Source: a virus. From it: a stretch of DNA of 64,000 nt. Below are positions 1 through 64,000 of this stretch, piece by piece; the stretch's first letter is position 1, and each line of letters begins with the position of its first letter. Made by a program: the position numbers and the translations under genes. The notes beneath the pieces were generated by a model. The model was not told where the DNA came from. It ran no database searches and worked only from the letters and a program-made list of their open reading frames with translations. The DNA is taken from positions 1-64,000 of IMG/VR virus record IMGVR_UViG_3300020187_000015; one strand, given 5' to 3'.

Positions 1-40
1 GGATGTTTGTGGGTCGAGTAGTATAGCTTTAGTCTTCATA
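1..40 (-). CDS. Truncated gene, N-terminus only
   Basis: An ATG at position 40 on the minus strand opens MKTKAILLDPQTS and runs off the window edge. The upstream segment (about 50-92) shares the stretch GTTGTTTGAGCTGAATTGC with the upstream region of the 147-aa gene ending at 891, which supports a real gene start with a shared type of leader. Too little protein is present to assign a family. Confidence 0.45.
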
Positions 41-294
41 GGTTTGATAAGGTAAGGTTGTTTGAGCTGAATTGCTCCCCTACAGACATGAAGGTATACC
101 AACGGATAGGGTCGTCAATGGCTAAATGAAGAAAAACGAATCTTTTTTTCATGCCATAGGCGAGCAGCGTTGCCTTGATATCAAGGTAACATAGTGAACA
201 AGTGATCAGTTTCTAACGATCAGTATGATCACGATTATAAAGGCTAGTATCAGCATGTGCGTATATATATATTTGAGAGTATTTGAAAGGAAAA
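41..294. other. Intergenic region, 5' region of the partial gene
   Basis: No convincing ORF is seen. On the minus strand it holds the upstream region of the truncated gene, with a weak -35-like TTGACG near 95-100, and poly-A/T tracts like those preceding other promoters here. The left-end segment repeats sequence found again at about 899-945. Confidence 0.4.
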
Positions 295-321
295 GAGGAC
301 GCCGACTATTTCGACGTCCTC
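295..321 (-). terminator. Rho-independent terminator
   Basis: The minus-strand RNA folds into an 11-bp stem, GAGGACGTCGA pairing with TCGGCGTCCTC with one G-U pair and an AATAG loop, followed by UUUU. It lies 8 nt after the stop of the 43-aa gene and ends that two-gene operon. Confidence 0.8.
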
Positions 322-329
322 GGATATTC

Positions 330-461
330 CTAATCGTTTGCTTTATGCCATTTGCTTTCTTGGATTTGTCTTGCTTGGTCGTCGAGTTTTAATCCAACGA
401 ATGCCGCATACCCGATTAAGCAACCTAGCATTAGGATTGCAATCAATTCAAACACTTTCAT
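330..461 (-). CDS. Small single-pass membrane protein, 43 aa
   Basis: It encodes MKVFELIAILMLGCLIGYAA followed by FVGLKLDDQARQIQE: one N-terminal hydrophobic helix (about residues 5-24) and a short polar tail. The start overlaps the 3' end of the preceding 147-aa gene by 14 nt in another frame, so translation may be coupled. A terminator follows directly. The small size, membrane helix and tight coupling suggest an accessory membrane peptide. No family is recognised. Confidence 0.6.
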   Translation of the reverse strand: MKVFELIAILMLGCLIGYAAFVGLKLDDQARQIQESKWHKAND

Positions 462-891
462 TGATCAATTCCTTTCCTTTTTGCTTTAGGCTTACAAGTC
501 CGCTTTCCTTTACAGTGATGCAAAGTGGCTTTTGGCTTGGTTTGATTTTTGGCAACATTTGCTTGGCAACATTTGCCGCAACTTTTACACCATCAACTAG
601 GTAAAACACTTTGAGAGATTGCCCCAAGTAAAGTCTCAAATAGCGGTTGCCCTTGTGGGTGATTGCGTAGGGGTAAGATTCCCATTCGCCCCAAGGCAGT
701 GATCCAACTTCCTTTCCGCTTTCCTTAACTTCTTTTTGATTGCGGAACTCAATACCAGTGCGGACAGTGCAAAGAATTACCTTTGTAATGTCATGCTGTG
801 CATAGGCTTTGAGTGGCTTCTTTTTAGAGACGATCCGAGCAATGGCAAAAGAGCCTTTGCGAAGTGTTTGTAGTGCATTCAGTTTATTCAT
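448..891 (-). CDS. Conserved hypothetical protein, paralogue of the gene at 5152-5586
   Basis: 147 aa with a basic N-terminus (LRKGSFAIARIVSKKKPLKAY), a central block LPWGEWESYPYAITHKGNRY, then VFYLVDGVKV. It aligns almost end to end with the 144-aa protein at 5152-5586, so the two are recent duplicates within this genome. No catalytic motif is visible. The mix of basic N-terminus and aromatic core could suit nucleic-acid or protein binding, but that is only inference. It has its own promoter (941-968) and a small membrane-protein gene overlapping its end. Confidence 0.75.
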   Translation of the reverse strand: MNKLNALQTLRKGSFAIARIVSKKKPLKAYAQHDITKVILCTVRTGIEFRNQKEVKESGKEVGSLPWGEWESYPYAITHKGNRYLRLYLGQSLKVFYLVDGVKVAANVAKQMLPKIKPSQKPLCITVKESGLVSLKQKGKELINESV

Positions 892-940
892 GTGCTATAA
901 GGTCGAGTTGTTTGAGCTGAATTGCCCCCCGACATCCATG

Positions 941-968
941 ACAGTAGGGCAATGAATATATGCGTCAA
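941..968 (-). promoter_or_regulatory. Sigma-70-like promoter
   Basis: Minus strand TTGACG, 16-bp spacer, TACTGT, preceded upstream by an A/T tract. It drives the 147-aa gene ending at 891, leaving a leader of about 40 nt. Confidence 0.6.
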
Positions 969-1091
969 GTGCATAAATAAATCTTTTTAAAAAAAAATCA
1001 TAGCATATATATGGTATGAAAAGGTCCGATCACGCTATAAGTTGATGCAAAGTAGAAGTATAAAGATGATGATGAATATCATTTTGTTTGG

Positions 1092-1154
1092 CTATTATTG
1101 AGTTATTATTGAGTTATTATTGAGTTATTATTGAGTTATTATTGAGTTATTATT
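1092..1154. repeat. 11-bp tandem repeat (TTATTATTGAG), nearly six copies
   Basis: Five full units and one partial unit of TTATTATTGAG; the first unit starts with C. The period is close to one DNA helical turn. It occupies the same position, upstream of a promoter and beyond the previous operon end, as the TATTT arrays elsewhere in this region. Confidence 0.9.
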
Positions 1155-1225
1155 TAAACGATCTGATGTATTTGGAAGAAAAGGAGCGATCAGATATTAA
1201 GTCCAGTCGCGCCTATGTCTCATCT

Positions 1226-1591
1226 TTAGACACTTGCCACGCCAAAGATGTTTTCTCGACCATAATAGGATAGCAGGTCGGTGATCTTTTGTGGCATCGG
1301 AAGCTCCTTCCACTGATCTGCACTTAAACCAGTGTATGAGTAGATCGAATCAAACTCGACCCAATCGAACTCTGAAAAGACATCGATGTCGCTATCGAAG
1401 AAGCAGTGGTCGAAGGCAGTGAATTCGCCTTTCGAGCCGTTCCACTCGACGCCATAAACAAACTTGGTTTTACTCCCAAGAACTTGCCATGCGACGCCAT
1501 ATTCCTTTAAGGAGATGTCGATTGAAACGTCTTGTCCCTCGAAACTGCTTTCTCCGAAGGTGCTGATTAGATGGTCGTATGTGAATGACAT
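1226..1591 (-). CDS. Hypothetical acidic protein, 121 aa
   Basis: The start MSFTYDHLISTFGE at 1591 is preferred because the longer frame would run into the promoter region (1660-1688). The protein is rich in Asp, Phe and Trp (for example DHCFFDSDIDVFSEFDWVEF), with a C-terminal segment on DLLSYYGRENIFG. It is soluble and acidic, with no known domain recognised. It lies between the two paralogue families of this region and is transcribed on its own. Such acidic small proteins are common among phage early genes that bind host factors, but nothing specific shows that here. Confidence 0.6.
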   Translation of the reverse strand: MSFTYDHLISTFGESSFEGQDVSIDISLKEYGVAWQVLGSKTKFVYGVEWNGSKGEFTAFDHCFFDSDIDVFSEFDWVEFDSIYSYTGLSADQWKELPMPQKITDLLSYYGRENIFGVASV

Positions 1592-1659
1592 GGTATAAAA
1601 GCGATTAAGGAAATCGCGACCTTTAGGTTGAAATGGCAACAGCGCCATGCCACAAATAG

Positions 1660-1688
1660 AATAGAATAGAATAGCGATTGCAAGTCAA
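1660..1688 (-). promoter_or_regulatory. Sigma-70-like promoter
   Basis: Minus strand TTGACT, 17-bp spacer, TCTATT. It precedes the 121-aa gene at 1226-1591. The -10 lies in an ATAGA-rich pentamer repeat. Confidence 0.5.
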
Positions 1689-1698
1689 AATTGAGAAA

Positions 1699-1765
1699 AA
1701 CGCGCACCAGATACGCAATAATTCTAGAATGATTCCAAATAAGATTCGCTAATAGTAGATGTTTT
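1699..1765 (-). promoter_or_regulatory. Conserved upstream block with TAGAAT-G-ATTC(C)A dyad, copy 1
   Basis: The block around CAGATACGCAATAATTCTAG and the following AATGATTCCAAATAAG is repeated with few changes at about 3022-3085, and its dyad core occurs again at 4948-4960. In each case it lies upstream of a gene of the DUF932-like cluster. It is probably an operator or activator site; the binding protein is unknown. Confidence 0.55.
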
Positions 1766-1847
1766 AGACGGGTGATCGATGTAATAAGATACCAGGGTAA
1801 TCGATGCAATATGGTGATAGGTCAATGTCAGCATAATCATATTATTT

Positions 1848-1930
1848 GGCTTAAATTATTTCTAATATTTGGCTTAGTTTATTTCTAATATTTGGCTTAG
1901 TTTATTTACGATATTTGATTCCGAATTATT
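1848..1930. repeat. Phased TATTT array (23-bp unit, about three copies)
   Basis: The unit ATATTTGGCTTAGTTTATTT is repeated about three times so that TATTT pentamers alternate at 14 and 9 bp. It starts just beyond the terminator of the 1971-2774 gene. It belongs to the recurrent arrays discussed in the findings. Confidence 0.8.
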
Positions 1931-1935
1931 AAGCC

Positions 1936-1963
1936 AAAAAAAAGGGACTCCCGAAAGAGTCCC
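1936..1963 (-). terminator. Rho-independent terminator
   Basis: Minus-strand GGGACTC pairs with GAGTCCC across a short loop, followed by eight U. It sits 7 nt after the stop of the DUF932-like gene. Confidence 0.9.
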
Positions 1964-1970
1964 TTTGAAT

Positions 1971-2774
1971 TTATGCTACTAGTTCGGCCAGCTTGTCCGT
2001 ATCGATCGATAAGACGCCTTTGGCGCGGTTTTCATCACTTGAAACACCATTGGTATTCCTATAAGACTTGAAGTGATTCTCGTACTCCGTGACAGCGTTG
2101 AACAAGTCCCACGAATTTTCTCCACGGTTCCCTTTCCCGCTTACGAACAATTCACGAATCTCCTCACGAATGTTTTCCGAACGCTTGGAATCGCCTTTGA
2201 CAATTCTCTCTAAACGTTCGTCAACTTCGGGAGCAGACAAACGGATTGCTTTCAAGTCTTCGGCAAGTTGGATGTAGTGTTGTTTCATCCCGCTGAATCC
2301 ATCCAAAGCAAATTGGATGCGTTCGTTGGAAAGGCCTTGCCAGTTCGCTGTAAAGCGTGTGACAGCAGTCCCTTCACTTTTCCATCCCATCATCCCGTTG
2401 GAACAAATCTGTACTAGCATTTGTAAGCCGAACTTGTCGGAACAGGAACTATTCAAACTCCCGAATCTACTGATTCGGCATTCAGTCGATCGACCGCCAA
2501 GGTCAACCGTTCCGAATGGCATTGATATGTTATAGAGCGTGCCTTCTGCTCCGTGACTTGACCGCATAAGGTTAACCGAAGGGTCAAACTCAGTCTGCAT
2601 CCCGTTTGACAACTTAACGAACGGGTCGAGCAATTGCTCGAACGTAGGAACAGCACGATCATTTCCAACCGTTGCCGAATACTCTCCATTAATGCGAACT
2701 TCTTTGAACTCTACGTTCAAAGCGTGTTCAGTGATGTCGAGTGCGAGTACTTCTTGTGCATTTACTTTTTTCAT
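1971..2774 (-). CDS. DUF932-like phage protein, copy 1
   Basis: 267 aa. The overall pattern resembles the DUF932 (TIGR03299) phage/plasmid family: a glycine-containing turn region GEYSATVGNDRAVPTF, the central LQMLVQICSNGMMGWKSEGT, and the C-terminal helical part with RAENIREEIRELFVSGKGN-type sequence followed by SWDLFNAVTEYENH. The family is common in phages and plasmids; its molecular role is not established. A paralogue of the same length lies at 4003-4806 with most residues identical but many synonymous changes. The leader contains CTAACCACACA, the CA-rich motif seen before several genes here. Confidence 0.8.
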   Translation of the reverse strand: MKKVNAQEVLALDITEHALNVEFKEVRINGEYSATVGNDRAVPTFEQLLDPFVKLSNGMQTEFDPSVNLMRSSHGAEGTLYNISMPFGTVDLGGRSTECRISRFGSLNSSCSDKFGLQMLVQICSNGMMGWKSEGTAVTRFTANWQGLSNERIQFALDGFSGMKQHYIQLAEDLKAIRLSAPEVDERLERIVKGDSKRSENIREEIRELFVSGKGNRGENSWDLFNAVTEYENHFKSYRNTNGVSSDENRAKGVLSIDTDKLAELVA

Positions 2775-3021
2775 ATATATGTTTATGTGTGGTTAGTTTT
2801 TAGTTTTCGGGATTTCCAATAATGAATTCTAGTTTTCAAAAAGCAGTTTCGGGCGATTGCTAGAATCCCGCTCCCGACTTACTTTTTAAACGTTCACACT
2901 GCTCACCCATCAAAGGCCGATCAAAGCCAGAGTGGAAAAGTAGGAAAATGTCAAAGAACAGGCTATAAACAAAGGCATTTGAAAAGGCCTGTCAATGGCA
3001 TAAACAAATCTTTTTAAAAAA

Positions 3022-3085
3022 AACGCGTACCAGATACGCAATAATTCTAGAATGATTCTAAATAAGTTTTACTAATAGTGGATAA
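3022..3085 (-). promoter_or_regulatory. Conserved upstream block, copy 2, with perfect TAGAATGATTCTA dyad
   Basis: TAGAAT-G-ATTCTA at 3048-3060 is a perfect 13-bp palindrome in a longer block matching 1699-1765. It lies upstream of the promoter of the first DUF932-like gene and is likely an operator shared by these operons. Confidence 0.6.
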
Positions 3086-3126
3086 ATTGACAGCACATAC
3101 CAAGGGGATTCACTAGCCTTAGCCTA

Positions 3127-3240
3127 CCCATATTATTTGCCCAGATTGCGGCCACTCTTATTAAGCTTATTTCAGACTATTATTTGGCTCAGATTATTTG
3201 TTCTATTTGATCTACTTTATTTAAATCTATTTGGAGTATC
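3127..3240. repeat. Phased TATTT array (irregular)
   Basis: Several TATTT[G/C/A] pentamers at spacings of 9, 10, 13 and 14 bp, directly beyond the terminator at 3248-3280. It is less regular than the arrays at 11136 and 14571. Confidence 0.6.
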
Positions 3241-3247
3241 TGGACAC

Positions 3248-3280
3248 AAAAAATCTCCTGCCATATTTCAGACAGGAGAT
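3248..3280 (-). terminator. Rho-independent terminator
   Basis: Minus strand ATCTCCTG pairs with CAGGAGAT across a 12-nt loop, followed by UUUUUG. It ends the 121-aa gene at 3302. Confidence 0.85.
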
Positions 3281-3301
3281 GAATTGGTTGGCTTTCTGGT
3301 C

Positions 3302-3667
3302 TTATCCGTAAGAGATGAATCCCTCTGGAAGAGTCGCCGCACCGATAGGCTCTTCCCATCGCGCTTCCCAAGCTTCCCAAGCGCGTTCAAATGCCTTAAG
3401 AACGTCTGAATCGGCATTAGCCTTCCAACTCCAGTCCGCTACAGTCTCACAGGCATCGTTGCCAAGGATTACGAAAGCGGTGATCAGATGCCCTTCTTTC
3501 TCAAAGGTTAATGCACCCTCTTCACATGAGCATGCCCATTCAGCCGAAGCTGTTGGATGATCATGCTTTCGGACTGAACCAGTTCCATCGGTTGAACTGA
3601 TTAGACTGAAACCCTCTTTCTTCTGAAAGCGGATGAATGAGCGAACGATTTGTATGTAGTTTTTCAT
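3302..3667 (-). CDS. Hypothetical protein, 121 aa
   Basis: The start MKNYIQIVRSFIRFQKKEG at 3667 follows an A/C-rich leader (AAACCACACACAC). The upstream in-frame extension is composed of leader sequence and was rejected. The middle carries a pair of cysteines (EWACSCEEG), and the C-terminal helix is Trp/Ala rich (AFERAWEAWEARWEEP). No family is recognised. It has its own terminator and an upstream TTGACA at about 3756-3761 on the minus strand. Confidence 0.65.
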   Translation of the reverse strand: MKNYIQIVRSFIRFQKKEGFSLISSTDGTGSVRKHDHPTASAEWACSCEEGALTFEKEGHLITAFVILGNDACETVADWSWKANADSDVLKAFERAWEAWEARWEEPIGAATLPEGFISYG

Positions 3668-3845
3668 ATGTATATGTGTGTGTGGTTTATGTGTGCGCAT
3701 CGTGCGCGGGTTAAAAGAACAGCCAGCATTTTCAGCCGATCTCAAAACGGTGTCAATCTTATTCGGTATAAGATTTTTTAATAGTAAATCGATTTTACAT
3801 TAATCCTTTTAATCACATGGTGCAATGATCTACCCTATCTAATCA

Positions 3846-3948
3846 CTACCTTTTATTTGATTTATTTCGCTCTATCCCGTTTATTTTGGGCTATTACTTT
3901 ATTTGATTTATTTTGGGCTATTATAGTTATTTGAGTTGATCTAGTTAT
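3846..3948. repeat. Phased TATTT array
   Basis: TATTT[G/C/T] pentamers spaced 9, 18 and 19 bp apart (about one or two helical turns), including two copies of TTTATTTGATTTATTT. It lies immediately beyond the terminator at 3956. Confidence 0.65.
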
Positions 3949-3955
3949 TACGCAC

Positions 3956-3982
3956 AAAAAAGCCCTCTCTATTTGAGAGGGC
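3956..3982 (-). terminator. Rho-independent terminator
   Basis: GCCCTCTC pairs with GAGAGGGC on the minus strand and is followed by six U. A second GAGAGGGCTT copy lies just inside, which could form an alternative stem. Confidence 0.9.
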
Positions 3983-4002
3983 TTGAGAGGGCTTAGGATT
4001 GC

Positions 4003-4806
4003 TTACGCTACCAAGCTTGCTAACTTATCCGTGTCGAGGGCTAAAACGCCTTTAGCGCGATTCTCAGCGCTTGTAACGCCATTTGTGTTGCGATAGACCT
4101 TGTGATGATTCTCATACTCAGTAACAGCGTTGAACAAATCCCATGAGTTTTGCCCACGATTGCCCTTGCCCGAAACAAAAAGCTCGCGGATTTCATCGCG
4201 AATGTTTTCGGCACGCTTAGACTCGCCCTTGACAATACGATTTAAGCGATCAGTGACGCCATCGCTAGTCAAACGAATCGCTTTGAGATCATTAGCTAGT
4301 TCAACATAGTGAGCTTGCATAGAGTCAAACGACCCAAGCGCAAGATCGATGCGCCCTTGTGAGATGCCCTTCCAGTTAGCTGTGAAGCGTGTTACGGCAT
4401 TGCCCTCTGACTTCCAGCCCATCATGCCATTAGAGCAAATCTGAACCAGCATCTGTAAACCAAAGCGATCAGAGCAAGATGAGTTAAGCGACCCGTGACG
4501 CACGATGCGGCATTCTGTATCGCGCTCGCCCAGCTTAATCGTCTTGTATGGCATAGAGATGGAATAAATAGTTCCATCAGCGCCATGACTTGAACGCATT
4601 AGTTTAATCGATGGATTAAACTCGCATTGCATTGCATTTGAGAGATCGACAAAGGGCGCAAGCAATCTGTCGAATGTTGGAATCGAGCGATCATTGCCTA
4701 CTGTCGCGCTATACTCGCCATTAATACGAATCTCTTTAAACTCTACGTTCAAAGCGTGTTCAGTGATATCGAGGGCGAGGGCTTCATTTGCATTTACGTT
4801 TTTCAT
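4003..4806 (-). CDS. DUF932-like phage protein, copy 2
   Basis: 267 aa, the same length and architecture as the protein at 1971-2774, including the NGEYSATVGNDRSIPTF, ICSNGMMGWKSEGN and ELFVSGKGNRGQNSWDLF blocks. Divergence is spread over the protein and is greater at silent sites, so the duplication is not very recent and both copies seem to be kept by selection. The leader has AAACCATATAAAACA. A -35-like TTGACA with TCTATT at 17 bp lies upstream at about 4870-4900. Confidence 0.8.
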   Translation of the reverse strand: MKNVNANEALALDITEHALNVEFKEIRINGEYSATVGNDRSIPTFDRLLAPFVDLSNAMQCEFNPSIKLMRSSHGADGTIYSISMPYKTIKLGERDTECRIVRHGSLNSSCSDRFGLQMLVQICSNGMMGWKSEGNAVTRFTANWKGISQGRIDLALGSFDSMQAHYVELANDLKAIRLTSDGVTDRLNRIVKGESKRAENIRDEIRELFVSGKGNRGQNSWDLFNAVTEYENHHKVYRNTNGVTSAENRAKGVLALDTDKLASLVA

Positions 4807-4947
4807 GATATGATATGTTTTATATGGTTTAATCTAGGTAACTATACGATAGCTACATTGCTCAATAGATAGATCAGTTTACCTTGTGTCAAATTAATTG
4901 CTTTAAAATATATAAAATAATTTTAGCTACCTGTTAGCCATTCACTT

Positions 4948-4960
4948 TAGAATGATTCTA
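4948..4960. promoter_or_regulatory. Operator-like palindrome TAGAATGATTCTA, copy 3
   Basis: A perfect 13-bp dyad followed by AATAAG as at 3048, here without the rest of the longer block. It lies upstream of the second DUF932-like gene, which supports a shared regulator for the two paralogues. Confidence 0.6.
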
Positions 4961-5030
4961 AATAAGATTATCTAATACCAGTAAAATCAGATGCACATAG
5001 CTGCATGCCTATGCCCGTATATATTATTTG

Positions 5031-5105
5031 CATTATTTGTGAGGATTCCTGTTATTTCGATCTATTTGTGAGGATTTCCGTTATTTCGATCTATTTGTTT
5101 TATTT
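5031..5105. repeat. Phased TATTT array with 29-bp repeated unit
   Basis: The segment ATTTGTGAGGATT..C.GTTATTTCGATCT occurs twice in tandem. TATTT pentamers are spaced 9, 10 and 19 bp apart, adjacent to the terminator at 5112. Confidence 0.75.
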
Positions 5106-5111
5106 AGACAC

Positions 5112-5141
5112 AAAAAAATCGCTACCCTTTCGAGTAGCGAT
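5112..5141 (-). terminator. Rho-independent terminator
   Basis: ATCGCTAC pairs with GTAGCGAT on the minus strand, with loop TCGAAAGG and seven U after it. The same loop appears in the terminator at 5843-5871. Confidence 0.9.
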
Positions 5142-5151
5142 GTAAATTGTA

Positions 5152-5586
5152 TTACTTAATTAACTCTTTACCCTTCTGCTTGAGGCTAACTAAACCAGCC
5201 TCTTTAACAGTTATGCAAAGCGGCTTTGAAGATGCGCTTGAGCTTGGAAGCATGATCTTGGCTTGGCTAGAAGAAACCTTTACGCCGTCAACTAAATAAA
5301 ACACTTTCATTGACTGACCCAAGTAGAGTCTCAAATAGCGATTGCCTTTGTGAGTAATAGCGTATGGATAGGATTCCCATTCGCCCCAAGGTAGGCTCTT
5401 AGGTTTGATTCCATTGTCTTTTACTTTAGATAGGTTACGATACTCAATACCTGTGCGAACGGTGCAAAGGATGACTTTAGTTATATCGTGCTGAGCAAAA
5501 GCTTTTAAAGGCTTCTTTTTAGATACGATTCTAGCAATGGCAAATGTGCCTTTGCGAAGTGTTTTTAATGCATTTAGTTTATTCAT
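5152..5586 (-). CDS. Conserved hypothetical protein, paralogue of the gene at 448-891
   Basis: 144 aa, almost co-linear with the protein at 448-891 (shared MNKLNAL.TLRKG, IARIVSKKKPLKA, LPWGEWESYPYAITHKGNRY and PLCITVKE.GLVSLKQKGKE). The main differences are in the linker after the first third and near GVKV. A TTGACT -35 lies upstream on the minus strand at about 5670. Together with the DUF932-like pair, the order is A-B-B'-A', so two families were duplicated around one another. Function unknown. Confidence 0.75.
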   Translation of the reverse strand: MNKLNALKTLRKGTFAIARIVSKKKPLKAFAQHDITKVILCTVRTGIEYRNLSKVKDNGIKPKSLPWGEWESYPYAITHKGNRYLRLYLGQSMKVFYLVDGVKVSSSQAKIMLPSSSASSKPLCITVKEAGLVSLKQKGKELIK

Positions 5587-5770
5587 AATGACTTAGTTTT
5601 AATATAGCAGAATTGCTATAACGTATAAAATGACTATCGAAATGCTTGAGTCAAGCAAATGCAGAAAAAAAAATAAAAAAGATTCTAAATCAAATAATTT
5701 AAATTCTACCTAATCCCGTCGATTTCCACGGGTATGAATAAAGGGATTATGTTGACGGATAGACAGGATA

Positions 5771-5838
5771 GTTTTATTTGCTTTATTTCAGACTATTTGG
5801 GCTATCTATTCTATTTCGATCTATTTGTCTTATTTGGG
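5771..5838. repeat. Phased TATTT array
   Basis: TATTT[G/C] pentamers at 9, 10, 18, 10 and 9 bp spacing, next to the terminator at 5843. Confidence 0.7.
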
Positions 5839-5842
5839 CAGG

Positions 5843-5871
5843 AAAAAACCGCCACCCTTTCGAGTGACGGC
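5843..5871 (-). terminator. Rho-independent terminator
   Basis: GCCGTCAC pairs with GTGGCGGT (two G-U pairs) on the minus strand, with loop TCGAAAGG and six U. It ends the 80-aa gene at 5886. Confidence 0.85.
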
Positions 5872-5885
5872 TTAAACCATATTAC

Positions 5886-6128
5886 TTACACACTTGTCTT
5901 TACATTATAAAAATCAGCCCAAAATTTACCGTCGTTATAAAATTCATAAGCGGCTTGTTTCTCATCTTCATTTTCCTGTTTAAGAAGCCAATACTCTCTA
6001 GCGTCTTCAACGGAATTAAAATGCTCTAGTATATCTTGATCGGAAAAGCATTCGACTACCCAGTGACCACCCTCATCGTAATTGGCGAGAGCGAGTTCTT
6101 TAATTTGATTTACTTTATCTTGTGTCAT
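5886..6128 (-). CDS. Hypothetical protein, 80 aa
   Basis: Acidic, mostly helical protein (IKELALANYDEGGHWVVECFSDQDILEHFNS, then KQAAYEFYNDGKFWADFYNVK) with no recognised domain. It has a clear promoter (6173-6201) and the leader TTAACCACATAACC, one of the CA-rich leaders lacking a Shine-Dalgarno. Confidence 0.7.
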   Translation of the reverse strand: MTQDKVNQIKELALANYDEGGHWVVECFSDQDILEHFNSVEDAREYWLLKQENEDEKQAAYEFYNDGKFWADFYNVKTSV

Positions 6129-6172
6129 GTGTTTTTTTGGTTATGTGGTTAATAAATTACTACTGAGCGAGT

Positions 6173-6201
6173 AGTATCCTATGGCGCACAACTCATGTCA
6201 A
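6173..6201 (-). promoter_or_regulatory. Sigma-70-like promoter
   Basis: TTGACA, 17 bp, GATACT on the minus strand, with a T/A-rich upstream tract. The leader of about 40 nt carries the AACCACA motif. Confidence 0.75.
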
Positions 6202-6317
6202 CCTTTTTTTTTAAAATAATTTGCCACCTCATCTAATGTTAAAATAGTCTTTTTGCCATTTTCAGTTACAATGAATTGGTTTAGTAGAACGTTTATACTT
6301 ATCTGCATCTATTTGTC

Positions 6318-6515
6318 TTATTTAGTATTATTTAGATTGTAACCTTTTTGCTCCCAAGCTTTCTCTTGCAAATCAATTCTTTTAACTTCTCTATTCTCTG
6401 CTATTTGTAATATTGCGAAGCAAAATAAACTGCATAGAATAGTTGATAATGATATTAAAATAATATTATTTACAATAGTATTCTTTCTAACGCTATTTAT
6501 AATTACAGTTTTCAT
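6318..6515 (-). CDS. Small membrane protein, 65 aa
   Basis: One hydrophobic segment (about residues 13-36, NNIILISLSTILCSLFCFAIL) followed by a charged tail (ENREVKRIDLQEKAWEQKG). Its ATG overlaps the stop of the 45-aa gene as TAATG, so the two are translationally coupled. Function unknown. Confidence 0.6.
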   Translation of the reverse strand: MKTVIINSVRKNTIVNNIILISLSTILCSLFCFAILQIAENREVKRIDLQEKAWEQKGYNLNNTK

Positions 6516-6652
6516 TAGTCTGTTTCAATTGCGTCAAGATGATTTTTATGAACCCAAACTTCGTTTACATCTTTATCGCGAACAAGACATAAGTTACCCT
6601 CTTCTTTGATGATCTCTACCCAAATAGCTTTGTTTAAAATTGCTGATTTCAT
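6515..6652 (-). CDS. Hypothetical mini-protein, 45 aa
   Basis: MKSAILNKAIWVEIIKEEGN is followed by LCLVRDKDVNEVWVHKNHL: a short beta-rich protein. The TAA stop overlaps the next ATG, and the 59-aa gene lies 15 nt upstream, so this is the middle gene of a three-gene mini-operon. No family is recognised. Confidence 0.6.
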   Translation of the reverse strand: MKSAILNKAIWVEIIKEEGNLCLVRDKDVNEVWVHKNHLDAIETD

Positions 6653-6666
6653 TTTGTTTAATTAGG

Positions 6667-6846
6667 TTAGTTTACTTCGAGAGGAGAAAGGTCGAGGATA
6701 GGCTCTTCGCAATCTTCGCGAGGAAGACGCTCTACGCCCTCACGCTCAAGGCATGAGTCGATGAAGTCAGACCATTCATAGTCTTGGCGGGCGATTGCTT
6801 CCCAGTATTGACAGGAGAGGTCGTGTAGTTTGTGGTAGTTAATCAT
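6667..6846 (-). CDS. Hypothetical acidic mini-protein, 59 aa
   Basis: MINYHKLHDLSCQYWEAIAR opens a helical, acidic protein ending CEEPILDLSPLEVN. The start is fixed by the promoter: the -10 TATACT ends 6 nt before the ATG, so the mRNA is probably leaderless. First gene of the 6318-6846 operon. Confidence 0.65.
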   Translation of the reverse strand: MINYHKLHDLSCQYWEAIARQDYEWSDFIDSCLEREGVERLPREDCEEPILDLSPLEVN

Positions 6847-6852
6847 GCTTAC

Positions 6853-6880
6853 AGTATAGGTTAAAGAAGTGGCAAGTCAA
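6853..6880 (-). promoter_or_regulatory. Near-consensus promoter of a leaderless gene
   Basis: TTGACT, 16 bp, TATACT on the minus strand. The -10 is 6 nt from the ATG at 6846. Confidence 0.8.
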
Positions 6881-6925
6881 GCTTATCGCAAAGTTTTTTA
6901 AACTTTTTTAAAGAGCTGACGGCTA

Positions 6926-7252
6926 CTAAGGATAAAGGATAATCTTGGCATAGCGTTGTTCAATATCCTCAATAACCTTACGTTCGTAAGATTGAATGCT
7001 AGGTGTCCCTTCTTTGTAACCATTGCTGGTCTCGCAGTGGGTTCGGTTGCCCTTAGCATCGTATTCATTCTTCCACCAATAACCACGACTGTTCTGATAG
7101 TAGGTCTCTTTGCCGTTGGCACTGTATTCCCGCTTTCTCCAATAGCCATCGCTGTTCTCGTAGTAAGTTTGGTTGCCTTCGGCATCCCAAATCCTGATAG
7201 GGAAATCAAAATCAATCCCTAGTTCTTTGTATGTTTCGCTTAGTGGTTTCAT
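6926..7252 (-). CDS. Aromatic YYENS-repeat protein, 108 aa
   Basis: Last of three tandem paralogues. The N-terminus MKPLSETYKELGIDFDFPI is shared with its neighbours. Then come imperfect repeats of about 20 residues with consensus ETYYENSxGYWxKxEYDAxGN (four visible). They resemble YD-type or RHS-like strand repeats that form beta-solenoid or sheet stacks. The start overlaps the stop of the upstream paralogue by 4 nt. The function of this family is not known; such repeats often mediate binding. The small copy number and variable repeat count suggest expansion by recombination. Confidence 0.65.
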   Translation of the reverse strand: MKPLSETYKELGIDFDFPIRIWDAEGNQTYYENSDGYWRKREYSANGKETYYQNSRGYWWKNEYDAKGNRTHCETSNGYKEGTPSIQSYERKVIEDIEQRYAKIILYP

Positions 7253-7635
7253 AGTGCTTTTAATTTGTATTTAATTCCGTCAACTTCTACGACCTTTCCT
7301 TCGCAGGTCTTGGCTGAACGTGGTGTGCCTTCCTTTGTACCACAGCTGTTCTCGTAGTAAGTCTCGCCCCCATTGGCATCACGCTCGTACCTATCCCAGC
7401 AGCCATCGCTGTCCTCGTAATAAAGAACGCCACCATCCGCATCACGCTCCCACTTCTTCCAAGATTTATAGCTGTCCTCGTAGTAAGTAGGGTTGCCACT
7501 GTCATGACGCTCGTACCTCTCCCAGTAGTCATCGCTGTTCTCGTAGTAAGTTGCGTAGCCGTTGGAATCTTCAATTAAGATAGGGAAGCTAAAATCAATC
7601 CCTAGTTCCTTATATATTTCGCTTAGTTTTTTCAT
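7249..7635 (-). CDS. Aromatic YYENS-repeat protein, 128 aa
   Basis: Middle paralogue. MKKLSEIYKELGIDFSFPIL leads into about five repeats (YYENSDDYWERYERHDSGN, YYEDSDGCWDRYERDANGG and similar) and the tail CEGKVVEVDGIKYKLKAL. It is the longest member. The C-terminal KEGTPRS is shared with the other two, marking a common end cap. The ATGA overlap with the next gene suggests coupled translation. Confidence 0.65.
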   Translation of the reverse strand: MKKLSEIYKELGIDFSFPILIEDSNGYATYYENSDDYWERYERHDSGNPTYYEDSYKSWKKWERDADGGVLYYEDSDGCWDRYERDANGGETYYENSCGTKEGTPRSAKTCEGKVVEVDGIKYKLKAL

Positions 7636-7639
7636 AGTG

Positions 7640-7870
7640 TTATTGTTTAGTTGATTTAGGAGTGCCTCGCTTTACGCCTGTACTGTCCTCATAGTAATCA
7701 ACGTCACCATTGGCATCACGCTCCCTCCGCCGCCAGTAGCCAAAGCTGTCCTCGAAGTAGGTTAGGTTGCCTTCGGCGTTTTTAATCTCGATAGGGAAAG
7801 TGAAGTCGATCCCTAGTTTTTTGTATGTGTCGCTTAGTTTTTTGCGAGATAGTTTTATTTGATCGTTCAT
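7640..7870 (-). CDS. Aromatic YYENS-repeat protein, 76 aa
   Basis: First and shortest paralogue. The cap KKLSDTYKKLGIDFTFPIEI is followed by two repeats (YFEDSFGYWRRRERDANGD, YYEDSTG) and the end cap VKRGTPKS. The start follows the CA-rich leader AAACCACAACCACAAAC. The three genes form one operon with 4 bp of spacing or 4-nt overlaps. Confidence 0.65.
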   Translation of the reverse strand: MNDQIKLSRKKLSDTYKKLGIDFTFPIEIKNAEGNLTYFEDSFGYWRRRERDANGDVDYYEDSTGVKRGTPKSTKQ

Positions 7871-7898
7871 GTTTGTGGTTGTGGTTTAACTAGACTGT

Positions 7899-8105
7899 TT
7901 AACGCCCTCTTGTAAATGCTACGGAGCAGTCGATATGACCTCTAACGCCCATGTATAAATAAACGCTATCGTTTGTGCCGTGTTGGCGGGCTGATAATTC
8001 AGTGCAACCACCATAAGTTTTACGCTCGACTGTTAAGCCCTTGCATTCGTTGCGAAGTTTTCGAGCGTGGTAAAGGAAGTTCTGTTTGCTTTGTGTGTTG
8101 GTCAT
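7899..8105 (-). CDS. Hypothetical protein, 68 aa
   Basis: The start MTNTQSKQNFLYHARKLRNE at 8105 is chosen because the -10 element lies 6 nt upstream; a TTG start 6 nt further up would overlap that -10. Basic N-terminal helix, then YGGCTELSARQHGTNDSVYLY and a Gly-rich end. No domain is recognised. Confidence 0.6.
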   Translation of the reverse strand: MTNTQSKQNFLYHARKLRNECKGLTVERKTYGGCTELSARQHGTNDSVYLYMGVRGHIDCSVAFTRGR

Positions 8106-8111
8106 GGTCAA

Positions 8112-8140
8112 TAGAATGTTTAACTTTTTTTGATTGTCAA
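8112..8140 (-). promoter_or_regulatory. Promoter of a leaderless gene
   Basis: TTGACA, 17 bp, ATTCTA on the minus strand, 6 nt before the ATG at 8105. It is embedded in the 3' end of the upstream 58-aa gene. Confidence 0.7.
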
Positions 8141-8296
8141 TACCCTTTTAAAGTTTTCTTCCATAACAGAGACTTTCTTTTCTCCGTATAGTAAATCAAA
8201 CTTTTTAGATTCAACACCCATCTTGCGATTGTGGTTATAGTTCATCTGAGTCAAGAAGTCAATTGCTTCTGGTATTAGGTCTGTGGCTTTTTTCAT
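8120..8296 (-). CDS. Hypothetical protein, 58 aa
   Basis: MKKATDLIPEAIDFLTQMNY opens a short helical, basic protein ending in NFKRVLTIKKS. Its 3' end overlaps the promoter of the next gene. A promoter lies close upstream (8303-8331). No family is recognised. Confidence 0.6.
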   Translation of the reverse strand: MKKATDLIPEAIDFLTQMNYNHNRKMGVESKKFDLLYGEKKVSVMEENFKRVLTIKKS

Positions 8297-8302
8297 ATGT
8301 AT

Positions 8303-8331
8303 ATAATTTACTACACAAGTGGGCTTGTCAA
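8303..8331 (-). promoter_or_regulatory. Promoter of a leaderless gene
   Basis: TTGACA, 17 bp, AATTAT (ATTATA with an 18-bp spacer), 6 nt before the ATG at 8296. A T/A tract lies upstream of the -35. Confidence 0.65.
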
Positions 8332-8440
8332 CTTTTTTTTAAAGTTTTTTTGCACTAAAACAAACAAAACCTTTTAAATTTTCCCTCGACAAATAGTCTA
8401 GATTGTTTAAAAGCTACTGGCAATTACATATGCTTACAAG

Positions 8441-8488
8441 CTATTTTATTATTTCGCCTGTATCATAGTTGTATTTGAATCTATTTAA
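8441..8488. repeat. Short TATTT array
   Basis: TATTTTATTATTTC followed by TATTTGAATCTATTTA with 10-bp spacing. It overlaps the 3' end of the 81-aa gene by a few bases. The rest of the 8297-8480 gap is AT-rich and holds the upstream tract of the 8303 promoter. Confidence 0.5.
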
Positions 8489-8726
8489 GATACGGTGCTT
8501 TGACCTGGTTAATCCAAATATTTAGATTTGCCCTAGATACTTCTAAATCATCTAGTTTAAAGCAAAAGCTATTACTTATATCAGATCTATTTGAGTGTCC
8601 AAAATCTAGGTCAACTCTATTACTGCTAATATTATAGTTTAAGAGTTGCCATCCAAAATCAGTTTTCTTTAGAATCAAATCTAAAACTAATGCTTTTATG
8701 TCTTGTGGTAGTGTATCTGTTTTCAT
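8481..8726 (-). CDS. Hypothetical protein, 81 aa
   Basis: A short protein with DIKALVLDLILKKTDFGWQL, then FCFKLDDLEVSRANLNIWINQ. It looks soluble with mixed alpha/beta character. It lies downstream of the terminator at 8747, so it needs its own start of transcription or read-through. No family is recognised. Confidence 0.55.
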   Translation of the reverse strand: MKTDTLPQDIKALVLDLILKKTDFGWQLLNYNISSNRVDLDFGHSNRSDISNSFCFKLDDLEVSRANLNIWINQVKAPYLK

Positions 8727-8746
8727 AGTAATAAAAGTTATATAGG

Positions 8747-8783
8747 AAAAGGGAAGCAGTGCAACCTAAAAACACCGCTTCCC
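8747..8783 (-). terminator. Rho-independent terminator
   Basis: GGGAAGCGGTG pairs with CACTGCTTCCC over 11 bp with one G-U pair, followed by UUUU. It lies 12 nt after the stop of the 73-aa gene. Confidence 0.9.
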
Positions 8784-8794
8784 ATAACCATATG

Positions 8795-9016
8795 TTAACC
8801 GAAAATTCTTTCCATTATATCTTTTGTCAAATCATCTTTTTGGCGATTGAATGTCAAATCGCTTGGAGCATTTTCCGTTGCAATGCTTGGAGCATTGTCG
8901 TCAAGGCTTTTCATGGCTGTGGCATAACTAAGCTTACGTTTCTTAAGTGCAAGTTTTTTGATAAGGGCGAGACGGGCATCTTTTTGAATCTGATTCACTT
9001 GGTCAATTAATTTCAT
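8795..9016 (-). CDS. Hypothetical protein, 73 aa
   Basis: The start MKLIDQVNQIQKDARLALIK at 9016 is preferred over an upstream ATG because it follows the CA-rich leader AAACCACATAAACAAA. The protein is helical and basic in its first half (LALKKRKLSYATAMKSL). Function unknown. Confidence 0.65.
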   Translation of the reverse strand: MKLIDQVNQIQKDARLALIKKLALKKRKLSYATAMKSLDDNAPSIATENAPSDLTFNRQKDDLTKDIMERIFG

Positions 9017-9060
9017 TTTGTTTATGTGGTTTATAAGATCAGAATTAATCTTATGCCATG

Positions 9061-9089
9061 ACAATAGGTAGGTGTATAATGATTGTCAA
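9061..9089 (-). promoter_or_regulatory. Consensus-like promoter with UP-like tract
   Basis: TTGACA, 17 bp, TATTGT on the minus strand. The -35 is preceded by a long T/A tract (9091-9120), which also forms the U-rich tail of the RNA element at 9122. Confidence 0.85.
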
Positions 9090-9121
9090 TGCCTTTTTTA
9101 ATTTTTTTTTAAAAAAAATAA

Positions 9122-9188
9122 TGGAGGTGGGTGGAGTTGAACCACCGTCTTTAAATTAAATAATTTAAATCGAAACCCTTTCACCCCC
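9122..9188 (-). ncRNA. tmRNA-like tRNA-like domain without mRNA part (67 nt)
   Basis: The minus strand begins GGGGGTG, which pairs with CACCTCC at the 3' end (7 bp, one G-U) and leaves a discriminator A. The T arm is GGTGG-TTCAACT-CCACC, preceded by GAC. The 5' part reads GGGGGTG, AAA, GGGTTTCGA: it matches the D-loop analogue of tmRNA (GG-TTTCGA) and has no D stem. Between them a perfect 9-bp helix (TTTAAATTA / TAATTTAAA) replaces both the anticodon arm and the whole message domain. Loops of even size prevent a standard 7-nt anticodon loop. CCA is not encoded. An ordinary tRNA, a decayed tmRNA and a functional decoy all remain possible. Confidence 0.55.
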
Positions 9189-9263
9189 CTTTACTTTAAT
9201 TTATTACTATTAATAGAAGCAAGATAATTATAAATATCATATTTGATTGTATTTGCGCTAGTC

Positions 9264-9950
9264 TTACCCTATTACGAAGCCTGTTGCATCTTTTTTAGCC
9301 ATACCCTTTTGCGCTAATCCAACGACGACGTTTGAATCATCTAAGAATCGTAAATCGCTCTTATCACCGTCAATTACTTTTTTACCTTGCCAAGTCTTAG
9401 GCAATTCATTACGGAAAACGCAAGCAACGTTTCCGCCAAGCTCTAAAATAAGTTTTACCAAGTTTTCGTTTGACTCGCTGCGCGAAAAAGTCAAGTGATA
9501 GTTGCTAGGCATTTCACCTTTAGCGAATGCCATTGCACGTTTAAAATGCTTTGTATAATCGTAAAAAGTGATTTGCGGGAAAGCCTCAAAAACTGTCTTG
9601 CCTTCATGCTTAATCTTTTCCCAAGGCAAATCGGAAAGAACGTTCAAACGTATGGCAAGTTTCAAACCTTTTCGACTCGCGCTTTTTTCGGCTTTAGTAA
9701 CTTCCTCAAAAAGTTGCGTCATAAAGCCCCTCTTATCAGTGAAAAACTTTTTTGTGCGTGCAATACGTGCATCTTTAACATTAGGCATCGCGCCGCGCCC
9801 TGCTGTAAATAAGCAAGCTTCACTGCAACCTTGGCTTGCACTTGTGCAAACATTGCCAAAGCCGCCAAGGGTAAAAGGCGCAAGCTGAATTCCTAGCGTG
9901 TGCCAAGTGGTATCTTTTTCGAGTTTTGTGTTTGTGGTTAGTAGTTTCAT
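9264..9950 (-). CDS. GP88-like phage protein
   Basis: 228 aa. It resembles the phage gene-88 family: the cysteine motif CTSASQGCSEAC (C-x6-C-x3-C, about residues 35-46), then AIRLNVLSDLPWE, FYDYTKHFKRA, YHLTFSRSESN, VIDGDKSDLRFLDD and the end KKDATGFVIG. The family is widespread in phages. The conserved cysteines suggest a metal or Fe-S site, but the activity is unknown. The promoter lies 6 nt upstream of the ATG (leaderless). The first codons spell CTAACCACAAACAC, the same CA-rich motif found in leaders of neighbouring genes. Confidence 0.8.
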   Translation of the reverse strand: MKLLTTNTKLEKDTTWHTLGIQLAPFTLGGFGNVCTSASQGCSEACLFTAGRGAMPNVKDARIARTKKFFTDKRGFMTQLFEEVTKAEKSASRKGLKLAIRLNVLSDLPWEKIKHEGKTVFEAFPQITFYDYTKHFKRAMAFAKGEMPSNYHLTFSRSESNENLVKLILELGGNVACVFRNELPKTWQGKKVIDGDKSDLRFLDDSNVVVGLAQKGMAKKDATGFVIG

Positions 9951-9956
9951 AATCGT

Positions 9957-9985
9957 TATACTGTATGTTTTTTATGGTTTGTCAA
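9957..9985 (-). promoter_or_regulatory. Promoter of a leaderless gene
   Basis: TTGACA, 17 bp, AGTATA (or TATAAC with a 19-bp spacer), 6 nt before the ATG at 9950. Confidence 0.65.
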
Positions 9986-9988
9986 GTG

Positions 9989-10222
9989 TTAAGGAAAAAT
10001 AATTTCGCTTGCACCGTGATTAATTGCGGAAGTAATGTTTAAGCATGTTTGCGTGCTTGCGTCAATGTCAAATTGAACCCCAAGCTTAAGAAGGTTTTTT
10101 AAATCAGATAGATTAACAGTCTTCTTTCCTAGCAAGCTCTTTAAATTATCTGCTTTATCACCCGTGATATACAAGTGGTCGTTTCCGTATGATTGTTTAT
10201 GTGTTATAGTTATGTTTGTCAT
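9989..10222 (-). CDS. Hypothetical protein, 77 aa
   Basis: MTNITITHKQSYGNDHLYIT, then a helical middle with SLLGKKTVNLSDLKNLLKLG and a C-terminal FDIDASTQTCLNITSAINHG. Mixed alpha/beta, soluble. No family is recognised. Promoter at 10230-10258, leaderless. Confidence 0.6.
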   Translation of the reverse strand: MTNITITHKQSYGNDHLYITGDKADNLKSLLGKKTVNLSDLKNLLKLGVQFDIDASTQTCLNITSAINHGASEIIFP

Positions 10223-10229
10223 GATCTAT

Positions 10230-10258
10230 AACAATGCATAGTAAAAAGCATATGTCAA
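10230..10258 (-). promoter_or_regulatory. Promoter of a leaderless gene
   Basis: TTGACA, 17 bp, ATTGTT on the minus strand, 7 nt before the ATG at 10222. The same -10 occurs before rIIA. A T/A tract precedes the -35. Confidence 0.75.
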
Positions 10259-10350
10259 CACTTTTTTAAAAAACTTTAAAAAAATAATTACCTTGCAAAT
10301 AGATCAGAAAAGAAAAAACAAATACAATAATATATCTTGACTAGTTGCTT

Positions 10351-10378
10351 TATTTAATATTATTTAGAGTTATTTGGG
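10351..10378. repeat. Short phased TATTT array, 10-bp steps
   Basis: Three pentamers (TATTTA, TATTTA, TATTTG) in exact 10-bp steps. It lies between the hairpin at 10398 and the promoter at 10230-10258. Confidence 0.65.
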
Positions 10379-10397
10379 GAATTGGGGAAAATGTTAA

Positions 10398-10429
10398 GCC
10401 GCCTAGTCCTAACCACAAGACTAGACGGC
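10398..10429 (-). ncRNA. Conserved-loop hairpin 1 (11-bp stem, 10-nt loop)
   Basis: Minus-strand GCCGTCTAGTC pairs with GACTAGGCGGC (one G-U) around the loop TTGTGGTTAG. It lies 32 nt past the stop of the 49-aa gene and has no U-run, so it is not a standard intrinsic terminator. The hairpin at 11207-11238 has the same loop and dimensions but a different stem. Confidence 0.75.
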
Positions 10430-10460
10430 AACACACAACACACCTTGACAGAAAAAAGTT

Positions 10461-10610
10461 TTAATCTTTAGTGAAGATCATAGTGAATCGATCAGAGCCT
10501 CGAACACGTATATTGTTTACGTGTTTAAACCCTTGGGCGAGTAGATCGTCTTTCTTTCTCCAAACATCTGGCGTTGGAATAGAACTTACTTTAATTTCTT
10601 TTGTGATCAT
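10461..10610 (-). CDS. Hypothetical protein, 49 aa
   Basis: MITKEIKVSSIPTPDVWRKK is followed by DDLLAQGFKHVNNIRVRGSD and a short end. A compact, basic alpha/beta mini-protein. It is monocistronic, with a promoter about 5 nt upstream and hairpin 1 in its 3' region. Function unknown. Confidence 0.65.
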   Translation of the reverse strand: MITKEIKVSSIPTPDVWRKKDDLLAQGFKHVNNIRVRGSDRFTMIFTKD

Positions 10611-10615
10611 AGTGT

Positions 10616-10644
10616 TATGATGCAAAGGTTGATGCCGATGTCAA
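10616..10644 (-). promoter_or_regulatory. Promoter of a leaderless gene
   Basis: TTGACA, 17 bp, ATCATA (CATCAT with 16 bp), ending 5-6 nt before the ATG at 10610. It overlaps the 3' end of the preceding gene by 4 bases. Confidence 0.6.
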
Positions 10645-10988
10645 GAACTAATTTCGATTCCCGACGTTTTTATTCTGGCTGATGGGGTTTGGAAGATTGC
10701 GATACTTGGATCGTCCTTTAAAAAGAAATGAGATGATTTATATGGGTTGTAGCTAACGCCCTTGGCGGTTGACTCGTCAAATGAATCTGTTTCGTATCCC
10801 TCTACAAAAGCGTGGACATTCTTTCTCTTCTGCAACAGCACTCTTTGTCGCCCTGCTTCAGATACTTTAAAAGACGCTTCGATCAAGCAAATGGATTGAA
10901 CGTGTCTGGTTACTCTCCAGCCCTTGTCTGTCATGGTTTGGACGGAGAGGCATTTTTTGGTTAGGTTGCGATATACTCTTACTTTCAT
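10641..10988 (-). CDS. Conserved phage protein of unknown function, 115 aa
   Basis: MKVRVYRNLTKKCLSVQTM, then GWRVTRHVQSICLIEASFKVS, and a basic core AGRQRVLLQKRKNVHAFVEG. The layout resembles a family of small phage proteins I have seen in diverse phages without assigned function. Basic and beta-rich, it may bind nucleic acid (inference). It has a strong leaderless promoter. Confidence 0.65.
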   Translation of the reverse strand: MKVRVYRNLTKKCLSVQTMTDKGWRVTRHVQSICLIEASFKVSEAGRQRVLLQKRKNVHAFVEGYETDSFDESTAKGVSYNPYKSSHFFLKDDPSIAIFQTPSARIKTSGIEISS

Positions 10989-10995
10989 GCTTCTC

Positions 10996-11023
10996 AGTAT
11001 GTCTCAGTAAGATGGTATGTCAA
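10996..11023 (-). promoter_or_regulatory. Promoter of a leaderless gene
   Basis: TTGACA, 16 bp, CATACT on the minus strand, 7 nt before the ATG at 10988, with a long T/A upstream tract. Confidence 0.8.
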
Positions 11024-11135
11024 TACCTTTTTTAAAAAAAGAATTAAAAAAATTATCTACAATATATAGTATAGTAAAACATAATTGCCACTACAACTAC
11101 AGTCCACATACATAATTCTTCTTGACCTATCATAT

Positions 11136-11201
11136 TATTTGGGTTTATTTTGCACTAAATTGTTTTATTTGTGAATATTTCGGGTTAAATTGGATTATTT
11201 G
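11136..11201. repeat. Phased array, seven units at exact 10-bp steps
   Basis: Hexamers begin at 11136, 11146, 11156, 11166, 11176, 11186 and 11196: TATTTG, TATTTT, TAAATT, TATTTG, TATTTC, TAAATT, TATTTG. The intervening tetramers vary. The strict period and conserved phase show selection or recent expansion, and 10 is not a multiple of 3. Confidence 0.9.
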
Positions 11202-11206
11202 GTAAT

Positions 11207-11238
11207 GTCGCCCCACCCTAACCACAAGATGGGACGAC
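11207..11238 (-). ncRNA. Conserved-loop hairpin 2 (11-bp stem, 10-nt loop)
   Basis: Minus-strand GTCGTCCCATC pairs with GGTGGGGCGAC (two G-U) around the loop TTGTGGTTAG. Stem sequence differs from hairpin 1 at most positions, but pairing, stem length and loop are kept, which is covariation. It is 70 nt past the stop of the 70-aa gene and 6 bp from the array. Confidence 0.75.
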
Positions 11239-11308
11239 TACCACACAACGTTACAATATAACGAGTAACAACAGAAAGATAAAAATGTATAACAAGGTGT
11301 CTACAGTG

Positions 11309-11521
11309 TTAAATGAATCGACTTAGGACGGCAAAATCATCTTCGGATAATTCCACTATGCTTTTTAGTTTGGTATGCCTCTCATCATTGTCATCGTTGC
11401 AATCCTCCTCTATAAGTTTTCTCGCTTCAGATTCGTTGGTTGCTGAATATACATAATTGGTATGGGTTTCATATTCGCCAATAGTAATTATCAGCTCGAC
11501 GAAGTAGTTTTTTTTAGTCAT
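11309..11521 (-). CDS. Hypothetical protein, 70 aa
   Basis: The start MTKKNYFVELIITIGEYETH at 11521 is chosen; the longer frame overlaps the upstream gene. YVYSATNESEARKLIEEDC and ELSEDDFAVLSRFI give a beta-alpha layout similar to small DUF-type phage proteins with a T(N)ESEA-like turn. Acidic. Last gene of a five-gene operon (12245 to 11309). Confidence 0.6.
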   Translation of the reverse strand: MTKKNYFVELIITIGEYETHTNYVYSATNESEARKLIEEDCNDDNDERHTKLKSIVELSEDDFAVLSRFI

Positions 11522-11543
11522 ACTATTTATTTGGTTGTAGGGT

Positions 11544-11690
11544 CTATTCCGATTCGTAGCCGTCAAACCAGCCGTCACCGTGCGTGTCATCGCGGCGGCA
11601 ATGGGCTTGCGCATCCTCAAGTGTCAAGCCTTTTTTAATCGTGCGGGGTGATCCGTTGAAATGGAAGCGGATTATCTTGTATGTATTCAT
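11544..11690 (-). CDS. Hypothetical protein, 48 aa
   Basis: [20 protein letters not shown], then [20 protein letters not shown] and an acidic aromatic end (WFDGYESE). This matches the general form of small phage proteins with a TLEEAQAHC..PDTH motif, common in many phages and of unknown role. The leader has AAACCACAAACTAACC. Upstream in-frame ATGs were rejected because they lie in the previous gene's end. Confidence 0.6.
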
Positions 11691-11713
11691 AGTATTTTTG
11701 GTTAGTTTGTGGT

Positions 11714-11911
11714 TTATGCGATTGATTCGCAATAGGCGAACTCCTTTGCCGCCTTGTGCGCTTGTTTAATGCTATCCGTAAATAGCACAGTTACATTTTT
11801 CCCCGCATCCGTGTCATTCATTATTACACGATAATCGTGGCGATCATTGCCAGTTGCAACTATGGCTTCCAGTCCGTCGTTGTTGTTTGTATATGTGAAG
11901 TAGTTAGTCAT
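11714..11911 (-). CDS. Hypothetical protein, 65 aa
   Basis: The start [20 protein letters not shown] at 11911 overlaps the stop of the upstream 47-aa gene as ATGA. Beta-rich ([20 protein letters not shown]) with a C-terminal helix ([12 protein letters not shown]). Same operon as its neighbours. Function unknown. Confidence 0.6.
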
Positions 11912-12051
11912 TTTTGTGTTGGTGGTTGTTGGTTTTCCAGCTTGGTGATTAAGTCCTGTAGTTTGATTAAATCCTGCTCCGTAACTTCGCATGGTTCGTC
12001 AAGAAGGCAAGCTATTTCGATGGACAGATCCTTTATGATTTCAGTTGTCAT
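11908..12051 (-). CDS. Hypothetical protein, 47 aa, coiled-coil-like
   Basis: MTTEIIKDLSIEIACLLDEP is followed by CEVTEQDLIKLQDLITKLEN and QQPPTQK. Leu/Ile heptads suggest a short coiled coil. The final TGA overlaps the next ATG. Because the leader-like ACAACCACCAACACAAAA is coded here, the CA-rich motif also serves the downstream start. Confidence 0.55.
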   Translation of the reverse strand: MTTEIIKDLSIEIACLLDEPCEVTEQDLIKLQDLITKLENQQPPTQK

Positions 12052-12056
12052 AGTAT

Positions 12057-12245
12057 TCATTTGATGTGTTTAAGTATTATAGGTTCTATGATGTCAGACA
12101 CTTCGCAAAATAGATCTTGGGCTTCTTCTGTGAGACCTTCTGATCCATCCTCCCTGTCTTCCCACACAATGTGTGCGCCCATCCTGTGTTCAACAATAGC
12201 TTCAGCAATATCAGCCACAACGTGTATAAGGTTTTCTGGTTTCAT
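12057..12245 (-). CDS. Hypothetical acidic protein, 62 aa
   Basis: MKPENLIHVVADIAEAIVEH, then the acidic middle EDREDGSEGLTEEAQDLFCE and the end DIIEPIILKHIK. Helical, acidic. First gene of the 12245-11309 operon, directly behind a strong promoter. Acidic mini-proteins of this type can be host-factor inhibitors, but this is speculation. Confidence 0.6.
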   Translation of the reverse strand: MKPENLIHVVADIAEAIVEHRMGAHIVWEDREDGSEGLTEEAQDLFCEVSDIIEPIILKHIK

Positions 12246-12255
12246 GATGTTGTAC

Positions 12256-12283
12256 AGTATGTCTTAATATTCTAATATGTCAA
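12256..12283 (-). promoter_or_regulatory. Sigma-70-like promoter
   Basis: TTGACA, 16 bp, CATACT (TACTGT with 18 bp). Its ACATACTG is also present in the 10996 promoter. 8-10 nt to the ATG at 12245. Confidence 0.75.
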
Positions 12284-12376
12284 GCAGAATTTAAATAAAC
12301 TTTAAAAAAACTTAGGCAGGAATCATATTGGTATCGGGACACTATTCTAGAACTAGCTGATTCGTCTGTCTTTTAA

Positions 12377-12402
12377 TTTGTGCCGACCGAGCGACGCACA
12401 AA
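12377..12402 (-). terminator. 3' hairpin without U-run
   Basis: TTTGTGC pairs with GCACAAA around a 12-nt loop, 42 nt past the stop of the 113-aa gene. There is no U-tract, so it may protect the 3' end or act as a weak terminator. The remaining 12284-12376 is AT-rich with the T/A tract of the 12256 promoter; nothing else was seen. Confidence 0.45.
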
Positions 12403-12443
12403 ACCTAAGCTAAATTTTTGTTTGATTACTTTTGCTGAAGAAA

Positions 12444-12785
12444 TTATAGTTCCTCCCATCCTTGTGATTTGCACATTAGTGTTGTCAGTTTTCCTTCGTG
12501 GTCGATAATCTTAACAACGTCACCAACACTTGTCGAGTAAAAAGTTTCCTTGTCTGAGCAGTTCTCCCACAAAGCCAAAAGAATTTTTTCGTGCGTTTTA
12601 GTTATAAGTTCAATCGGCGCGTTGGTTACGTGAAACAAAAGTTCAGCAAGCTTTGCTGGAATGTGCGGATAGTCGATATGCTCTTGATTAAGGCGAGCAG
12701 AAAAAACGCATTGGCGAGCGACTTCCCATTTCTGAACAAAAGGTTCATCTTTGGAGCGGTGTAGTGATAGGTTCATTATTTTCAT
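12444..12785 (-). CDS. Hypothetical protein, 113 aa
   Basis: Soluble alpha/beta protein: a basic start with SLHRSKDEPFVQKWEVARQC, a central helix (AKLAELLFHVTNAPIEL) and a C-terminal beta part GDVVKIIDHEGKLTTLMCKS that looks like a small SH3-like barrel. No family assigned. Its -35-like TTGACA is inside the 3' end of the upstream 57-aa gene. Confidence 0.65.
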   Translation of the reverse strand: MKIMNLSLHRSKDEPFVQKWEVARQCVFSARLNQEHIDYPHIPAKLAELLFHVTNAPIELITKTHEKILLALWENCSDKETFYSTSVGDVVKIIDHEGKLTTLMCKSQGWEEL

Positions 12786-12841
12786 TGTTTATAGTATGGT
12801 TATTTTAATAATGTGTGTTAGTTAGTTTTAAGTATCTTCAA

Positions 12842-13015
12842 TCATGCATTGTCTGGAGTGATTGTCAAACTTTTTTTTGAATTCTTTTTCAGCCACAATG
12901 TTCTAACTACCAACGGATTATCTCCGCACGATGGCAACATTCGTTTAAATGTCTCCCAACTCGGCTTTGGAGAGCCTAAAGATTCCCATGATTTTATTCT
13001 TTCTTTTGTATCCAT
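12842..13015 (-). CDS. Hypothetical protein, 57 aa
   Basis: MDTKERIKSWESLGSPKPSW is followed by ETFKRMLPSCGDNPLVVRTL and a basic tail. The compact W..LG.P...WE.F pattern looks like a small DNA- or protein-binding helix pair; unassigned. The stop TGA is at 12842. Confidence 0.6.
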   Translation of the reverse strand: MDTKERIKSWESLGSPKPSWETFKRMLPSCGDNPLVVRTLWLKKNSKKSLTITPDNA

Positions 13016-13073
13016 GAGCGTATGTCAAATGTTTTCTTTATGTTTTTGGGTTGGTTGGTTGGTTGGTGTTAAG

Positions 13074-13247
13074 TTAAATGATCTGGAACTCGGTGCAGTC
13101 GAGCCACCAAGGACTCATGATAAAAACATCACCATTCTCATCGACAAGTTCGCCGTCTTTGATGGTGACGTGAGACCCTTCCTCCCAATCTGGAAGGCGG
13201 ATCCTTTTTTCTTCACGCATAGCGGAGTGGGCTTCGTGTATATTCAT
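13074..13247 (-). CDS. DUF2829/Tad2-like candidate, 57 aa
   Basis: MNIHEAHSAMREEKRIRLPD, then W at residue 21, VTIKDGELVDENGD in the middle and SPWWLDCTEFQII at the end. The order 'EA..A....K.IR...W', a short beta hairpin with polar turn, then a terminal W..D strand resembles the DUF2829 fold, to which the Thoeris antagonist Tad2 belongs. It is shorter than typical DUF2829 proteins (about 80 aa), so the assignment is tentative. It lies in an operon of other mini-genes, as anti-defence genes often do. Confidence 0.45.
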   Translation of the reverse strand: MNIHEAHSAMREEKRIRLPDWEEGSHVTIKDGELVDENGDVFIMSPWWLDCTEFQII

Positions 13248-13251
13248 TTTA

Positions 13252-13458
13252 TTATTGGTTGGCTATACGTAGAAATTCGGAGGCTAGATCTTCGATCAGA
13301 TCCCAGATGCCGTGTGGCTCCCACTCTTCAAATGGTTCCCACCTGTTGTCTCGGATGAAGTCCGTCACGTCTTGCTCGTCTAGCTCGTCAAAGTTCGATG
13401 GTAGCTCATCGGTTAGGTAGAATTTTGATGCGGTTATGTATGCTTCTGTTTTATTCAT
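13252..13458 (-). CDS. Hypothetical acidic protein, 68 aa
   Basis: Acidic and aromatic: SKFYLTDELPSNFDELDEQD, then FIRDNRWEPFEEWEPHGIWD and a C-terminal helix. It is 4 nt upstream of the 57-aa gene in the same operon. No domain is recognised; DNA-mimic behaviour would fit the charge, but this is only inference. Confidence 0.6.
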   Translation of the reverse strand: MNKTEAYITASKFYLTDELPSNFDELDEQDVTDFIRDNRWEPFEEWEPHGIWDLIEDLASEFLRIANQ

Positions 13459-13473
13459 AATGTTTTGGTTTGG

Positions 13474-13938
13474 TTATCGTAGGATCATTACTCCATTTCC
13501 TTCACATTTGCATTCGTAGTTAGGTTCGTCAAGCTCTTGGCAATCCTCGCACTCTTTTATTTCAAAGTCTGTTTCGTTGCCATCTTCATATTCACCTGCA
13601 AACATATATCCCTCGTCTTGGTATTCGGCTTTGACTTTAAAGCCGCGCTTAACCAATTCATCGAAGATAGGAGTGATAGGACTCCAAGCAGTAGCAAAAG
13701 TTAAATTGAGGTTTATGTCGTCTTCATATTCCACAAACATATCAGTCACATCCCACTTACTGCCCCAATTCGTTATATTCCAACAATACCAATTATCTTC
13801 TTCGGCTGCAGGTCTTGGTATAATAGCGTTGCATAAGCTGTTGTTGTTTTCAATAGCTCTCGAAACCAGAGCGCTGAACTCTTTGATTTGTTCTTTAGAT
13901 CCTTCTACGTTTAATGTTGTGTGACACCAGTTTGGCAT
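13474..13938 (-). CDS. DUF1281/YubB ferredoxin-like protein
   Basis: 154 aa. It starts MPNWCHTTLNVEGSKEQIKE and has NWYCWNITNWGSKWDV at about residue 50, both hallmarks of the DUF1281 (YubB) ferredoxin-like family of phages and plasmids. The C-terminus adds a cysteine cluster (CEDCQELDEPNYECKC), probably a small zinc-binding tail. The role of the family is unknown. The leader is A-rich with AAGGAAAA, one of the few SD-like stretches here. Confidence 0.8.
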   Translation of the reverse strand: MPNWCHTTLNVEGSKEQIKEFSALVSRAIENNNSLCNAIIPRPAAEEDNWYCWNITNWGSKWDVTDMFVEYEDDINLNLTFATAWSPITPIFDELVKRGFKVKAEYQDEGYMFAGEYEDGNETDFEIKECEDCQELDEPNYECKCEGNGVMILR

Positions 13939-14003
13939 AATATTTTCCTTTTTGTATTTTTGATTAGTTTTATTGTGGGTTAAGACTGAAACATAGATAA
14001 TTA

Positions 14004-14417
14004 TTATGCTATGTCAACAGTTTTCTTTGAAACTCTTACAATTAATGTAATTCTGTGACATCGCCCTTCGCTCCAGTCATGAATCTCTCCACCCCTTACG
14101 GCAAAGACATGACCTCTAACGAAAACGAGAAATACTCCCCTAGATGGGATAAGGGGTTTAAGGCTTCTAATGGTCTTAGCCTTATTCATCTTATGATCCC
14201 ATACATCAGTGCAAACAAAACCCTTTGATTTAATTGCTGGGAAAGTTATTCTATATGTATTGGTTCGTCCTCGGAAACGTCTCCCAAATTTCTTAGCAAG
14301 GTTCCATGCATCCTTATACTGAATGCCGCAAACGACCGCTATAGCTTTAACGGCGCAGTCATTGGTTTCGTTGATTTTTTCAGATTGTGTTTTTAGGTGT
14401 TGGTATAACTTGGTCAT
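14004..14417 (-). CDS. Papain-like cysteine-peptidase-fold candidate
   Basis: 137 aa from the start MTKLYQHLKTQSEKINETND at 14417, which is fixed by a leaderless promoter. Order of motifs: NDCAVKAIAVVCG (candidate nucleophile Cys, about residue 20), YKDAWNLAKKFGRRFRGRTN, then GVFLVFVRGHVFAVRGGEIH with a His, and DW (Asp). The Cys-His-Asp order is that of papain-like/C39-like folds seen in many phage proteins. Substrate unknown; it could also be a non-catalytic member. Confidence 0.6.
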   Translation of the reverse strand: MTKLYQHLKTQSEKINETNDCAVKAIAVVCGIQYKDAWNLAKKFGRRFRGRTNTYRITFPAIKSKGFVCTDVWDHKMNKAKTIRSLKPLIPSRGVFLVFVRGHVFAVRGGEIHDWSEGRCHRITLIVRVSKKTVDIA

Positions 14418-14424
14418 GGTTACA

Positions 14425-14452
14425 AGTATGCATACCATGATTCCTTTGTCAA
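14425..14452 (-). promoter_or_regulatory. Promoter of a leaderless gene
   Basis: TTGACA, 16 bp, CATACT on the minus strand, 7 nt before the ATG at 14417. Upstream of the -35 are three TTTAAAAAAA-type tracts, UP-element-like. Confidence 0.8.
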
Positions 14453-14489
14453 TTCTTTTTTAAATTTTTTTAAATTTTTTTAAATCATG

Positions 14490-14554
14490 CTTTTTGTATT
14501 GACCCCTACGGAAAACTATACTTTTTGTATTAAACCCCTATGAAAAGTAGACCC
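14490..14554 (-). repeat. 33-bp repeat, copies A and B
   Basis: Copy A (14490-14516, partial) and copy B (14521-14554) share CTTTTTGTATT followed by ACCCCTA; copy B continues with TGAAAAGTAGACC, shared with copy C at 14678-14709. They flank the ten-unit array. A short dyad, ACCCT-TAT-AGGGT, follows copy B. Confidence 0.8.
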
Positions 14555-14570
14555 TTATAGGGTAAACACC

Positions 14571-14670
14571 CTATTATTTGTCTTTATTTCGGTTTATTTG
14601 GCGTTATTTCAGACTATTTGGCGTTATTTCGGGTTATTTCAGACTATTTGGCGTTATTTCGCGCTATTTT
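14571..14670. repeat. Phased TATTT array, ten consecutive decamers
   Basis: Ten consecutive 10-bp units of the form NNNNTATTTS (the last ends in T). The variable tetramers are ctat, tctt, ggtt, gcgt, agac, gcgt, gggt, agac, gcgt, gcgc, so some larger units repeat. There is no coding potential. It lies about 120 bp upstream of the promoter at 14425-14452. Confidence 0.95.
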
Positions 14671-14677
14671 CGCTTGA

Positions 14678-14709
14678 CTTTTTGTATTTACCCCTATGAA
14701 AAGTAGACC
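14678..14709 (-). repeat. 33-bp repeat, copy C
   Basis: CTTTTTGTATTTACCCCTAT then GAAAAGTAGACC, almost identical to copy B on the other side of the array. It starts directly after the stop of the SemiSWEET-like gene. Confidence 0.8.
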
Positions 14710-14710
14710 A

Positions 14711-15022
14711 TTAATCTACGCTAATATTCCTAACTACCTTAGTTACAGCGACTTGTCGATTTTTGTATTTATGGTAGCAAAATATCATTGCGGCTGATGC
14801 AATTCCGCTTAAAATAAAGTTGACTTGAAGCCATAAATCTAATCCTACCTTTAATAGGGTATAAGTCAGTGCGCATACATATCCTAGCAGACATATATAA
14901 TATACGCTAACACTCACGTTGTCAACGTCTTTTGTAATAATAGTCTTGACTATTTGCGGTATAAAACACAGCGCAAAGCAAGCTGCATAAATTAATCCTA
15001 GTGTGTTTGTTATCAGTTCCAT
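14711..15022 (-). CDS. SemiSWEET-like PQ-loop membrane protein
   Basis: 103 aa with three predicted membrane helices (about residues 4-22, 39-58, 66-84). The PQ-loop motif CFIPQIVKTIITKDVDNVS lies at the end of the first helix, followed by VSVYYICLLGYVCALTYTLL. One triple-helix bundle of about 100 aa is the size of bacterial SemiSWEET sugar transporters, which work as dimers in the inner membrane. It is unusual in a phage and may alter sugar flux during infection (inference). No promoter is obvious upstream; 15023-15254 is AT-rich without a supported gene. Confidence 0.7.
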   Translation of the reverse strand: MELITNTLGLIYAACFALCFIPQIVKTIITKDVDNVSVSVYYICLLGYVCALTYTLLKVGLDLWLQVNFILSGIASAAMIFCYHKYKNRQVAVTKVVRNISVD

Positions 15023-15254
15023 AAATTTTAAAAAATTTTTTAAAAAAAATGCTGCTCGGCGTGAATATAAGCTGGCGAACCCCCAATCAATAATCCTTAA
15101 CTTATTAATCCCTTATTTGTTTACTAATCAGCCTCTTACGCAATTCTCTATTTATTATAACTCCTATACCTATTCTATTACTTCTCTCTTACTCTCTATT
15201 GTTATTGATTACTAAGGAAGAATCTATTTATATATATAATTACCATTATATGTA

Positions 15255-15443
15255 TCAATTATATATATTCCTTCTTTCCTTTGTTTTATTCACTATATGT
15301 GTTATTAGCATTGTCGAATCCATAGTCAAGCCTATTAAGGTTTGGGTTATCCTTATTACTCCTGCAACTACAAAAAATACTGGAGTTGCAAGGAAGCCTA
15401 TAATGTAAGCCAAGACAATTGCGGTATCATCATTAATGTTCAT
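15255..15443 (-). CDS. Small membrane protein, 62 aa
   Basis: Two hydrophobic segments (about residues 7-27, IVLAYIIGFLATPVFFVVAG, and 29-50) with a charged end TKERRNIYN. It lies with other membrane genes near the lysis cassette, so a holin or antiholin role is possible but not shown. Confidence 0.5.
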   Translation of the reverse strand: MNINDDTAIVLAYIIGFLATPVFFVVAGVIRITQTLIGLTMDSTMLITHIVNKTKERRNIYN

Positions 15444-15448
15444 TATAT

Positions 15449-15727
15449 TTAGAAATTTACAACAACGTTTACATCAGACTTTTTGGAAGCACAAAACTCT
15501 CCATATTCTTCAAAATCATTAGCTAGATTATATAGGTTATCATACATAGTATCATTACTCAAACCCTTATAGGGAGTAAAGATATTCTTCTCTATGAAAT
15601 TAAGCTGCTCATCTTTTTCCATAGCATTCCAATTATCTGGGATTCTTTTATTTAAAAATTGACCAGATGCAAGCCATAAGGCGCGGAATATCATCTCATC
15701 TGTTTTAATGTATTTTGTTTTTTGCAT
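15449..15727 (-). CDS. Hypothetical protein, 92 aa
   Basis: MQKTKYIKTDEMIFRALWLA, then RIPDNWNAMEKDEQLNFIEK, YKGLSNDTMYDNLYNLANDF. Helical, soluble. It overlaps the 145-aa gene end by 23 nt. Not recognised. Confidence 0.55.
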   Translation of the reverse strand: MQKTKYIKTDEMIFRALWLASGQFLNKRIPDNWNAMEKDEQLNFIEKNIFTPYKGLSNDTMYDNLYNLANDFEEYGEFCASKKSDVNVVVNF

Positions 15728-16142
15728 AATTATTTAGTATGTTAATGAATAAGTCGCGTTCATCTGTTACGGACATATCTTTATTATATTTGGGGTTTTG
15801 TCTTAGGTATCCAATCAGCCCCGATTTGTATAATAAGTCCCAATCGAGATCGCGTAAAGCATTTTCTTCTGAATGGATAAACAAATCTTCTTTAGGCTCA
15901 CTCATACTCTCGAAAACCAACCGCTTCTTTTCTGGGTTTTTAATGTCAATATAGTCTTCCATAAAGAAGCCATCAACAACATCAAGATCAGAGATATTTT
16001 TTATTGACTTTGATTGCTCTTTAGTTATTAGACCATCACTAATAACTTTCTTCACTAATTCAGATAGTTTAAATGACACTATCGAAGTTTGCGAGACCTC
16101 CCAAGATGCCCTGCTCTCCATATAATAGATCTTGTCTTTCAT
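15705..16142 (-). CDS. Hypothetical protein, 145 aa
   Basis: Soluble, charged protein (SRASWEVSQTSIVSFKLSEL, then GFFMEDYIDIKNPEKKRLVF and a C-terminal helix). No domain is recognised. Same direction as the lysis genes; its start lies 9 nt from the end of the endolysin gene. Confidence 0.55.
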   Translation of the reverse strand: MKDKIYYMESRASWEVSQTSIVSFKLSELVKKVISDGLITKEQSKSIKNISDLDVVDGFFMEDYIDIKNPEKKRLVFESMSEPKEDLFIHSEENALRDLDWDLLYKSGLIGYLRQNPKYNKDMSVTDERDLFINILNNYAKNKIH

Positions 16143-16150
16143 AATTTTAG

Positions 16151-16621
16151 TTATAGATGTTTAGAGACCTTTGTCCAGTAAATTTCTAAGTTTTTTTGTT
16201 TTCGGTCATCTCTTGGGTTATTTACACGTTTCCAAGCCGAACCTCCACCATTCCATATAAAAGAAAAGTGTTTTGCAGTTATAGTCTCACCGCCATTCTC
16301 TATATATTTGCCATAATGGTGAAAAATTCCCATTGCAATATCGTGAGAGATAATACGATCTTTCATTTGATCGTGAGTAAAGCTTGTGCCATAGATGCGA
16401 TTATAGTCAGCCAACATGATTGGGCGAATTTGTAAACAACCTAAAGCTTTTTCGCTTTCGTTATAAGCAATCTCGTTTCCGTTAGACTCGACCTTTTCCA
16501 ATGCAAGGATGAGATCGGTCATGGTCGCACCTTGCGCCCTATTCGAGATGAGGGCAATGAAAAGAAATAGGACGAGAACGATAACGACGTAGTGTATTTC
16601 AGTTAATTTATTCATATACAT
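16151..16621 (-). CDS. Signal-anchored lysozyme/transglycosylase-like endolysin
   Basis: 156 aa. Residues 8-28 (YVVIVLVLFLFIALISNRAQ) form an N-terminal signal anchor. After it, LILALEKVESNGNEIAY holds a catalytic Glu in the E-S-x-G context of SLT-type lytic transglycosylases, followed by GCLQIRPIMLADYNRIYG and a C-terminal SFIWNGGGSAWKRV. The substrate would be peptidoglycan. The membrane anchor suggests a SAR-type endolysin released by membrane depolarisation. Its ATG overlaps the stop of the upstream gene as TAATG. Confidence 0.75.
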   Translation of the reverse strand: MYMNKLTEIHYVVIVLVLFLFIALISNRAQGATMTDLILALEKVESNGNEIAYNESEKALGCLQIRPIMLADYNRIYGTSFTHDQMKDRIISHDIAMGIFHHYGKYIENGGETITAKHFSFIWNGGGSAWKRVNNPRDDRKQKNLEIYWTKVSKHL

Positions 16622-16908
16622 TATTTAGACAAAGATACTGGATTTGCAGGAGGCTCACCAACTAGAACCTTCATAGAATCATCCTTGACTTCTAGAGTAT
16701 AGATTACTTCGTCGTCTAGGTTAGCCTGTGGGCAGCGACAGCAGCAACAACATGATTGTGTCTCAACTAACATATCAGATGATGATGCTGATAGTGATGT
16801 TGAGATCATCATCCACACAATAGCCATTAGCCCTGCGAAAATTACAGCACCCGCTATCCAATAAATTATATCTAGGAAGATGTCTGATTTTGGTTTGTTC
16901 TTTTTCAT
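16621..16908 (-). CDS. Membrane protein with Cys cluster, lysis cassette
   Basis: 95 aa. One N-terminal membrane helix (about residues 12-33, IIYWIAGAVIFAGLMAIVWM), then Ser-rich ETQSCCCCCRCPQANLDDE: six Cys within seven residues. The C-terminal half is polar (YTLEVKDDSMKVLVGEPPAN). It lies between a holin-like peptide and the endolysin with overlaps on both sides, so it may be a spanin-type or holin-regulating protein. The cysteine run could be acylated, metal-bound or disulphide-linked. Confidence 0.65.
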   Translation of the reverse strand: MKKNKPKSDIFLDIIYWIAGAVIFAGLMAIVWMMISTSLSASSSDMLVETQSCCCCCRCPQANLDDEVIYTLEVKDDSMKVLVGEPPANPVSLSK

Positions 16909-17027
16909 ATTTGAGTTAATTTAAAGATAGCTGACGCGATAGACCCTATGAGACCAAAGATTATGACCCCAAAAATAAAATACAGCATCATTAATAATGC
17001 TTCTTGTGCTTTTCCTTTCTGTTCCAT
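16905..17027 (-). CDS. Holin-like mini membrane protein, 40 aa
   Basis: MEQKGKAQEALLMMLYFIFG continues VIIFGLIGSIASAIFKLTQI. One membrane helix (about residues 11-34) with a charged N-terminus. The ATGA overlap with the Cys-cluster gene makes it the first gene of the lysis cassette. Size and form suit a pinholin or class III holin. A 64-aa frame across the same DNA is less likely (see rejected). Confidence 0.55.
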   Translation of the reverse strand: MEQKGKAQEALLMMLYFIFGVIIFGLIGSIASAIFKLTQI

Positions 17028-17096
17028 TTAATGAGTTGTTAGTAGATACCCAAGGCTTATTTGATTTCTTGCTGTGTCTGTTGCCTTCCGCAATTG

Positions 17097-17111
17097 TTTC
17101 CATTTTGGAAA
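17097..17111. promoter_or_regulatory. Operator-like dyad TTTCCA-TTT-TGGAAA
   Basis: Perfect 6-bp arms around TTT. A second copy with G/C ends lies at 17176-17190. Both are in the leader of the lysis cassette and each is followed on the plus strand by TTGATATG within 10 nt. Confidence 0.6.
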
Positions 17112-17175
17112 GCATTGAATTGATATGTTTATAGAATTAGAAAATGTAAACATAATGTATTAGTTTATGTGGGTT

Positions 17176-17190
17176 GTTCCATTTTGGAAC
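17176..17190. promoter_or_regulatory. Operator-like dyad GTTCCA-TTT-TGGAAC
   Basis: Perfect inverted repeat about 14 bp downstream of the -10 of the promoter at 17204-17232 (minus strand). It could be a repressor site or a 5' hairpin delaying lysis gene expression. Confidence 0.6.
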
Positions 17191-17203
17191 AGTTGATATG
17201 CGC

Positions 17204-17232
17204 CATACTAGTTATAAACAATAAGGAGTCAA
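17204..17232 (-). promoter_or_regulatory. Promoter of the lysis cassette
   Basis: TTGACT, 17 bp, AGTATG (TAGTAT with 16 bp) on the minus strand, leaving a leader of about 165 nt that contains both dyads. Confidence 0.5.
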
Positions 17233-17239
17233 GCAAATA

Positions 17240-17785
17240 CTAAATTGATGTTTCGATAATTTTTTCTACTGAGTAATCATACCAATGAGGTTTGTTGGCT
17301 TTCCAGTTTGCTAGATGTGCCTTGTCAATCTTGTAGTATAGTCGATACTGTGTGACAGGATGAAGATCGCCAAAATTCTCCACATTACGACATTCTGAGT
17401 CTTCTGATATGGCGATGGCAAAATCTTCTTGCTTTCCATCTGGGATATAATCAATCAAAGAAAACAGTTTGGTAATAGCGGCTTCGCAGAAGTGAGTCTT
17501 TTCATAACGTCTTGTATATTCTCTAGCTAATGATATACCGTGATGACATAACCACTCGAAATTTCCTTTGGTATTACCCGCCCAAATAGAACTAGGGTGA
17601 TGATGATAGCCGCCCTTAACTGGTGTGCCTTTCTTAGTCAGTGGCAATAAATGGGTCGGAGTCTCATGTCGGATGACGGCACAGGATAGGCATTGCATGA
17701 TTTCTGTAACCATTTTGACACAATGTTTATCGTTGTGCCATTTTGCGGCGACTTCGTGATCTGTTGATAAAGCAAATATATTCAT
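17240..17785 (-). CDS. Conserved phage protein with DKHxVKM motif, 181 aa
   Basis: It starts MNIFALSTDHEVAAKWHNDK and continues HCVKMVTEIMQCLSCAV, then HHHPSSIWAGNTKGNFEWLC with EYTRRYEKTH, and ends with QYRLYYKIDKAHLANWKANK. This pattern belongs to a widespread phage family with conserved His/Asp/Lys residues; I know of no verified function. The charged conserved residues suggest an enzyme acting on nucleotides or DNA (inference). It has no clear promoter of its own and lies 1 nt past the 79-aa gene. Confidence 0.7.
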   Translation of the reverse strand: MNIFALSTDHEVAAKWHNDKHCVKMVTEIMQCLSCAVIRHETPTHLLPLTKKGTPVKGGYHHHPSSIWAGNTKGNFEWLCHHGISLAREYTRRYEKTHFCEAAITKLFSLIDYIPDGKQEDFAIAISEDSECRNVENFGDLHPVTQYRLYYKIDKAHLANWKANKPHWYDYSVEKIIETSI

Positions 17786-17786
17786 T

Positions 17787-18026
17787 CTAATAGGTGTTGT
17801 AGAGTAGTAACTTGTTCAGTATGATTGATTCGGCGTATTTCATGAGATGGTCTTCTTCAAGGTCTACCATTTTAGTAAACTTCCAATCTGGATGAATGCC
17901 TTGAGCCAACACTTCTTTCATTGACTCTTCGCTGTATATAACGTCATACGATTCGACTGACTTGCCATCGCACGTAAGAACGTAGTCTTTTTCACTTATT
18001 GTTACTGGCAAATATACTGTCTTCAT
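17787..18026 (-). CDS. Hypothetical protein, 79 aa
   Basis: MKTVYLPVTISEKDYVLTCD, then acidic EEDHLMKYAESIILNKLLLY. Alpha/beta, soluble. It is in an operon with the 181-aa gene. Not recognised. Confidence 0.55.
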   Translation of the reverse strand: MKTVYLPVTISEKDYVLTCDGKSVESYDVIYSEESMKEVLAQGIHPDWKFTKMVDLEEDHLMKYAESIILNKLLLYNTY

Positions 18027-18149
18027 AATTTAGTTTCCTTGATATTATCGTTATGCAGTGTAGGATGCTGCGCCCCATATCTTTTAATAGCTCAACTCTG
18101 ATTTAATTCCTTGAGCAAGTCAAGCGTTTCTTTCTTATGTTTGACATTC

Positions 18150-18968
18150 TTAATCATCATCATATTCAGTAGCATCGCCATCTGTATAAACCCCATAATA
18201 AGGTTTGGTAATCTCAGAATCATCTTCAATCTCAATCTCTTGGATAATTTCATACATAGATACCCGAAGCTTTTGGCAAGAACAATCCTCTGGAACACTT
18301 ACTGCATCAGCAGGATTAAAGCGAACCATCAGAAGTTTGCCACCTGCTGCCCAAGACTTAGCGTATTCAAACGAACCAACGTGAAGACCGTGAGAACATC
18401 CGTTGCTACGGTTATCATCAACACATCGGCGCATGACTTCAATGGTATCACCAACACGGTTCATGATTTGACCTCGATCATTTACCTCACCCTGTAGCAC
18501 AGTTGTTTGGGTGTTGCCAGACTTTGACCAGCCATCATCAGCCACACCCTTGTAGGCGATAACATAGCCTTCATCATCAATTGGAAGAGATTTGTAGGAT
18601 AGGAAGTCATACAGCTCATCAACAGATGACTTGCTTGGGTTGTCTAGCAAATTTTTAATAAACTTAATAAAAGGTGCAGACGTTGACATTCCAGACTCAA
18701 GCAGTTCAAGAAGCTTATCAACAACAGCACCATGTAGACGCTCAGAATGATAGTAAACTGCACCATCTATAACAGATAGCACACCATCAGAAAACTCTTT
18801 GATAGAGGTCTTGATGTCTAGATAATTGATTGCGGTTTCAAAGTCTCCATTTAACAACGCCTTCTTGAATGGCGCGAAGTTAGGTTGACTTGCTGACAGT
18901 GTGTAAGGCTTACCCTCGTAAATGAGAGATGCACTTGTTTCGCTAATAATGTATGGGATGTTTTTCAT
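18150..18968 (-). CDS. rIIB: rIIB-like protein
   Basis: 272 aa. An N-terminal region (IYEGKPYTLSASQPNFAPFK, then ALLNGDFETAINYLDIKTSI) followed by VDELYDFLSYKSLPIDDEGYV with AYKGV, and a C-terminal VGDTIEVMRRCVDDNRSNGC with H-G-LHVGSFEYAKSW. This C-terminal part is the hallmark of rIIB and related proteins. With rIIA it forms a membrane-associated complex involved in lysis timing and exclusion in T4-like phages. It lies directly downstream of rIIA, in the usual order. A 23-aa frame overlaps its stop but is not supported. Confidence 0.85.
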   Translation of the reverse strand: MKNIPYIISETSASLIYEGKPYTLSASQPNFAPFKKALLNGDFETAINYLDIKTSIKEFSDGVLSVIDGAVYYHSERLHGAVVDKLLELLESGMSTSAPFIKFIKNLLDNPSKSSVDELYDFLSYKSLPIDDEGYVIAYKGVADDGWSKSGNTQTTVLQGEVNDRGQIMNRVGDTIEVMRRCVDDNRSNGCSHGLHVGSFEYAKSWAAGGKLLMVRFNPADAVSVPEDCSCQKLRVSMYEIIQEIEIEDDSEITKPYYGVYTDGDATEYDDD

Positions 18969-19053
18969 ATTTGTTTATATTTTAGTTATACTTGATTCTT
19001 CATTATATGGTAATCTAACAATGCTGATTGTCAAATGTATTTTTTATTTTTTT

Positions 19054-19094
19054 AAAAAATTGCATCCCCATGAGTTACCAAGCCCATGAGGATG
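19054..19094 (-). terminator. Rho-independent terminator
   Basis: CATCCTCATG pairs with CATGGGGATG (one G-U) on the minus strand, followed by CAATTTTTT. It lies 12 nt past the stop of rIIA; rIIB has a TTGACA-containing region of its own. Confidence 0.75.
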
Positions 19095-19105
19095 TCTTTA
19101 TGATA

Positions 19106-21196
19106 CTACCAACTCTTTATGTAATCAAAGATGTCTGACAACTCTTCATTACTATACCTATCTACGCATTGGATAATGCGCTTCACTAGAGGGTATTTTT
19201 TATCAAAGTCTTCTATAGCTTTCTTTTCTTTTGATATAGTTGGATTAACCAATCCAAGATTGACTAGATTTTGAACTGACCAATTATTTTTAGCTGTATC
19301 CTGCGTTTTACTTAAAGCATTTTTCAATGTTTTTATTAATTCGTTTGAAGGAATTTCTTTAGATATTCTTGGAATAAGATTGAAAAGCTTATAGGCATGG
19401 TTGCCAAAGCTGTCTCGCAATTTTTCATTTACTGCATCATGGTTTACCTTGTCTATGATTTTTTCAGAATTCTTAATCCAGTCAATATAAACGCTTTCAA
19501 GTGGAATCCAGTTGTCCATACTAGCTATCTTCTTTAAAGAAGAGTGACGAATGCCATAAACCTTTTTTAGGCTTGGATTTATCCGCATCAAGGCTTTCAC
19601 TAAATCCCTGTTGCAAGAAGGAGAGTCACCATTCGGAAACGATTCTCCATTGATTTTCTGAAATTTATTACTATAGTATTTAACATAATAGTATGTTTCA
19701 CTGTTTGGCAAGTCCTCTTTCTGAGCTTTCCAAAATTGCGATTGCGTGTAGCAGACATTGTCTGTTGAAAACGATAAAATGTCTGCCCCTGCAAGCAAGG
19801 AGTTTGAAGACTTTTGAGATGCTGTGCTTTTAGAAATAGTTCGTTCGCACTCGGATAGAAGCTTGACATTTGCAGACTTCATTAGCTTGGAGCGGTCAAT
19901 AAGTTTCTTGACTACTGATTCATCTGTGCTTGTAAAAACTATCGCCTTTTGAGTACTAGTTAAAAAGGAGAGGCGATTCAAGATAGAGCGAGGCTTTACG
20001 CCATCATCTATTATGAAGAACCTATTTTCAGATGGAGACAAATCATCATCAAACCAAGCTTTCTTTGAAGTCGATAAATTGCCTATACTGTTCTGTAGAA
20101 CTCTCACTGTTTCAAACTCACCCATCATTTTACGTGGAAATAGTGTTGTTTCAACAGTTTGATTTCCAAATTTATTTGAATCAAACTCTACCTTGGTTGC
20201 TTCCTTGGAGAAGTATTTGCCATACTTTTTTTGAATCGAGCCTTTAATGTTAGTAGCCTCATACAAGCAATCGCACGAATCAAATTGGTCTTTTATTCGC
20301 TTTTGTAGTGCCGCCGCAATCCTATCGGATGCTTTTTCGAGTTTTTCAACGGTGCTGTTGTTGTATTCTAAAGCCTCACGACTGTGATGGAGCTTAAACT
20401 CACCAATATCTGCTTTATATACCAAACCCTTTACAAAGTTTTTATAGTCGTGCCTGTTTACAGGATACATGATGCCTCCCATAAGGATGTGAGGGTTGTT
20501 GCATTCTGAGTGTTGAGAAGTTCTATAATAATAATCGCTTGAGTCTTCAAAAAAATCAAATACATCGCATGAAATTTCTGGCTCGATATAATCAAAGGAA
20601 TTATTCTTGACATTAAGATTATCCCGTAGGTATCGAGAGAAGTTTTTAAATTTTAAATTAAAATTATCGATGTGTTGGTTTTCGATAGGTACTTGTACAT
20701 AGATACCATTAGCCTCTCCAGAATTTGACTCAGAGCAAAGGCGACTGACAACTGTATCGTCGTTTTCGTCAACACGAATTGAGTAAGATGTTTTGGAGTC
20801 TCCATTGATAGAGATAACAACAAAAGATTCTGTGTACGATAAAGGTGCAAAGCGTCCGATACCGAAGCCGCCGATTGCATTGTTGCTACCGCGCTTAGTT
20901 GACTTACCGTACTTAGTGTATAGACCCATCATATCATCTTCACTCAAACCTGTGCCATAATCACGCACAATGAAGTTTGGCTCAATTCTTGTGGGAAGCT
21001 GAACATCGACTTTCTTACCATTACTAACATCGATTGCGTTTGCGATAATCTCACGCATTGTAGCAAGCATAGTGTCAGAATAGTTATTGCGAAGTAGACT
21101 AGCGATATAGCGCATATCCTCTGCATCAATAGAGCAAGATGCGGATTGAAGATTTGCGGAGGACTTTATGTTTTTTGGTTGGTTTTGTAGTATCAT
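19106..21196 (-). CDS. rIIA: rIIA-like protein with GHKL ATPase domain
   Basis: 696 aa. The N-terminal GHKL ATPase fold is clear: MREIIANAIDVSNGKKVDV (N-box), FIVRDYGTGLSEDDMMGLYT (G1 box, D-x-G-x-G), and KRGSNNAIGGFGIGRFAPLS (G2 box), as in HATPase_c proteins. The rest is poorly conserved and helical. It acts with rIIB at the host membrane in T4-like phages, where loss leads to rapid lysis and sensitivity to exclusion. The promoter lies 6 nt upstream of the ATG, so the mRNA is likely leaderless. Confidence 0.9.
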   Translation of the reverse strand: MILQNQPKNIKSSANLQSASCSIDAEDMRYIASLLRNNYSDTMLATMREIIANAIDVSNGKKVDVQLPTRIEPNFIVRDYGTGLSEDDMMGLYTKYGKSTKRGSNNAIGGFGIGRFAPLSYTESFVVISINGDSKTSYSIRVDENDDTVVSRLCSESNSGEANGIYVQVPIENQHIDNFNLKFKNFSRYLRDNLNVKNNSFDYIEPEISCDVFDFFEDSSDYYYRTSQHSECNNPHILMGGIMYPVNRHDYKNFVKGLVYKADIGEFKLHHSREALEYNNSTVEKLEKASDRIAAALQKRIKDQFDSCDCLYEATNIKGSIQKKYGKYFSKEATKVEFDSNKFGNQTVETTLFPRKMMGEFETVRVLQNSIGNLSTSKKAWFDDDLSPSENRFFIIDDGVKPRSILNRLSFLTSTQKAIVFTSTDESVVKKLIDRSKLMKSANVKLLSECERTISKSTASQKSSNSLLAGADILSFSTDNVCYTQSQFWKAQKEDLPNSETYYYVKYYSNKFQKINGESFPNGDSPSCNRDLVKALMRINPSLKKVYGIRHSSLKKIASMDNWIPLESVYIDWIKNSEKIIDKVNHDAVNEKLRDSFGNHAYKLFNLIPRISKEIPSNELIKTLKNALSKTQDTAKNNWSVQNLVNLGLVNPTISKEKKAIEDFDKKYPLVKRIIQCVDRYSNEELSDIFDYIKSW

Positions 21197-21202
21197 GTTC
21201 GT

Positions 21203-21231
21203 AACAATGTTGATTGAATCCGTAATGTCAA
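21203..21231 (-). promoter_or_regulatory. Promoter of leaderless rIIA
   Basis: TTGACA, 17 bp, ATTGTT, 6 nt before the ATG at 21196. A T/A tract lies upstream. Confidence 0.75.
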
Positions 21232-21258
21232 TTGTTTTTTTAAAAAATTTAAAAAAAA

Positions 21259-22188
21259 TTATTTTACCATCTTAAGCAAGTCTACGCCTTTTTTAGTTAT
21301 CTTCCTTAAGCCATCTATCTTGAGCAGACCCTGCCTAAGCAAATAAATTTCGGCATCTCTCTGTAAGGCTGATCTTGACATTCCTGTTACAGAAGAAAGC
21401 ATTTGAAGTGTGCAATCTCCCCTCTCATCAAGAATTCTTAGGATTTCTACCTCTATATTTGACAGACCCATTGGCTTAATTCCTAGAATATGCTTCATCT
21501 CGTCCCAAGCCTTTTTGTTAAAGGTGGGGCAGTCTCTTGATTCGACGAATAGAAGAATCTCTTTAGCTCTTTTGACTGCTGACCTAGCATTGCCCCTTGC
21601 TGTTGATGCTACGTCTTGCAGTATATCATCTTCTATATTCACCTTTGACTGACTACGAACTATTTGACCTAACTCACAAACTTTATACGGCGCAAAGTCA
21701 ATCATCGAAAGCCTGTCTTTTAGAGGTGGAAATATCTTGTCAAGCTCAGTCGTAGCGAAGATATAATTCTGTTTCTCAAAGTCGAAAGAATAATTCTCCT
21801 CCTTATACATAAACTCTCTCCATGATTCCATTTCTGTATTGAAGATCGTTAGAAACGCATTTGTCAAATCCTTTGGAAGGCAATGAGCTTCGTCGAAGAA
21901 GACTGTAACCTCATTATGCATTACAATGGGTAAAAAGATTTGAGTAAAGAAAGAATTTGCATTTGGTATTGTAGAGCAGTTTATTTCTAAGAATGGTCTT
22001 TTGCTACCATCTTTATTTTTCAACGAGTTTGAATACGATCTAGCGAACTGTGTTTTGCCAAGCCCCTTAGCACCACTAAGCATGATGAAGGGAGACTTAC
22101 CTGTCGCATTTTGCGCATCAGCATAAAAGCTGAGTTTACGTTTTACTTCTTCCTGTCCAACTAAATTAGAGAAATTGCTGCTTGTCAT
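21259..22188 (-). CDS. RuvB-like AAA+ ATPase
   Basis: 309 aa. Walker A GAKGLGKTQ (about residue 40), Walker B TVFFDEAHCLP (about residue 93), sensor-1 FATTE, an arginine-finger-like region LKDRLSMIDFAPY, the small AAA+ lid with TARGNARSAVKRAKEIL, and a C-terminal winged helix with GDCTLQMLSSVTGMSRSALQ. The domain order is that of RuvB, the branch-migration motor of Holliday junctions. No RuvA or RuvC homologue was noticed in the window, so it may act with phage partners or use host RuvA. Confidence 0.85.
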   Translation of the reverse strand: MTSSNFSNLVGQEEVKRKLSFYADAQNATGKSPFIMLSGAKGLGKTQFARSYSNSLKNKDGSKRPFLEINCSTIPNANSFFTQIFLPIVMHNEVTVFFDEAHCLPKDLTNAFLTIFNTEMESWREFMYKEENYSFDFEKQNYIFATTELDKIFPPLKDRLSMIDFAPYKVCELGQIVRSQSKVNIEDDILQDVASTARGNARSAVKRAKEILLFVESRDCPTFNKKAWDEMKHILGIKPMGLSNIEVEILRILDERGDCTLQMLSSVTGMSRSALQRDAEIYLLRQGLLKIDGLRKITKKGVDLLKMVK

Positions 22189-22231
22189 AGTATAATGAAT
22201 AGAATAAAAAAGATGAGAATGTAAAGCATAT

Positions 22232-22483
22232 TTACTTGTGCAATTTGAATTGTATGGAGGCTTGAGGCAAGACCTCTTCCTTAACTTCTACTATTTCAGT
22301 AGTCTTATCACCTACAATTGTTACTCCAATCTGTTCTAGCCATACTCTGGATACTGGAACAATAGTTGCGCTACCACATATATTAGATAGCTCCGAAAAA
22401 GTCATTTTAGTAAAAGACTTTGATCCTTTTTTTCGTCCACTGCCAGCTTTGCGAGGCAATTTATTTATTTTTTTGTCATTCAT
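22232..22483 (-). CDS. Hypothetical basic protein, 83 aa
   Basis: The N-terminus is basic and Gly-rich (KLPRKAGSGRKKGSKSFTKM) and recalls AT-hook or small DNA-binding tails. Next comes a short acidic region and VVEVKEEVLPQASIQFKLHK. A TTGACA/TTTATA promoter lies upstream (22519-22541 region). It may bind DNA; unproven. Confidence 0.55.
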   Translation of the reverse strand: MNDKKINKLPRKAGSGRKKGSKSFTKMTFSELSNICGSATIVPVSRVWLEQIGVTIVGDKTTEIVEVKEEVLPQASIQFKLHK

Positions 22484-22680
22484 ATCCCACCATATAAATA
22501 CATGGATATAAAGATTGTCAATATTTTTTTAATTAATTTTTAAAAGACTATTTGTTTTTTTTATAATTATATTATTGACATTTGATAGAAAATTGTCTGC
22601 GAGAAAATACAAATAAAATTATTTATCTGTATAAAATATAATTTATAACACATCGCTCTTGCGCTACTCGCGTGTGCCTA

Positions 22681-22736
22681 TTATTTGCAAAAAAAACACG
22701 GAGTTCGCATGTTATTTGCAAAAAAACACGGAGTTC
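22681..22736. repeat. 26-bp direct repeat, two copies
   Basis: TTATTTGCAAAAAAA followed by CACGGAGTTC, at 22681-22706 and 22712-22736. It is in the gap between the 83-aa gene and the metallopeptidase gene. The rest of that gap (22484-22680) holds the upstream promoter region and AT-rich DNA. Confidence 0.85.
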
Positions 22737-22751
22737 CTGTAAGTTTTTTAA

Positions 22752-23156
22752 CTAAAAAGAAACTTTATTTTTTTTAAACTGAATTTTAAGTTGCTCTGAT
22801 TTTTCTTCTGACAAATATTTTCTTATAAAATATAAATATCTATTGCAGAAAGCTTTGCCATGTGGATTTTTGCGTACTCTTTTCACCGAATGTGCTAATT
22901 CATGAAGTACGCTAGACATTGTCCAATGCTCATTTTTAAGCATATATATCTCTTTATATCCAGCAAAGGAGTAATCGAATAAACCCGTTCCGCATAAAAA
23001 TATCTGAAAATCGTAACCATACTTGGCTATAAACTCATCATCCCCAATAACTTTTAGGAAAAATATCTTTAACTGTATTTCAGATAGAAGCTTTTCATCA
23101 GAAAAAACAAAATTCTCTGACTTATAAACTCTTTTGGCCTGTAATTTTTCACTCAA
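22752..23156 (-). CDS. Zincin-like metallopeptidase (HELAH)
   Basis: 134 aa. VLHELAHSVKRVRKNPHGKAF (residues about 87-107) gives the HExxH zinc motif and a third-ligand type HG.AF, as in the SprT/TIGR04338 group of metallohydrolases found in phages and actinobacteria. The N-terminal half is a beta sheet (QIFLCGTGLFDYSFAGYKEI). Substrate unknown; such proteins may process virion or host proteins. Confidence 0.7.
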   Translation of the reverse strand: MSEKLQAKRVYKSENFVFSDEKLLSEIQLKIFFLKVIGDDEFIAKYGYDFQIFLCGTGLFDYSFAGYKEIYMLKNEHWTMSSVLHELAHSVKRVRKNPHGKAFCNRYLYFIRKYLSEEKSEQLKIQFKKNKVSF

Positions 23157-23208
23157 CTTATTAAGGTTTTGCTTTTATACAGGTTCATATAATGTATCTA
23201 CACCATTT

Positions 23209-23424
23209 TCAATCTGATATATCTATAACCTTTCTGATTTCAGAGAAATCTTCTATTTGGCTCTTAGTTCTAATATCAAACTCAAAATAACAACCAGTCA
23301 TTTTGGATTTCTTGTATAGATGGCTTATTACTGGATAAACCGAAGAGCTATTCTGTAACTTGAATTTATTCCAAGCATCAAAGAGATCATTCTTATCCTC
23401 ATAAATTTTACTTTTATATTTCAT
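23209..23424 (-). CDS. Hypothetical protein, 71 aa
   Basis: Basic start MKYKSKIYEDKNDLFDAWNK, then HLYKKSKMTGCYFEFDIRTK. It overlaps the 67-aa gene by 11 nt. The two share length and a beta-alpha plan with a Cys, and may be distant duplicates; unassigned. Confidence 0.5.
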   Translation of the reverse strand: MKYKSKIYEDKNDLFDAWNKFKLQNSSSVYPVISHLYKKSKMTGCYFEFDIRTKSQIEDFSEIRKVIDISD

Positions 23425-23617
23425 ATTTACTAAAAATTTGCAGACATTTTACCATTCTTTTAAAACAGTTCTTGTCGCTTATGCTAGAAAACATAAAGGT
23501 AATTTCTGGCAAATTATTTACTACCTTACAACTACAACATTCACTAGCTATCATATATAGTTTAGCTGCTGAGGAATAGTCATTGACGTTTTTAACTTTT
23601 GCTGAGTATGTCTTCAT
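23414..23617 (-). CDS. Hypothetical protein, 67 aa
   Basis: MKTYSAKVKNVNDYSSAAKL, then a Cys-rich part (IASECCSCKVV) and FKRMVKCLQIFSKYEI. The leader after the polymerase gene has TGTAAATATATAAT directly before the ATG, a candidate phage late-promoter motif. Function unknown. Confidence 0.5.
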   Translation of the reverse strand: MKTYSAKVKNVNDYSSAAKLYMIASECCSCKVVNNLPEITFMFSSISDKNCFKRMVKCLQIFSKYEI

Positions 23618-23631
23618 ATTATATATTTACA

Positions 23632-26256
23632 CTAAAGTTCTAAATTTAAAATCTTCAACCTATCTACAAATGCACATCTATCTTTTTTAGTGCCTCTAAA
23701 AACAACTATATCCTTCTTTACTGGATACCTGCCGTGAGTGGCCTTGATATCGTCAACATTATTAACGCTGACCCTTTGTCGAGAGCTGGAATCAAAATAC
23801 TCAAAATTAAACGCTTTTAGATTAAATCTACCATGCTCATCCGCTATATCAATGTTGATCATTGACCCACCCTTTTTAGTCTTAGAAATTCTAACCTCTT
23901 GGACTATGCCACAAGAAACTATCTTAGAGTCTGTGGGTAGGTCTTCAACTTCGGAGATATTGATTGCATCTGGATACAAGTCCTCAATTACCTTTGTTAG
24001 GTTCATCGAATAAGCAAATCCAAGGATATCTACTTCGTAAAAATAGTTATAAAAGTTAGGATTATTAGAATATTTAATATATTCCTCCTTTATATTTAAA
24101 TACTTACCATAGAATGTATCCCAAGTTGATACCGTTTCACCATTTTTATTCTGCCTTTTATTTGTAGAGAATATTTCCTTACCATCATATAGCAGATCTC
24201 CATTTTTAACATCGAGAAGAAGCTTTAGTAAGTCAAAATTATATTTACTACCATACTTATAAATTTTCAGCTTTTGAGATTCTGTTAGGAGATTCCAAGT
24301 TTTTGCTTCTAAAAAAAGTTTTCCACGATTATCAGAGAAGGAAGATAGGCAACCCGCCTTTATAATATTGCAGAGGATCGTAATATTAATTCCGCTTTCT
24401 TTGGCAAACTCAAACATCTTAAACTTATTCATGTCAGAAGGGTTGAAGTCTTTAAGCTTTTCAATGCTTTTATTAGATACGGATTTAATTGATTTCAATC
24501 CATATCTAATGACGTTCCCTTTTACTGTAAAGTCTTCGCTGGACTCAATCAAGTCGGGTGGCTTAATCTCTACTCCAAAGTGAGGAGCTTCTTTAGAGAT
24601 TTGCAATATTCGAGCCTCACTATTTTGAAAGGTTCTAGCAAGCATCAGACAATTTTTGAAAAACTCAGCAGGATATGTTATCTTTAGATAGGAACATAGC
24701 GTAGAAATGTAGCTGTAAGCCACAGAATGGGACTTATTGAAGGAATACTTAGCAGATGCCTGAACTGTATTCCAAAAGATCTCTGTGGCCTCTCTGGGTA
24801 TCTTATGGCGTTCTCCAGCCTCATAGATCTTATTCTCCCACTCTCTTACTGCCTTTACCTTCTTTTTGCCTATAATTTTTCTAAGTACGTCTGCTTCTAG
24901 CAATGAAAATCCATATACTTTATTTGCAATGGCCATGATCTGCTCTTGATATAGGATAGCACCAGAAGTCTCTTTAAGTATTTCATCTATTGATGGATAA
25001 ATTGACTCTTGATTTCCAGTTTCTCTAGCCTCAACGAACTTATCTAAGAAAGCCAAAGCTCCAGGACGAGCTATAGCAGATATTGCCGAAACGTCACTAA
25101 GGCACTTTGGCTTAACTCTTCTGGTAACTCTGCTTGCAGTATCTCCGTCTAATTGGAATATACCATAGGTATAATCAAATGAGCATAAAAACTTATAAAT
25201 TTCAGGATCTTCTGGGTCGAATTTGCTTATATCGTAACCTACTTCCTTTGCAGTATTGTAAATGATATCTACTGTTTTTAGTCCCAAGCAATCTAACTTA
25301 ATTTCTTTTTCTGCCACATCATCCTTGCAATAGGAAGTGATTATTTTTTCTTTGCCCTCGTTATCTTTTCTAGTTTCAAGAGGAAGCGAATCGAATACTT
25401 CGTCGTAGGAAACGACAATACCTGCGGCGTGAACACCGAAATTTCTTGGTAGATTAATTAACTTTCTGCATATATTGAAAATATCTTGGTTGGCTTCTGC
25501 CCACTCTCTAAAGTCGTTATTGTTTTCAATGGTTTTTTCTAGACTATCTAGTGTGCCAGCATCGCTACCGATCATGGAAGATATTCTATTCGCCTTAGAC
25601 TCGTCGTACATAGCATACTTTTTGCATACTTCTTTTAGCACGAGCTTAGTAGATAGAGTATTCATCGTAGAGATGTGGCAAGTTCTATTTGGATATTTTG
25701 ATTCCAAATACTCCTTAACGACTCGATCTCTATGTAGGTAAGATACATCAATGTCGATATCTGGAACTGTGCTTCCATCGGAATACTGTTCTCCATTAAT
25801 CATCTTGCTCTTTGCTCTAGATTCATTGATAAATCTCTCAAAAATCAAACCATGTTCAATCGGGTCTACGGCAACCAAGCCAGACAAATAGGCTATTAGG
25901 GAGCCTCCTACAGAACCTCTACCCCAACCTCTGGCAATCTTTCTTTCATCGCACCACTCGATGAGATCCCAAACCATTAGCATATATCTAGTAAATCCAA
26001 GCCTCTCCAGTGTGGATAGTTCAAATTTTACACGATCAATGTATTCTTGTTTATTAGGTAGTAAATCTATTCCCCTGTTTTTGTATCCAATTAAACATAT
26101 TTGCCTCAAAATATCGCTATCTGGCATACTTGTATCTAAACCATGCTTTCTCTTATAAGCGTCATCGATATCTACAGAAGGAATCCTTACCCCATCAATA
26201 GAATAGGATTCTGAATAGCTTTTAAATTGGCTTTTAAATTTTATATCTTCGATCAT
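23632..26256 (-). CDS. dnaE: DNA polymerase III alpha subunit (C family), catalytic part
   Basis: 874 aa. Catalytic elements in order: WGRGSVGGSLIAYLSGLV, the VPDIDIDVSYLHRD metal-binding acids, NFGVHAAGIVVS, FQLDGDTASRVTRR, YSFNKSHSVAYSYISTLCSY, and an OB-like module (IVSCGIVQEVRISKTKKGGS) near residue 770. It lacks the N-terminal PHP region, which is carried by the upstream ORF (26253-26969) with a 4-nt ATGA overlap. It replicates the phage genome with the neighbouring exonuclease. No beta clamp or tau was seen in the window. Confidence 0.9.
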   Translation of the reverse strand: MIEDIKFKSQFKSYSESYSIDGVRIPSVDIDDAYKRKHGLDTSMPDSDILRQICLIGYKNRGIDLLPNKQEYIDRVKFELSTLERLGFTRYMLMVWDLIEWCDERKIARGWGRGSVGGSLIAYLSGLVAVDPIEHGLIFERFINESRAKSKMINGEQYSDGSTVPDIDIDVSYLHRDRVVKEYLESKYPNRTCHISTMNTLSTKLVLKEVCKKYAMYDESKANRISSMIGSDAGTLDSLEKTIENNNDFREWAEANQDIFNICRKLINLPRNFGVHAAGIVVSYDEVFDSLPLETRKDNEGKEKIITSYCKDDVAEKEIKLDCLGLKTVDIIYNTAKEVGYDISKFDPEDPEIYKFLCSFDYTYGIFQLDGDTASRVTRRVKPKCLSDVSAISAIARPGALAFLDKFVEARETGNQESIYPSIDEILKETSGAILYQEQIMAIANKVYGFSLLEADVLRKIIGKKKVKAVREWENKIYEAGERHKIPREATEIFWNTVQASAKYSFNKSHSVAYSYISTLCSYLKITYPAEFFKNCLMLARTFQNSEARILQISKEAPHFGVEIKPPDLIESSEDFTVKGNVIRYGLKSIKSVSNKSIEKLKDFNPSDMNKFKMFEFAKESGINITILCNIIKAGCLSSFSDNRGKLFLEAKTWNLLTESQKLKIYKYGSKYNFDLLKLLLDVKNGDLLYDGKEIFSTNKRQNKNGETVSTWDTFYGKYLNIKEEYIKYSNNPNFYNYFYEVDILGFAYSMNLTKVIEDLYPDAINISEVEDLPTDSKIVSCGIVQEVRISKTKKGGSMINIDIADEHGRFNLKAFNFEYFDSSSRQRVSVNNVDDIKATHGRYPVKKDIVVFRGTKKDRCAFVDRLKILNLEL

Positions 26257-26969
26257 ACGATGTTAAAGCTTTTGCTTGCAAAGCCCTCTAGGTTGGGCTT
26301 TTCCATATTGGTCTTATTTTTGATACACTTATATGTCTGAAATGAAATTACGTCAATCTTTCTTTTGTATAGAACTTTATGAGTATCTAAAGTTTCACAG
26401 CCATTTTGATCTGCAAACTGCTTAACCTTCTTTTTTATAATTACATCGTATGGGAGATCGTGATTCTCTAAACATAAGATCGGATTCTGATTAAGAGAGA
26501 TATTGCATTTATACCCTAAGAGCAAGTTATTGTACAAAAAACTATCGTAGAAAGGTATTACCATTACTAAGTCTTGGTCCCAATTATTATCAATTGTTTT
26601 AAAGTCTAATCTTGGTTGACCATTATAATCTCCTTCCGTGGCTGCGATAGAATATAGCTTCATCAGAAAGTTACTGTAAGAAGAACCGCTTTTCGCAAAA
26701 ATAATAACCTTATGCTCTGTTTCAACTGATGCAGGGGTCTTGTCTTCAATATTTTGACAGACTATAAACTCTATTCCATAGACAAGCTTTTTGCCAAGAT
26801 TATTAAATGCCAAAGGGAACGAAGAGGGATTCTTTTCTACTAAAAATACCTTATCTATACTCATTTCCTCTGCTATTTCTACGATAGAGTTACTCCCTCC
26901 ACCAACAGCTTTTTCAGATAAAGAAAGTATTGAGTTAAATGAATTTGCGCTATAAAATAAATATATCAT
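26253..26969 (-). CDS. PHP-like N-terminal part of DNA polymerase III alpha (split gene)
   Basis: 238 aa. KKLVYGIEFIVCQN, KVIIFAKSGSSYSNFLMKLY with SIAATEGDY, QPRLDF, and the end QTYKCIKNKTNMEKPNLEGF correspond to the PHP domain and linker of DnaE. The metal-binding residues of active PHP domains are not obvious, so this may be a degenerate structural domain. It overlaps the polymerase ORF (ATGA) and the exonuclease gene upstream (4 nt), so the three gene products are made together. Confidence 0.75.
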   Translation of the reverse strand: MIYLFYSANSFNSILSLSEKAVGGGSNSIVEIAEEMSIDKVFLVEKNPSSFPLAFNNLGKKLVYGIEFIVCQNIEDKTPASVETEHKVIIFAKSGSSYSNFLMKLYSIAATEGDYNGQPRLDFKTIDNNWDQDLVMVIPFYDSFLYNNLLLGYKCNISLNQNPILCLENHDLPYDVIIKKKVKQFADQNGCETLDTHKVLYKRKIDVISFQTYKCIKNKTNMEKPNLEGFASKSFNIV

Positions 26970-27676
26970 TTGATATGGTTAGAGGTTATTTCCAATTTCC
27001 AGAACAGAGACTTTAGTATCTCCCATGTAACTTGTACATCATAAAGACCGTTGTGCCAAGCATCGCCAGTAACTGATACATCAAGCTCTTTGGCCATAGA
27101 TGATAGAGTTGTAGACCCATTCATCTGTTTCTTTCTAAGAGACCTTAATTTTGGACTAGAATAATATGAAGCTAATTGCTTTTGCCAGAAAAAGAACTCT
27201 TCCCTAGTTTCTGGTGGCTGCTTCTCCAGCCTGAATGCTCTACATAAGCTCAAAACGTCTAAACTTCGATATAAAAATGAGTAATTGGGTGGCTTACCAA
27301 GCTTTTCTCGAAAAAGTTGATGAATATACATGTCAAAATTAAGACCATTGTAATGAACGACTGTAAACTCTGGATCAAATAGATACTTTTCAAAAGAAGA
27401 TAAAACTTTCTCTGGATCTTTGGCGGTCTTTTTGTATTCTTCTATGTCGAACTTAGTGATACGTTTTGCGTCTTCGGATACATTTAGATCTTTCCATAGT
27501 ATTCGGTCATTGACCTTTTCTATGACCTCTCCATTCTGCACGACTATATAGCCAAGTTCCCAAGGCTTATTTAAACAGCAAAGATTTAAATTTTCAGTTT
27601 CATAATCGAAGACTAAAAATTTATGTTCCTTGAATTTATATCTAAGTAAGTTTTGTCCAGTATCCTTTTTATACAT
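26966..27676 (-). CDS. DnaQ-like 3'-5' exonuclease (epsilon-like)
   Basis: 236 aa. DEDDh-type motifs: FLVFDYETENL (D-x-E), VVHYNGLNFDMYIHQLFREK (with Asp), and DAWHNGLYDVQVTWEIL with the late His and Asp. It gives proofreading to the split polymerase that follows. A start at MYKKDTGQNL (27676) is used since it overlaps the upstream epimerase gene by 8 nt; an ATG 18 nt further upstream is possible. Confidence 0.8.
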   Translation of the reverse strand: MYKKDTGQNLLRYKFKEHKFLVFDYETENLNLCCLNKPWELGYIVVQNGEVIEKVNDRILWKDLNVSEDAKRITKFDIEEYKKTAKDPEKVLSSFEKYLFDPEFTVVHYNGLNFDMYIHQLFREKLGKPPNYSFLYRSLDVLSLCRAFRLEKQPPETREEFFFWQKQLASYYSSPKLRSLRKKQMNGSTTLSSMAKELDVSVTGDAWHNGLYDVQVTWEILKSLFWKLEITSNHIK

Positions 27677-28445
27677 TATAGTAGGCGATGACATTCTTGA
27701 TTGCAGACTCCAATGTATATTGGGGTTTCCAACCTGTCAAGAACTTTCGTTCATCTGCGCAAGTATAATTTTGGTACTGAGACTTAATTGGGTTTTGTAT
27801 GTATTGAACTTCCTTGCCTAGTATTTCTGCGAAGTCCTCGAAAGGTCTAGCAGTTGCAGTCCCTACGTCAAATACTCCATGAAGCTTATTTTCAAAAGCA
27901 TAGATATTCGCATCTACGACATCATCTACATATACAAAATCTCTTTTGGGTCGCCCATCAAACAAAGTGAATTTATCTTTATGTAGGTATTGGTAAAGAA
28001 CCGAAGTCATCTTAATATCTTTATTATGCTCTCCAATTCCAAATACATTATAATATCTCAGAGCTGTAAAAAGATGATGGCCCTGCCACTTGTTTTCTGT
28101 AACCCATTTGCTCCAAGCATAGGGGTTCATAGGGACATTATTGCCATTGCCATAAAGGGAAGCGGAGGAGGAAAAAATTACTGGTATGTTTAAGGATAAA
28201 GATAACTCAATAAGATTGTCAGAAAAGAGAGAGTTGTATGTAAAAATTTCTTGAAGATTATTAGATATAGTATCCGTCTCTGCGCCAATGTGGAATACGC
28301 AATCTATGTCCTCCTTTAGTAGAGAGGCATTCAGTAGATGAGCCTCATCCTTATCTAAAGTAACAATCTCGTAACTGTCAGACATAAGTTCTAAAAACCT
28401 AGATCCAACAAATCCTTTTGATCCTGTCAATAAAATCTTCTTCAC
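27669..28445 (-). CDS. Nucleotide-sugar epimerase (HldD/NAD-dependent epimerase type)
   Basis: 258 aa SDR-type protein. The NAD motif TGSKGFVGSRF (Gly-x2-Gly-x2-Gly), the Y-x3-K active site YAWSKWVTE, and LRYYNVFGIGEHNKDIKM followed by RPKRDFVYVDDVV place it near the ADP-heptose 6-epimerase group. The catalytic Ser/Thr (SSSASLYG) is present. Substrate cannot be fixed from sequence. It is cotranscribed with the cupin and the exonuclease-polymerase operon. Confidence 0.8.
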   Translation of the reverse strand: MKKILLTGSKGFVGSRFLELMSDSYEIVTLDKDEAHLLNASLLKEDIDCVFHIGAETDTISNNLQEIFTYNSLFSDNLIELSLSLNIPVIFSSSASLYGNGNNVPMNPYAWSKWVTENKWQGHHLFTALRYYNVFGIGEHNKDIKMTSVLYQYLHKDKFTLFDGRPKRDFVYVDDVVDANIYAFENKLHGVFDVGTATARPFEDFAEILGKEVQYIQNPIKSQYQNYTCADERKFLTGWKPQYTLESAIKNVIAYYNV

Positions 28446-28804
28446 TAATCTCCTTTAGTTATTCTATAACTATCTTCATCCAAATGCTGAGTAGAAAACT
28501 CAAACATTTTTGTATCTACAATGGCTTCCATTTGATGGACGAGGCCAATCGGAACTTCAAATATATCACCTTTGTTTAGAATAATTGTTTTAGATTTTAA
28601 AATGTCCTCGTCAAAGCCGTATGTAACTTTTAACGACCCCTCTTGTATATAAAAGGTCTCATGTTTCAACTTATGAAAGTGCCAAGAGCATTTCTTGCCT
28701 TTCACAAAAAACAAGATTTTGCCACAATACTTCTCATTGTTGACTATCCATTCTTCATATCCCCAACCTTTAGGTACAAATTTATCTAGTTCCTTATAGC
28801 CCAT
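28445..28804 (-). CDS. Cupin-fold protein (sugar-phosphate isomerase-like)
   Basis: 119 aa single cupin: CSWHFHKLKHETFYIQEGSL carries the H-x-H and E of cupin motif 1, and the second motif is near GDIFEVPIGLVHQME. It resembles the C-terminal cupin of mannose-6-phosphate isomerases and sugar-processing cupins. Its last base overlaps the start of the epimerase gene, so it is probably part of the same sugar pathway. Confidence 0.75.
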   Translation of the reverse strand: MGYKELDKFVPKGWGYEEWIVNNEKYCGKILFFVKGKKCSWHFHKLKHETFYIQEGSLKVTYGFDEDILKSKTIILNKGDIFEVPIGLVHQMEAIVDTKMFEFSTQHLDEDSYRITKGD

Positions 28805-29336
28805 GTTTATAAGTATCTACTAAAAGCTGTATTCCTACAAGCCTTTTTTTAAATTCTGAATCACAAAAATCTTTTTGCCTAATCTCTTGCCAATGAAAGA
28901 ATTTACCACCCCTCTTTTCCCAGAGGAGCTTATGTCTATCGTCATCATCGATGAGAAAGTTATTGGGGCAAGCACAGACGAACTTATCTTTCGACGTAAC
29001 GATAAGCCTATCCTTATAGGTTGGAAAGTATTTTTTAATCCAATCAATTTTGCCTCCAAAGCATGGAGAGTTAGGCCTCGCCTTTGAAAGAAAATATAGC
29101 TCCCCCATTTCTGAAACCCTTTTAATTAAAGCTTCGCTCCATGAAAATGGCTTTAGGGAAATCCAAAAAAGATAACTCTCCATAAGCTCGTCAATCTCTT
29201 TCTGCTGACTTTCTGTAGTAAGTTCTGATACTTCTCTAGGAATGCTTCCATCTATGTCAAGATCTAGATATTTAGCGACTGGATCTGTCCAATTCACAAT
29301 CACAGAATCCATGTCAAGAAAAATAATAGGCTTCAT
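28794..29336 (-). CDS. HAD-family phosphatase, 5'(3')-deoxyribonucleotidase-like
   Basis: 180 aa from MKPIIFLDMDSVIVNW: the DxD of motif I (FLDMDS), a cap, then FLSKARPN, and the acidic motif FLIDDDDRHKLLWEKRGGK. The pattern fits the NT5C type of nucleotidase used in nucleotide salvage or dTMP removal. A longer start (29366) overlaps the MazG gene and was rejected. Functionally linked with MazG upstream. Confidence 0.7.
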   Translation of the reverse strand: MKPIIFLDMDSVIVNWTDPVAKYLDLDIDGSIPREVSELTTESQQKEIDELMESYLFWISLKPFSWSEALIKRVSEMGELYFLSKARPNSPCFGGKIDWIKKYFPTYKDRLIVTSKDKFVCACPNNFLIDDDDRHKLLWEKRGGKFFHWQEIRQKDFCDSEFKKRLVGIQLLVDTYKHGL

Positions 29337-29337
29337 A

Positions 29338-29682
29338 TTATCCCTCTTTGACAAAAAGACCGTCAACCATTTTTCCTTTGCGATCCTTTATCTCATCGTA
29401 AGCTGACTGTAAGCAGTCTTCCATTTTTACTCCAACCATTTCTGACAATAAAATGATTGTTACGATCATATCTCCAATGCCATCTTTAACTTCTGCCATA
29501 GCCTCAGATTTAGCTATTAAGTTTTGCGGATTAGAGAGTAAGCTAAGCTTATTCAAAGCCTCTAGAGTCTCGTCAAGCTCTTCTTGAGTTTTGCCTATTT
29601 GCTTGATTGGGTTAGAGTTTGCAAAAATATCTCTATCTTCAGCCCAATCAATAACTAAGTTTTCTAAGTCTTTGTAGTTCAT
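29338..29682 (-). CDS. MazG-like NTP pyrophosphohydrolase
   Basis: 114 aa from MNYKDLENLVIDWAEDRDIF. It has the E-x-x-E...E-x-x-D form of MazG: GKTQEELDETLEAL and EVKDGIGDMIVTIILLSEMV. MazG proteins hydrolyse NTPs or alarmones; phage copies may lower host (p)ppGpp or sanitise nucleotides (established for some phages; here inferred). Confidence 0.75.
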   Translation of the reverse strand: MNYKDLENLVIDWAEDRDIFANSNPIKQIGKTQEELDETLEALNKLSLLSNPQNLIAKSEAMAEVKDGIGDMIVTIILLSEMVGVKMEDCLQSAYDEIKDRKGKMVDGLFVKEG

Positions 29683-29739
29683 GTATGCATTATTATATGC
29701 ACACAGAGCCGAGATCAAACAAAAAACTATGTCATGAAT

Positions 29740-29958
29740 TTACTTTTTCTTGATAACCTTTTTAGGATTTTTTTTGGGTGATTTTCCTCCTATCCAAGCT
29801 TCATTCTTGCTTGTATTGGGGTTGTCGGCTACAAATCTACCCTTCTTATTTCTAGCTCTTTTTGCCTTAGGTTTAAGTCTCTTGGATTTGTACGCCTTAA
29901 GAGCCTTATCTCCTAAGTAAACTGCAACGAGTGCTAGTGTTATATATATTAATGGCAT
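29740..29958 (-). CDS. Small membrane protein with basic tail, 72 aa
   Basis: Hydrophobic N-terminus MPLIYITLALVAVYLG, then a very basic region (KAYKSKRLKPKAKRARNKKG) and a KKNPKKVIKKK end. It could be a virion protein contacting DNA or a membrane accessory. First gene after the virion block, direction minus. 29959-30050 is a short AT-rich gap. Confidence 0.5.
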   Translation of the reverse strand: MPLIYITLALVAVYLGDKALKAYKSKRLKPKAKRARNKKGRFVADNPNTSKNEAWIGGKSPKKNPKKVIKKK

Positions 29959-30050
29959 GATATTTTATATTAATTTAATTATTTTCCCGTAGGAGGAGCT
30001 ACTATTAGTTAGAGTTGCTTGTATCTATATTATATATATACACAAAAAAT

Positions 30051-30224
30051 TCAAAGTATTAAAGTAATACTGACATTGGGACTTGCTGTAATCGTAGTAG
30101 TATTTGCGCTAGACGCTACTACTTCTATCTGATTATTATCAGATAGAGATATCGAGGCGGTTGAAGGTGAATTGAGTATAACTGAAGCAGAATCTTCTCC
30201 ATAAACTATTACAGGTATGCTCAT
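30051..30224 (-). CDS. Small beta-rich virion-type protein, 57 aa
   Basis: MSIPVIVYGEDSASVILNSP is followed by a Ser/Thr-rich strand region SLSDNNQIEVVASSANTTTI. Its ATG overlaps the stop of the subtilase gene (TAATG). It is probably a minor structural or tail-tip protein in the same operon. Confidence 0.55.
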   Translation of the reverse strand: MSIPVIVYGEDSASVILNSPSTASISLSDNNQIEVVASSANTTTITASPNVSITLIL

Positions 30225-33200
30225 TATAGAAATCTATTTTTAGATTTTGGATATAAAACTCCCTTAGGAGTTCTCTCTGGGGACACTCTTTGTGGATATA
30301 CTATTCTATAAAATGAGTTCAATTTTTCATAGTTCCAATATTTAGGAATAAAATTATTAGAATCATAAAGGTTGACGTTATTTAAAGGAACGTTTGGATA
30401 ACTTTCTTCACTTGGATCTGGATCGTACATTTCATCTCTCTCTGATCTAGATTGCATAATATTGGAAATATCTTCATGCTTTAAATTTGGATATTTTTCC
30501 AAATAGAGCGCAGCTATTCCACAAACTTGAGGTGATGCCATACTTGTTCCATTCTTTTTTGAATAGTAAGAGTCCAACACTTTAAATGAACCTCCTCCGC
30601 TATTGACGGCTCCAATAATGTTTTCTCCAGGAGAATAAACATGAACTTGTGGACCATAATTAGAGAAAAAGCTTCTGTTTATTTGACCCGTTTCTTCTCT
30701 ATTCGCAGCTAATGATCCCACATTAATGCCCACGGACTGAGGAGCGCCAGCTGAATTGAATTCTAAGTTGCTGAAAAGAGGAGTAGAGCCAGTAAAAGGG
30801 AAAGAATAGTTCGTGGGTATAGAGCCAATGACTTTGGCATAATTTATATGCCCCGATGGAACTAATAAGTTATTATCATTACCTGCGGCATTAATTATAA
30901 CTATCCCATCTTCAATACAGTCTTCCATGTCGGAATTGACGGAGTCTAGGGTAATATTGAAGTTATAACCTGCAAATTGCTCCTGCTGCCCAAAATCTTC
31001 GAGCAGATCTATATCTATATCATGAAAAGTTGAGATAAGCCCAACAAGGCTTTTATCGTGTCCTGGTAGAGTTTCGCCCAAAACATATAAAGCGGGCGTC
31101 TTGGACTTAAACGCGAAATCTTGAGGTTCAGATCTATTTTTAATTAGAGCATAAGTCTTATTAATTGATATGGCGCAGTCTACATTACCTAGTCCAGTTA
31201 AAGTTTTTTGATTTATTACAGGCTCAAGCCTCCACGCATTTTGTAAGCCAGGAACGTCGTCCGTATGCCACCCGAATCTTTTTACATAGCAATAAGAAGA
31301 AGGAAGCCCATTATTAATATCTTTTTCATTTACCTGAGTAAACTCTCCATACAAGTGGTAATAACCATTATTAAAATCGCTTACCATCTTTGTCACTGGA
31401 CCGTTAACAGTAAAGTTTGAATATTGATCTACAGATGCTCCTGTACGCAAATTATATCTGCAGGAATAAGGAGAGTTTGTGTTATTCCCAGAAGTAAAAG
31501 AGCCTAATACTATATACTGGGAATCAACATTAAGTATGTTGGTTTGATTGACTATTGAACGGATTTCTCCATTAGTACCAGAAAAGTTTTCAAGAAATTC
31601 AACAACTACGCCTCCAGTAGGATCTATAGCGCATATATTTTGACAAGAATGCTCTCCTACTTGATTAAAATCTCCTACAATGACCATTGAGTGGTTCATT
31701 GTGAATCTATCAGCCCTAGTAGATTCTGAAAAATCATTTATAACGGCATTTCCAAGATTAGACAAAGTTGGAAGGTCGAACGTATCATATCCTGAAATAC
31801 CAGTCTTATTGAAAGAGGTGTCTGTTATTAGTATGCTGTTCTGTGTAGATCCATTATATTGATTAAAATCTCCAAGAATACGGTATGTATCGCCGAAGTC
31901 CGAATTTGTCTGTTTCTTAATTTTTTTAACTTTGCCGTTTAAAGTTTGGAATAATGGGTTATTTATGTCTGAAACGCCTCCGTATGTAAGATCGAAGGCT
32001 ATTAAATTTGACACTGGACTCAAAGAGCCGTTTTTATTTATAAAGTTTGAAAATTCGCCTCCTACTAAAATTTTTCCTAATGAAGCGGGGCTTGTGTTAG
32101 TTTGGTAGTAGCCTCTGAATGTTGTGTTGACCTCTATTGTTTCAACTGGTCCGTCTACGCCCTTACCAAAGAAAAGGTCGTTTGAATTAAATGGGTCTTT
32201 TAATATTGTATTATTATAAAGATCTAGTGCAAAGAGATTAGAAACATCATAGCTTTCGCCATTTAGTTCTACACCAGTAAATGCTCCACCTATAATCAAT
32301 CTTGTTGAATCAAAGGCTCCATATATATAATTTGCATCATTTATCTTTCCGCTAACTTTTAAACTGTAAGGAAGTTGAATTTCATCACCAATCGGAGAAT
32401 AAGTATTGGAATATTTTTCACTAAATTCTGATGTTATACCAGTTAGGTTTTCGATTTCTGGTGGCGTATAAGAGTATTTCCAACTATTGTTAATTACCGT
32501 TGGGTTTTTTCTATTCGTTCCTGTGTTTATCGGCTTGGAATTGTGAAATTCTCTGATAGAATCAAATATAAGGTTAGCATTATTTTCATACGGATTAATA
32601 TTATATATATTGGACTCAGAGGCTAATCCTTGTGAATTTCCACAGGCTATAGATGCTACATGCATCCCATGATTACTTTGTGACGAGTTTTGTGGATTGT
32701 AGCTGTATCCTGGCCACCAAGTTCTTTGTGTAACTCTACTGCTCGGTCCGTAAACGAAATTAGAGGTCCCAGAAGCTGATGAGATAAGATCAAAAGCTGC
32801 AGTATAAATATCTTCTCTAAAACGGAGAGGACTACTAATAAGGGATGTAGAAGGGTCAGAAGTATGTATAATATCTGGGGCAACGTATTTTCTATAATTT
32901 AAGGCCCCTCTAGCGGAATTTAATATGTAACGAAAATCTAATGGCCTATTTTTAACAAAATATCTACCTTCATATTCTTCATTCAAAACAATTTGAACAT
33001 CTGACTGAAGCGAAATTACTTCGTGCTGTGTAGAATCATCTCTATATGGAATAATCTTATATTCATTTGACATGACTCCATCATTAGAGTATTCGCTACT
33101 GTTATAAGAGGGTGACGAATAGAAATATTGCGAGTAATCAATGCAGGAGTACTCAAAATTATATTGATAGCCACTATCAAGTATAGATGGCTTTGGCATA

Positions 33201-33985
33201 GTTTTTGTAGCGATATTAGGATAGTATCCGCTTTTGAGAGCCAATGTAATGTCTGTACTAGTCAATCCAAAACAGTATAATCTCACCATATCTTCACGAG
33301 GGGTGCTTTCTACGTCTGAATAGAAATGAGTAAGCGGCGTAGTTTGCGCGAATCGATCAAAATACCTGTTTAAAACTCTACCAGTTGGAAATGAATCACC
33401 ACTTACAATAATTTTTTCGGGCAATCTTTCTACGTCTGATCTTACCCTGGATGTATGTTTTTTAAATTCTATATGGTAGGGGTCAAGATCTCCATCTACT
33501 ATAACAACATCGACATCTTTGCCCTTGTTGGAGTCTATTTCGGATGTCGATATAGAACGCGTTGTAATATAGTTACCTAGTTTTTGTTGGTCTACAAAAA
33601 AATATGCCGTTCGATAGTTAAAGGCCCCATTTGAAGAATAAAATTTGTAGGAATCTGTGTTCGAACCATTAATAGCAGTCCTTAATCCCCAATTTGATTC
33701 GCCAAATATATAAGAAGGGTCAACGTTTGAGGTACTGCTTATTGGTACTACTTTAGCACCTAGCGCTTCTGGAGTTAAAGAAACACTTCTAACCCTTTCG
33801 TCGTTTGCAAGAGCTAATGCTTCCTCGTCATCTAAAAAATAATGCGTATTGCGGCTAATTTCTCTTCTATTTATACATTCTACACATCTGTCTGGCAAGC
33901 AATCACAATTACTAGAGCTTTCCATTTCATGATAGAATGAATTTAAATCCTCATGATTCCATAAAGTTACTATGTACTCTTTCAT
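30224..33985 (-). CDS. Subtilase with inserted beta-propeller, virion-associated
   Basis: 1253 aa. An N-terminal propeptide-like part with a Cys cluster (SSSNCDCLPDRCVEC) is followed by the S8 catalytic Asp region VDVVIVDGDLDP (about residue 160), the His region NHGMHVASIACG (about 439), the oxyanion Asn in VIINAAGNDNN (about 1033) and the Ser in KNGTSMASPQVCG (about 1147). Between His and Asn an insert of about 370 residues has repeated motifs (GGAFTG, GGEFSN, GDFNQY, GDFNQV, GSFTSG, GEFTQV), typical of delta-60/DUF5122 propeller blades. It probably acts on the virion or the host surface. Confidence 0.8.
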   Translation of the reverse strand: MKEYIVTLWNHEDLNSFYHEMESSSNCDCLPDRCVECINRREISRNTHYFLDDEEALALANDERVRSVSLTPEALGAKVVPISSTSNVDPSYIFGESNWGLRTAINGSNTDSYKFYSSNGAFNYRTAYFFVDQQKLGNYITTRSISTSEIDSNKGKDVDVVIVDGDLDPYHIEFKKHTSRVRSDVERLPEKIIVSGDSFPTGRVLNRYFDRFAQTTPLTHFYSDVESTPREDMVRLYCFGLTSTDITLALKSGYYPNIATKTMPKPSILDSGYQYNFEYSCIDYSQYFYSSPSYNSSEYSNDGVMSNEYKIIPYRDDSTQHEVISLQSDVQIVLNEEYEGRYFVKNRPLDFRYILNSARGALNYRKYVAPDIIHTSDPSTSLISSPLRFREDIYTAAFDLISSASGTSNFVYGPSSRVTQRTWWPGYSYNPQNSSQSNHGMHVASIACGNSQGLASESNIYNINPYENNANLIFDSIREFHNSKPINTGTNRKNPTVINNSWKYSYTPPEIENLTGITSEFSEKYSNTYSPIGDEIQLPYSLKVSGKINDANYIYGAFDSTRLIIGGAFTGVELNGESYDVSNLFALDLYNNTILKDPFNSNDLFFGKGVDGPVETIEVNTTFRGYYQTNTSPASLGKILVGGEFSNFINKNGSLSPVSNLIAFDLTYGGVSDINNPLFQTLNGKVKKIKKQTNSDFGDTYRILGDFNQYNGSTQNSILITDTSFNKTGISGYDTFDLPTLSNLGNAVINDFSESTRADRFTMNHSMVIVGDFNQVGEHSCQNICAIDPTGGVVVEFLENFSGTNGEIRSIVNQTNILNVDSQYIVLGSFTSGNNTNSPYSCRYNLRTGASVDQYSNFTVNGPVTKMVSDFNNGYYHLYGEFTQVNEKDINNGLPSSYCYVKRFGWHTDDVPGLQNAWRLEPVINQKTLTGLGNVDCAISINKTYALIKNRSEPQDFAFKSKTPALYVLGETLPGHDKSLVGLISTFHDIDIDLLEDFGQQEQFAGYNFNITLDSVNSDMEDCIEDGIVIINAAGNDNNLLVPSGHINYAKVIGSIPTNYSFPFTGSTPLFSNLEFNSAGAPQSVGINVGSLAANREETGQINRSFFSNYGPQVHVYSPGENIIGAVNSGGGSFKVLDSYYSKKNGTSMASPQVCGIAALYLEKYPNLKHEDISNIMQSRSERDEMYDPDPSEESYPNVPLNNVNLYDSNNFIPKYWNYEKLNSFYRIVYPQRVSPERTPKGVLYPKSKNRFL

Positions 33986-33991
33986 AGCTTA

Positions 33992-34756
33992 CTATAGGAA
34001 TTGTAAAATATCAAAATAACCAGTTAGGGAACTTTCTGTTTGACCAGATGTCGTGCTTATAGCAACCATCATTGATTGACCGCTATTAGTAGTATTGTTT
34101 ACAGACCCAATAAGAGATGGCGTAAACTGCACAGTCTCTCCAGAGGTCAAAATTACCTCAGTAACTAAACCAGCTCCGTTGGCTGGGTCTTGAAAGGATG
34201 GTCTACTTAGATCGCTATAATCTACGCTGTTATATAATCTTACTCTACAATCCCGATTGGCAGATACTGCATTTAAACCAACCACATCAATTCCAGAAAA
34301 GGTCTCAGTATCTATGTAATTGTATTGAGATACCCCAGTACTTATAAGGCTAGAGTTTAGAAAACCAACATTTCTCCTTGGCGTATAAGTGCTGGCTACT
34401 GGAATCGGATTAGCGGAAAGTGCCGTTTCATTTTCTACAATTGTAACTGATCCTTGTAATAGTTTCTCTGAAGTTCCGTCACTTTTATCTACAAATAAAT
34501 CATAAGAGCTTGGGCCAACAGAAAGGGCATCTGTCTGAATTTTTGAAAGTGATAATGTGACTGAGCCATCTGCTGGGTCGCCAATAACATCTATCGTAAA
34601 ATTAGCCTGTAATCCATTACCCGCATTACCTCTTATTTGAGAAGATAGAGAAGTATTAGAAAGGTCATAACTACTTCCGTTTGAGTTTTTTATTGATAAA
34701 TTTATTGAAAAAGTTGCTCTTTTTTCAATTATAAGGTTATAAATTCCTACTGCCAT
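33992..34756 (-). CDS. Tail/baseplate-type protein
   Basis: 254 aa. The N-terminal half (IEKRATFSINLSIKNSNGSS and LSKIQTDALSVGPSSYDLFV) follows the pattern of small phage structural domains of the BppU N-terminal / cyanophage virion type: a strand-rich domain setting limits for a signal and then 'G.V.L.L...T..L..G...YDL'. The C-terminal part is beta-rich (VNNTTNSGQSMMVAIS). The leader after the upstream gene reads TGTAAATATTTAT before the ATG. Confidence 0.6.
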   Translation of the reverse strand: MAVGIYNLIIEKRATFSINLSIKNSNGSSYDLSNTSLSSQIRGNAGNGLQANFTIDVIGDPADGSVTLSLSKIQTDALSVGPSSYDLFVDKSDGTSEKLLQGSVTIVENETALSANPIPVASTYTPRRNVGFLNSSLISTGVSQYNYIDTETFSGIDVVGLNAVSANRDCRVRLYNSVDYSDLSRPSFQDPANGAGLVTEVILTSGETVQFTPSLIGSVNNTTNSGQSMMVAISTTSGQTESSLTGYFDILQFL

Positions 34757-34775
34757 ATAAATATTTACACATTTA

Positions 34776-35261
34776 TCAGCCTCTTCTGCCGCCAGGAGTG
34801 AAATAAAAACCTATTATCGCCCCAAGGGTGGTGATTGCGACCAAAGCGATGTGTCCCGTAGTAATGCTTGTGGTGATTTCTGCTCCACTTGGGAACTTAA
34901 TGAGTCCCCAGATAAGATTGATTTGCTCTTTACTTTCTGGAGGGGTAAAAGTAACGAGGGTTGTATTTGGGTATAAGGTGCAGAGTACTGAGATGACGAA
35001 AAAGTTGAGCATCCCCATAAAAGCAATGAGGCGGCGAGTAGTCCTAGTGAAAATACCAGTGTCTTTATCGGTTTCGCCAACGAGCATTTTTTGAAACTCA
35101 ATATCCATTTCACGAACCTGCATATCTCTAATAAGCTCTCTGCGCTCTTTGGCTGCTTTGGCTTCTGAAATCCCCTGAAAGGCGCCACCAACAATCTTAA
35201 GCATACTGCCCATGCCAGTCGCCCCAAGTGTAGATAGTAACATTGTGATAAGTCCAAACAT
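34776..35261 (-). CDS. Membrane protein, GTA-type holin-like (3 TM)
   Basis: 161 aa. N-terminal hydrophobic stretch MFGLITMLLSTLGATGMGSM, a charged helix (SEAKAAKERRELIRDMQVRE), and two later membrane segments (FMGMLNFFVISVLCTLYPNT and TGHIALVAITTLGAIIGFYF). The layout fits the 3-TM holin family common in marine phages and gene transfer agents. Upstream is TGTAAATACATTAT before the ATG. Confidence 0.6.
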   Translation of the reverse strand: MFGLITMLLSTLGATGMGSMLKIVGGAFQGISEAKAAKERRELIRDMQVREMDIEFQKMLVGETDKDTGIFTRTTRRLIAFMGMLNFFVISVLCTLYPNTTLVTFTPPESKEQINLIWGLIKFPSGAEITTSITTGHIALVAITTLGAIIGFYFTPGGRRG

Positions 35262-35354
35262 ATAATGTATTTACACTTATTTGCAGACTTATTGTAATAT
35301 GTCATATATTTATGGGTTTTCTCAGTATTCTTTAAAATATAATTATCAAATATT

Positions 35355-35957
35355 TCACATCGTCTCCAAGAATTCTTTCCAATTCTCTTTGATTAATTCT
35401 TCGTCTTCAAATTTTTCTCTTTTTTCGTGCCACTCTGGATTAATCCATCCAACCTCGGCGTAATAACCTTTTCCCCTCGTATCTACGTATTCATCGTTGA
35501 GTTCTAGTTTTTCACCATTGTAGTAAAGGTCTTGAATAAATTCTCCAAAATCTGTTTCAATAACAGCAGCGGAAATAAGTTTTGAATCGAAATCTTCGGC
35601 TTCTAATTCCCAACTGCAAAAATCACCTTTCTCTGCGCTGTGAAAAATCATTACTGGAACTGAACCATGTTCAGAGTCAGTTATATAAGCTTCGCGGCTC
35701 ATAAGGCAACTTACTGGTATGTCCTCTTCAATCTCTACCTCTTCTCCATCCTTAATTTCGTAAGCGGTCAAATTAGAATCGGAATACATTCCAAAGACGT
35801 GTTCTAAATCAGCATCGTCGTAAAAGGTATCTAAAGCCTCTTCAATTAAGTCTGGATGTTCTTTGTTCGCCCATTTATTTACAAAATCTGCGTCTTTAGT
35901 GCAGAGTGCGTACTCGCCGCCATAACCAGCACCTACAATTTTAAATTTTCTTTTCAT
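35355..35957 (-). CDS. Hypothetical acidic protein, 200 aa
   Basis: Very acidic and aromatic: GEYALCTKDADFVNKWANKE, then EIKDGEEVEIEEDIPVSCLM and a long C-terminal helix ending in ENWKEFLETM. No domain is recognised. It overlaps the upstream 54-aa gene by 4 nt. Such acidic proteins can mimic DNA, but no test is possible here. Confidence 0.55.
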   Translation of the reverse strand: MKRKFKIVGAGYGGEYALCTKDADFVNKWANKEHPDLIEEALDTFYDDADLEHVFGMYSDSNLTAYEIKDGEEVEIEEDIPVSCLMSREAYITDSEHGSVPVMIFHSAEKGDFCSWELEAEDFDSKLISAAVIETDFGEFIQDLYYNGEKLELNDEYVDTRGKGYYAEVGWINPEWHEKREKFEDEELIKENWKEFLETM

Positions 35958-36118
35958 TTGTTATTTATAAATTTTTTAATATGTTTTTCTTTTATTTGCG
36001 ATTGTTTTATCTGGTTATATGTAGAGATATGTTCTTTAGGTAGCAAATTAACGCGCCCATCTTCAAATTTAATCAGGATATTATTCGCCCCAACAAAGTG
36101 TTTAAATTTAATACTCAT
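35954..36118 (-). CDS. Hypothetical basic protein, 54 aa
   Basis: MSIKFKHFVGANNILIKFED, then GRVNLLPKEHISTYNQIKQS and a lysine-rich tail. Beta-rich at first, with a helix at the end; it overlaps neighbours by 11 and 3 nt. Not recognised. Confidence 0.55.
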   Translation of the reverse strand: MSIKFKHFVGANNILIKFEDGRVNLLPKEHISTYNQIKQSQIKEKHIKKFINNK

Positions 36119-36368
36119 CTGGATCGACTTCAAATACTTCTCCGCCAGAGATTACATTTATATGGTATTCATCATGCCAAAACAATGCGTCGATAGCTTG
36201 TTGTACTTCGAGAGGAACATTATCGCGCTCGTCAAACTCGGTGTCAGCGGCATTACAATCTTCCACTCTGTAAGCTGTATATACTACGCCATCAACCTCC
36301 ACTACTAAAGTGTGAACAGTTTTCTGGTATGTTAATTCTGGGGGTTTTACTATTTTTACTTTTTTCAT
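36108..36368 (-). CDS. Hypothetical protein, 86 aa
   Basis: Beta-rich start (KIVKPPELTYQKTVHTLVVE, then VDGVVYTAYRVEDC) and acidic end (SGGEVFEVDPDEY). The leader reads TATGTAAATT before the ATG. Part of the overlapping mini-gene block 35.3-39.6 kb. Unknown. Confidence 0.55.
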   Translation of the reverse strand: MKKVKIVKPPELTYQKTVHTLVVEVDGVVYTAYRVEDCNAADTEFDERDNVPLEVQQAIDALFWHDEYHINVISGGEVFEVDPDEY

Positions 36369-36392
36369 AATTTACATAATTTATCTTAGATT

Positions 36393-36587
36393 TTAAAAAT
36401 TGTCAAGTTTTTTTTGTTCTGCATTATTCTTTTTCCAAACTTTATGTTTATTATCAATTTCACTAGATAGGATCATTATTTTATGGTATGGCTTATACAT
36501 GATCCATGCCGTGCAGTCGTATCGCAAAAAGATCTTAGCGATCATGTCACCTGCCCAAAAGAGTATTAATGATGCTATTGTTCTCAT
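36393..36587 (-). CDS. Small membrane protein, 64 aa
   Basis: MRTIASLILFWAGDMIAKIF gives an N-terminal hydrophobic segment; the tail is basic (HKVWKKNNAEQKKLDNF). 1 nt from the end of the 88-aa gene. Unknown; possibly a membrane accessory to lysis. Confidence 0.5.
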   Translation of the reverse strand: MRTIASLILFWAGDMIAKIFLRYDCTAWIMYKPYHKIMILSSEIDNKHKVWKKNNAEQKKLDNF

Positions 36588-36588
36588 T

Positions 36589-36855
36589 TTACTCTACTTC
36601 GTATTTTGAACACTTATCGATACACTCCGTGAATGTATCTTCGAATCCGTCTTTATCATTATTCCAACCATTAAAACAATAATCAAATAACCAATCGTGA
36701 ATTTCAGTCTCATCCATACCTTCGATCCATTTCTCTTTCTTGACTTTAGCTACAAGCTTATCCAAATACTGGTCTTGAATCTTACCCAATTCTTGGATAA
36801 AATCTCCAGTCTTAAATGCTTCGTCGTCTAGTTCTGCTTTGATTTTTACTTTCAT
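36589..36855 (-). CDS. Hypothetical acidic protein, 88 aa
   Basis: MKVKIKAELDDEAFKTGDFI, then a helical middle (KIQDQYLDKLVAKVKKEKWI) and an acidic end (DKDGFEDTFTECIDKCSKYE). Two Cys near the end. Its start overlaps the 39-aa gene (ATGA). Unknown. Confidence 0.55.
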   Translation of the reverse strand: MKVKIKAELDDEAFKTGDFIQELGKIQDQYLDKLVAKVKKEKWIEGMDETEIHDWLFDYCFNGWNNDKDGFEDTFTECIDKCSKYEVE

Positions 36856-36971
36856 AATTGTTTGTGTATATCTTTTTTCGATTGCTGCCGTTCCTTTTTA
36901 CTTTGATCGCGCTTGCGCCACTTCAGATGTTTCCACCATTCGACCTTTTTTACTATCCAAGAGCGCGGCAT
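36852..36971 (-). CDS. Strongly basic mini-protein, 39 aa
   Basis: MPRSWIVKKVEWWKHLKWRK is followed by RDQSKKERQQSKKDIHKQL. More than a third of the residues are Lys/Arg, so it may bind nucleic acid or membranes. It is held by an ATGA overlap with the next gene. Unknown. Confidence 0.5.
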   Translation of the reverse strand: MPRSWIVKKVEWWKHLKWRKRDQSKKERQQSKKDIHKQL

Positions 36972-36975
36972 AATT

Positions 36976-37113
36976 TTATAGTAATAGTGTGACAGACGCT
37001 ACGATAGTAATTCCAACTACCATTCCAGTCATAGGACTACCTAAAAAGTATCCAACGCAACCGCAGATCGCGATAAGTGCTAAGGGTTTAATATTCTCTG
37101 ATATATATTTCAT
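36976..37113 (-). CDS. Mini membrane protein, 45 aa, two TM
   Basis: MKYISENIKPLALIAICGCV, then GYFLGSPMTGMVVGITIVAS and VTLLL: two short hydrophobic helices with a Gly-Pro turn. Four nt separate it from the 39-aa gene. A holin-like role is possible but unsupported. Confidence 0.5.
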   Translation of the reverse strand: MKYISENIKPLALIAICGCVGYFLGSPMTGMVVGITIVASVTLLL

Positions 37114-37115
37114 AA

Positions 37116-37325
37116 TTATTTGTGTCTCGGTACTTTCTTATTTGCATCATCCATACCCATCGCTAACTCGAGAACCATACGCTCACTCCATCCAGCAAAC
37201 GGACCTCGCATAAAGACTTGAGTCAGTTCGTCAGGTTCGAATCTATCATACTTCTCAAGAGTCAACTTAACCCAATTGTCAGTCGCTTCTTGCCATGCAT
37301 TTTGTTTTTCTTCGTATTCATTCAT
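37116..37325 (-). CDS. Hypothetical protein, 69 aa
   Basis: MNEYEEKQNAWQEATDNWVK, then LTLEKYDRFEPDELTQVFMR and a helical end. The start at 37325 forms an ATGA overlap with the upstream gene and is preferred over the longer frame. Unknown. Confidence 0.5.
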   Translation of the reverse strand: MNEYEEKQNAWQEATDNWVKLTLEKYDRFEPDELTQVFMRGPFAGWSERMVLELAMGMDDANKKVPRHK

Positions 37326-37621
37326 ACTAATTTCATCCAATCTGTTTTTTCATCCATTAGTTCAGTGCCATCTATTTCAAGTAATTGTTTAAGGATACCA
37401 TAGTTATTCATTCTAGTACCGTAACCTTCTTTGTGACACTTATAGACACTGCCGCTTTCGCCAATGAATAGCCAATGACCACCATCGTCTTTTACTTCAG
37501 AGATACCGCTATTAAGTTTCCAACTATCACCATCGAGATATCCACCGCTCCAGCCCGCAAGGACTTTATAGATTCCTTCTCCGACTTTTACTACTACCCA
37601 ATTGTCTGGTGTATTTTCCAT
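37322..37621 (-). CDS. Hypothetical protein, 99 aa
   Basis: Beta-rich WVVVKVGEGIYKVLAGWSGG and YLDGDSWKLNSGISEVKDDG, then FIGESGSVYKCHKEGYGTRM. The Gly/Trp/Tyr-rich pattern recalls small carbohydrate- or virion-binding beta proteins. Not assigned. Confidence 0.5.
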   Translation of the reverse strand: MENTPDNWVVVKVGEGIYKVLAGWSGGYLDGDSWKLNSGISEVKDDGGHWLFIGESGSVYKCHKEGYGTRMNNYGILKQLLEIDGTELMDEKTDWMKLV

Positions 37622-37625
37622 TTTA

Positions 37626-38171
37626 TTACTTTACTGTGAGATAGTAAGTACCCATTCTCGATTTATCGCGTTTGATCTTTATAACAGTTAAGCCTTCTAA
37701 CTCCTTATGAACTTTACTGAGATTTGTACCTACAGCAATATACGGTCCACCACTTGGGTCAACTGAGTCTAAGCTACCATCATCCTTTCGAGAACATCCA
37801 ACATGACCATCATCTTCAAAGGAATACTCAACACAATTCTTAGATATGATAGTGAATTTTCGTTCCTCATTGTATCGGCTTTTAACTACAACATCTGGCC
37901 ATCCAGCCCAACTACCTTGAATTGGATCAGAGACACCCGAAGACACTACATCTTCAGCAGAATCAAAATCAACTTCGATTTTATCATCTGGATAAAGATG
38001 CTCTGTCATTTCTCGACCTTTTTCAAAAAAGGACTCACCTACAGAATCTGGATGATACCCCGCGGCAACGCACAGACTGTACAACTTCTCGGTCAGGACA
38101 GTCATCCCCATTGAATCGTGTTTACTTTCGTATGTAACCTTTTCTTCGTAATGCTCTATTGTAATTTTCAT
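37626..38171 (-). CDS. Hypothetical protein, 181 aa
   Basis: ITIEHYEEKVTYESKHDSMG opens, then a helix (TEKLYSLCVAAGYHPDSVGE) and an acidic region, then SFEDDGHVGCSRKDDGSLDS and a final beta hairpin. Soluble alpha/beta. No family is recognised. Confidence 0.5.
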   Translation of the reverse strand: MKITIEHYEEKVTYESKHDSMGMTVLTEKLYSLCVAAGYHPDSVGESFFEKGREMTEHLYPDDKIEVDFDSAEDVVSSGVSDPIQGSWAGWPDVVVKSRYNEERKFTIISKNCVEYSFEDDGHVGCSRKDDGSLDSVDPSGGPYIAVGTNLSKVHKELEGLTVIKIKRDKSRMGTYYLTVK

Positions 38172-38174
38172 AAT

Positions 38175-38300
38175 TTATAGACAACTCAACCAGATACAGA
38201 GGCATACAAAAATGCACACTGAAAATACACCAATAGTAATCTTCTCGATTAATTCGAGCGAGCCGTCCTTGGTCCTTTGTTCGTTAAACGACTTTTTCAT
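38175..38300 (-). CDS. Mini membrane protein with Cys-rich helix, 41 aa
   Basis: MKKSFNEQRTKDGSLELIEK, then a hydrophobic helix ITIGVFSVCIFVCLCIWLSC with four Cys. It lies 3 nt upstream of the 181-aa gene. Unknown. Confidence 0.45.
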   Translation of the reverse strand: MKKSFNEQRTKDGSLELIEKITIGVFSVCIFVCLCIWLSCL

Positions 38301-38302
38301 AA

Positions 38303-38404
38303 TTATTTCTTCTTCTCTGGATTAACATTAACTACCCACCACACAAATCTAGAGAATGCAGCAACTGAAACTACTGCGGTAATTATATATATTACTTCAC
38401 TCAT
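38303..38404 (-). CDS. Mini membrane protein, 33 aa
   Basis: MSEVIYIITAVVSVAAFSRF followed by VWWVVNVNPEKKK: one short helix and a basic tail. A 4-nt ATGA overlap with the next gene upstream supports translation. Confidence 0.45.
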   Translation of the reverse strand: MSEVIYIITAVVSVAAFSRFVWWVVNVNPEKKK

Positions 38405-38661
38405 AATCTTTCCTCAAATTCAAGTTGTATATTCAAAGATCTCATTGCATATTTAGCAACGTGATTCAATGCTTCCATATCTTCATACTCAACATATCGA
38501 TTCCCGATAGTTCTCATATAGCAACCTTCGTTGTCTTGCATGATCCAACAGAGAGTAATACAAGTTTCCCTGTCTAAGCTCTCGCTATAAGTCCAAGCAA
38601 CAATCTCGGCGCGGCGGTCCACGGTTGCTGGTCTAAATTCAACATCTTTATATCTCATCAT
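38401..38661 (-). CDS. Hypothetical protein, 86 aa
   Basis: MMRYKDVEFRPATVDRRAEI leads into VAWTYSESLDRETCITLCWI. The start at 38661 is preferred over an in-frame ATG at 38718 that falls inside the upstream 54-aa gene. The upstream sequence has TGTAAATATAAAACA, a candidate late-promoter motif. Confidence 0.5.
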   Translation of the reverse strand: MMRYKDVEFRPATVDRRAEIVAWTYSESLDRETCITLCWIMQDNEGCYMRTIGNRYVEYEDMEALNHVAKYAMRSLNIQLEFEERL

Positions 38662-38680
38662 GATTGTTTTATATTTACAG

Positions 38681-38845
38681 TCATTTCTTGTCCAGATTTT
38701 TTTTGATGGCCTTGTCAATCTTTGGAGTCACCAAATGACCGACATGATCGTTGTGGACAAGTGCGCCGCTTGAGCGTCCCATGAGTTTTCTCTTTGTTGG
38801 ATTCGGCGCTCTTAAATCAGCACCTGGTTTTGTTTTTTTAGACAT
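38681..38845 (-). CDS. Hypothetical basic protein, 54 aa
   Basis: MSKKTKPGADLRAPNPTKRK, then LMGRSSGALVHNDHVGHLVT and a Lys-rich end. A TTGACA promoter ends 6 nt before the ATG (leaderless). Unknown. Confidence 0.55.
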   Translation of the reverse strand: MSKKTKPGADLRAPNPTKRKLMGRSSGALVHNDHVGHLVTPKIDKAIKKNLDKK

Positions 38846-38851
38846 ACAACA

Positions 38852-38880
38852 TATAATGCCTAAAATTTAATCAATGTCAA
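38852..38880 (-). promoter_or_regulatory. Promoter of a leaderless gene
   Basis: TTGACA, 17 bp, ATTATA (CATTAT with 16 bp), 6 nt before the ATG at 38845. Confidence 0.7.
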
Positions 38881-39113
38881 CAAAAAAAGTTTGGTTTGCT
38901 GCTTTTTTCTTTATTAAGATAATTTTTTAAAATTAAATAAGCCTCTTGTATTGTTTTGGGCTTCCACTCTGGATTAACTTCACGCATTTCTGGGAGAGCT
39001 ATTTTCTCAAAATATGTTTTGCGCAAATCAGTTATTTCGCCAGATTCAACAAAAGATTCAAGCATACAATAAGTTGATTGAAGGTTTTTATGTGTTTTGT
39101 CCAAAGGTTTCAT
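38877..39113 (-). CDS. Hypothetical protein, 78 aa
   Basis: MKPLDKTHKNLQSTYCMLES, then a basic helical region and PEWKPKTIQEAYLILKNYLN. It overlaps the 63-aa gene by 26 nt and its 3' end overlaps the -35 of the promoter at 38852. Unknown. Confidence 0.5.
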   Translation of the reverse strand: MKPLDKTHKNLQSTYCMLESFVESGEITDLRKTYFEKIALPEMREVNPEWKPKTIQEAYLILKNYLNKEKSSKPNFFC

Positions 39114-39279
39114 AGATAATAAACTCTGGTTGGTTATCTTTGGATTTGTACTTATTTGGGAAGACGGTTACTGGCATCTTCTTGCCATCAATAACGACGT
39201 ATCCAGCGAGATACTTGCCGTTTTTCCCATCTTTCTTCCAGAAAGCGCCGCGTTGTTGATCGGTCCATGTAGTATTCAT
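39088..39279 (-). CDS. Small conserved phage domain, 63 aa
   Basis: WTDQQRGAFWKKDGKNGKYL, then AGYVVIDGKKMPVTVFPNKY. The layout (GAFWKK...YLAG.V...GK...T.FPNKYK) resembles a small beta-barrel phage family related to DUF736-like proteins. It has the best promoter in the window, 7 nt upstream. Confidence 0.6.
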   Translation of the reverse strand: MNTTWTDQQRGAFWKKDGKNGKYLAGYVVIDGKKMPVTVFPNKYKSKDNQPEFIIYETFGQNT

Positions 39280-39286
39280 ATGTGCA

Positions 39287-39314
39287 ATTATAGCACATAA
39301 AACAACGTTGTCAA
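39287..39314 (-). promoter_or_regulatory. Perfect consensus promoter of a leaderless gene
   Basis: TTGACA, 16 bp, TATAAT on the minus strand. The -10 ends 7 nt before the ATG at 39279, so the transcript should start at or next to the A of the start codon. Confidence 0.9.
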
Positions 39315-39556
39315 GTTAAATTCTTCCAAGCATTTTCACAATGCTTTTTATCTCTAAATAAAAAATTAATAAATTTATAAAATTTTCCTCTTACTGGTAA
39401 ATTTAATTGTTGCCAGTAGCCACAGTAGGCAGAAAAAGTTAGATTAGCATTTAAGCCAAAAACCGAGGCTAGTCCTTGCGACACAGCCTCGGCTAAATTC
39501 CAATAGTAAGACTTACCTCTCGATTTCGAGGGGTCAGCTTTTATAGTTATTCTCAT
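39311..39556 (-). CDS. Hypothetical protein, 81 aa
   Basis: MRITIKADPSKSRGKSYYWN, then LAEAVSQGLASVFGLNANLT and a Trp/Tyr-rich region (AYCGYWQQLNLPVRGKFYKF). The start at 39556 overlaps the stop of the DUF4376-like gene (TAATG). Unknown. Confidence 0.5.
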   Translation of the reverse strand: MRITIKADPSKSRGKSYYWNLAEAVSQGLASVFGLNANLTFSAYCGYWQQLNLPVRGKFYKFINFLFRDKKHCENAWKNLT

Positions 39557-40134
39557 TACCAAACAATAGCACTTAATTCTGCGAAACTAGTGGCGTTAGC
39601 GATTGCTTCGTTAAGTTCTTTTTCACGAGAAAATGCTGCCGACTTTCTTTGAATACCTTCCGAAATTGCTGTTTGAAACTGAGCCTTTGAAATTGTATTG
39701 TACGAACCATCGGCGTTCTTATAATCTGGGAAAGAGCCGCCGTCTGGCAGGATTTCGATAATTGTTTTTGTGTCGATGATGGTTTCTAGGTCGGCCTTAA
39801 ATTGAAAACCATCACTAGTCGTGAGAATAGAGTTGTATTCCGCATCTCTAGCTCTTTTAATCTCTGCAAACTTTCTAGATTTAAACATATCGGGATATTC
39901 AATAAATCTTTCTTCTCGTCGCTCCAGTCGTTTGATCTCCATCTTTTCTTGAAAAGTAACAACGTTATTGTTAATCAGGAAAAGTGGTTCGTCCGAAGAC
40001 TCAAAAGTTGCAGCCTTCGCATTCGAGATTTGAACGACTTCTTCAGAATTGGTATTATAAGAGCCATCTTCGTATGCATCTTCTTGCACTTCGATGATTC
40101 GTCTTGTTTCGATGTTAATTAGGGCGTTTTTCAT
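39556..40134 (-). CDS. DUF4376-like tail-fibre accessory protein
   Basis: 192 aa. A short N-terminal strand region (INIETRRIIEVQEDAYEDGS), then a helix with KRARDAEYNSILTTSDGFQF, then KADLETIIDTKTIIEILPDG and NADGSYNTISKAQFQTAISE. The R-D-x-E-Y...T.DGF.F.AD pattern is like the DUF4376 domain of tail-fibre assembly and baseplate proteins. It is adjacent to the fibre genes. Confidence 0.55.
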   Translation of the reverse strand: MKNALINIETRRIIEVQEDAYEDGSYNTNSEEVVQISNAKAATFESSDEPLFLINNNVVTFQEKMEIKRLERREERFIEYPDMFKSRKFAEIKRARDAEYNSILTTSDGFQFKADLETIIDTKTIIEILPDGGSFPDYKNADGSYNTISKAQFQTAISEGIQRKSAAFSREKELNEAIANATSFAELSAIVW

Positions 40135-40931
40135 AATTCGTTGATCCAGTTAAATTTTTGGTTAAGTTGTTCTGAGAGTTGGCGGCCAAGTGTTTCGTGC
40201 CAATCTTTTTTTAGTGGTTTTACTTCTTGGCGAATAACATGGTCTCCATATGGGAAACCTACATCATTTTCTTTGGTGTATTGTTCTACGTTGGAAGTGT
40301 TGTGAACGAAAGGCTCTTCTCCAAGAAACTCCCATACATTATTCATTACACTTTGTGGGTCTTCTGTTAAGTCTTCAGCATGAATAAACATTAATTTATC
40401 ACCAAATCTTTCGGCAGCTTCATGTAATCTCTCGATTGCAATACCAATTGGAGGGCTTTGTAGCCAACCTTGAGCGCGTTTATCGATAGTTGTCCAGCTT
40501 TGTGGGTTTTGTTGCTCCACTCCGTTAAAAACTTCTGGGTGCTGCTGGCGTTTCTTTTCCATGCTGGAAAGAATGCCGCGTATATCGCGGACTGGCACAA
40601 GAACCTTTGCGTCTGGCCACACCTTAAAAAGTTGATCTAGGTGACCAATCCAAGAGCGGCACTTGTCTACAACTACAGGGCGGTCTGTGATACTATTAAA
40701 TGCGTTCTCACATCCAGCCTTAACGTAATCCAAATACATAGGCTCAAGAACTTTTTCCATATCCACTGCCTTTGCCTCTTCAGTCTGAAAGACTTGGCGA
40801 GCTATGTAGCCAATTTCGTGCAAGGCACTTGTTGGTGTAGCGTGGACCCTTGGGTTCTGCGCTAGAAGATTGCAGAGCAGCGTGGAGCAAGCTCTTGGAA
40901 GACCAGATACGAAGTGTAATTTTTTACTCAT
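40131..40931 (-). CDS. PAPS-dependent sulfotransferase
   Basis: 266 aa. The 5'-phosphosulfate loop SGLPRACSTLLCNLL at the N-terminus and VPVRDIRGILSSMEKKRQ as the 3'-phosphate binding region mark a sulfotransferase fold. Sulfotransferases of this type occur in marine and other phages near tail genes, perhaps modifying surface glycans or tail-fibre partners. It overlaps the DUF4376-like gene by 4 nt. Confidence 0.8.
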   Translation of the reverse strand: MSKKLHFVSGLPRACSTLLCNLLAQNPRVHATPTSALHEIGYIARQVFQTEEAKAVDMEKVLEPMYLDYVKAGCENAFNSITDRPVVVDKCRSWIGHLDQLFKVWPDAKVLVPVRDIRGILSSMEKKRQQHPEVFNGVEQQNPQSWTTIDKRAQGWLQSPPIGIAIERLHEAAERFGDKLMFIHAEDLTEDPQSVMNNVWEFLGEEPFVHNTSNVEQYTKENDVGFPYGDHVIRQEVKPLKKDWHETLGRQLSEQLNQKFNWINEL

Positions 40932-40965
40932 ATTATTATGGTGTATCTAATCCTTTAAAAGTCAA

Positions 40966-41982
40966 CTATAAATCAAAGAAAACTGTCAAACCTCCATATG
41001 TAGCTGGGTAAGTTGCTCCTACTGGAACGTGAATTGTTGAAGCCGCTACACCAGAAAACACATCAGAACCCAAGGCAGGAGCAGTTGTAGCTAGGCAGTT
41101 GATTGTAGCCAGGCTAGCGCAGTTATAGAATGCTTGACTCCCGATGCTGGTGACGCTGCTGGGAATGGTGATGCTCGCCAAGCTAGTGTTAATAAATAGT
41201 GTAGCCTCAATGCTTGTAAAGTCAACATTATTTGGGAGGGTAGCGCTTTCTAAGATACTGGAGTAACCGAATGCGTAAGACCCGATACTGGAGACGCTGT
41301 CAGGGATGATAATGCTCGTCAGGACGTTGCATCTACTGAATGCGCTAAAACCGATGCTGGTGAAGTTAACGTTATTTGGGAGGGTGACGCTCGTCAGGCT
41401 AGTGCAGTAATCGAATGCGTAAGACCCGATGCTGGTGACGCTGTCGGGAATCGTGACGTTCGTCAGGCCGCAGTTATAGAATGCTAGAGACCCGATGCTG
41501 GTGACGCTGTCTGGAATGGTGATGCTCGTCAGGGCGCTACAGTAAGCGAATGAGGAAGAATCGATGCTGGTGACGCTGTCGGGAATGGTGATGCTCGTCA
41601 GGCCAGAGCAGCTAACGAATGCGCCAGCCCCGATGCTGATCACGCTGTTGGGGATGGTGACGCTCGTCAGGCTGCTGCAGCTATTGAATGCGGAAGTCCC
41701 GAAGCTGGTGACGTTACTTCCAATGTAGATGCTAGTTAATGTCGTGTTACCATCATAACCATCTAAATCAGTAATAGTTGTAAGATTTCTAGTCTGTGTT
41801 ACGCCAGCCTGAATATCTGTAGTGAATGGCACAATAGATTCCTTTTCCGCATCACTCAGAGGAAGATCTGCCAACTTAATCTTTTTGGTCTGATTTAGGT
41901 CGCTGTCTACTAGTGGTAGCACATCGATTGCTGGATCAGCTGAAGTTAGTTCTGTTAGTTGTGATATTTTTTTGTCTGCCAT
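40966..41982 (-). CDS. Tail-fibre LRR protein 1 (BspA/LRR_5 type)
   Basis: 338 aa. A conserved N-terminal attachment domain (MADKKISQLTELTSADPAID, then VLPLVDSDLNQTKKIKLADL) followed by about nine BspA-type leucine-rich repeats of 23 residues with the consensus SVTIPDSVTSIGSYAFxxCS. The C-terminus has a capping segment (YPATYGGLTVFFDL). Such repeats bind proteins or glycans; in phage fibres they are probable receptor-binding elements. DNA of the repeats is less AT-rich than surrounding genes. Confidence 0.75.
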   Translation of the reverse strand: MADKKISQLTELTSADPAIDVLPLVDSDLNQTKKIKLADLPLSDAEKESIVPFTTDIQAGVTQTRNLTTITDLDGYDGNTTLTSIYIGSNVTSFGTSAFNSCSSLTSVTIPNSVISIGAGAFVSCSGLTSITIPDSVTSIDSSSFAYCSALTSITIPDSVTSIGSLAFYNCGLTNVTIPDSVTSIGSYAFDYCTSLTSVTLPNNVNFTSIGFSAFSRCNVLTSIIIPDSVSSIGSYAFGYSSILESATLPNNVDFTSIEATLFINTSLASITIPSSVTSIGSQAFYNCASLATINCLATTAPALGSDVFSGVAASTIHVPVGATYPATYGGLTVFFDL

Positions 41983-41994
41983 GATTTTTAAAGA

Positions 41995-43827
41995 TTAAAT
42001 TATATTAACGGTTACGTTTGCGTTTCCACCAATATTCAGGCCAGATCCAGCTGTCCAACCAAGTCCAGCTAGTACATTTATAGTAAGAGGAGATGCCGTG
42101 CCGAGGAAAATATTAATTGCGTTGTCTATAACAGTTTTATCTACATTGCAGTTAATTGTATTTAGTAGATTACAACCCTGAAAAGCTCTCTCTCCTATGC
42201 TGCCGACACTAATAGGAATTTCAACAGTTGTCAAAACATCAAGATTGCGGAATGCGTATGAACCGATAGTCGTTACTGTAGTGGGTATGGTCAAACTCAG
42301 TAAAGATCTAAGTTCAGCAAATGTGAATTGCTCAATGGTAGTAAAGCCAGTGTTGCTTGGGAGGGTGAGACTTTCTACCCTGTCACAGCCTTGGAATGCT
42401 CTTAGTTTGATGGTGGAAACGCTGTCTGGGATGGTGATGCTCGTAAAGTCGCAGTTTTGGAATGCGCCTCTACCGATGCTGGTGACGCTGTTGGGAATGG
42501 TGACGCTCGACAGGCTAGTGCAGTTATAGAATAAGTAATCTTCGATGCTGGTGAAGCCAACATTATTTGGAAGAGTGGCGCTCGCGAGGTCAGTGCAGTT
42601 TTGAAATGCGCTATTCCCGATGCTGGTGACACTGTCGGGAATGATAATGCTCGTCAGGCTTTTGCAGTTGTCGAATGCATTCGCCCCGATAGTTTCGACG
42701 CTGTCGGGAATGTTGATGCTCGTCAGGCTGCTGCAGTTATCGAATGTGAACTCCCCGATGCTGGAGACGCTGTTGGGGATGGTGACGCTCGACAGGCTAG
42801 TGCAGCCAAGGAATGCGTAATCCCCGATGGTTTCGACGCTGTCGGGAATGACGATACTTGTAAGAAATACGCAAATGCCGAACGTATCTCCCGCAATCGA
42901 GGTAAACGCAGGATTATTTGGAAGCTTGATACTCGTTAGCGCAGAATAATAAAACGCAAAACTCCCAATGGTGGTGACACTATCAGGAATGGTGACGCTC
43001 GTCAGGCTGCTGCACCGATAGAATGCGCTAAACCCGATGCTGGTGACGCTGTCGGGAATGGTGACGATCGTCAGGCTGCTGCAGACAGAGAATGTGTTAT
43101 TCTCGATACTGGTGAAATTGTTATTATTTGGAAGTGTGACGCTCGCGAGGTCAGTGCAGCGATAGAATGCCGCAGACCCGATAGTTTCGACGCTGTCGGG
43201 AATGACGATACTCGTCAGGCTAGTGCAGAAATCGAATGCGGAATCCGCGATGCTGGTGACGCTATTGCCGATGGTTGCGCTCGCGAGGCTAGTGCAGCCA
43301 CGGATTGCGCGATCCCCGATGGTTTCGACGCTGTCGGGAATGACGATACTTGTAAGAGATATGCAACCGCCGAACGTATCTTGCTCAATCGAGGTAAACG
43401 CAGGATTATTTGGAAGCTTGATACTCGTTAGCGCAGAATAATAAAACGCAAAACTCCCGATAGTGGTGACACTATCAGGAATAAAAACGCTCTGATTTGT
43501 TAAATTAGCTCCTGCAAAATTGCTATTGCTAAACGCCGCCGATCCAATGCTAGTTACATTAGTCCCAATATAAATGCTGTCTGGTTGATACGTATTGTAA
43601 AACCCATCCGAATTACTAATAGTTGTAAGATTTCTAGTTTGCTCCACGCCAGCCTGAATATCTATCGTGTATGGGTATGCGGTATCTTCAGAGGCATCAC
43701 TAAGCGGAAAGTTGGCTAATTTAATTTTTTTAGTTTTACTTTCGCTGGAGTCTACAACTGGTAAAAAATCTACTGCCGAGTCTGCTGAAGTTATTTCTGT
43801 GAGGTCTGATATTTTTTTGTTTGCCAT
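41995..43827 (-). CDS. Tail-fibre LRR protein 2 (BspA/LRR_5 type), long
   Basis: 610 aa. The same N-terminal domain (MANKKISDLTEITSADSAVD) is followed by about 20 LRR_5 repeats (SIVIPDSVETIGDYAFLGCT and variants). Two coding segments, around 42823-42995 and 43315-43487, are nearly identical and 492 bp apart, showing an internal duplication. The C-terminal end (AGLGWTAGSGLNIGGNANVT) is shared with the third protein. It is probably the major receptor-binding fibre of the three. Confidence 0.75.
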   Translation of the reverse strand: MANKKISDLTEITSADSAVDFLPVVDSSESKTKKIKLANFPLSDASEDTAYPYTIDIQAGVEQTRNLTTISNSDGFYNTYQPDSIYIGTNVTSIGSAAFSNSNFAGANLTNQSVFIPDSVTTIGSFAFYYSALTSIKLPNNPAFTSIEQDTFGGCISLTSIVIPDSVETIGDRAIRGCTSLASATIGNSVTSIADSAFDFCTSLTSIVIPDSVETIGSAAFYRCTDLASVTLPNNNNFTSIENNTFSVCSSLTIVTIPDSVTSIGFSAFYRCSSLTSVTIPDSVTTIGSFAFYYSALTSIKLPNNPAFTSIAGDTFGICVFLTSIVIPDSVETIGDYAFLGCTSLSSVTIPNSVSSIGEFTFDNCSSLTSINIPDSVETIGANAFDNCKSLTSIIIPDSVTSIGNSAFQNCTDLASATLPNNVGFTSIEDYLFYNCTSLSSVTIPNSVTSIGRGAFQNCDFTSITIPDSVSTIKLRAFQGCDRVESLTLPSNTGFTTIEQFTFAELRSLLSLTIPTTVTTIGSYAFRNLDVLTTVEIPISVGSIGERAFQGCNLLNTINCNVDKTVIDNAINIFLGTASPLTINVLAGLGWTAGSGLNIGGNANVTVNII

Positions 43828-43839
43828 TGTGGGTTTACT

Positions 43840-44532
43840 TTATATTATGTTAACGGTCACGTTTGTGTTTCCGCCAATTGTTTGGCCAGGTCCAGCTGTC
43901 CAACCCAGTCCAGATGGCGCGTTTATAGTAAGAGGAGATGCCGTGCCATTGAAAACATTATCTAGGCCATTTATAATAGAAAAATCTACATTGCAGTTAA
44001 TTGTCGCTAAGTTAACGCAATTACGAAAAGCGTTATCCCCAATACTAGTCACACTGCTGGGAATGGTTAAGCTGTTCAGGACATTGCAGTTTTGAAGTGC
44101 GCTAACCCCGATGCTGGTAACGCTGTCTGGAATATTGATACTTTGGATAGCGAAGCAGAGCCGAAATGCATTTTGATCGATACTTGTGATACCGTTAGCG
44201 ATGGTTACATCCGTCAGGGCATCGCAACGAATGAATGCGGATTGCCCGATGCTGGGAACATTGCTCCCAATATAGATACTAGTTAAAGTAGTGTCATCGC
44301 CGTAATACTGATTGTAAGTCAACGGAGCAGTAATATTTCGTGTTTGCTCCACAGTGCCGTGAAAGTCTGTAGTATACGTATACACATGGTTTTTAGCCGA
44401 ATCGCTCAGTGGCAAATTACTAAATCTAATCTTTTTGGTCTCATCTGCGCTGGTATCTACAACAGGTAAGAGGTCAGTTGCTGCGTCAGCTGAAGTTAGT
44501 TCCGTAAGTTCTGATATTTTTTTGTCCGCCAT
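43840..44532 (-). CDS. Tail-fibre LRR protein 3 (BspA/LRR_5 type), short
   Basis: 230 aa. N-terminal domain MADKKISELTELTSADAATD, four or five LRR_5 repeats (INIPDSVTSIGVSALQNCNV), then the same C-terminal cap as protein 2 (PSGLGWTAGPGQTIGGNTNV). Its leader has GTGTAATAAATA before the ATG. The three proteins share the ends but differ in repeat number, as in modular fibres that swap binding parts. Confidence 0.75.
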   Translation of the reverse strand: MADKKISELTELTSADAATDLLPVVDTSADETKKIRFSNLPLSDSAKNHVYTYTTDFHGTVEQTRNITAPLTYNQYYGDDTTLTSIYIGSNVPSIGQSAFIRCDALTDVTIANGITSIDQNAFRLCFAIQSINIPDSVTSIGVSALQNCNVLNSLTIPSSVTSIGDNAFRNCVNLATINCNVDFSIINGLDNVFNGTASPLTINAPSGLGWTAGPGQTIGGNTNVTVNII

Positions 44533-44559
44533 AGTATTTATTACACTATAATTTATAGG

Positions 44560-44940
44560 TTAATCTATAATACTAGCAAAATCATTTTCTAAGTTAGTCT
44601 TTGGCTTATCTTCAACGTGCTTATTACCTACTTCTTTTTCATATTTTTCAAAATATGATTTTTTGACTGGATCATATCCAAGCCTCTCTTCTCTTTCTAT
44701 GCTAAGCTCTTTAGAGTAGTCCAACATATCTCCATATGTGCCTTTCATTTTTCCAGTCTTATCAGTAAAAGCCACTTTGTCGAAGGCATCGATTTTACTA
44801 TGGGTACTGAAGTTTATTGGGGTATAAGATCTATCCCATTTTAAGCCGTCCTCATCATGAAAAACATGTTCATCGTTGACCGATTGAATTAACTCAATAT
44901 ACTCTTCTCTTTCTGGATGTTTGTAAATGTATTCTGGCAT
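44560..44940 (-). CDS. Hypothetical protein, 126 aa
   Basis: Acidic, Tyr-rich: YIYKHPEREEYIELIQSVND, then HEDGLKWDRSYTPINF-like sequence and a helical end. It looks like a small structural or fibre-assembly protein by position. No family is recognised. Confidence 0.5.
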   Translation of the reverse strand: MPEYIYKHPEREEYIELIQSVNDEHVFHDEDGLKWDRSYTPINFSTHSKIDAFDKVAFTDKTGKMKGTYGDMLDYSKELSIEREERLGYDPVKKSYFEKYEKEVGNKHVEDKPKTNLENDFASIID

Positions 44941-44978
44941 AATACATTATGCTATAGTTTTAACCTTATTCCAATTAT

Positions 44979-46016
44979 TTAAGATATAATATCCTTAACG
45001 CTTTCTCCAGACTCCCACATTCTGCAGGACCAGTAGCGAGCTTTATATTTTGGACCAGGATTTGTATCGCACTTATGCCTAGCTCTAAATGACTTTCTGC
45101 GATCTGGATCATCTCTCTTTATTTCCATATTAGGATCTCCGAAATTAACCTTTACTACATTCCCCTTTTCGTTTTTAACATAAACCGAAAACTTCTTTGG
45201 ACCCTTTGGTGTTCTGAATGGTTTATTCAATTTGACACCCTTTTTTAATTCAGCCGCAAAAGTAAAAGAGTCAACTTCTTTTCCATCTCTATCCAAATCA
45301 TCGTCACAATCGCTAGACATTATACTCTTTGGTTTATTGTAAGAAGCATCATGAGAATCATTTTCGTTAAACCATTTTTGGAAAACGTCTTCGCTTGATC
45401 CTGGAAAATACATAGGAGTTCCGTCAGCCATTTCGTCTGTGTGAATTTCGCCCTTAAAACCAATTTGAATTGATTTTTTTCTTGCGCCTTCTGGAGTGGA
45501 AAAAATATAATCTTCCATTCCAGCTTTACACTTCGCCGCACCATTATGATCAGAGTCTTTCATTAATTTGCCATCAGGCATATAGTGATAACCTTCAGGA
45601 GCTTCTTTGGAGGCTTTTTTGGGTCTACCATCTTTTCCAGAAGGACCAGACATTGGGTGGCTCTTTGGCAATAAATCAGTGTCGTGTTTTCCACTTTTGT
45701 ATTTTAAATTTCTTAATGCATGCAAGAAGGAATTGACTCGCGCCATAGCCCATTGCTGCGAGCTTTTTACGCTTGGTCTAACACTCTGAGGGTTTGTTCG
45801 ATAGGCTCCAACCCCTCTTTTGTATACCGCTTCTAGTTTAGAGAGGGTAACTCTCTTTCTTTTGTCGTCTCCGAATTTTTCATTGTGTTCTTTTACCTTC
45901 TTTTTCAAGGATTCTGCAAGAGACGCTTCACTCATCTCTATAAAGCATAGCTCATCTTCTGAGAAAGATACTTCCATTATTTGTTTTCCGTTTTTTAAAA
46001 AATTACGAATGTCCAT
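44979..46016 (-). CDS. Conserved phage virion-type protein, 345 aa
   Basis: Start MDIRNFLKNGKQIMEVSFSE at 46016; it follows TATAAT by 7 nt. Domain 1: KLEAVYKRGVGAYRTNPQS with SQQWAMARVNSFL, resembling a DUF5824-type module. Middle: Gly/Lys-rich linker. C-terminal module: VYVKNEKGNVVKVNFGDPNM, then RRKSFRARHKCDTN and KARYWSCRMWE. This end is common in many marine phages and likely binds a metal through Cys/His. Its exact role (perhaps head or scaffold associated) is unknown. Confidence 0.6.
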   Translation of the reverse strand: MDIRNFLKNGKQIMEVSFSEDELCFIEMSEASLAESLKKKVKEHNEKFGDDKRKRVTLSKLEAVYKRGVGAYRTNPQSVRPSVKSSQQWAMARVNSFLHALRNLKYKSGKHDTDLLPKSHPMSGPSGKDGRPKKASKEAPEGYHYMPDGKLMKDSDHNGAAKCKAGMEDYIFSTPEGARKKSIQIGFKGEIHTDEMADGTPMYFPGSSEDVFQKWFNENDSHDASYNKPKSIMSSDCDDDLDRDGKEVDSFTFAAELKKGVKLNKPFRTPKGPKKFSVYVKNEKGNVVKVNFGDPNMEIKRDDPDRRKSFRARHKCDTNPGPKYKARYWSCRMWESGESVKDIIS

Positions 46017-46043
46017 AGTAGGTATTATACACAATAATATTGC

Positions 46044-46073
46044 AAAAAAGAAAGGCCTTCCCGAAGGAAGGCC
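46044..46073 (-). terminator. Rho-independent terminator
   Basis: GGCCTTC pairs with GAAGGCC around CTTCGG on the minus strand, followed by UUUCUUUUUU. It ends the 68-aa gene at 46079. Confidence 0.9.
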
Positions 46074-46078
46074 ATCAA

Positions 46079-46285
46079 TTATACTACAGCAAGACTCTTG
46101 ATTGAGTTTCGATGGACTTTAATTTCTCCACGCTTTCCAGAGAAGCGATCAAAGATTACGAATGTTTCTCCGATAGATTTAACTTTACCCATAAAGCATT
46201 CGGAAACTTTAGAATTTTGTAGACTTACTCTCATAAATTTACCGCGGGACTTTGTTACTTTTGATTTAATAGTACTTGTATTCAT
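46079..46285 (-). CDS. Hypothetical basic protein, 68 aa
   Basis: Basic N-terminus (MNTSTIKSKVTKSRGKFMRV), then SECFMGKVKSIGETFVIFDR, giving a small beta-barrel-like protein (SH3-like by appearance). It lies between the fibre-accessory operon and the glycosyltransferase gene, whose stop overlaps its start by one base. Possibly a small nucleic-acid-binding or scaffold protein. Confidence 0.5.
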   Translation of the reverse strand: MNTSTIKSKVTKSRGKFMRVSLQNSKVSECFMGKVKSIGETFVIFDRFSGKRGEIKVHRNSIKSLAVV

Positions 46286-47397
46286 TATATTTTTATTAGT
46301 TCTAGTATTTCGTCACAGAATTTTGCATCTGTGAACTGAGATGGTAGCTTTTTGCCGCCTTCATTAATTTTCCCATCAAGGACATTTTTAACGGCAGAAT
46401 CTAATGAAGTAGACATATTTTCTATATCTAAATCATAAATATTTCCGCAATTAAATGGAGACCCCTGTTGAAAGAAAAGATTATCGATTGCTGAAATTTT
46501 ACCATTAGGAGCCACTTTAATAGAATTACTATCAGTTGCCCACTCTTTAATTCCAGAATTAAAATTAACTACACATTGCTTGCCGAGTCCAGCCATATGG
46601 AAAGAAGGTAGAGACCAAGATTCTCCACCGCTTCCATCAACAACAATGTCTGCAATATTATATGCTTGATTCAACTCCGTTAACTTTCTAAAGTAGGGCA
46701 TAAAGATCATGTTATGGGGAACATCTCCATCACAAGCCTCGACTACTTTCATTTTGTTTATCTCCATAGATTTATTCGGGTCTTGATGGAAAAAGGGATT
46801 GAATATATGAAGATGTATCTTGAATCTCTTATCATTCCCAAATTTATTTTTTAACAAATTAATGATACTAGCAGTATGCTTTCTTTTTTCAAATTTGCCA
46901 GCTAAAGCAATTACAATTTCATTATTTTCATACTTTTTAACTTCAGTCTCTTTAAAAGCAAGGGAGTTGTAACCCAAGTTAATTGTTTTGTGGTTATCAA
47001 CTCCATATTCTTTGCAGACCTCTTCCGTGAAAGAACAAGGTGATGCAACTTTGTCATAGGAGTTCAAAATATTTTTTTCAGTCGCAGTAAGTTGATCTAG
47101 CTCATGGAAAAAATAAAGGAAGGGGTTTTTACTGATTGAATCTTGAGAGCCATTGATGTGCCAAATTCTCAAGGACGGTTCAGTTCTCTTGAAGTCTTTC
47201 AATGATTTTTGAGTACACAATTGCAACCAAGCCATGAACTGTTCAGGAATGATATCTTCATAAGAAGATAGATCTATTCCAGCTATTGGAAAAATATTAG
47301 GCTCCAGCTTTCTAGAGAATAGCTCATATAGAAGATTGGTAGATACTTGACCTAAGCTAGTGCCATTAATGGGGACCTGCAAACTAAAATTACTCAT
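46285..47397 (-). CDS. GT-B glycosyltransferase (GT4-like)
   Basis: 370 aa. N-terminal Rossmann-like half with FFHELDQLTATEKNILNSYD (acceptor side), then NNEIVIALAGKFEKRKHTAS and the C-terminal sugar-nucleotide part with YNIADIVVDGSGGESWSLPS (E-x7-E type) and GLGKQCVVNF. It transfers a sugar to a glycan or protein, perhaps on virion or host surface. It lies at the end of the minus arm next to the sigma factor. Confidence 0.75.
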   Translation of the reverse strand: MSNFSLQVPINGTSLGQVSTNLLYELFSRKLEPNIFPIAGIDLSSYEDIIPEQFMAWLQLCTQKSLKDFKRTEPSLRIWHINGSQDSISKNPFLYFFHELDQLTATEKNILNSYDKVASPCSFTEEVCKEYGVDNHKTINLGYNSLAFKETEVKKYENNEIVIALAGKFEKRKHTASIINLLKNKFGNDKRFKIHLHIFNPFFHQDPNKSMEINKMKVVEACDGDVPHNMIFMPYFRKLTELNQAYNIADIVVDGSGGESWSLPSFHMAGLGKQCVVNFNSGIKEWATDSNSIKVAPNGKISAIDNLFFQQGSPFNCGNIYDLDIENMSTSLDSAVKNVLDGKINEGGKKLPSQFTDAKFCDEILELIKI

Positions 47398-47914
47398 TAT
47401 TTAAAATCTGTTTATATCTATCTAAAATTCTATTGTACTTTTGACGAATCCATTCGCCAGAATATTTGTTATTCATGTCTTTAGCTATCTCTGAAAATGT
47501 CATTCCTGACAACCTTTTTTCTAAAATTTCTCTATTTTCTTTATTTTGAATATCATTTTCAACATAACTCAATAACTCCCTTTTACCGTAATTGGGCATG
47601 TGTACTAAGTGGTTATCCTCTATTTCTACGAAATACTTCTTTGAGCTGCAAAGGCTCTGACATGTCCAAAATGCTTTATTGCCTATCCAGGTTGAGAATT
47701 TGCTCCTACTAACATCAAATTCTTTTGCAGCATCATAAAAAAAACTTAAAGGATTTTCTTTTAAATCTTCAATCTCCATTATTCCAGAGTAAGCATTGGC
47801 CTTTTTATAAAAGATTCCGCTGTGCCGCTCTTGTAACTCTTTCAAACAGTTATTTACGTCAATACCATTTTTTATATTTTCAGTAAGCTCTAAATCAGAT
47901 AAATCATCAATCAT
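47390..47914 (-). CDS. Phage sigma factor (sigma-70-like)
   Basis: 174 aa from MIDDLSDLELTENIKNGIDV. An N-terminal part like sigma region 2: SFFYDAAKEFDVSRSKFSTW (equivalent of the F-D...G-x-F-x-T-x-W signature) continuing IGNKAFWTCQSLCSSKKYF. C-terminal region-4-like HTH: ILEKRLSGMTFSEIAKDMNN, then WIRQKYNRILDRYKQIL. A short sigma of this sort could direct late transcription. The promoter -10 (TATATT) ends 7 nt before the ATG, and AGGAGG sits directly before the ATG. Confidence 0.75.
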   Translation of the reverse strand: MIDDLSDLELTENIKNGIDVNNCLKELQERHSGIFYKKANAYSGIMEIEDLKENPLSFFYDAAKEFDVSRSKFSTWIGNKAFWTCQSLCSSKKYFVEIEDNHLVHMPNYGKRELLSYVENDIQNKENREILEKRLSGMTFSEIAKDMNNKYSGEWIRQKYNRILDRYKQILNNE

Positions 47915-47921
47915 TCCTCCT

Positions 47922-47949
47922 AATATACTACAAATAAAACAAATGTCAA
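47922..47949 (-). promoter_or_regulatory. Promoter of the sigma-factor gene, leaderless
   Basis: TTGACA, 16 bp, TATATT, 7 nt before the ATG at 47914. It is divergent from the promoter at 47957-47984. Confidence 0.75.
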
Positions 47950-47956
47950 TAAAAAG

Positions 47957-47984
47957 TTGACTTTTTTGCAAGATATTTTATATG
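47957..47984 (+). promoter_or_regulatory. Promoter of the wHTH gene, leaderless
   Basis: TTGACT, 16 bp, TATATG on the plus strand, with 8 nt to the ATG at 47993. Back-to-back -35 elements are only 7 bp apart, so both genes likely share regulation. Confidence 0.7.
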
Positions 47985-47992
47985 TTTGATAA

Positions 47993-48286
47993 ATGGAAGA
48001 TATAAAACAACCTAAACGTGCGTGGAAAGGGACTTGGATACCTAAAAATATCTGGGAGAACGAACAACTAACTTGGATGGAAAAATGCATCTGGGCAGAA
48101 ATCTTCAATCTGGATGATGATGATCGAGGTGGATGCTGGGCATCGAATGCTTTTTTGGCGAAAAAATTTAACACCAGTCCTCAAACCATAACCAATACAA
48201 TATGCAAACTAAAAAAGCTTAAATTACTTAAGCAAGTAGCCTTTGATGGGAGGCAAAGAGTGCTAAAATCTACCTATTTAGACTAA
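47993..48286 (+). CDS. Winged helix-turn-helix protein, 97 aa
   Basis: WIPKNIWENEQLTWMEKCIW, then the recognition helix region SNAFLAKKFNTSPQTITNTI with CKLKKLKLL, matching the replication-protein HTH domain (PF13730 type) used in DnaD-like or RepA-like proteins. It is alone at the head of the plus arm and divergent to the sigma factor. It may regulate the switch region or act in replication initiation. Palindromes follow its stop codon. Confidence 0.75.
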   Translation: MEDIKQPKRAWKGTWIPKNIWENEQLTWMEKCIWAEIFNLDDDDRGGCWASNAFLAKKFNTSPQTITNTICKLKKLKLLKQVAFDGRQRVLKSTYLD

Positions 48287-48385
48287 ACCTATAGGTTTAC
48301 TCTGACCAAACCCTATGGTTTACCATAGAATAAAGGATAAAATAAAGATTTATTTCTAAAGAAATAAATAAGAAAACGAGTTTTC
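48285..48385 (+). promoter_or_regulatory. Cluster of four perfect palindromes
   Basis: AAACCTATAGGTTT (48285-48298), CTATGGT-TT-ACCATAG (48313-48328), ATTTATTTC-TAAA-GAAATAAAT (48348-48369) and GAAAAC-GA-GTTTTC (48372-48385). The last two are near the end of the wHTH transcript and may terminate; the first two look like operators. Nothing else was seen in the 143-nt gap up to the next gene. Confidence 0.6.
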
Positions 48386-48429
48386 TAAAAAAGAATTGTT
48401 TTTAAATCATAATATGACTATAAAAGTTT

Positions 48430-49272
48430 ATGGAAGATTTTACAGATAAGATAACGATTGGGATTCTTGACTTTTTTCAAGAGAAAGAGTCAAAGGAACT
48501 GCTAATGTCCTTAGCTGAAAATCTTTTGATAGATGTTAACATTCTTTTTATCGACAACGGAACTCCAAAAAGTTATAGTAAACAGTTCCTGAATGATGGA
48601 CTAATTGATGAGTTAATTATAAACGATAGTAATCTTGGCTGTGGCCCAGCTACCGTTCAAATGTATGATTATTGCAAAACTCCATATTTGATATACGTCC
48701 AAAGCGATCAAAGGCTAAATCAAAAGATTGACGCAGATTCAATGAATGGGATGATTAGAGCTTTGGACGAATACCACTGCATTGACTTGGCTGGAAATCA
48801 AGGGAATGGAAAATTCTCAGAAAGAGCTAATATGATGAAAACGGAATTCTATAAAAGAATTCCAAAACCTACTTTAGGTGGACCAGGAATCACAAATGAT
48901 CAAAAGTATGTAGAGGAATGGGTTCAAGATTTTTTTGCAGACAATAATTGCGTTATAGCTCATGTTAGGCCAACAGTATTTTCTGACGAAGGTTATTACT
49001 CAGTAAGAGAATTGTCACAAGAAGACCCTTGCATTTTAAAACATTCTTGCTGGACCAAGGAGATGTGGATTCTTACTGACCCCCCGAAGAATAGGCATGA
49101 GGTTTATCCACCTCTTAACGAAGAGGAGTGGGATAGATTGATAAAAGGAGATTTTCCTAGGTGGAAAAACAACGAAAGGGGCTATGTACCAGAGGCTTGG
49201 AGAGACAACATTATTACCAATGAAATCGTGGAATCAAAAATTAGAGAAGACATAAAAAATGACACCGATTAA
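48430..49272 (+). CDS. GT-A glycosyltransferase-like protein
   Basis: 280 aa. IGILDFFQEKESKELLMSLA and NLLIDVNILFIDNGTPKSYS set the Rossmann-type fold; DSNLGCGPATVQMYDYCKTP gives the 'N-x-G' region, and LIYVQSDQRLN stands where the DxD should be. The C-terminal half is irregular. It starts the cluster of glycan genes and overlaps the next gene by 14 nt. Activity may be reduced because of the altered DxD. Confidence 0.6.
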   Translation: MEDFTDKITIGILDFFQEKESKELLMSLAENLLIDVNILFIDNGTPKSYSKQFLNDGLIDELIINDSNLGCGPATVQMYDYCKTPYLIYVQSDQRLNQKIDADSMNGMIRALDEYHCIDLAGNQGNGKFSERANMMKTEFYKRIPKPTLGGPGITNDQKYVEEWVQDFFADNNCVIAHVRPTVFSDEGYYSVRELSQEDPCILKHSCWTKEMWILTDPPKNRHEVYPPLNEEEWDRLIKGDFPRWKNNERGYVPEAWRDNIITNEIVESKIREDIKNDTD

Positions 49273-50128
49273 AAATAAAATTTGGCTATGCGGACTTACT
49301 TATGGCCCAGCTATTGAAGCCGTAAAAAATAACATTATCCCTATTGCTAAGCATTTCGATGGATTGAATATTGTTCTCCATAAGAGTGGACCAATCCTAA
49401 CTGAACAGGAAAGCCAGTTATTTAGCATACTAAATGAAAATAGGGGACAAGGTAAAATTCATATTTTCGATTGGATTAGAAGATATGATTTTTCTAGGAA
49501 TAGATATTTGTTTGACCCATTAATGAATTCTGGAGACTTCTTTGTAGTTTTAGACTCGTTGGAAAATATGACAGAAAATTTCTGTACAACAGATCTTCCG
49601 AAGATTAGAAAATCAATGGTAGACAATGACCTTGAGGGAGTCTTTCTTCATGGCAAGGGTTTTATTTTTAGAAAAAACGAATGGATGAAATATGAAAACG
49701 GAACTCATGAATGCATCAGACCCATGAATAGAGCTGCTGAGCTTACGCAGATTGCGGGCTATGAAGACAGTTCAAAATACTTCACAAACACTAGGCCAAA
49801 CAAGAGAGAAAAACTTCATTTTGTAGAACACTTTTTTAGATATTATCTAATCGATAACACTATGCAGTGCTATTTAGGCACTGAGAAAGATGAAGGACTT
49901 ACTAGAATTAGGTTAGAGAATAGACATGATTTTAGAAATCATCTGTTAAGCAAAGGAGTTGAATTCAATTACGAATCAGTCCTTGAGTTCTTTGAGCAGG
50001 ACATAGATCAAGATACTAAAGATCTTATCAATAAAGAAAAAATTCTTAATGACTTCTATAGAAATAAAATACTAGGTGAAGTAGACATTTTAGATAATCA
50101 CGATTACGAAAACATAAAGCCTATATGA
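49259..50128 (+). CDS. Glycosyltransferase-like protein
   Basis: 289 aa. ITPIKNKIWLCGLTYG-like start, then HFDGLNIVLHKSGPILTEQE, DWIRRYDFSRNRYLFDPLMN and FFVVLDSLENM, where the acidic DS corresponds to a metal-binding site. It overlaps the next gene by 4 nt. Weakly conserved; part of the sugar cluster. Confidence 0.5.
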   Translation: MTPIKNKIWLCGLTYGPAIEAVKNNIIPIAKHFDGLNIVLHKSGPILTEQESQLFSILNENRGQGKIHIFDWIRRYDFSRNRYLFDPLMNSGDFFVVLDSLENMTENFCTTDLPKIRKSMVDNDLEGVFLHGKGFIFRKNEWMKYENGTHECIRPMNRAAELTQIAGYEDSSKYFTNTRPNKREKLHFVEHFFRYYLIDNTMQCYLGTEKDEGLTRIRLENRHDFRNHLLSKGVEFNYESVLEFFEQDIDQDTKDLINKEKILNDFYRNKILGEVDILDNHDYENIKPI

Positions 50129-50907
50129 TATCTCTAGCAACTAGTGCATTTAACATAGAGTCTAATGACTTTGACATTCATTCTGCAATTAAAAACTGGG
50201 AATTGTACGTAGATGAGATTGTTATAAGTACTATACCCTCTAGAGACAACTCTCTGCAAATCCTAAAGGAACTCGAAAGTTCTAAACCTATAAAGATAAT
50301 TGAGGAAGATTTTTCACTGGAAGATCCTGAGTTTGATGGTAAGCTTAAAAATAGCTCGCATCAAAACTCTTCTAACGAAATTGTCGTTCAGTGTGATTTA
50401 GATGAAAGAATGGGCGGAAAGCCAGAAGCCTGGAAAAGCTTTGCAGAAACTCTTTTATCAAATGAGAGTGTAAAATCCTTGTTCATTCCAGTTATTGATC
50501 TTTATGGATCTTATTATGAATATTCCTCTATCAATAAAAAATGGTATATATGCAAGAAAGAGGGTACTAAGAGGGGAGTAGTCTCTTTTGCTAGAAAGCA
50601 AGATGGTAAAATTGATATAGAAAAATCAGATACTTGCGAACTTCTCGATGAAGATGATAATTTAGTTCCATATATTGACATATGCCATCATTATCAAATA
50701 GATCCTCTAAGATATTGCCAGCTACATAATCCCTTCATTTGGCACTTAGGTTATATAGATATGGATAGAAGATCGAAAATTAATTCTTGGTGGAAACCCC
50801 ATTGGGAAAACCGTAAAGGAGAAAGTATTGAAGAGGTTGGAATATCTAAAAAAGATTTAGAATCAAGAGAAACTTTTAAACATAATATTGAAATAGATTT
50901 CTTATAA
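50125..50907 (+). CDS. GT2-like glycosyltransferase
   Basis: 260 aa. Signature of family 2: ISLATSAFNIESNDFDIHSA, ELYVDEIVISTIPSRDNSLQ and EIVVQCDLDERMGG (D-L-D metal site). The C-terminal part has CHHYQIDPLRYCQLHNPFIW. Family 2 enzymes add sugars to lipids, proteins or glycans. Cluster of five such genes. Confidence 0.65.
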   Translation: MISLATSAFNIESNDFDIHSAIKNWELYVDEIVISTIPSRDNSLQILKELESSKPIKIIEEDFSLEDPEFDGKLKNSSHQNSSNEIVVQCDLDERMGGKPEAWKSFAETLLSNESVKSLFIPVIDLYGSYYEYSSINKKWYICKKEGTKRGVVSFARKQDGKIDIEKSDTCELLDEDDNLVPYIDICHHYQIDPLRYCQLHNPFIWHLGYIDMDRRSKINSWWKPHWENRKGESIEEVGISKKDLESRETFKHNIEIDFL

Positions 50908-50912
50908 GAATC

Positions 50913-51545
50913 ATGAATAAAAATAATAAAATAAAACAAATTCAAGAAGAGTATGATAAACTAGGGCTAAATTCTTGTTCCGTACCAGAAGAGGATGGCT
51001 GGATATTTGAATCTGCTATGAATATAACGGAATCAAATAATATTCTAGAAATTGGATTTTATAAGGGTGGTAGTGCATTTATTATGCTTTCTTTAGATGA
51101 AGGTGTGAATTTAACTTCAGTTGACCCTATAGATGGATTGGCTTCCGAAGCATATCAAGCTGCTGAACAAAAGCAGTATGATGAAAAACTCAAAGCAACA
51201 GAAAAAGTTAAAGAAAAGTTTGATGATCGATTTACTTTCATTAGAAAGTATTCTCAAGATGTCAGACCAGATTTAGAAGGGCAGTCTTTTGATATGATAT
51301 TTATTGACGGTGATCATTGGGAAAGTGGCATAAGAAATGACTTTCAATTAATGCTAGATTTGAAAATTCCATATGCTCTAGTAGATGATTGGATACAGCC
51401 AAATAATTGCCACAAATCAGTTCCAACAGTATGGGCAGAAAGTTTTCAAGATAAATTGAAAATGAAAACAGTTTTTTTTAGACATGCTATTTCTTGCAAT
51501 GGTGGTCCGATACCAGTTGTATTGCTGGAAAACTTGACCCTTTAG
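50913..51545 (+). CDS. SAM-dependent methyltransferase (Methyltransf_24)
   Basis: 210 aa. NNILEIGFYKGGSAFIMLSL holds the SAM-binding loop, then the acidic D of SVDPIDGL and FDMIFIDGDHWESGIRNDFQ. It resembles class I methyltransferases acting on sugars or small molecules in glycan gene clusters. Start at 50913 with 5 nt after the previous stop. Confidence 0.7.
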   Translation: MNKNNKIKQIQEEYDKLGLNSCSVPEEDGWIFESAMNITESNNILEIGFYKGGSAFIMLSLDEGVNLTSVDPIDGLASEAYQAAEQKQYDEKLKATEKVKEKFDDRFTFIRKYSQDVRPDLEGQSFDMIFIDGDHWESGIRNDFQLMLDLKIPYALVDDWIQPNNCHKSVPTVWAESFQDKLKMKTVFFRHAISCNGGPIPVVLLENLTL

Positions 51546-51550
51546 AAAGC

Positions 51551-52306
51551 ATGAAGAACTTACCCATATCATTAACGTTGTATACAACAACCAAAGGACA
51601 TTTTGGCTACAAGGATTGTGCTAAAGATACAATTAATCATCTTTCTAAGATTGACGAAGGTTGTTTTTCTAACAAGTCTGCCCACATAAAGGTATGTGAT
51701 AGCCAGGAAGGTGAAGACAAGTGCGAGGATTTAAAGTCTTTCTTTAAATCAAAAGGTTTTGATGTATTCACGACAAAGGGTAATTGGAACAGAAAAAACA
51801 ATAATCATGCAATAGAGTATTTCAAAGACATGGAAACTCTAATGAATGAAAATGTTGTTCACGATAATGAATTTATCCTATTCCACGAAGATGACTGGTT
51901 AATAAACACTGAAAAGCCTTTGATATATCTTTTGCAGGAGGGCATAAAATTGATGAAAGCAAATAAGGATATTCTTTGTGTAAGAGTTAATGCAGATATA
52001 AATACAGATGTTTCAAAAGCCACAAAAATCACAAATGAAATATACTTACAAAATTTTGATTATACTGAATATGGGCCAACAATAACATTTCAGCCTACTC
52101 TAATGAGAACTAGAGATTGGTATGCAGCAGTAAGACAAATAAACCGAAATGATTTGAGATTCAAATCCCATTGCGAATTACTTAGCGGCATGTTTATGAA
52201 GGGGCTTTTTGCAACAGTGAGTACGCCATTTGCTTTCTTTGATCCTAATACGATTAATGCTACCCACATTGGCTCAGAAGAGTTTGCAAAGGAGAATACT
52301 AAATGA
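51551..52306 (+). CDS. GT-A glycosyltransferase-like protein
   Basis: 251 aa from MKNLPISLTLYTTTKGHFGY. The acidic site FILFHEDDWLINTEKP corresponds to a D-x-D-type metal-binding loop, with earlier VCDSQEGEDKC. A longer frame starting at 51494 overlaps the methyltransferase and is rejected. Same cluster; substrate unknown. Confidence 0.55.
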   Translation: MKNLPISLTLYTTTKGHFGYKDCAKDTINHLSKIDEGCFSNKSAHIKVCDSQEGEDKCEDLKSFFKSKGFDVFTTKGNWNRKNNNHAIEYFKDMETLMNENVVHDNEFILFHEDDWLINTEKPLIYLLQEGIKLMKANKDILCVRVNADINTDVSKATKITNEIYLQNFDYTEYGPTITFQPTLMRTRDWYAAVRQINRNDLRFKSHCELLSGMFMKGLFATVSTPFAFFDPNTINATHIGSEEFAKENTK

Positions 52307-52356
52307 TTTACTTTGATGAAGGCAGATCAGATTATATTTTAGATTGGTGGCTATGA
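52303..52356 (+). CDS. Micro-ORF, 17 aa, overlapping both neighbours
   Basis: MIYFDEGRSDYILDWWL. Its ATG overlaps the stop of the upstream gene (ATGA), and its stop overlaps the next ATG (ATGA). Nothing else separates the two genes. It may only couple translation, or be a real micro-protein. Confidence 0.4.
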   Translation: MIYFDEGRSDYILDWWL

Positions 52357-53108
52357 AAATAGGTTTTATGCTTTGTGCTTTCAATCAAGAAGAGTTTCTT
52401 GATGGCTGCTTACAGGACCTTGTTCCTTTTTGTAAGGAGTATGGTCATATTATTAGTGCTGTTTCAGTACCTTTTCTCGAATATAAAGATAAAGGTATAA
52501 AGTACGATGGCACTACTAGTATTTTAAAAGGTAAGTTAAAAAATGGTGATATTGATTATTTGATTAGTGATCCCAAATACATAACAGATGCTGAAGCGAG
52601 AAACTTCGCCCTGAAGCCTCTTCTCGAAAATGATTGCGACTTAATATTCTTGATTGATTCTGATGAAAAATTCAGCAAATTGGATTTAGAAAACATTATT
52701 AATTATGTAGAGAATTCTGAATTTATTGATTGGTGGGCTATAAGCTACAAAAATTACGTTGGTAATGGTTACTTGATAGAGCCTTTTACTCCACCAAGAA
52801 TATTCAAAGTAAACGCAAGGGGTTTAAAAGCCTCTCATTTTTATTTTGATAACGACTTACTTTACATCTCTAAAGATGGAAGTGAGTTGAATTACAAATC
52901 CCTGTCCAATAAAGTTATTCCACAGTCCATCGCATGGGTTCCACATTTTACTTGGACTAATACAGAAAGAAATAAGCTCAAAATAGAATATCAAAACATT
53001 CATAATCATGGCTGCTCATACAAATGGGAAGATGGAGAGGTTAAGTTGAATGATGATTTTTATCATCGAAACAATCTTATCAAACCAAATATAATCTATG
53101 AAGATTAG
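52353..53108 (+). CDS. GT2-like glycosyltransferase
   Basis: 251 aa from MKIGFMLCAFNQEEFLDGCL. CDLIFLIDSDEKFSKLDLEN has the D-S-D metal site, and GNGYLIEPFTPPRIFKVNAR and VPHFTWTNTERNKL follow. A three-codon-longer start is rejected because the ATGA overlap with the micro-ORF fixes 52353. Its last 24 nt plus stop are part of a 174-bp direct repeat. Confidence 0.7.
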   Translation: MKIGFMLCAFNQEEFLDGCLQDLVPFCKEYGHIISAVSVPFLEYKDKGIKYDGTTSILKGKLKNGDIDYLISDPKYITDAEARNFALKPLLENDCDLIFLIDSDEKFSKLDLENIINYVENSEFIDWWAISYKNYVGNGYLIEPFTPPRIFKVNARGLKASHFYFDNDLLYISKDGSELNYKSLSNKVIPQSIAWVPHFTWTNTERNKLKIEYQNIHNHGCSYKWEDGEVKLNDDFYHRNNLIKPNIIYED

Positions 53109-53255
53109 ATATTTAAAATTTAAGTTAAAATTGTATTTGACAACTCCAATATTTTCATCATACATAAGGGCTGCAACAATTGCAGCAGTTGGATAAAATA
53201 TCCAAAATAAAAAACACCACCAAATAAAAATGAAAGAAAAAAAAGAAATGCAAGT
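53082..53255 (+). repeat. 174-bp direct repeat, copy 1 (promoter + twin-dyad leader)
   Basis: It contains the end of the glycosyltransferase gene, a TTGACA promoter with CATACA/ATACAT at 16-17 bp (53137-53165), the hairpins GCTGCAACAATTGCAGC (53170-53186) and TTGGATAAAATATCCAA (53189-53205), and the first 26 nt of the methyltransferase-like gene. The expected transcription start (about 53171) lies at the foot of the first hairpin. Only a few bases differ from copy 2. Confidence 0.9.
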
Positions 53256-53949
53256 TAACGTTGATGGAGAAGTTATGGATGAATTAAAAAAAAATAGAGA
53301 GAGCTTATTAAAAAGTATGCATAGTAGTTTTTTTGGTTGTTTTACGCAACAAAGGCATGAAGCTTTTGCGGCAATTAATGATCTTTTAAATTATTATAAT
53401 TTTACAAATATTATTGAAATCGGAACCCATGACTGTGGATTATCTATACCTCTTGCTCTTTATTGCTTGAATTCAAAAATTCCAGTTGAAGCAGAAAATC
53501 CCTCAGAGCCATCTACCCATAAAGCCAGAACTCATCATAAACAACCAAAACAATTTTACACTATGGATATAACTGTAAGAGATATTCATTCTATAAAATT
53601 AATTATTGGGATGGGAGCAAAGTTTTTTAAAGAAGATTGCTTTTTAAAAGAAGCTGAAATTGGAAATTTAATCCAACAAAATGGACGAAGTCTGTTATTA
53701 TGTGACGGAGGGGACAAACCAAAGGAAGTAAATACTTTTGCCAAATATCTTAAAAAGGGCGACATTATCATGGGTCACGATTATTTTCATAGTGAAGAGG
53801 AGGAAGAAAAATATCTTAATAAAATTTGGTATGGCAAGGAATTATGTTATAAAGATGTAGAAAAAACTTTGGAGAAAGAAAATATTTCTGTAATTTACAG
53901 AGAAACTTTTGATCCAGTAGTTTGGATGTGCGCTATAAAAAACGAATAA
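53230..53949 (+). CDS. Methyltransferase-like protein (CmcI-like)
   Basis: 239 aa. After MKEKKEMQVNVDGEVMDELK the fold is class I: FTNIIEIGTHDCGLSIPLAL carries the SAM loop; later FYTMDITVRDIHSIKLIIGM, LLLCDGGDKPKEVNTFAKYL and GDIIMGHDYFHSEEEEEKYL. It resembles CmcI-type and related methyltransferases; substrate unknown. Its 5' end lies inside copy 1 of the direct repeat, and copy 2 begins just after its stop. Confidence 0.6.
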   Translation: MKEKKEMQVNVDGEVMDELKKNRESLLKSMHSSFFGCFTQQRHEAFAAINDLLNYYNFTNIIEIGTHDCGLSIPLALYCLNSKIPVEAENPSEPSTHKARTHHKQPKQFYTMDITVRDIHSIKLIIGMGAKFFKEDCFLKEAEIGNLIQQNGRSLLLCDGGDKPKEVNTFAKYLKKGDIIMGHDYFHSEEEEEKYLNKIWYGKELCYKDVEKTLEKENISVIYRETFDPVVWMCAIKNE

Positions 53950-53953
53950 AATA

Positions 53954-54127
53954 AAACCAAATATAATCTATGAAGATTAGATATTTAAAATTTAAGTTAA
54001 AATTATCTTTGACAACTCCAATATTTTCATCATACATAAGGGCTGCAACAATTGCAGCAGTTGGATAAAATATCCAAAATAAAAAACAACACCAAATAAA
54101 AATGAAAGAAAAGAAAGAAATGCAAGT
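53954..54127 (+). repeat. 174-bp direct repeat, copy 2
   Basis: Same order as copy 1: the terminal codons of the glycosyltransferase, promoter, and the two perfect dyads at 54042-54058 and 54061-54077, then the first 26 nt of the 57-aa gene. The offset between copies is 872 bp, exactly the length of the inserted unit. Confidence 0.9.
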
Positions 54128-54275
54128 AGAGGTCGATGGGAAATTTGAGACCAGGGAAGTGGACTTTATTGTCCATAGAGATGGTTCCCCTTTTAGATAT
54201 CCAAAGATTAATGACTTCGAACATATTTACGAAAATGAAAAAAGAATATTTGTTTTTACTAGTACGGTAAAGTAG
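54102..54275 (+). CDS. Hypothetical protein with duplicated start, 57 aa
   Basis: MKEKKEMQVEVDGKFETREV shares its first residues with the methyltransferase-like protein because both use the same repeated leader. It then reads DFIVHRDGSPFRYPKINDFE and ends VFTSTVK. Unassigned. 54276-54385 is AT-rich with no ORF. Confidence 0.6.
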   Translation: MKEKKEMQVEVDGKFETREVDFIVHRDGSPFRYPKINDFEHIYENEKRIFVFTSTVK

Positions 54276-54385
54276 ATTCCGTTACACAATTTAGAGCTAT
54301 AATTTTATTTCTTTTAAACTTCTTGCAAAAGTTTTTTGAAAGATGTAATTACCTATTGCCCTAACATACAAAACAAAAAAAACAA

Positions 54386-55354
54386 ATGATATTCGAAGAA
54401 CAAATCGCAAGAAAACCAGATCACTATCCTTGGACAGAGGAATTCATGAGAGCAATGTGGGAAGGACATTGGACAGATAAAGAATTTAGCTTTACGTCCG
54501 ATGTTCAAGACTACAAAATTAACATGACTGACCAAGAAAGGGAGATTATTATTAGAGCCTTATCGGCCATCGGGCAGATAGAGATAGCTGTTAAGACGTT
54601 CTGGGCTAAGATTGGAGACAATCTTCCTCATCCATCTATTAGAGATATGGGTTACGTCATGGGCAATATCGAAGTAATTCACAACAACGCATATGAGCGC
54701 CTGATTGAAGTGCTTGGTTTGGATGACGTATTCGAGCAAAATCTTAAACTGGATTGGATCGATGGTCGAGTTAAGTACCTAAAGAAGTATACTCATAGAT
54801 ATTATAAAGACTCTAAAAAACAGTTCGTTTATGCTTTGATACTATTTACTCTTTTTGTAGAAAATGTGAGCCTATTCTCTCAATTTTATATCATAAACTG
54901 GTTTGGCAAAAAGAACTTGTTGAAGGATACTAATCAGCAAACAGCATATACTGCTAGAGAAGAAGATATCCACGCAAAGATAGGTATCAAGCTAGTCAAC
55001 GTTATTCGTAAAGAGCATCCAGAACTTTTTGATAAAGATCTAGAAGACAAAATCCTACATGAAGCAGAAGAGGCTTTTAAGGCAGAGTCTCAAATTATTG
55101 AATGGATGATCAATGGGATTAAAGAAGAGGGGCTGTCTTCAGATCTGCTCAAAGAGTTCGTAAAAAGTAGGTTAAATGATTCTCTTGAACAAATTGGCTA
55201 CAAAAAGATTTTTGAAGTTGACAGTGAACAATTGGAGAGTACGCTTTGGTTTGATGAAGAGGTATTAGGTAATTCAGCTACGGATTTCTTTAACTCTCGT
55301 CCAGTGGAATACAGCAAAGGAAACAAGTCTTTTGATGAAGACGATTTATTTTAA
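54386..55354 (+). CDS. nrdB: Ribonucleotide reductase small subunit, class I
   Basis: 322 aa. Metal ligands and radical site in order: an acidic residue in SAIGQIEIAVKTFW, EVIHNNAYERLIEVL with E-x2-H and Tyr at the position of the radical Tyr, FVENVSLFSQF and AREEDIHAKIG. With NrdA it converts ribonucleotides to deoxyribonucleotides for phage DNA synthesis. The length is close to phage and Bacteroidota-type NrdB. It is 5 nt upstream of NrdA. Confidence 0.9.
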   Translation: MIFEEQIARKPDHYPWTEEFMRAMWEGHWTDKEFSFTSDVQDYKINMTDQEREIIIRALSAIGQIEIAVKTFWAKIGDNLPHPSIRDMGYVMGNIEVIHNNAYERLIEVLGLDDVFEQNLKLDWIDGRVKYLKKYTHRYYKDSKKQFVYALILFTLFVENVSLFSQFYIINWFGKKNLLKDTNQQTAYTAREEDIHAKIGIKLVNVIRKEHPELFDKDLEDKILHEAEEAFKAESQIIEWMINGIKEEGLSSDLLKEFVKSRLNDSLEQIGYKKIFEVDSEQLESTLWFDEEVLGNSATDFFNSRPVEYSKGNKSFDEDDLF

Positions 55355-55359
55355 AATTA

Positions 55360-57006
55360 ATGGAAAAATATTATTGGTTAAACGAAGACTCTAGAACATT
55401 TCTTTCTAGAGGTTATTTAAAAAAGGGTCAAAGCCCAGAAGGTAGAATTTCTGAGATTGCCGAAAATGCTGAGAAGATTCTTGGTGTAGATGGGTTTGCA
55501 GAAAAATTCTTAGACTATATGTCTAAAGGTTTTTACTCTCTATCTACCCCTGTATGGGTCAACTTTGGTAACAAGAGAGGTCTTCCAGTGTCATGCTTTA
55601 ATTCTCACGTATCGGATACTATGGAGTCGATCTTAGATAAAGCTTCCGAGGTGGGCATTATGTCTAAAATGGGAGGTGGTACTTCTGGATTTTTCGGAGA
55701 GCTTAGGGCTAGAGGTAAAAATATTTCTGTTGGTGGCGAGTCGTCGGGACCAATCCATTTCATGGAAATTTTTGACAAAATCGCTGAAGTCGTTAGTCAA
55801 GGTTCTGCAAGGCGAGGATCTTTTGCTGCTTACCTTCCCGTTGAGCATCCTGACATTGAAGAGTTTTTGCAGATTAGAGAGGATGGGCATCCTATTCAAA
55901 AAATGAGTATTGGGGTTACGATCACCGATGACTGGATGGAGTCAATGACCGCAGGGGATAAAGATAAAAGAAAGGTTTGGGGTAAGATTATAAAGAAGCG
56001 TTTTGAGAGCGGTTACCCTTATATCTTTTTCTCTGACACGGTCAACAACAACTCGCCTAAGATATATCAAGATCTTGACAGAAAGATAAACAGTTCTAAC
56101 CTTTGTTCTGAAATTTGCCTTAGCTCTAATGAAAACGAGTCTTTTGTCTGTGTATTATCTTCTTTAAATTTACTACACTGGGACAAAATTAAAGAAACTG
56201 ATGCAGTAGAAACTCTAACATATTTTCTTGATGCAGTTAATCAGGAGTTTGTTGATAAGACTGAGAATATCAAGCACATGGAATCTTCGCACAAGTTCGC
56301 TAAATCTCAAAGAGCTTTGGGTATGGGAGCTTTGGGCTGGCATTCTCTACTTCAATCTAAAGGCATTTCCTTTGAAGGTCTAGAGGCAAATATACTTAAC
56401 AGTTCAATTTGGAGTGAAATAGAAAGTAGATCACTAAAAGCATCAAAAGAGATGGCTGATAAGTTTGGTGAACCAGAAATGCTAAAGGGTAAAGGAATAA
56501 GAAATGTTACTAGACTAGCAATAGCCCCAACAACATCATCCTCTTTCATTCTGGGTCAAGTATCTCCGTCTATTGAGCCGTTGAATAGTAATTACTTTGT
56601 AAAAAAACTGGCTAAAGGAAATTTTACTTATAAAAACCCTTTCTTGAAGTCACTTTTAGAATCTAAAGGTGAGAATAGTCCAGAATCTTGGAGATCAATC
56701 TTACTGCATGGTGGATCAGTGCAACACCTAGACTTCTTAAGTCAAGAGGAGAAGAATGTATTTAAAACATTTGGGGAGATATCTCAAAAAGACATTGTTA
56801 TTCAAGCATCTTCTAGGCAAAAGTTTATAGACCAATCCCAGTCCCTCAATTTAATGATTGGACCAGAGGTAAAACCCAAAGATGTTAGCGACTTGTTGAT
56901 TTTTGGCTGGAAGTCTGGAATTAAAACGTTCTATTATCAAAGAAGTGCTAATCCCTCTCAAGAATTAAGTCGGAAGATTAATAACTGTACTTCCTGTGAA
57001 GGATGA
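55360..57006 (+). CDS. nrdA: Ribonucleotide reductase large subunit, class I, short form
   Basis: 548 aa. GLPVSCFNSHVSD and NLCSEICLSSNENESF (active-site Asn-x-Cys-x-Glu), then CVLSSLNLLHW with the redox partner Cys; the radical-transfer Tyr pair is in IKTFYYQ, and the C-terminal tail CTSCEG gives the shuttle Cys pair. No N-terminal ATP-cone domain, so allosteric overall activity control is likely missing. No thioredoxin or glutaredoxin gene was seen nearby, so the host one may serve. Confidence 0.9.
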   Translation: MEKYYWLNEDSRTFLSRGYLKKGQSPEGRISEIAENAEKILGVDGFAEKFLDYMSKGFYSLSTPVWVNFGNKRGLPVSCFNSHVSDTMESILDKASEVGIMSKMGGGTSGFFGELRARGKNISVGGESSGPIHFMEIFDKIAEVVSQGSARRGSFAAYLPVEHPDIEEFLQIREDGHPIQKMSIGVTITDDWMESMTAGDKDKRKVWGKIIKKRFESGYPYIFFSDTVNNNSPKIYQDLDRKINSSNLCSEICLSSNENESFVCVLSSLNLLHWDKIKETDAVETLTYFLDAVNQEFVDKTENIKHMESSHKFAKSQRALGMGALGWHSLLQSKGISFEGLEANILNSSIWSEIESRSLKASKEMADKFGEPEMLKGKGIRNVTRLAIAPTTSSSFILGQVSPSIEPLNSNYFVKKLAKGNFTYKNPFLKSLLESKGENSPESWRSILLHGGSVQHLDFLSQEEKNVFKTFGEISQKDIVIQASSRQKFIDQSQSLNLMIGPEVKPKDVSDLLIFGWKSGIKTFYYQRSANPSQELSRKINNCTSCEG

Positions 57007-57325
57007 TATACTAAATAAGGAGGAGATGGATCTACTCAAGGAAGATTCCCTACCTTCCATAAATCGGTGTCTCGATGTTATAATTAAATCGCGAGACATC
57101 GTTATGGATACGCATAAGTGGAGCGTAGATCGCAGAACGGACGATAGAGTTCTGGATTTATACTCCGCTCTATGTATTTCCTACAAAGGTATGGTTAAAT
57201 ATAAGAATAAGTTTGCTAGAAGTCAAAAACTTGAATCCATGATAAACAATAAGGAGGATTTTACATCCTCTTACTTAGTATGCACAAGAATTATAGAAAG
57301 AATGCTAAAAGAATACAAAGAATAG
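56996..57325 (+). CDS. Hypothetical protein, 109 aa
   Basis: A GTG start at 56996 overlaps the end of nrdA by 11 nt; an ATG at 57026 is preceded by AAGGAGG and is also possible. Helical: INRCLDVIIKSRDIVMDTHK and YKGMVKYKNKFARSQKLESM. It is cotranscribed with RNR and may assist it. Not recognised. Confidence 0.5.
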   Translation: MKDDILNKEEMDLLKEDSLPSINRCLDVIIKSRDIVMDTHKWSVDRRTDDRVLDLYSALCISYKGMVKYKNKFARSQKLESMINNKEDFTSSYLVCTRIIERMLKEYKE

Positions 57326-57361
57326 TTGCTCAATTGCTCTAATCTCAATATCATCTTCCGT

Positions 57362-58390
57362 ATGAAGAAAGTAATTATTACTGGTGTTACGGGGCAAGTT
57401 GGATCTTATATGGTAGATTTTCTGTTGAAAAATACAGACTACAAGATTTTTGGAGCAATCAGAAGATTGAGCGTACCAAATCATCGGAATATTAGCCATA
57501 TCGACAACCCGCGCTTTGAATTGATCGAAATGGATCTGACGGATGAACCAAGCATCTCATCATGTATCCATGAAATTAACCCAGATTATTTTATTAATTT
57601 TGCTGCGAACTCTTTCGTAGGAAATAGCTGGAAAATGCCAATAAATCATTTTGATGTTAATGCCGTAGGTGTTATGCGTCAACTTGAGGCGATAAGAAAG
57701 TTTTGCCCTAACTGTAGATATTATAATGCTGGATCTTCGGAAGAATTTGGCGATGTTGCGTATAGCCCACAAGACCTCAAGCATCCATCCAGACCAAGAA
57801 GTCCGTATGGTGCGGCTAAAGTTGCAGCTAGACAAATAGTAAAGGTATGGAGAGACTCATACGACCTGTATGCGGTTCAGGGCTATTTGTTTAATCATGA
57901 GTCGGAGCGCCGTGGCGAAGAGTTCGTAACAAGAAAGATTACTAAGGCTGTAGCTAGAATCAAGAAGTCTATTGAAAGTGAAGAAGATTTTAAGCCGCTA
58001 GAGCTTGGGAACATGAACGCCAAGAGAGACTGGAGTCATGCAGAGGATTTCGTTGAAGCAGTTTGGCTAATGATGAATCAGGAAAATCCCAAAGACTATC
58101 TTCTTGCTTCTGGCGAAACTCACACAGTAAGAGAGTTTGTTGATTTGGCATTTAAAAATGCTGATATTAATAACAGCTATTTTGAATGGGTTGGCTCAGA
58201 AGAGAGCGAAATTTTATATTGTAATGGTAAAGCTGTTGTTAGGGTTAATCCTGAGTTTTATCGGCCAGCAGAGGTTGACTTATTGCTAGGTGATCCATCA
58301 GAAGCTGTAAATGAATTGGGTTGGATCAAGAGAGTAGATTTTGAGACTTTAGTCAAAAGAATGGTTAATAATGATTTAATCATTGACTAA
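57362..58390 (+). CDS. gmd: GDP-mannose 4,6-dehydratase
   Basis: 342 aa from MKKVIITGVTGQVGSYMVDF. NADP motif TGVTGQVG; catalytic elements SSEEFG and SPYGAAKVAARQIV (Y-x3-K); GYLFNHESERRGEEFVTRKI is the family signature. It makes GDP-4-keto-6-deoxymannose, the precursor of fucose, rhamnose or perosamine type sugars. An upstream TTG start adds unmatched residues and is rejected. It supplies sugar to the glycosyltransferases of this arm. Confidence 0.9.
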   Translation: MKKVIITGVTGQVGSYMVDFLLKNTDYKIFGAIRRLSVPNHRNISHIDNPRFELIEMDLTDEPSISSCIHEINPDYFINFAANSFVGNSWKMPINHFDVNAVGVMRQLEAIRKFCPNCRYYNAGSSEEFGDVAYSPQDLKHPSRPRSPYGAAKVAARQIVKVWRDSYDLYAVQGYLFNHESERRGEEFVTRKITKAVARIKKSIESEEDFKPLELGNMNAKRDWSHAEDFVEAVWLMMNQENPKDYLLASGETHTVREFVDLAFKNADINNSYFEWVGSEESEILYCNGKAVVRVNPEFYRPAEVDLLLGDPSEAVNELGWIKRVDFETLVKRMVNNDLIID

Positions 58391-58418
58391 TACTCTACTA
58401 TTAGCATAGTCATAATTT

Positions 58419-59024
58419 ATGATTAAAAGAATTAGGGGAATATACAAAGGAAACATATGCAAAAAGGGAGAATATGGAATAGCGCCAAAAATGCTTTTTA
58501 TAGATCTTTATGCAGACGACCAGTTCCTATGTAGCTCTTACGACTTTTCTTTATTAAAATCTTTTAAAAATTTAAACATTAAGCCAAGCAATCTTATTGA
58601 GTTTGATGCTACTGTAGAAACGGAAGACGGATTAAAGATAAAGAGACCCAAAAATGTAAAAAAGATTGACCTGTCCTTCTTGAAAGATTCTTTTGAATAC
58701 TGTTCAAGTAAATTTATCAAGAAAAAGAAGGCCTTGTCTCGTGAAGAAATGAAGTCAGAGAAAATTGCATTCATAAGGATGTATAATAACTATGGAGATG
58801 ATTTTAACTTTTGGAAATTTCTAACACTTGGCTTCGAGTTGAATTCACTGCACTGGTTTTTAACTGACAAGGGGGAGAAATTTGTTAGAGAAAACCTAAA
58901 AAAGTATTATTATAATAATGTTGACATTCCAGAAATAAAGCCTAACTATATTCTTGAAGATGAGTTCGTCGCAGAAAAGATTGAACTAAAAAAACCTAAA
59001 ACAATTATGAATTTTTTAAAATAA
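58419..59024 (+). CDS. Hypothetical protein, 201 aa
   Basis: Lys-rich: RGIYKGNICKKGEYGIAPKM, then IDLYADDQFLCSSYDFSLLK, a linker, and LGFELNSLHWFLTDKGEKFV. Its stop overlaps the ATG of the recombinase gene by one base, so they are coupled. No family is recognised; it may be a recombination partner such as a loader. Confidence 0.5.
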   Translation: MIKRIRGIYKGNICKKGEYGIAPKMLFIDLYADDQFLCSSYDFSLLKSFKNLNIKPSNLIEFDATVETEDGLKIKRPKNVKKIDLSFLKDSFEYCSSKFIKKKKALSREEMKSEKIAFIRMYNNYGDDFNFWKFLTLGFELNSLHWFLTDKGEKFVRENLKKYYYNNVDIPEIKPNYILEDEFVAEKIELKKPKTIMNFLK

Positions 59025-60127
59025 TGGCCAAGCAAAAAATAAAAGAGGGTATGGACCCCACATCTCAGTTAACTTCGTTCTTAAAGCAGAACAAGGATGA
59101 TCACTTTAATTTCGAAGAGTCTGTTGACTTTAGCGTTACCCAAGGAAGTCTACTACTTGACTTACATGTTGGGAAGATTACCCCAGGAATCATTCGTCAT
59201 ACTGGAGTTAGTAGGGGTGGAAAAACTTCTCAAATGCTGGAAGATGTTAAGAACTTTCTACAGGGAGTAGAAAACGCAAGATGTATTTGGGTGTTGGCTG
59301 AAGGTAGGCTAGGCAAAGAAACTAAGAAGCGTTCTGGTTTAAAGTTTACTCATGATCCAGAGACATGGGAAGATGGGAGTGTTTTTGTTTTCGAGTGCCA
59401 AGTATACGAAGCTGTATTTGATCTAGTGAGAAGCTTAATTCGTAACAACCCAGAAAATAAGAGATACTTTTTTGTCATTGATTCTACCAATGGCCTTAAG
59501 CGTAGGGAAGATCTAGAGAAGGCCTCTGGAGCCGTTGAGAAGGTCGCAGGAGCCGCCCTGATAACTTCTGACTTCCTTAGTCGTGTATCACTCGCTATGT
59601 CCAAATTCGGCCATGTATGTGGCCTTATAGGTCAAGTTCGTTCAACTATTAGAATTAACCCGTATGAAAAGGGTTCTCCGCAACTTTCCAGCGCATCTGG
59701 TGGTGCAGCGCAAGATCACTATCCAACAATCTTCCTTGAGTTTCAGCCAAAGTATAAATCAGACTTGATTGGAGATCCAAACGATCCTTCTGGTCACTGG
59801 TGTAAAGTGAACGTTATTAAAACTGATAAAGAGAGGACCTTATCCGTTAAATATCCTATTAAATACAATTCTACTGGGACATCTGGAAGTGTTTGGCTTG
59901 AGTATGAAATTGCCAGCCTTATGATGGAATGGGGATTTGTTAAGAAGGCTGGGGCTTGGCTATCTTTTAGCAGTGAATTCCTTGAAGAGGCAAAATTAAA
60001 TTCTCTAATCCCAGAAAACTCTGAAGATTTCAAGCTTCAAGGCGAACAGAAGCTTAGAGACTGGCTAGAAGAGAATGAGATTGCTAAAAAGTATTTATTT
60101 GAAAAATTTCAATCCCTGCTCTCTTGA
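59024..60127 (+). CDS. RecA-like recombinase (UvsX-type)
   Basis: 367 aa. Walker A region HTGVSRGGKTSQ (G-x4-GKT), FFVIDSTNGLKRREDLEKAS as the Walker B part, then FGHVCGLIGQVRST and a C-terminal domain. It lacks the long N-terminal domain of bacterial RecA. It likely mediates strand exchange for recombination-dependent replication and repair, together with the following nuclease and metallophosphoesterase. Confidence 0.8.
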   Translation: MAKQKIKEGMDPTSQLTSFLKQNKDDHFNFEESVDFSVTQGSLLLDLHVGKITPGIIRHTGVSRGGKTSQMLEDVKNFLQGVENARCIWVLAEGRLGKETKKRSGLKFTHDPETWEDGSVFVFECQVYEAVFDLVRSLIRNNPENKRYFFVIDSTNGLKRREDLEKASGAVEKVAGAALITSDFLSRVSLAMSKFGHVCGLIGQVRSTIRINPYEKGSPQLSSASGGAAQDHYPTIFLEFQPKYKSDLIGDPNDPSGHWCKVNVIKTDKERTLSVKYPIKYNSTGTSGSVWLEYEIASLMMEWGFVKKAGAWLSFSSEFLEEAKLNSLIPENSEDFKLQGEQKLRDWLEENEIAKKYLFEKFQSLLS

Positions 60128-60540
60128 AGATAAAGAATATATTCGGCAAAGATGTAAACAAGTCTTTTGCAAAGAGTAAAATTGATTGGGATAGGTCCGT
60201 ATCAAAACCTCAAAAACGAATAAAGGATATCGTTAAACCTCTTTGGTGCTTCCAAGATGTTCACGAAGAACTTTATATACCAAGTAGTAAGCTTAGGGTC
60301 GATCTAATTAACTTTACAACTTCAACAGTAATTGAAGTTTCCCCAAAACAGCATGATACATACAATGAGTTTTTCCACAAGGATAGGCAAAAATTTTTAC
60401 GATCCCTAGAAAGGGACTTTAAAAAGATTGAATGGTGCGAAATGAATGGTTTTCAATATATCGAAATCGATGAGAAAACACTAAAACTAACAAATGAACA
60501 GATCTTTAATTTTATTAAGGATTCAATAGAAAGTGTATAA
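60124..60540 (+). CDS. PD-(D/E)XK-like nuclease candidate
   Basis: 138 aa. A TTG start overlaps the preceding TGA (TTGA). Elements: LRVDLINFTTSTVIEVSPKQ (an Asp, then E-x3-K-Q-H after a strand) and FLRSLERDFKKIEWCEMNGF with YIEI. This recalls Vsr/DUF559-like recombination nucleases in phage recombination operons. The third acidic residue is not certain. Confidence 0.55.
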   Translation: MKIKNIFGKDVNKSFAKSKIDWDRSVSKPQKRIKDIVKPLWCFQDVHEELYIPSSKLRVDLINFTTSTVIEVSPKQHDTYNEFFHKDRQKFLRSLERDFKKIEWCEMNGFQYIEIDEKTLKLTNEQIFNFIKDSIESV

Positions 60541-60541
60541 T

Positions 60542-61822
60542 ATGAGTATGGAAGACAAAAAGTTGACAAAGGATTGCATCGATCTTTACAAGGATGGTTG
60601 CAGTAGAATGGAAGTGGCTAGACATATCATGTCTGAAACAGGATTAAAAGAAACTGCTTCAAAGGTTAGAGCTAAAAATATATGGGATGAAAATTTTGAC
60701 GCGGATTACTCTCCGCAACAAAGTAAAAACGAAGAGTCTATTAATCCTGAAAAGGCTACTTTTGACGAAAAGAAAGATTCGGCCACGGCAGAGTCTAAAT
60801 CTTCCAACATTAGAACTCTTGAGGATCTTATCGAAGTGTGCAAGATTGACCTAGATATTTGGGAGATTGAGAGATACATAGTAAATAAATGGGAGGTCGC
60901 AGCTAAAGGCAATGACGGAGAGATGAGACACTCTCCGCTCTATCAAGTAAAGGCATGGCTAAAGAAGAAGGAAACAGTAAATGCCAAAGAAGTAATCAAA
61001 CTCTTCAAGGAGGAGCTTAATAACATCTCCAGACCAGTACAAAAAAGAAACTCTGCTGGTCAACATATCTATGAAATATCTATTCCAGATCTGCATTTAA
61101 GCAAATTATGTTGGGGCAAAGAAACTGGCTATGAAGATTATGACATTAAGATTGCCAGCAACCTCTTCAGAGAAGCCATGCATTATCTGGTTTCTAAGGT
61201 CGATCTAAAATCTGTTGATAGAATTGTGCTTCCCATTGGAAATGACTTCTTTAATTCAGAGGGTCTATCTGGGATGACTACAAAGGGTACTAGGCAGGAT
61301 GATGACTCAAGATGGCCGAAGTCTTTTCAAGTTGGTTGTAATTTGATTGCAGAAGTGGTTGATGAACTATCGAAAAAGGTAAATGTAGATATAGTTATTG
61401 TTCCAGGAAATCATGATTTCGAGAGATGTTTTTATCTTGGAGAATTCTTAAGCGCTTGGTATCGAAACAATGATGCTGTCAAAATTGACAACTCCCCTAC
61501 TTCTAGAAAGTATGTTACCTTTGGCAAAAATCTAATTCTATTTACTCATGGCAACGAAGAAAAGGCAGCTAACCTACCTCTTCTCATGGCTACAGAGAAC
61601 GCAAACTTCTCTAAGTGTAAGTTTAGAACTGCTCACCTTGGTCACTTTCATGGCACAGAAATGAAAGAATATAATGGAGTTAAAGTCAGGATACTTCCAT
61701 CTCTATGCGCCCCAGATGCTTGGCACTCCAATAAAGGGTATGTGGGGAATGTTCGCTCAGCTACAGCTTTTCTCTATGAAGAGTCGCTTGGAGAAGTAGC
61801 TAACTTTTACTATAACGTCTAG
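60542..61822 (+). CDS. Metallophosphoesterase (calcineurin-like nuclease)
   Basis: 426 aa from MSMEDKKLTKDCIDLYKDGC. A helical N-terminus of about 170 residues, then the metallophosphoesterase motifs: SIPDLHLSKLCW (D-x-H), PIGNDFFN (GD-like), VPGNHDFERCF (GNHD), LFTHGNEEKA and HLGHFHGTE (GHxH). The role is likely DNA end processing (SbcD/Mre11-like) alongside the RecA-like protein. A GTG start 9 nt upstream was rejected. Confidence 0.8.
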   Translation: MSMEDKKLTKDCIDLYKDGCSRMEVARHIMSETGLKETASKVRAKNIWDENFDADYSPQQSKNEESINPEKATFDEKKDSATAESKSSNIRTLEDLIEVCKIDLDIWEIERYIVNKWEVAAKGNDGEMRHSPLYQVKAWLKKKETVNAKEVIKLFKEELNNISRPVQKRNSAGQHIYEISIPDLHLSKLCWGKETGYEDYDIKIASNLFREAMHYLVSKVDLKSVDRIVLPIGNDFFNSEGLSGMTTKGTRQDDDSRWPKSFQVGCNLIAEVVDELSKKVNVDIVIVPGNHDFERCFYLGEFLSAWYRNNDAVKIDNSPTSRKYVTFGKNLILFTHGNEEKAANLPLLMATENANFSKCKFRTAHLGHFHGTEMKEYNGVKVRILPSLCAPDAWHSNKGYVGNVRSATAFLYEESLGEVANFYYNV

Positions 61823-61841
61823 AACATATTGATCAACTTTG

Positions 61842-61881
61842 CTCCCGATTACTGACTTTCAGTTTTCGGGAGTTTTTGTTT
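61842..61881 (+). terminator. Rho-independent terminator
   Basis: CTCCCGA pairs with TCGGGAG; inside, ACTGA pairs with TCAGT, so the hairpin is long with a small interior TT/TT loop. It is followed by TTTTTGTTT. It ends the RNR-recombination operon. Confidence 0.9.
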
Positions 61882-61909
61882 GACATGCTAAAGAAATTGC
61901 CCATATTCA
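61880..61909 (+). promoter_or_regulatory. Sigma-70-like promoter of the helicase operon
   Basis: TTGACA right after the terminator (61880-61885), 17 bp, ATATTC, with 7 nt to the ATG at 61916. It may be leaderless like the others. Confidence 0.6.
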
Positions 61910-61915
61910 ACTCCA

Positions 61916-63403
61916 ATGACAAACGTAGAACTTCCCAAGAACAAAGCACTAGAACGCAAGTTTATATCTGGATTGATATATAACTCAGATAAAGTATGGG
62001 ATGAGTTTTCTGAATTTATTAGTGAGGAAGACTTTAAAGACACTGACTCAAGGTCGCTATTCCGTATTTGCAAAAGTCTATTAGAAGAAGGTCTCTCTCT
62101 TGATGCAGCCATAATTTCTGCTAGATGCAAAAGTAGTGGCATAAGTTTAATGTCGGGTAACGTAGAGGACTTTATCGACAATATGTTGCTAACTCCCCTG
62201 TCTGAAAAGGCGACTGTGGATGCTGCAAAAGAGCTAGTAATTTTACGGATAAAGAGAAATGTAATTGTAAACTCTAATGAGATTGCAGAGATTGCTTCTC
62301 AATATAGTGGCAGCAATCTATCTGACTTCATGGCATCTATTGAGAGCAAGTTCTCTGAAAATGGCGAAAATATCATAAGTAGGAATGAACCAATAAATAT
62401 TGCTTCAGTTGCATACGACCTTGTTGAGGCAACACTTCATGACGATAAGGCTAACTATATAATTAAAACTCCTTGGCCAACCTTCAATGAGGCTTTTAGT
62501 GGGTTTCGCCCAAAGGACAGCTATTGCTTTGCTGGTAGGCCTTCTCATGGCAAATCTGGCGCTTTACTTAGTTTAGCGCAACAATGTGCAAATCAAATTA
62601 AAGAGAATTTTATTGACGGTAAAAAGCTTCCAGTTTTATATCTTGATACAGAAATGGAGCATAAAGAGCAAGCATTGCGGTGGGCCGCTTTGGTTGCAGA
62701 TGTAGACCCCTATCTCATTGAAAGTGGTCAATGGGCTAAGAATAAAGATTCCGTTAATAAAATTAGAACGGTTCTTAAAAGTAGCTCCTCTACTGACAAC
62801 TTCCACCACGTTTATATTCCAGGAATGAATGCGATTGAAATTCGATCTATCTTTCGAAGATGGATACGTAAGCATGTTGGCAAAGAGAATCCAGCCATCG
62901 TTGTCTTTGATTATCTTAAGATTACTGGAGATGGTTTAGCTAACCCTAAGCATGCTCGATTTGATATAGCTAGAACTCTAGATATTTTAAAAGATGAGAT
63001 TAAGCAAAACTCCAATGCAACATTTCTTTTCGGCGCTCAACGAAACAGACATGGAGAAGATGACGATTCATCTTTAGCAGAAAGTGACTACATTCAGCAA
63101 CTCTCGACCTTCGTTGGACTAATCAAGAAAAAGACTATGGATGAAAAAGCTGAGCAACCAGTAGAGCGATTTGGAACCCATGCTTTGATACCAGTTAAAT
63201 TCAGAAAGCTAGGAAAAGATGGATGGAAGTTTGAAAATCCAGTTAAGATCAATAATAAGTATTGCTCTAATTGGATAAATTTAAATTTCCACAACTTTAG
63301 ATTCGAAGATGGCGGAGATGGTAGAGCTGTTCAAGAGTACCTCGAACTACTTGCTGATGGTAATCCAAGAGACAACAATTCAACTAGAGAGGCAATACTT
63401 TGA
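61916..63403 (+). CDS. dnaB: DnaB-like replicative helicase
   Basis: 495 aa. The N-terminal primase-binding helical domain (KALERKFISGLIYNSDKVWD) is followed by the RecA-type core: CFAGRPSHGKSGALLSLA (Walker A), LYLDTEMEHKEQALRW (Walker B region), IVVFDYLKI and FLFGAQRNRHGE. Family DnaB/Gp41-like. It unwinds DNA at the replication fork with the primase encoded directly downstream. Confidence 0.9.
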   Translation: MTNVELPKNKALERKFISGLIYNSDKVWDEFSEFISEEDFKDTDSRSLFRICKSLLEEGLSLDAAIISARCKSSGISLMSGNVEDFIDNMLLTPLSEKATVDAAKELVILRIKRNVIVNSNEIAEIASQYSGSNLSDFMASIESKFSENGENIISRNEPINIASVAYDLVEATLHDDKANYIIKTPWPTFNEAFSGFRPKDSYCFAGRPSHGKSGALLSLAQQCANQIKENFIDGKKLPVLYLDTEMEHKEQALRWAALVADVDPYLIESGQWAKNKDSVNKIRTVLKSSSSTDNFHHVYIPGMNAIEIRSIFRRWIRKHVGKENPAIVVFDYLKITGDGLANPKHARFDIARTLDILKDEIKQNSNATFLFGAQRNRHGEDDDSSLAESDYIQQLSTFVGLIKKKTMDEKAEQPVERFGTHALIPVKFRKLGKDGWKFENPVKINNKYCSNWINLNFHNFRFEDGGDGRAVQEYLELLADGNPRDNNSTREAIL

Positions 63404-64000
63404 ACTCAGTAAAAGACATTTTAGACGAAATAGGTGTAAAAGTCATCAGCGTTAATGACTCTGGCTTTGCTCAATTCTGCCCAACTTATAGAAATAGTGA
63501 TAACCCTTCTGGGGCTTCTATAAATCTAAAGAATGGTTGGACTACAGATTGGTCAATAAACGAGAATTTCCCTATTGAGATTTTGATTGAAAAGATGACT
63601 GGCAAAAAGCCAGACAAGGCGGTTATAAATAAAATTGCTTCCTTAGATCTAGACATCATCAATGACGAAAATGAAGTAAAGTTTTGGTCAAAGGATTCCT
63701 TACTCCACCTCTTGCCAGAACACTCTTACTGGATGAATAGAGGAGTATCCAAAGAAACGCTGGACTTCTTTCAAGGTGGTGTTTCTCATAGCGGAAAGCT
63801 TTACCAGCGATACGTATGGCCAGTCTTCGACAGACATCAAAGAATTGTAGGTTTTACAGGAAGAGATCTTACTGAAAAACACAGTGTAAAGTATAAGCAC
63901 GAAGGCAAGTCTACAAATTTCTTATTTGGGCTTTACAATAAAAAGAATGACGAGTTTCCTATTTTAAAATCTATTTTAAAGAATTCTCATTTGATTCTTG
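63400..64000 (+). CDS. DnaG-like primase, truncated by window end
   Basis: It starts with TTG at 63400 that overlaps the helicase stop (TTGA). WMNRGVSKETLDFFQGGVSH, then YVWPVFDRHQRIVGFTGRDL and YKHEGKSTNFLFGLYN match the RNA-polymerase domain of DnaG primases up to the TOPRIM region, which lies past the window edge. A zinc-binding domain is not evident at the N-terminus: one Cys is present and no C-x2-H or C-x2-C pair. Confidence 0.8.
   Translation, partial: MNSVKDILDEIGVKVISVNDSGFAQFCPTYRNSDNPSGASINLKNGWTTDWSINENFPIEILIEKMTGKKPDKAVINKIASLDLDIINDENEVKFWSKDSLLHLLPEHSYWMNRGVSKETLDFFQGGVSHSGKLYQRYVWPVFDRHQRIVGFTGRDLTEKHSVKYKHEGKSTNFLFGLYNKKNDEFPILKSILKNSHLIL

Follow-up and report, generated by a model that had tools for sequence, protein, structure and literature searches.

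A 67-nt message-less tmRNA gene in a phage genome, one of at least 157 such viral loci

Introduction

A short locus in a virus record (IMG/VR IMGVR_UViG_3300020187_000015) resembles the two ends of a tmRNA joined without the message, which raises the question of what kind of RNA it encodes and what such an RNA might do for a phage. The window analysed comprised positions 1 to 64,000 of this record. A first-pass annotation of the sequence had described the tRNA-like domain of a tmRNA with the message part missing, and had suggested that it could act as a decoy or inhibitor of trans-translation.

Both the message-less phage tmRNA and the idea of tmRNA inhibition had been published before that annotation was made. 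The tmRNA gene of mycobacteriophage DS6A was called TLD only in a 2014 survey (PMC4131195). According to passages in two articles, both citing Mao et al. 2009 (pmid 19617710), a DS6A-like TLD-only molecule strongly inhibits tmRNA, perhaps by titrating SmpB (PMC4131195, PMC11915505). A 2025 tmRNA database contains nine unique standard-order sequences without a tag, with DS6A the named phage, and 79 phage tmRNAs in total (PMC11915505).

Results

The locus encodes a tRNA-like domain of tmRNA

The gene is read from 9188 to 9122 on the minus strand as GGGGGTG-AAAG-GGTTTCGA-TTTAAATTATTTAATTTAAA-GAC-GGTGG-TTCAACT-CCACC-CACCTCC-A (Table 1). It is followed directly by TTA, in agreement with the first-pass annotation that CCA is not encoded. 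The Rfam tmRNA model RF00023 matched positions 9119-9188 of the minus strand from model position 1 to 374, with 57.7 bits (E 5e-20 in the window; GA cut-off 47 bits). In the alignment the tRNA-like domain was intact, 306 model positions covering the message and pseudoknots were absent, and 20 nt separated the two halves. The 7-bp acceptor stem, the T arm, the preceding GAC and the stemless D-loop element described earlier are all present. The predicted fold of the minus strand comprised the acceptor stem, a P2 hairpin and the T arm (−20.8 kcal/mol, z −2.6). The middle helix, placed by the first-pass annotation where tmRNA has its message and tRNA its anticodon arm, was found there, but the proposed 9 bp and 2-nt loop are better read as 8 bp and a 4-nt loop; a ninth pair would leave a loop of 2 nt. 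With this adjustment, the structural claims were all confirmed.

Compared with tmRNA in the strict sense, the RNA has the tRNA-like domain (an acceptor stem with G3-U70, A73, a D loop without a stem, and the T arm). It has no tag-encoding reading frame, no pseudoknots and no long P2, which is reduced to the 8-bp hairpin. It corresponds instead to the TLD-only class of the DS6A type, since it contains little beyond the tRNA-like domain, in unpermuted order, and is encoded by a 105,788-base virus record with phage DNA polymerase, RIIA, helicase and recombinase genes. The 67-nt gene is thus an additional case of a known and very small kind.

Two other classes were considered and rejected. ARAGORN, which the first-pass annotation had named as a check, called neither a tRNA nor a tmRNA at the 67-nt RNA; a canonical tRNA was further discounted because the D stem is not conserved and the middle arm carries a 4-nt loop and not a 7-nt anticodon loop. 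A permuted or two-piece tmRNA (RF04321) scored 17.4 bits against a cut-off of 47, and the acceptor half does not precede a coding half. RF00023 found no further tmRNA match or piece over the whole virus record.

Table 1. Features of the message-less tmRNA locus (positions in the window).
Feature	Position	Strand	Evidence
67-nt message-less tmRNA gene (tRNA-like domain only)	9122..9188	-	RF00023 full model; at least 157 similar viral loci
Acceptor stem, 5' strand GGGGGTG, with G3 of the alanine identity pair (G3-U70) as third base	9182..9188	-	7 of 7 paired with 9123-9129
D-loop-like GGTTTCGA, no D stem; conserved tmRNA element	9170..9177	-	RF00023 alignment
P2-equivalent hairpin TTTAAATT-ATTT-AATTTAAA, in place of message region and pseudoknots	9150..9169	-	Fold; outer P2 pairs covary (119 sequences)
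GAC and T arm GGTGG-TTCAACT-CCACC	9130..9149	-	RF00023 alignment; T-stem pairs in 119/119 relatives
Acceptor stem, 3' strand CACCTCC (contains U70), and discriminator A73; no CCA encoded	9122..9129	-	Sequence and RF00023 alignment
T-rich tract ATTATTTTTTTT, directly 3' of the RNA	9110..9121	-	Read from sequence
Upstream neighbour, GP88 family (PF17338)	9264..9950	-	Pfam, E 6e-47

Genomic context

The RNA begins 75 nt past the stop codon of the GP88-family gene on the same strand. A consensus promoter scan found none directly upstream of it, so the RNA is probably co-transcribed with that gene. The T-rich tract is a possible 3' end or processing region of the RNA, and a T-rich stretch is also present 3' of the RNA in two relatives (L022 and L023).

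Genes in the window encode a DNA polymerase III alpha subunit, RIIA, ribonucleotide reductase, a DnaB-like helicase and a UvsX-like recombinase. The remainder of the record encodes large proteins, mostly without PHROG families. The structural-region proteins tested gave no PHROG family except for one glycosyltransferase match, and two had no relatives among known phages. No terminase was found with PF03237. The window also encodes a sulfotransferase-family protein (40131-40931; PF13469), a protein with BspA-type leucine-rich repeats (43840-44532; PF13306), and two 267-aa proteins (1971-2774 and 4003-4806) that both match phrog_1221 and are probably paralogues.

Relatives in viral sequences

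IMG/VR was scanned with a DNA pattern containing only tmRNA landmarks, with the halves 6-36 nt apart, and 41 viral contigs matched. Together with the window's own record, a message-less RNA scored above the Rfam cut-off in 41 of 42 records; the exception, L004 (35 bits), has a stored sequence that ends within the 3' acceptor strand. A looser pattern gave at least 120 matches and a short-form scan 21. After a strict structural filter, the IMG/VR pattern scans yielded at least 157 viral loci with 121 distinct RNAs, which fall into two size classes. The short class (61-70 nt), which includes the window RNA, accounts for 16 distinct RNAs at 19 loci. The remaining RNAs form a long class of 74-82 nt, with a common inner hairpin of approximately AAAGCC-NNNNNN-GGA on top of P2. 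This inner hairpin (for example in L007:5353-5434) could be a binding site. In L015, a short message-less tmRNA is immediately preceded by a tRNA gene (5513-5638, minus strand) whose anticodon region carries a ~50-nt insertion.

Three further contigs carry identical or near-identical copies of the window RNA. In the near relatives, changes in the RNA are confined to the loop and the spacer or produce a G-U pair, and the RNA is better conserved than its flanks; in a more distant relative, L023, many stretches of the flanks are only 65-86% identical. No neighbouring gene was common to the whole set of carriers; gene clusters follow phage lineages and often consist of structural genes. Judged from these scans, the message-less design is common and conserved among viruses.

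Covariation of the stems

Covariation was analysed at positions left free by the patterns, in 119 distinct, unfiltered viral matches, and compared with shuffled partners; the shuffling ignores the relatedness of the sequences. Acceptor pairs 4, 5 and 6 were formed in 112, 114 and 106 of the 119 sequences (shuffle maxima 83, 68 and 81), where the better of two acceptor registers (spacer of 3 or 4) was taken. T-stem pairs 1-3 were formed in every sequence (maxima 61, 61 and 80), and P2 pairs 1-7 in 101-119 (maxima 60-107). Many pair types occurred at most of the tested positions, with strong compensatory pairing in the acceptor, T and P2 stems. The acceptor and T-arm pairing, on whose conservation the first-pass annotation had made its reading depend, is therefore kept in the relatives. 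With at least 157 viral loci sharing this architecture, and with pairing at the free positions above the shuffle maxima, the design lies far beyond chance.

The alanine identity pair

G3-U70 is a potent identity element for alanyl-tRNA synthetase (AlaRS) and is conserved without exception in tmRNA (PMC3985003). In a scan with both positions left free, G-U was present in 105 of 105 distinct matching sequences among those collected. Some of these had first been obtained by scans in which one member of the pair was fixed, and one does not belong to the family. Acceptor pairs 4-6 varied widely while G3-U70 was invariant. A73 was fixed by the looser patterns and is not independent evidence. A DS6A-like molecule inhibits tmRNA whether it is chargeable or not (PMC4131195); as inhibition is reported to be independent of charging, a pure SmpB sponge would not need G3-U70. 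Its invariance suggests that natural selection favours the charged form, and the sequences seem to point to a role beyond simple titration.

Host partners and cellular genomes

SmpB was not encoded in any of 86 carrier records, and no full-length tmRNA was found in 42. Many of these records are fragments, such that absence is weak for a single record and informative jointly. With no SmpB and no full-length tmRNA of the phage, the RNA would have to act via host partners. Tyrosine integrases were rare: just 4 of 50 carriers had one, and the window's record had none.

The looser pattern was also run against one representative genome for each of ~85,000 species of bacteria and archaea, giving 58 matches. 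Most resemble the 3' ends of full-length tmRNAs, as judged from the sequences themselves. Five pass the family filter and one comes close (L173, L181, L183, L210, L219 and L199); these lie in bacterial assemblies (Acidimicrobiaceae, Acidimicrobiales, Sinomicrobium, Phycisphaerales, Parafrankia and Mycobacterium), and are probably prophages or phage contigs in bins. With about six cases in ~85,000 genomes, the design appears to be mainly viral.

Cultured phages

Among 15 regions of cultured or deposited phages examined, a message-less tmRNA was found only in Streptomyces phage BRock, a cultured isolate (KX925554 ~97140-97220, minus strand; L045:752-832), where it lies unannotated among tRNA genes. 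The BRock RNA shares the TLD-only form, G3-U70, the T arm and P2 with the window RNA, but belongs to the long class with the inner hairpin and has a different acceptor stem sequence. Most other phage T-arm matches examined (crAss-like, Cellulophaga, Pseudomonas and Mycobacterium phages) were full-length or permuted tmRNAs. A second tmRNA-like match in one carrier (G012:26541-26616, 31 bits) was rejected as an ordinary tRNA-Ala. Three Crass-like phages (cr50_1, cr53_1 and Bohxovirus; L043, L044 and L055) carry permuted tmRNA genes, and in cr50_1 a RAGATH-22 RNA (155.6 bits) lies ~0.5 kb upstream. A partial GOLLD RNA match was identified near the tmRNA of Mycobacterium phage MrMagoo (L050:1431-1630; 75 bits, below the cut-off, with the stretch ending inside the match).

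Discussion

The 67-nt RNA has much in common with several known systems. Like a standard one-piece tmRNA (RF00023), it has the G3-U70 acceptor stem, A73, a stemless D loop GGNTTCGA, GAC with the T arm, and P2 at the junction; it differs in having neither tag frame nor pseudoknots, and in its length of 67 nt against ~350. DS6A likewise encodes a phage RNA with little beyond the tRNA-like domain, proposed to inhibit host tmRNA via SmpB titration. Set against the published description of DS6A, the window RNA is of the short class with a minimal capped P2 hairpin, and most relatives found here are of the longer class with the extra inner hairpin. The full-length or permuted tmRNAs of phages such as Bxz1 and Melnitz are also phage-encoded homologues of host tmRNA, but keep the tag-coding part. 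Message-less mitochondrial tmRNAs (RF02544; jakobids) and plastid tmRNAs of Mallomonadaceae (~65 bp) have similarly kept the tRNA-like domain and lost the coding part; these are not viral, and the mitochondrial ones are mostly permuted and accompanied by nuclear-encoded SmpB.

Our preferred reading, at a probability of about 0.6, is that the RNA acts, once charged with alanine, as a decoy of host SmpB and trans-translation. It would probably be transcribed together with the adjacent phage genes, cut to length by tRNA-processing enzymes of the host and then provided with CCA. Host AlaRS would charge it with alanine through G3-U70, and the charged RNA would bind host SmpB and EF-Tu and compete with host tmRNA for SmpB and stalled ribosomes. 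As it has no message, the nascent chain would not be tagged for proteolysis, and host trans-translation would be damped during infection. We infer that the RNA is expressed and charged, binds SmpB and benefits the phage.

Trans-translation helps some phages, so its inhibition is not obviously useful to a phage. The main rival to the charged decoy, which we consider possible but considerably less probable, is tag-less rescue, in which the alanyl-RNA and SmpB would enter ribosomes stalled on broken mRNAs, take over the nascent chain and eject the mRNA; other factors would recycle the ribosome without a degradation tag, and the phage would keep its ribosomes and spare its own proteins. The selection for charging implied by the invariant G3-U70 is consistent with this, as are the mitochondria that keep message-less tmRNAs with SmpB, thought to help with incomplete mRNAs (PMC11915505). 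However, a similar molecule inhibits tmRNA and does not replace it (PMC4131195), and no release step is known in the absence of the message's stop codon. An alanine carrier outside rescue, for instance in non-ribosomal aminoacyl transfer or alanyl-tRNA sensing, would also account for the conserved identity pair and the missing anticodon arm. This is improbable, as the stemless D loop, a mark of tmRNA known to interact with SmpB (PMC3985003), is conserved as well and no neighbouring gene is common to the set.

Other explanations would make the RNA a relic, a fragment or an artefact. Phages commonly integrate at tmRNA genes, with attP copying the 3' part of the gene (PMC10865867), so the RNA might be what is left of an attachment site in a host tmRNA gene, or else a tmRNA gene in decay. 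Here both gene ends are present and joined by a perfect hairpin, compensatory pairing is kept across 119 sequences, conservation is higher in the RNA than in its flanks, and tyrosine integrases are rare among the carriers and absent from the record; an attachment-site relic was rejected on these grounds, and the remnant explanation in general is slightly less probable than the alanine carrier. A split system, in which a separate phage or host message RNA pairs with the tRNA-like domain, has precedents in the two-piece tmRNAs of alphaproteobacteria, cyanobacteria and some phages (PMC9004378), but is very improbable, given that the gene order is unpermuted, that P2, with which a partner RNA would have to pair, already forms a closed hairpin, and that RF00023 shows no second piece in the record. 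Large internal deletions of tmRNA genes have been reported in older metagenome assemblies (PMC11915505), and a chimeric or gapped assembly could have removed the message of a normal tmRNA. The copies in three further contigs, the more than 100 divergent copies and the TLD-only gene of the sequenced isolate BRock led us to reject this, and a random deletion would leave no covarying hairpin; its probability is close to negligible.

A broader reading, to which we give somewhat short of even odds, is that message-less tmRNAs form a widespread phage RNA family with two architectures, functional only in the alanine-charged state. As counterfeit rescue RNAs they would enter stalled ribosomes together with host SmpB and there block trans-translation or redirect it. 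If this is true, ribosome rescue would be a common battleground between phages and bacteria. New in these data are the breadth of the design, its division into two size classes and the finding that the alanine identity pair is strictly conserved: few message-less standard tmRNAs were known before, and there are now more than 100 distinct viral RNAs, with G3-U70 strictly kept and no phage SmpB. The presence of a message-less RNA in more than 100 other viral sequences suggests that many phages interfere with, or take over, host ribosome rescue. What had been a curiosity becomes a testable proposal of general reach, namely that a small counterfeit RNA lets phages manipulate the ribosome rescue of their hosts, and BRock is a cultured phage in which it can be examined.
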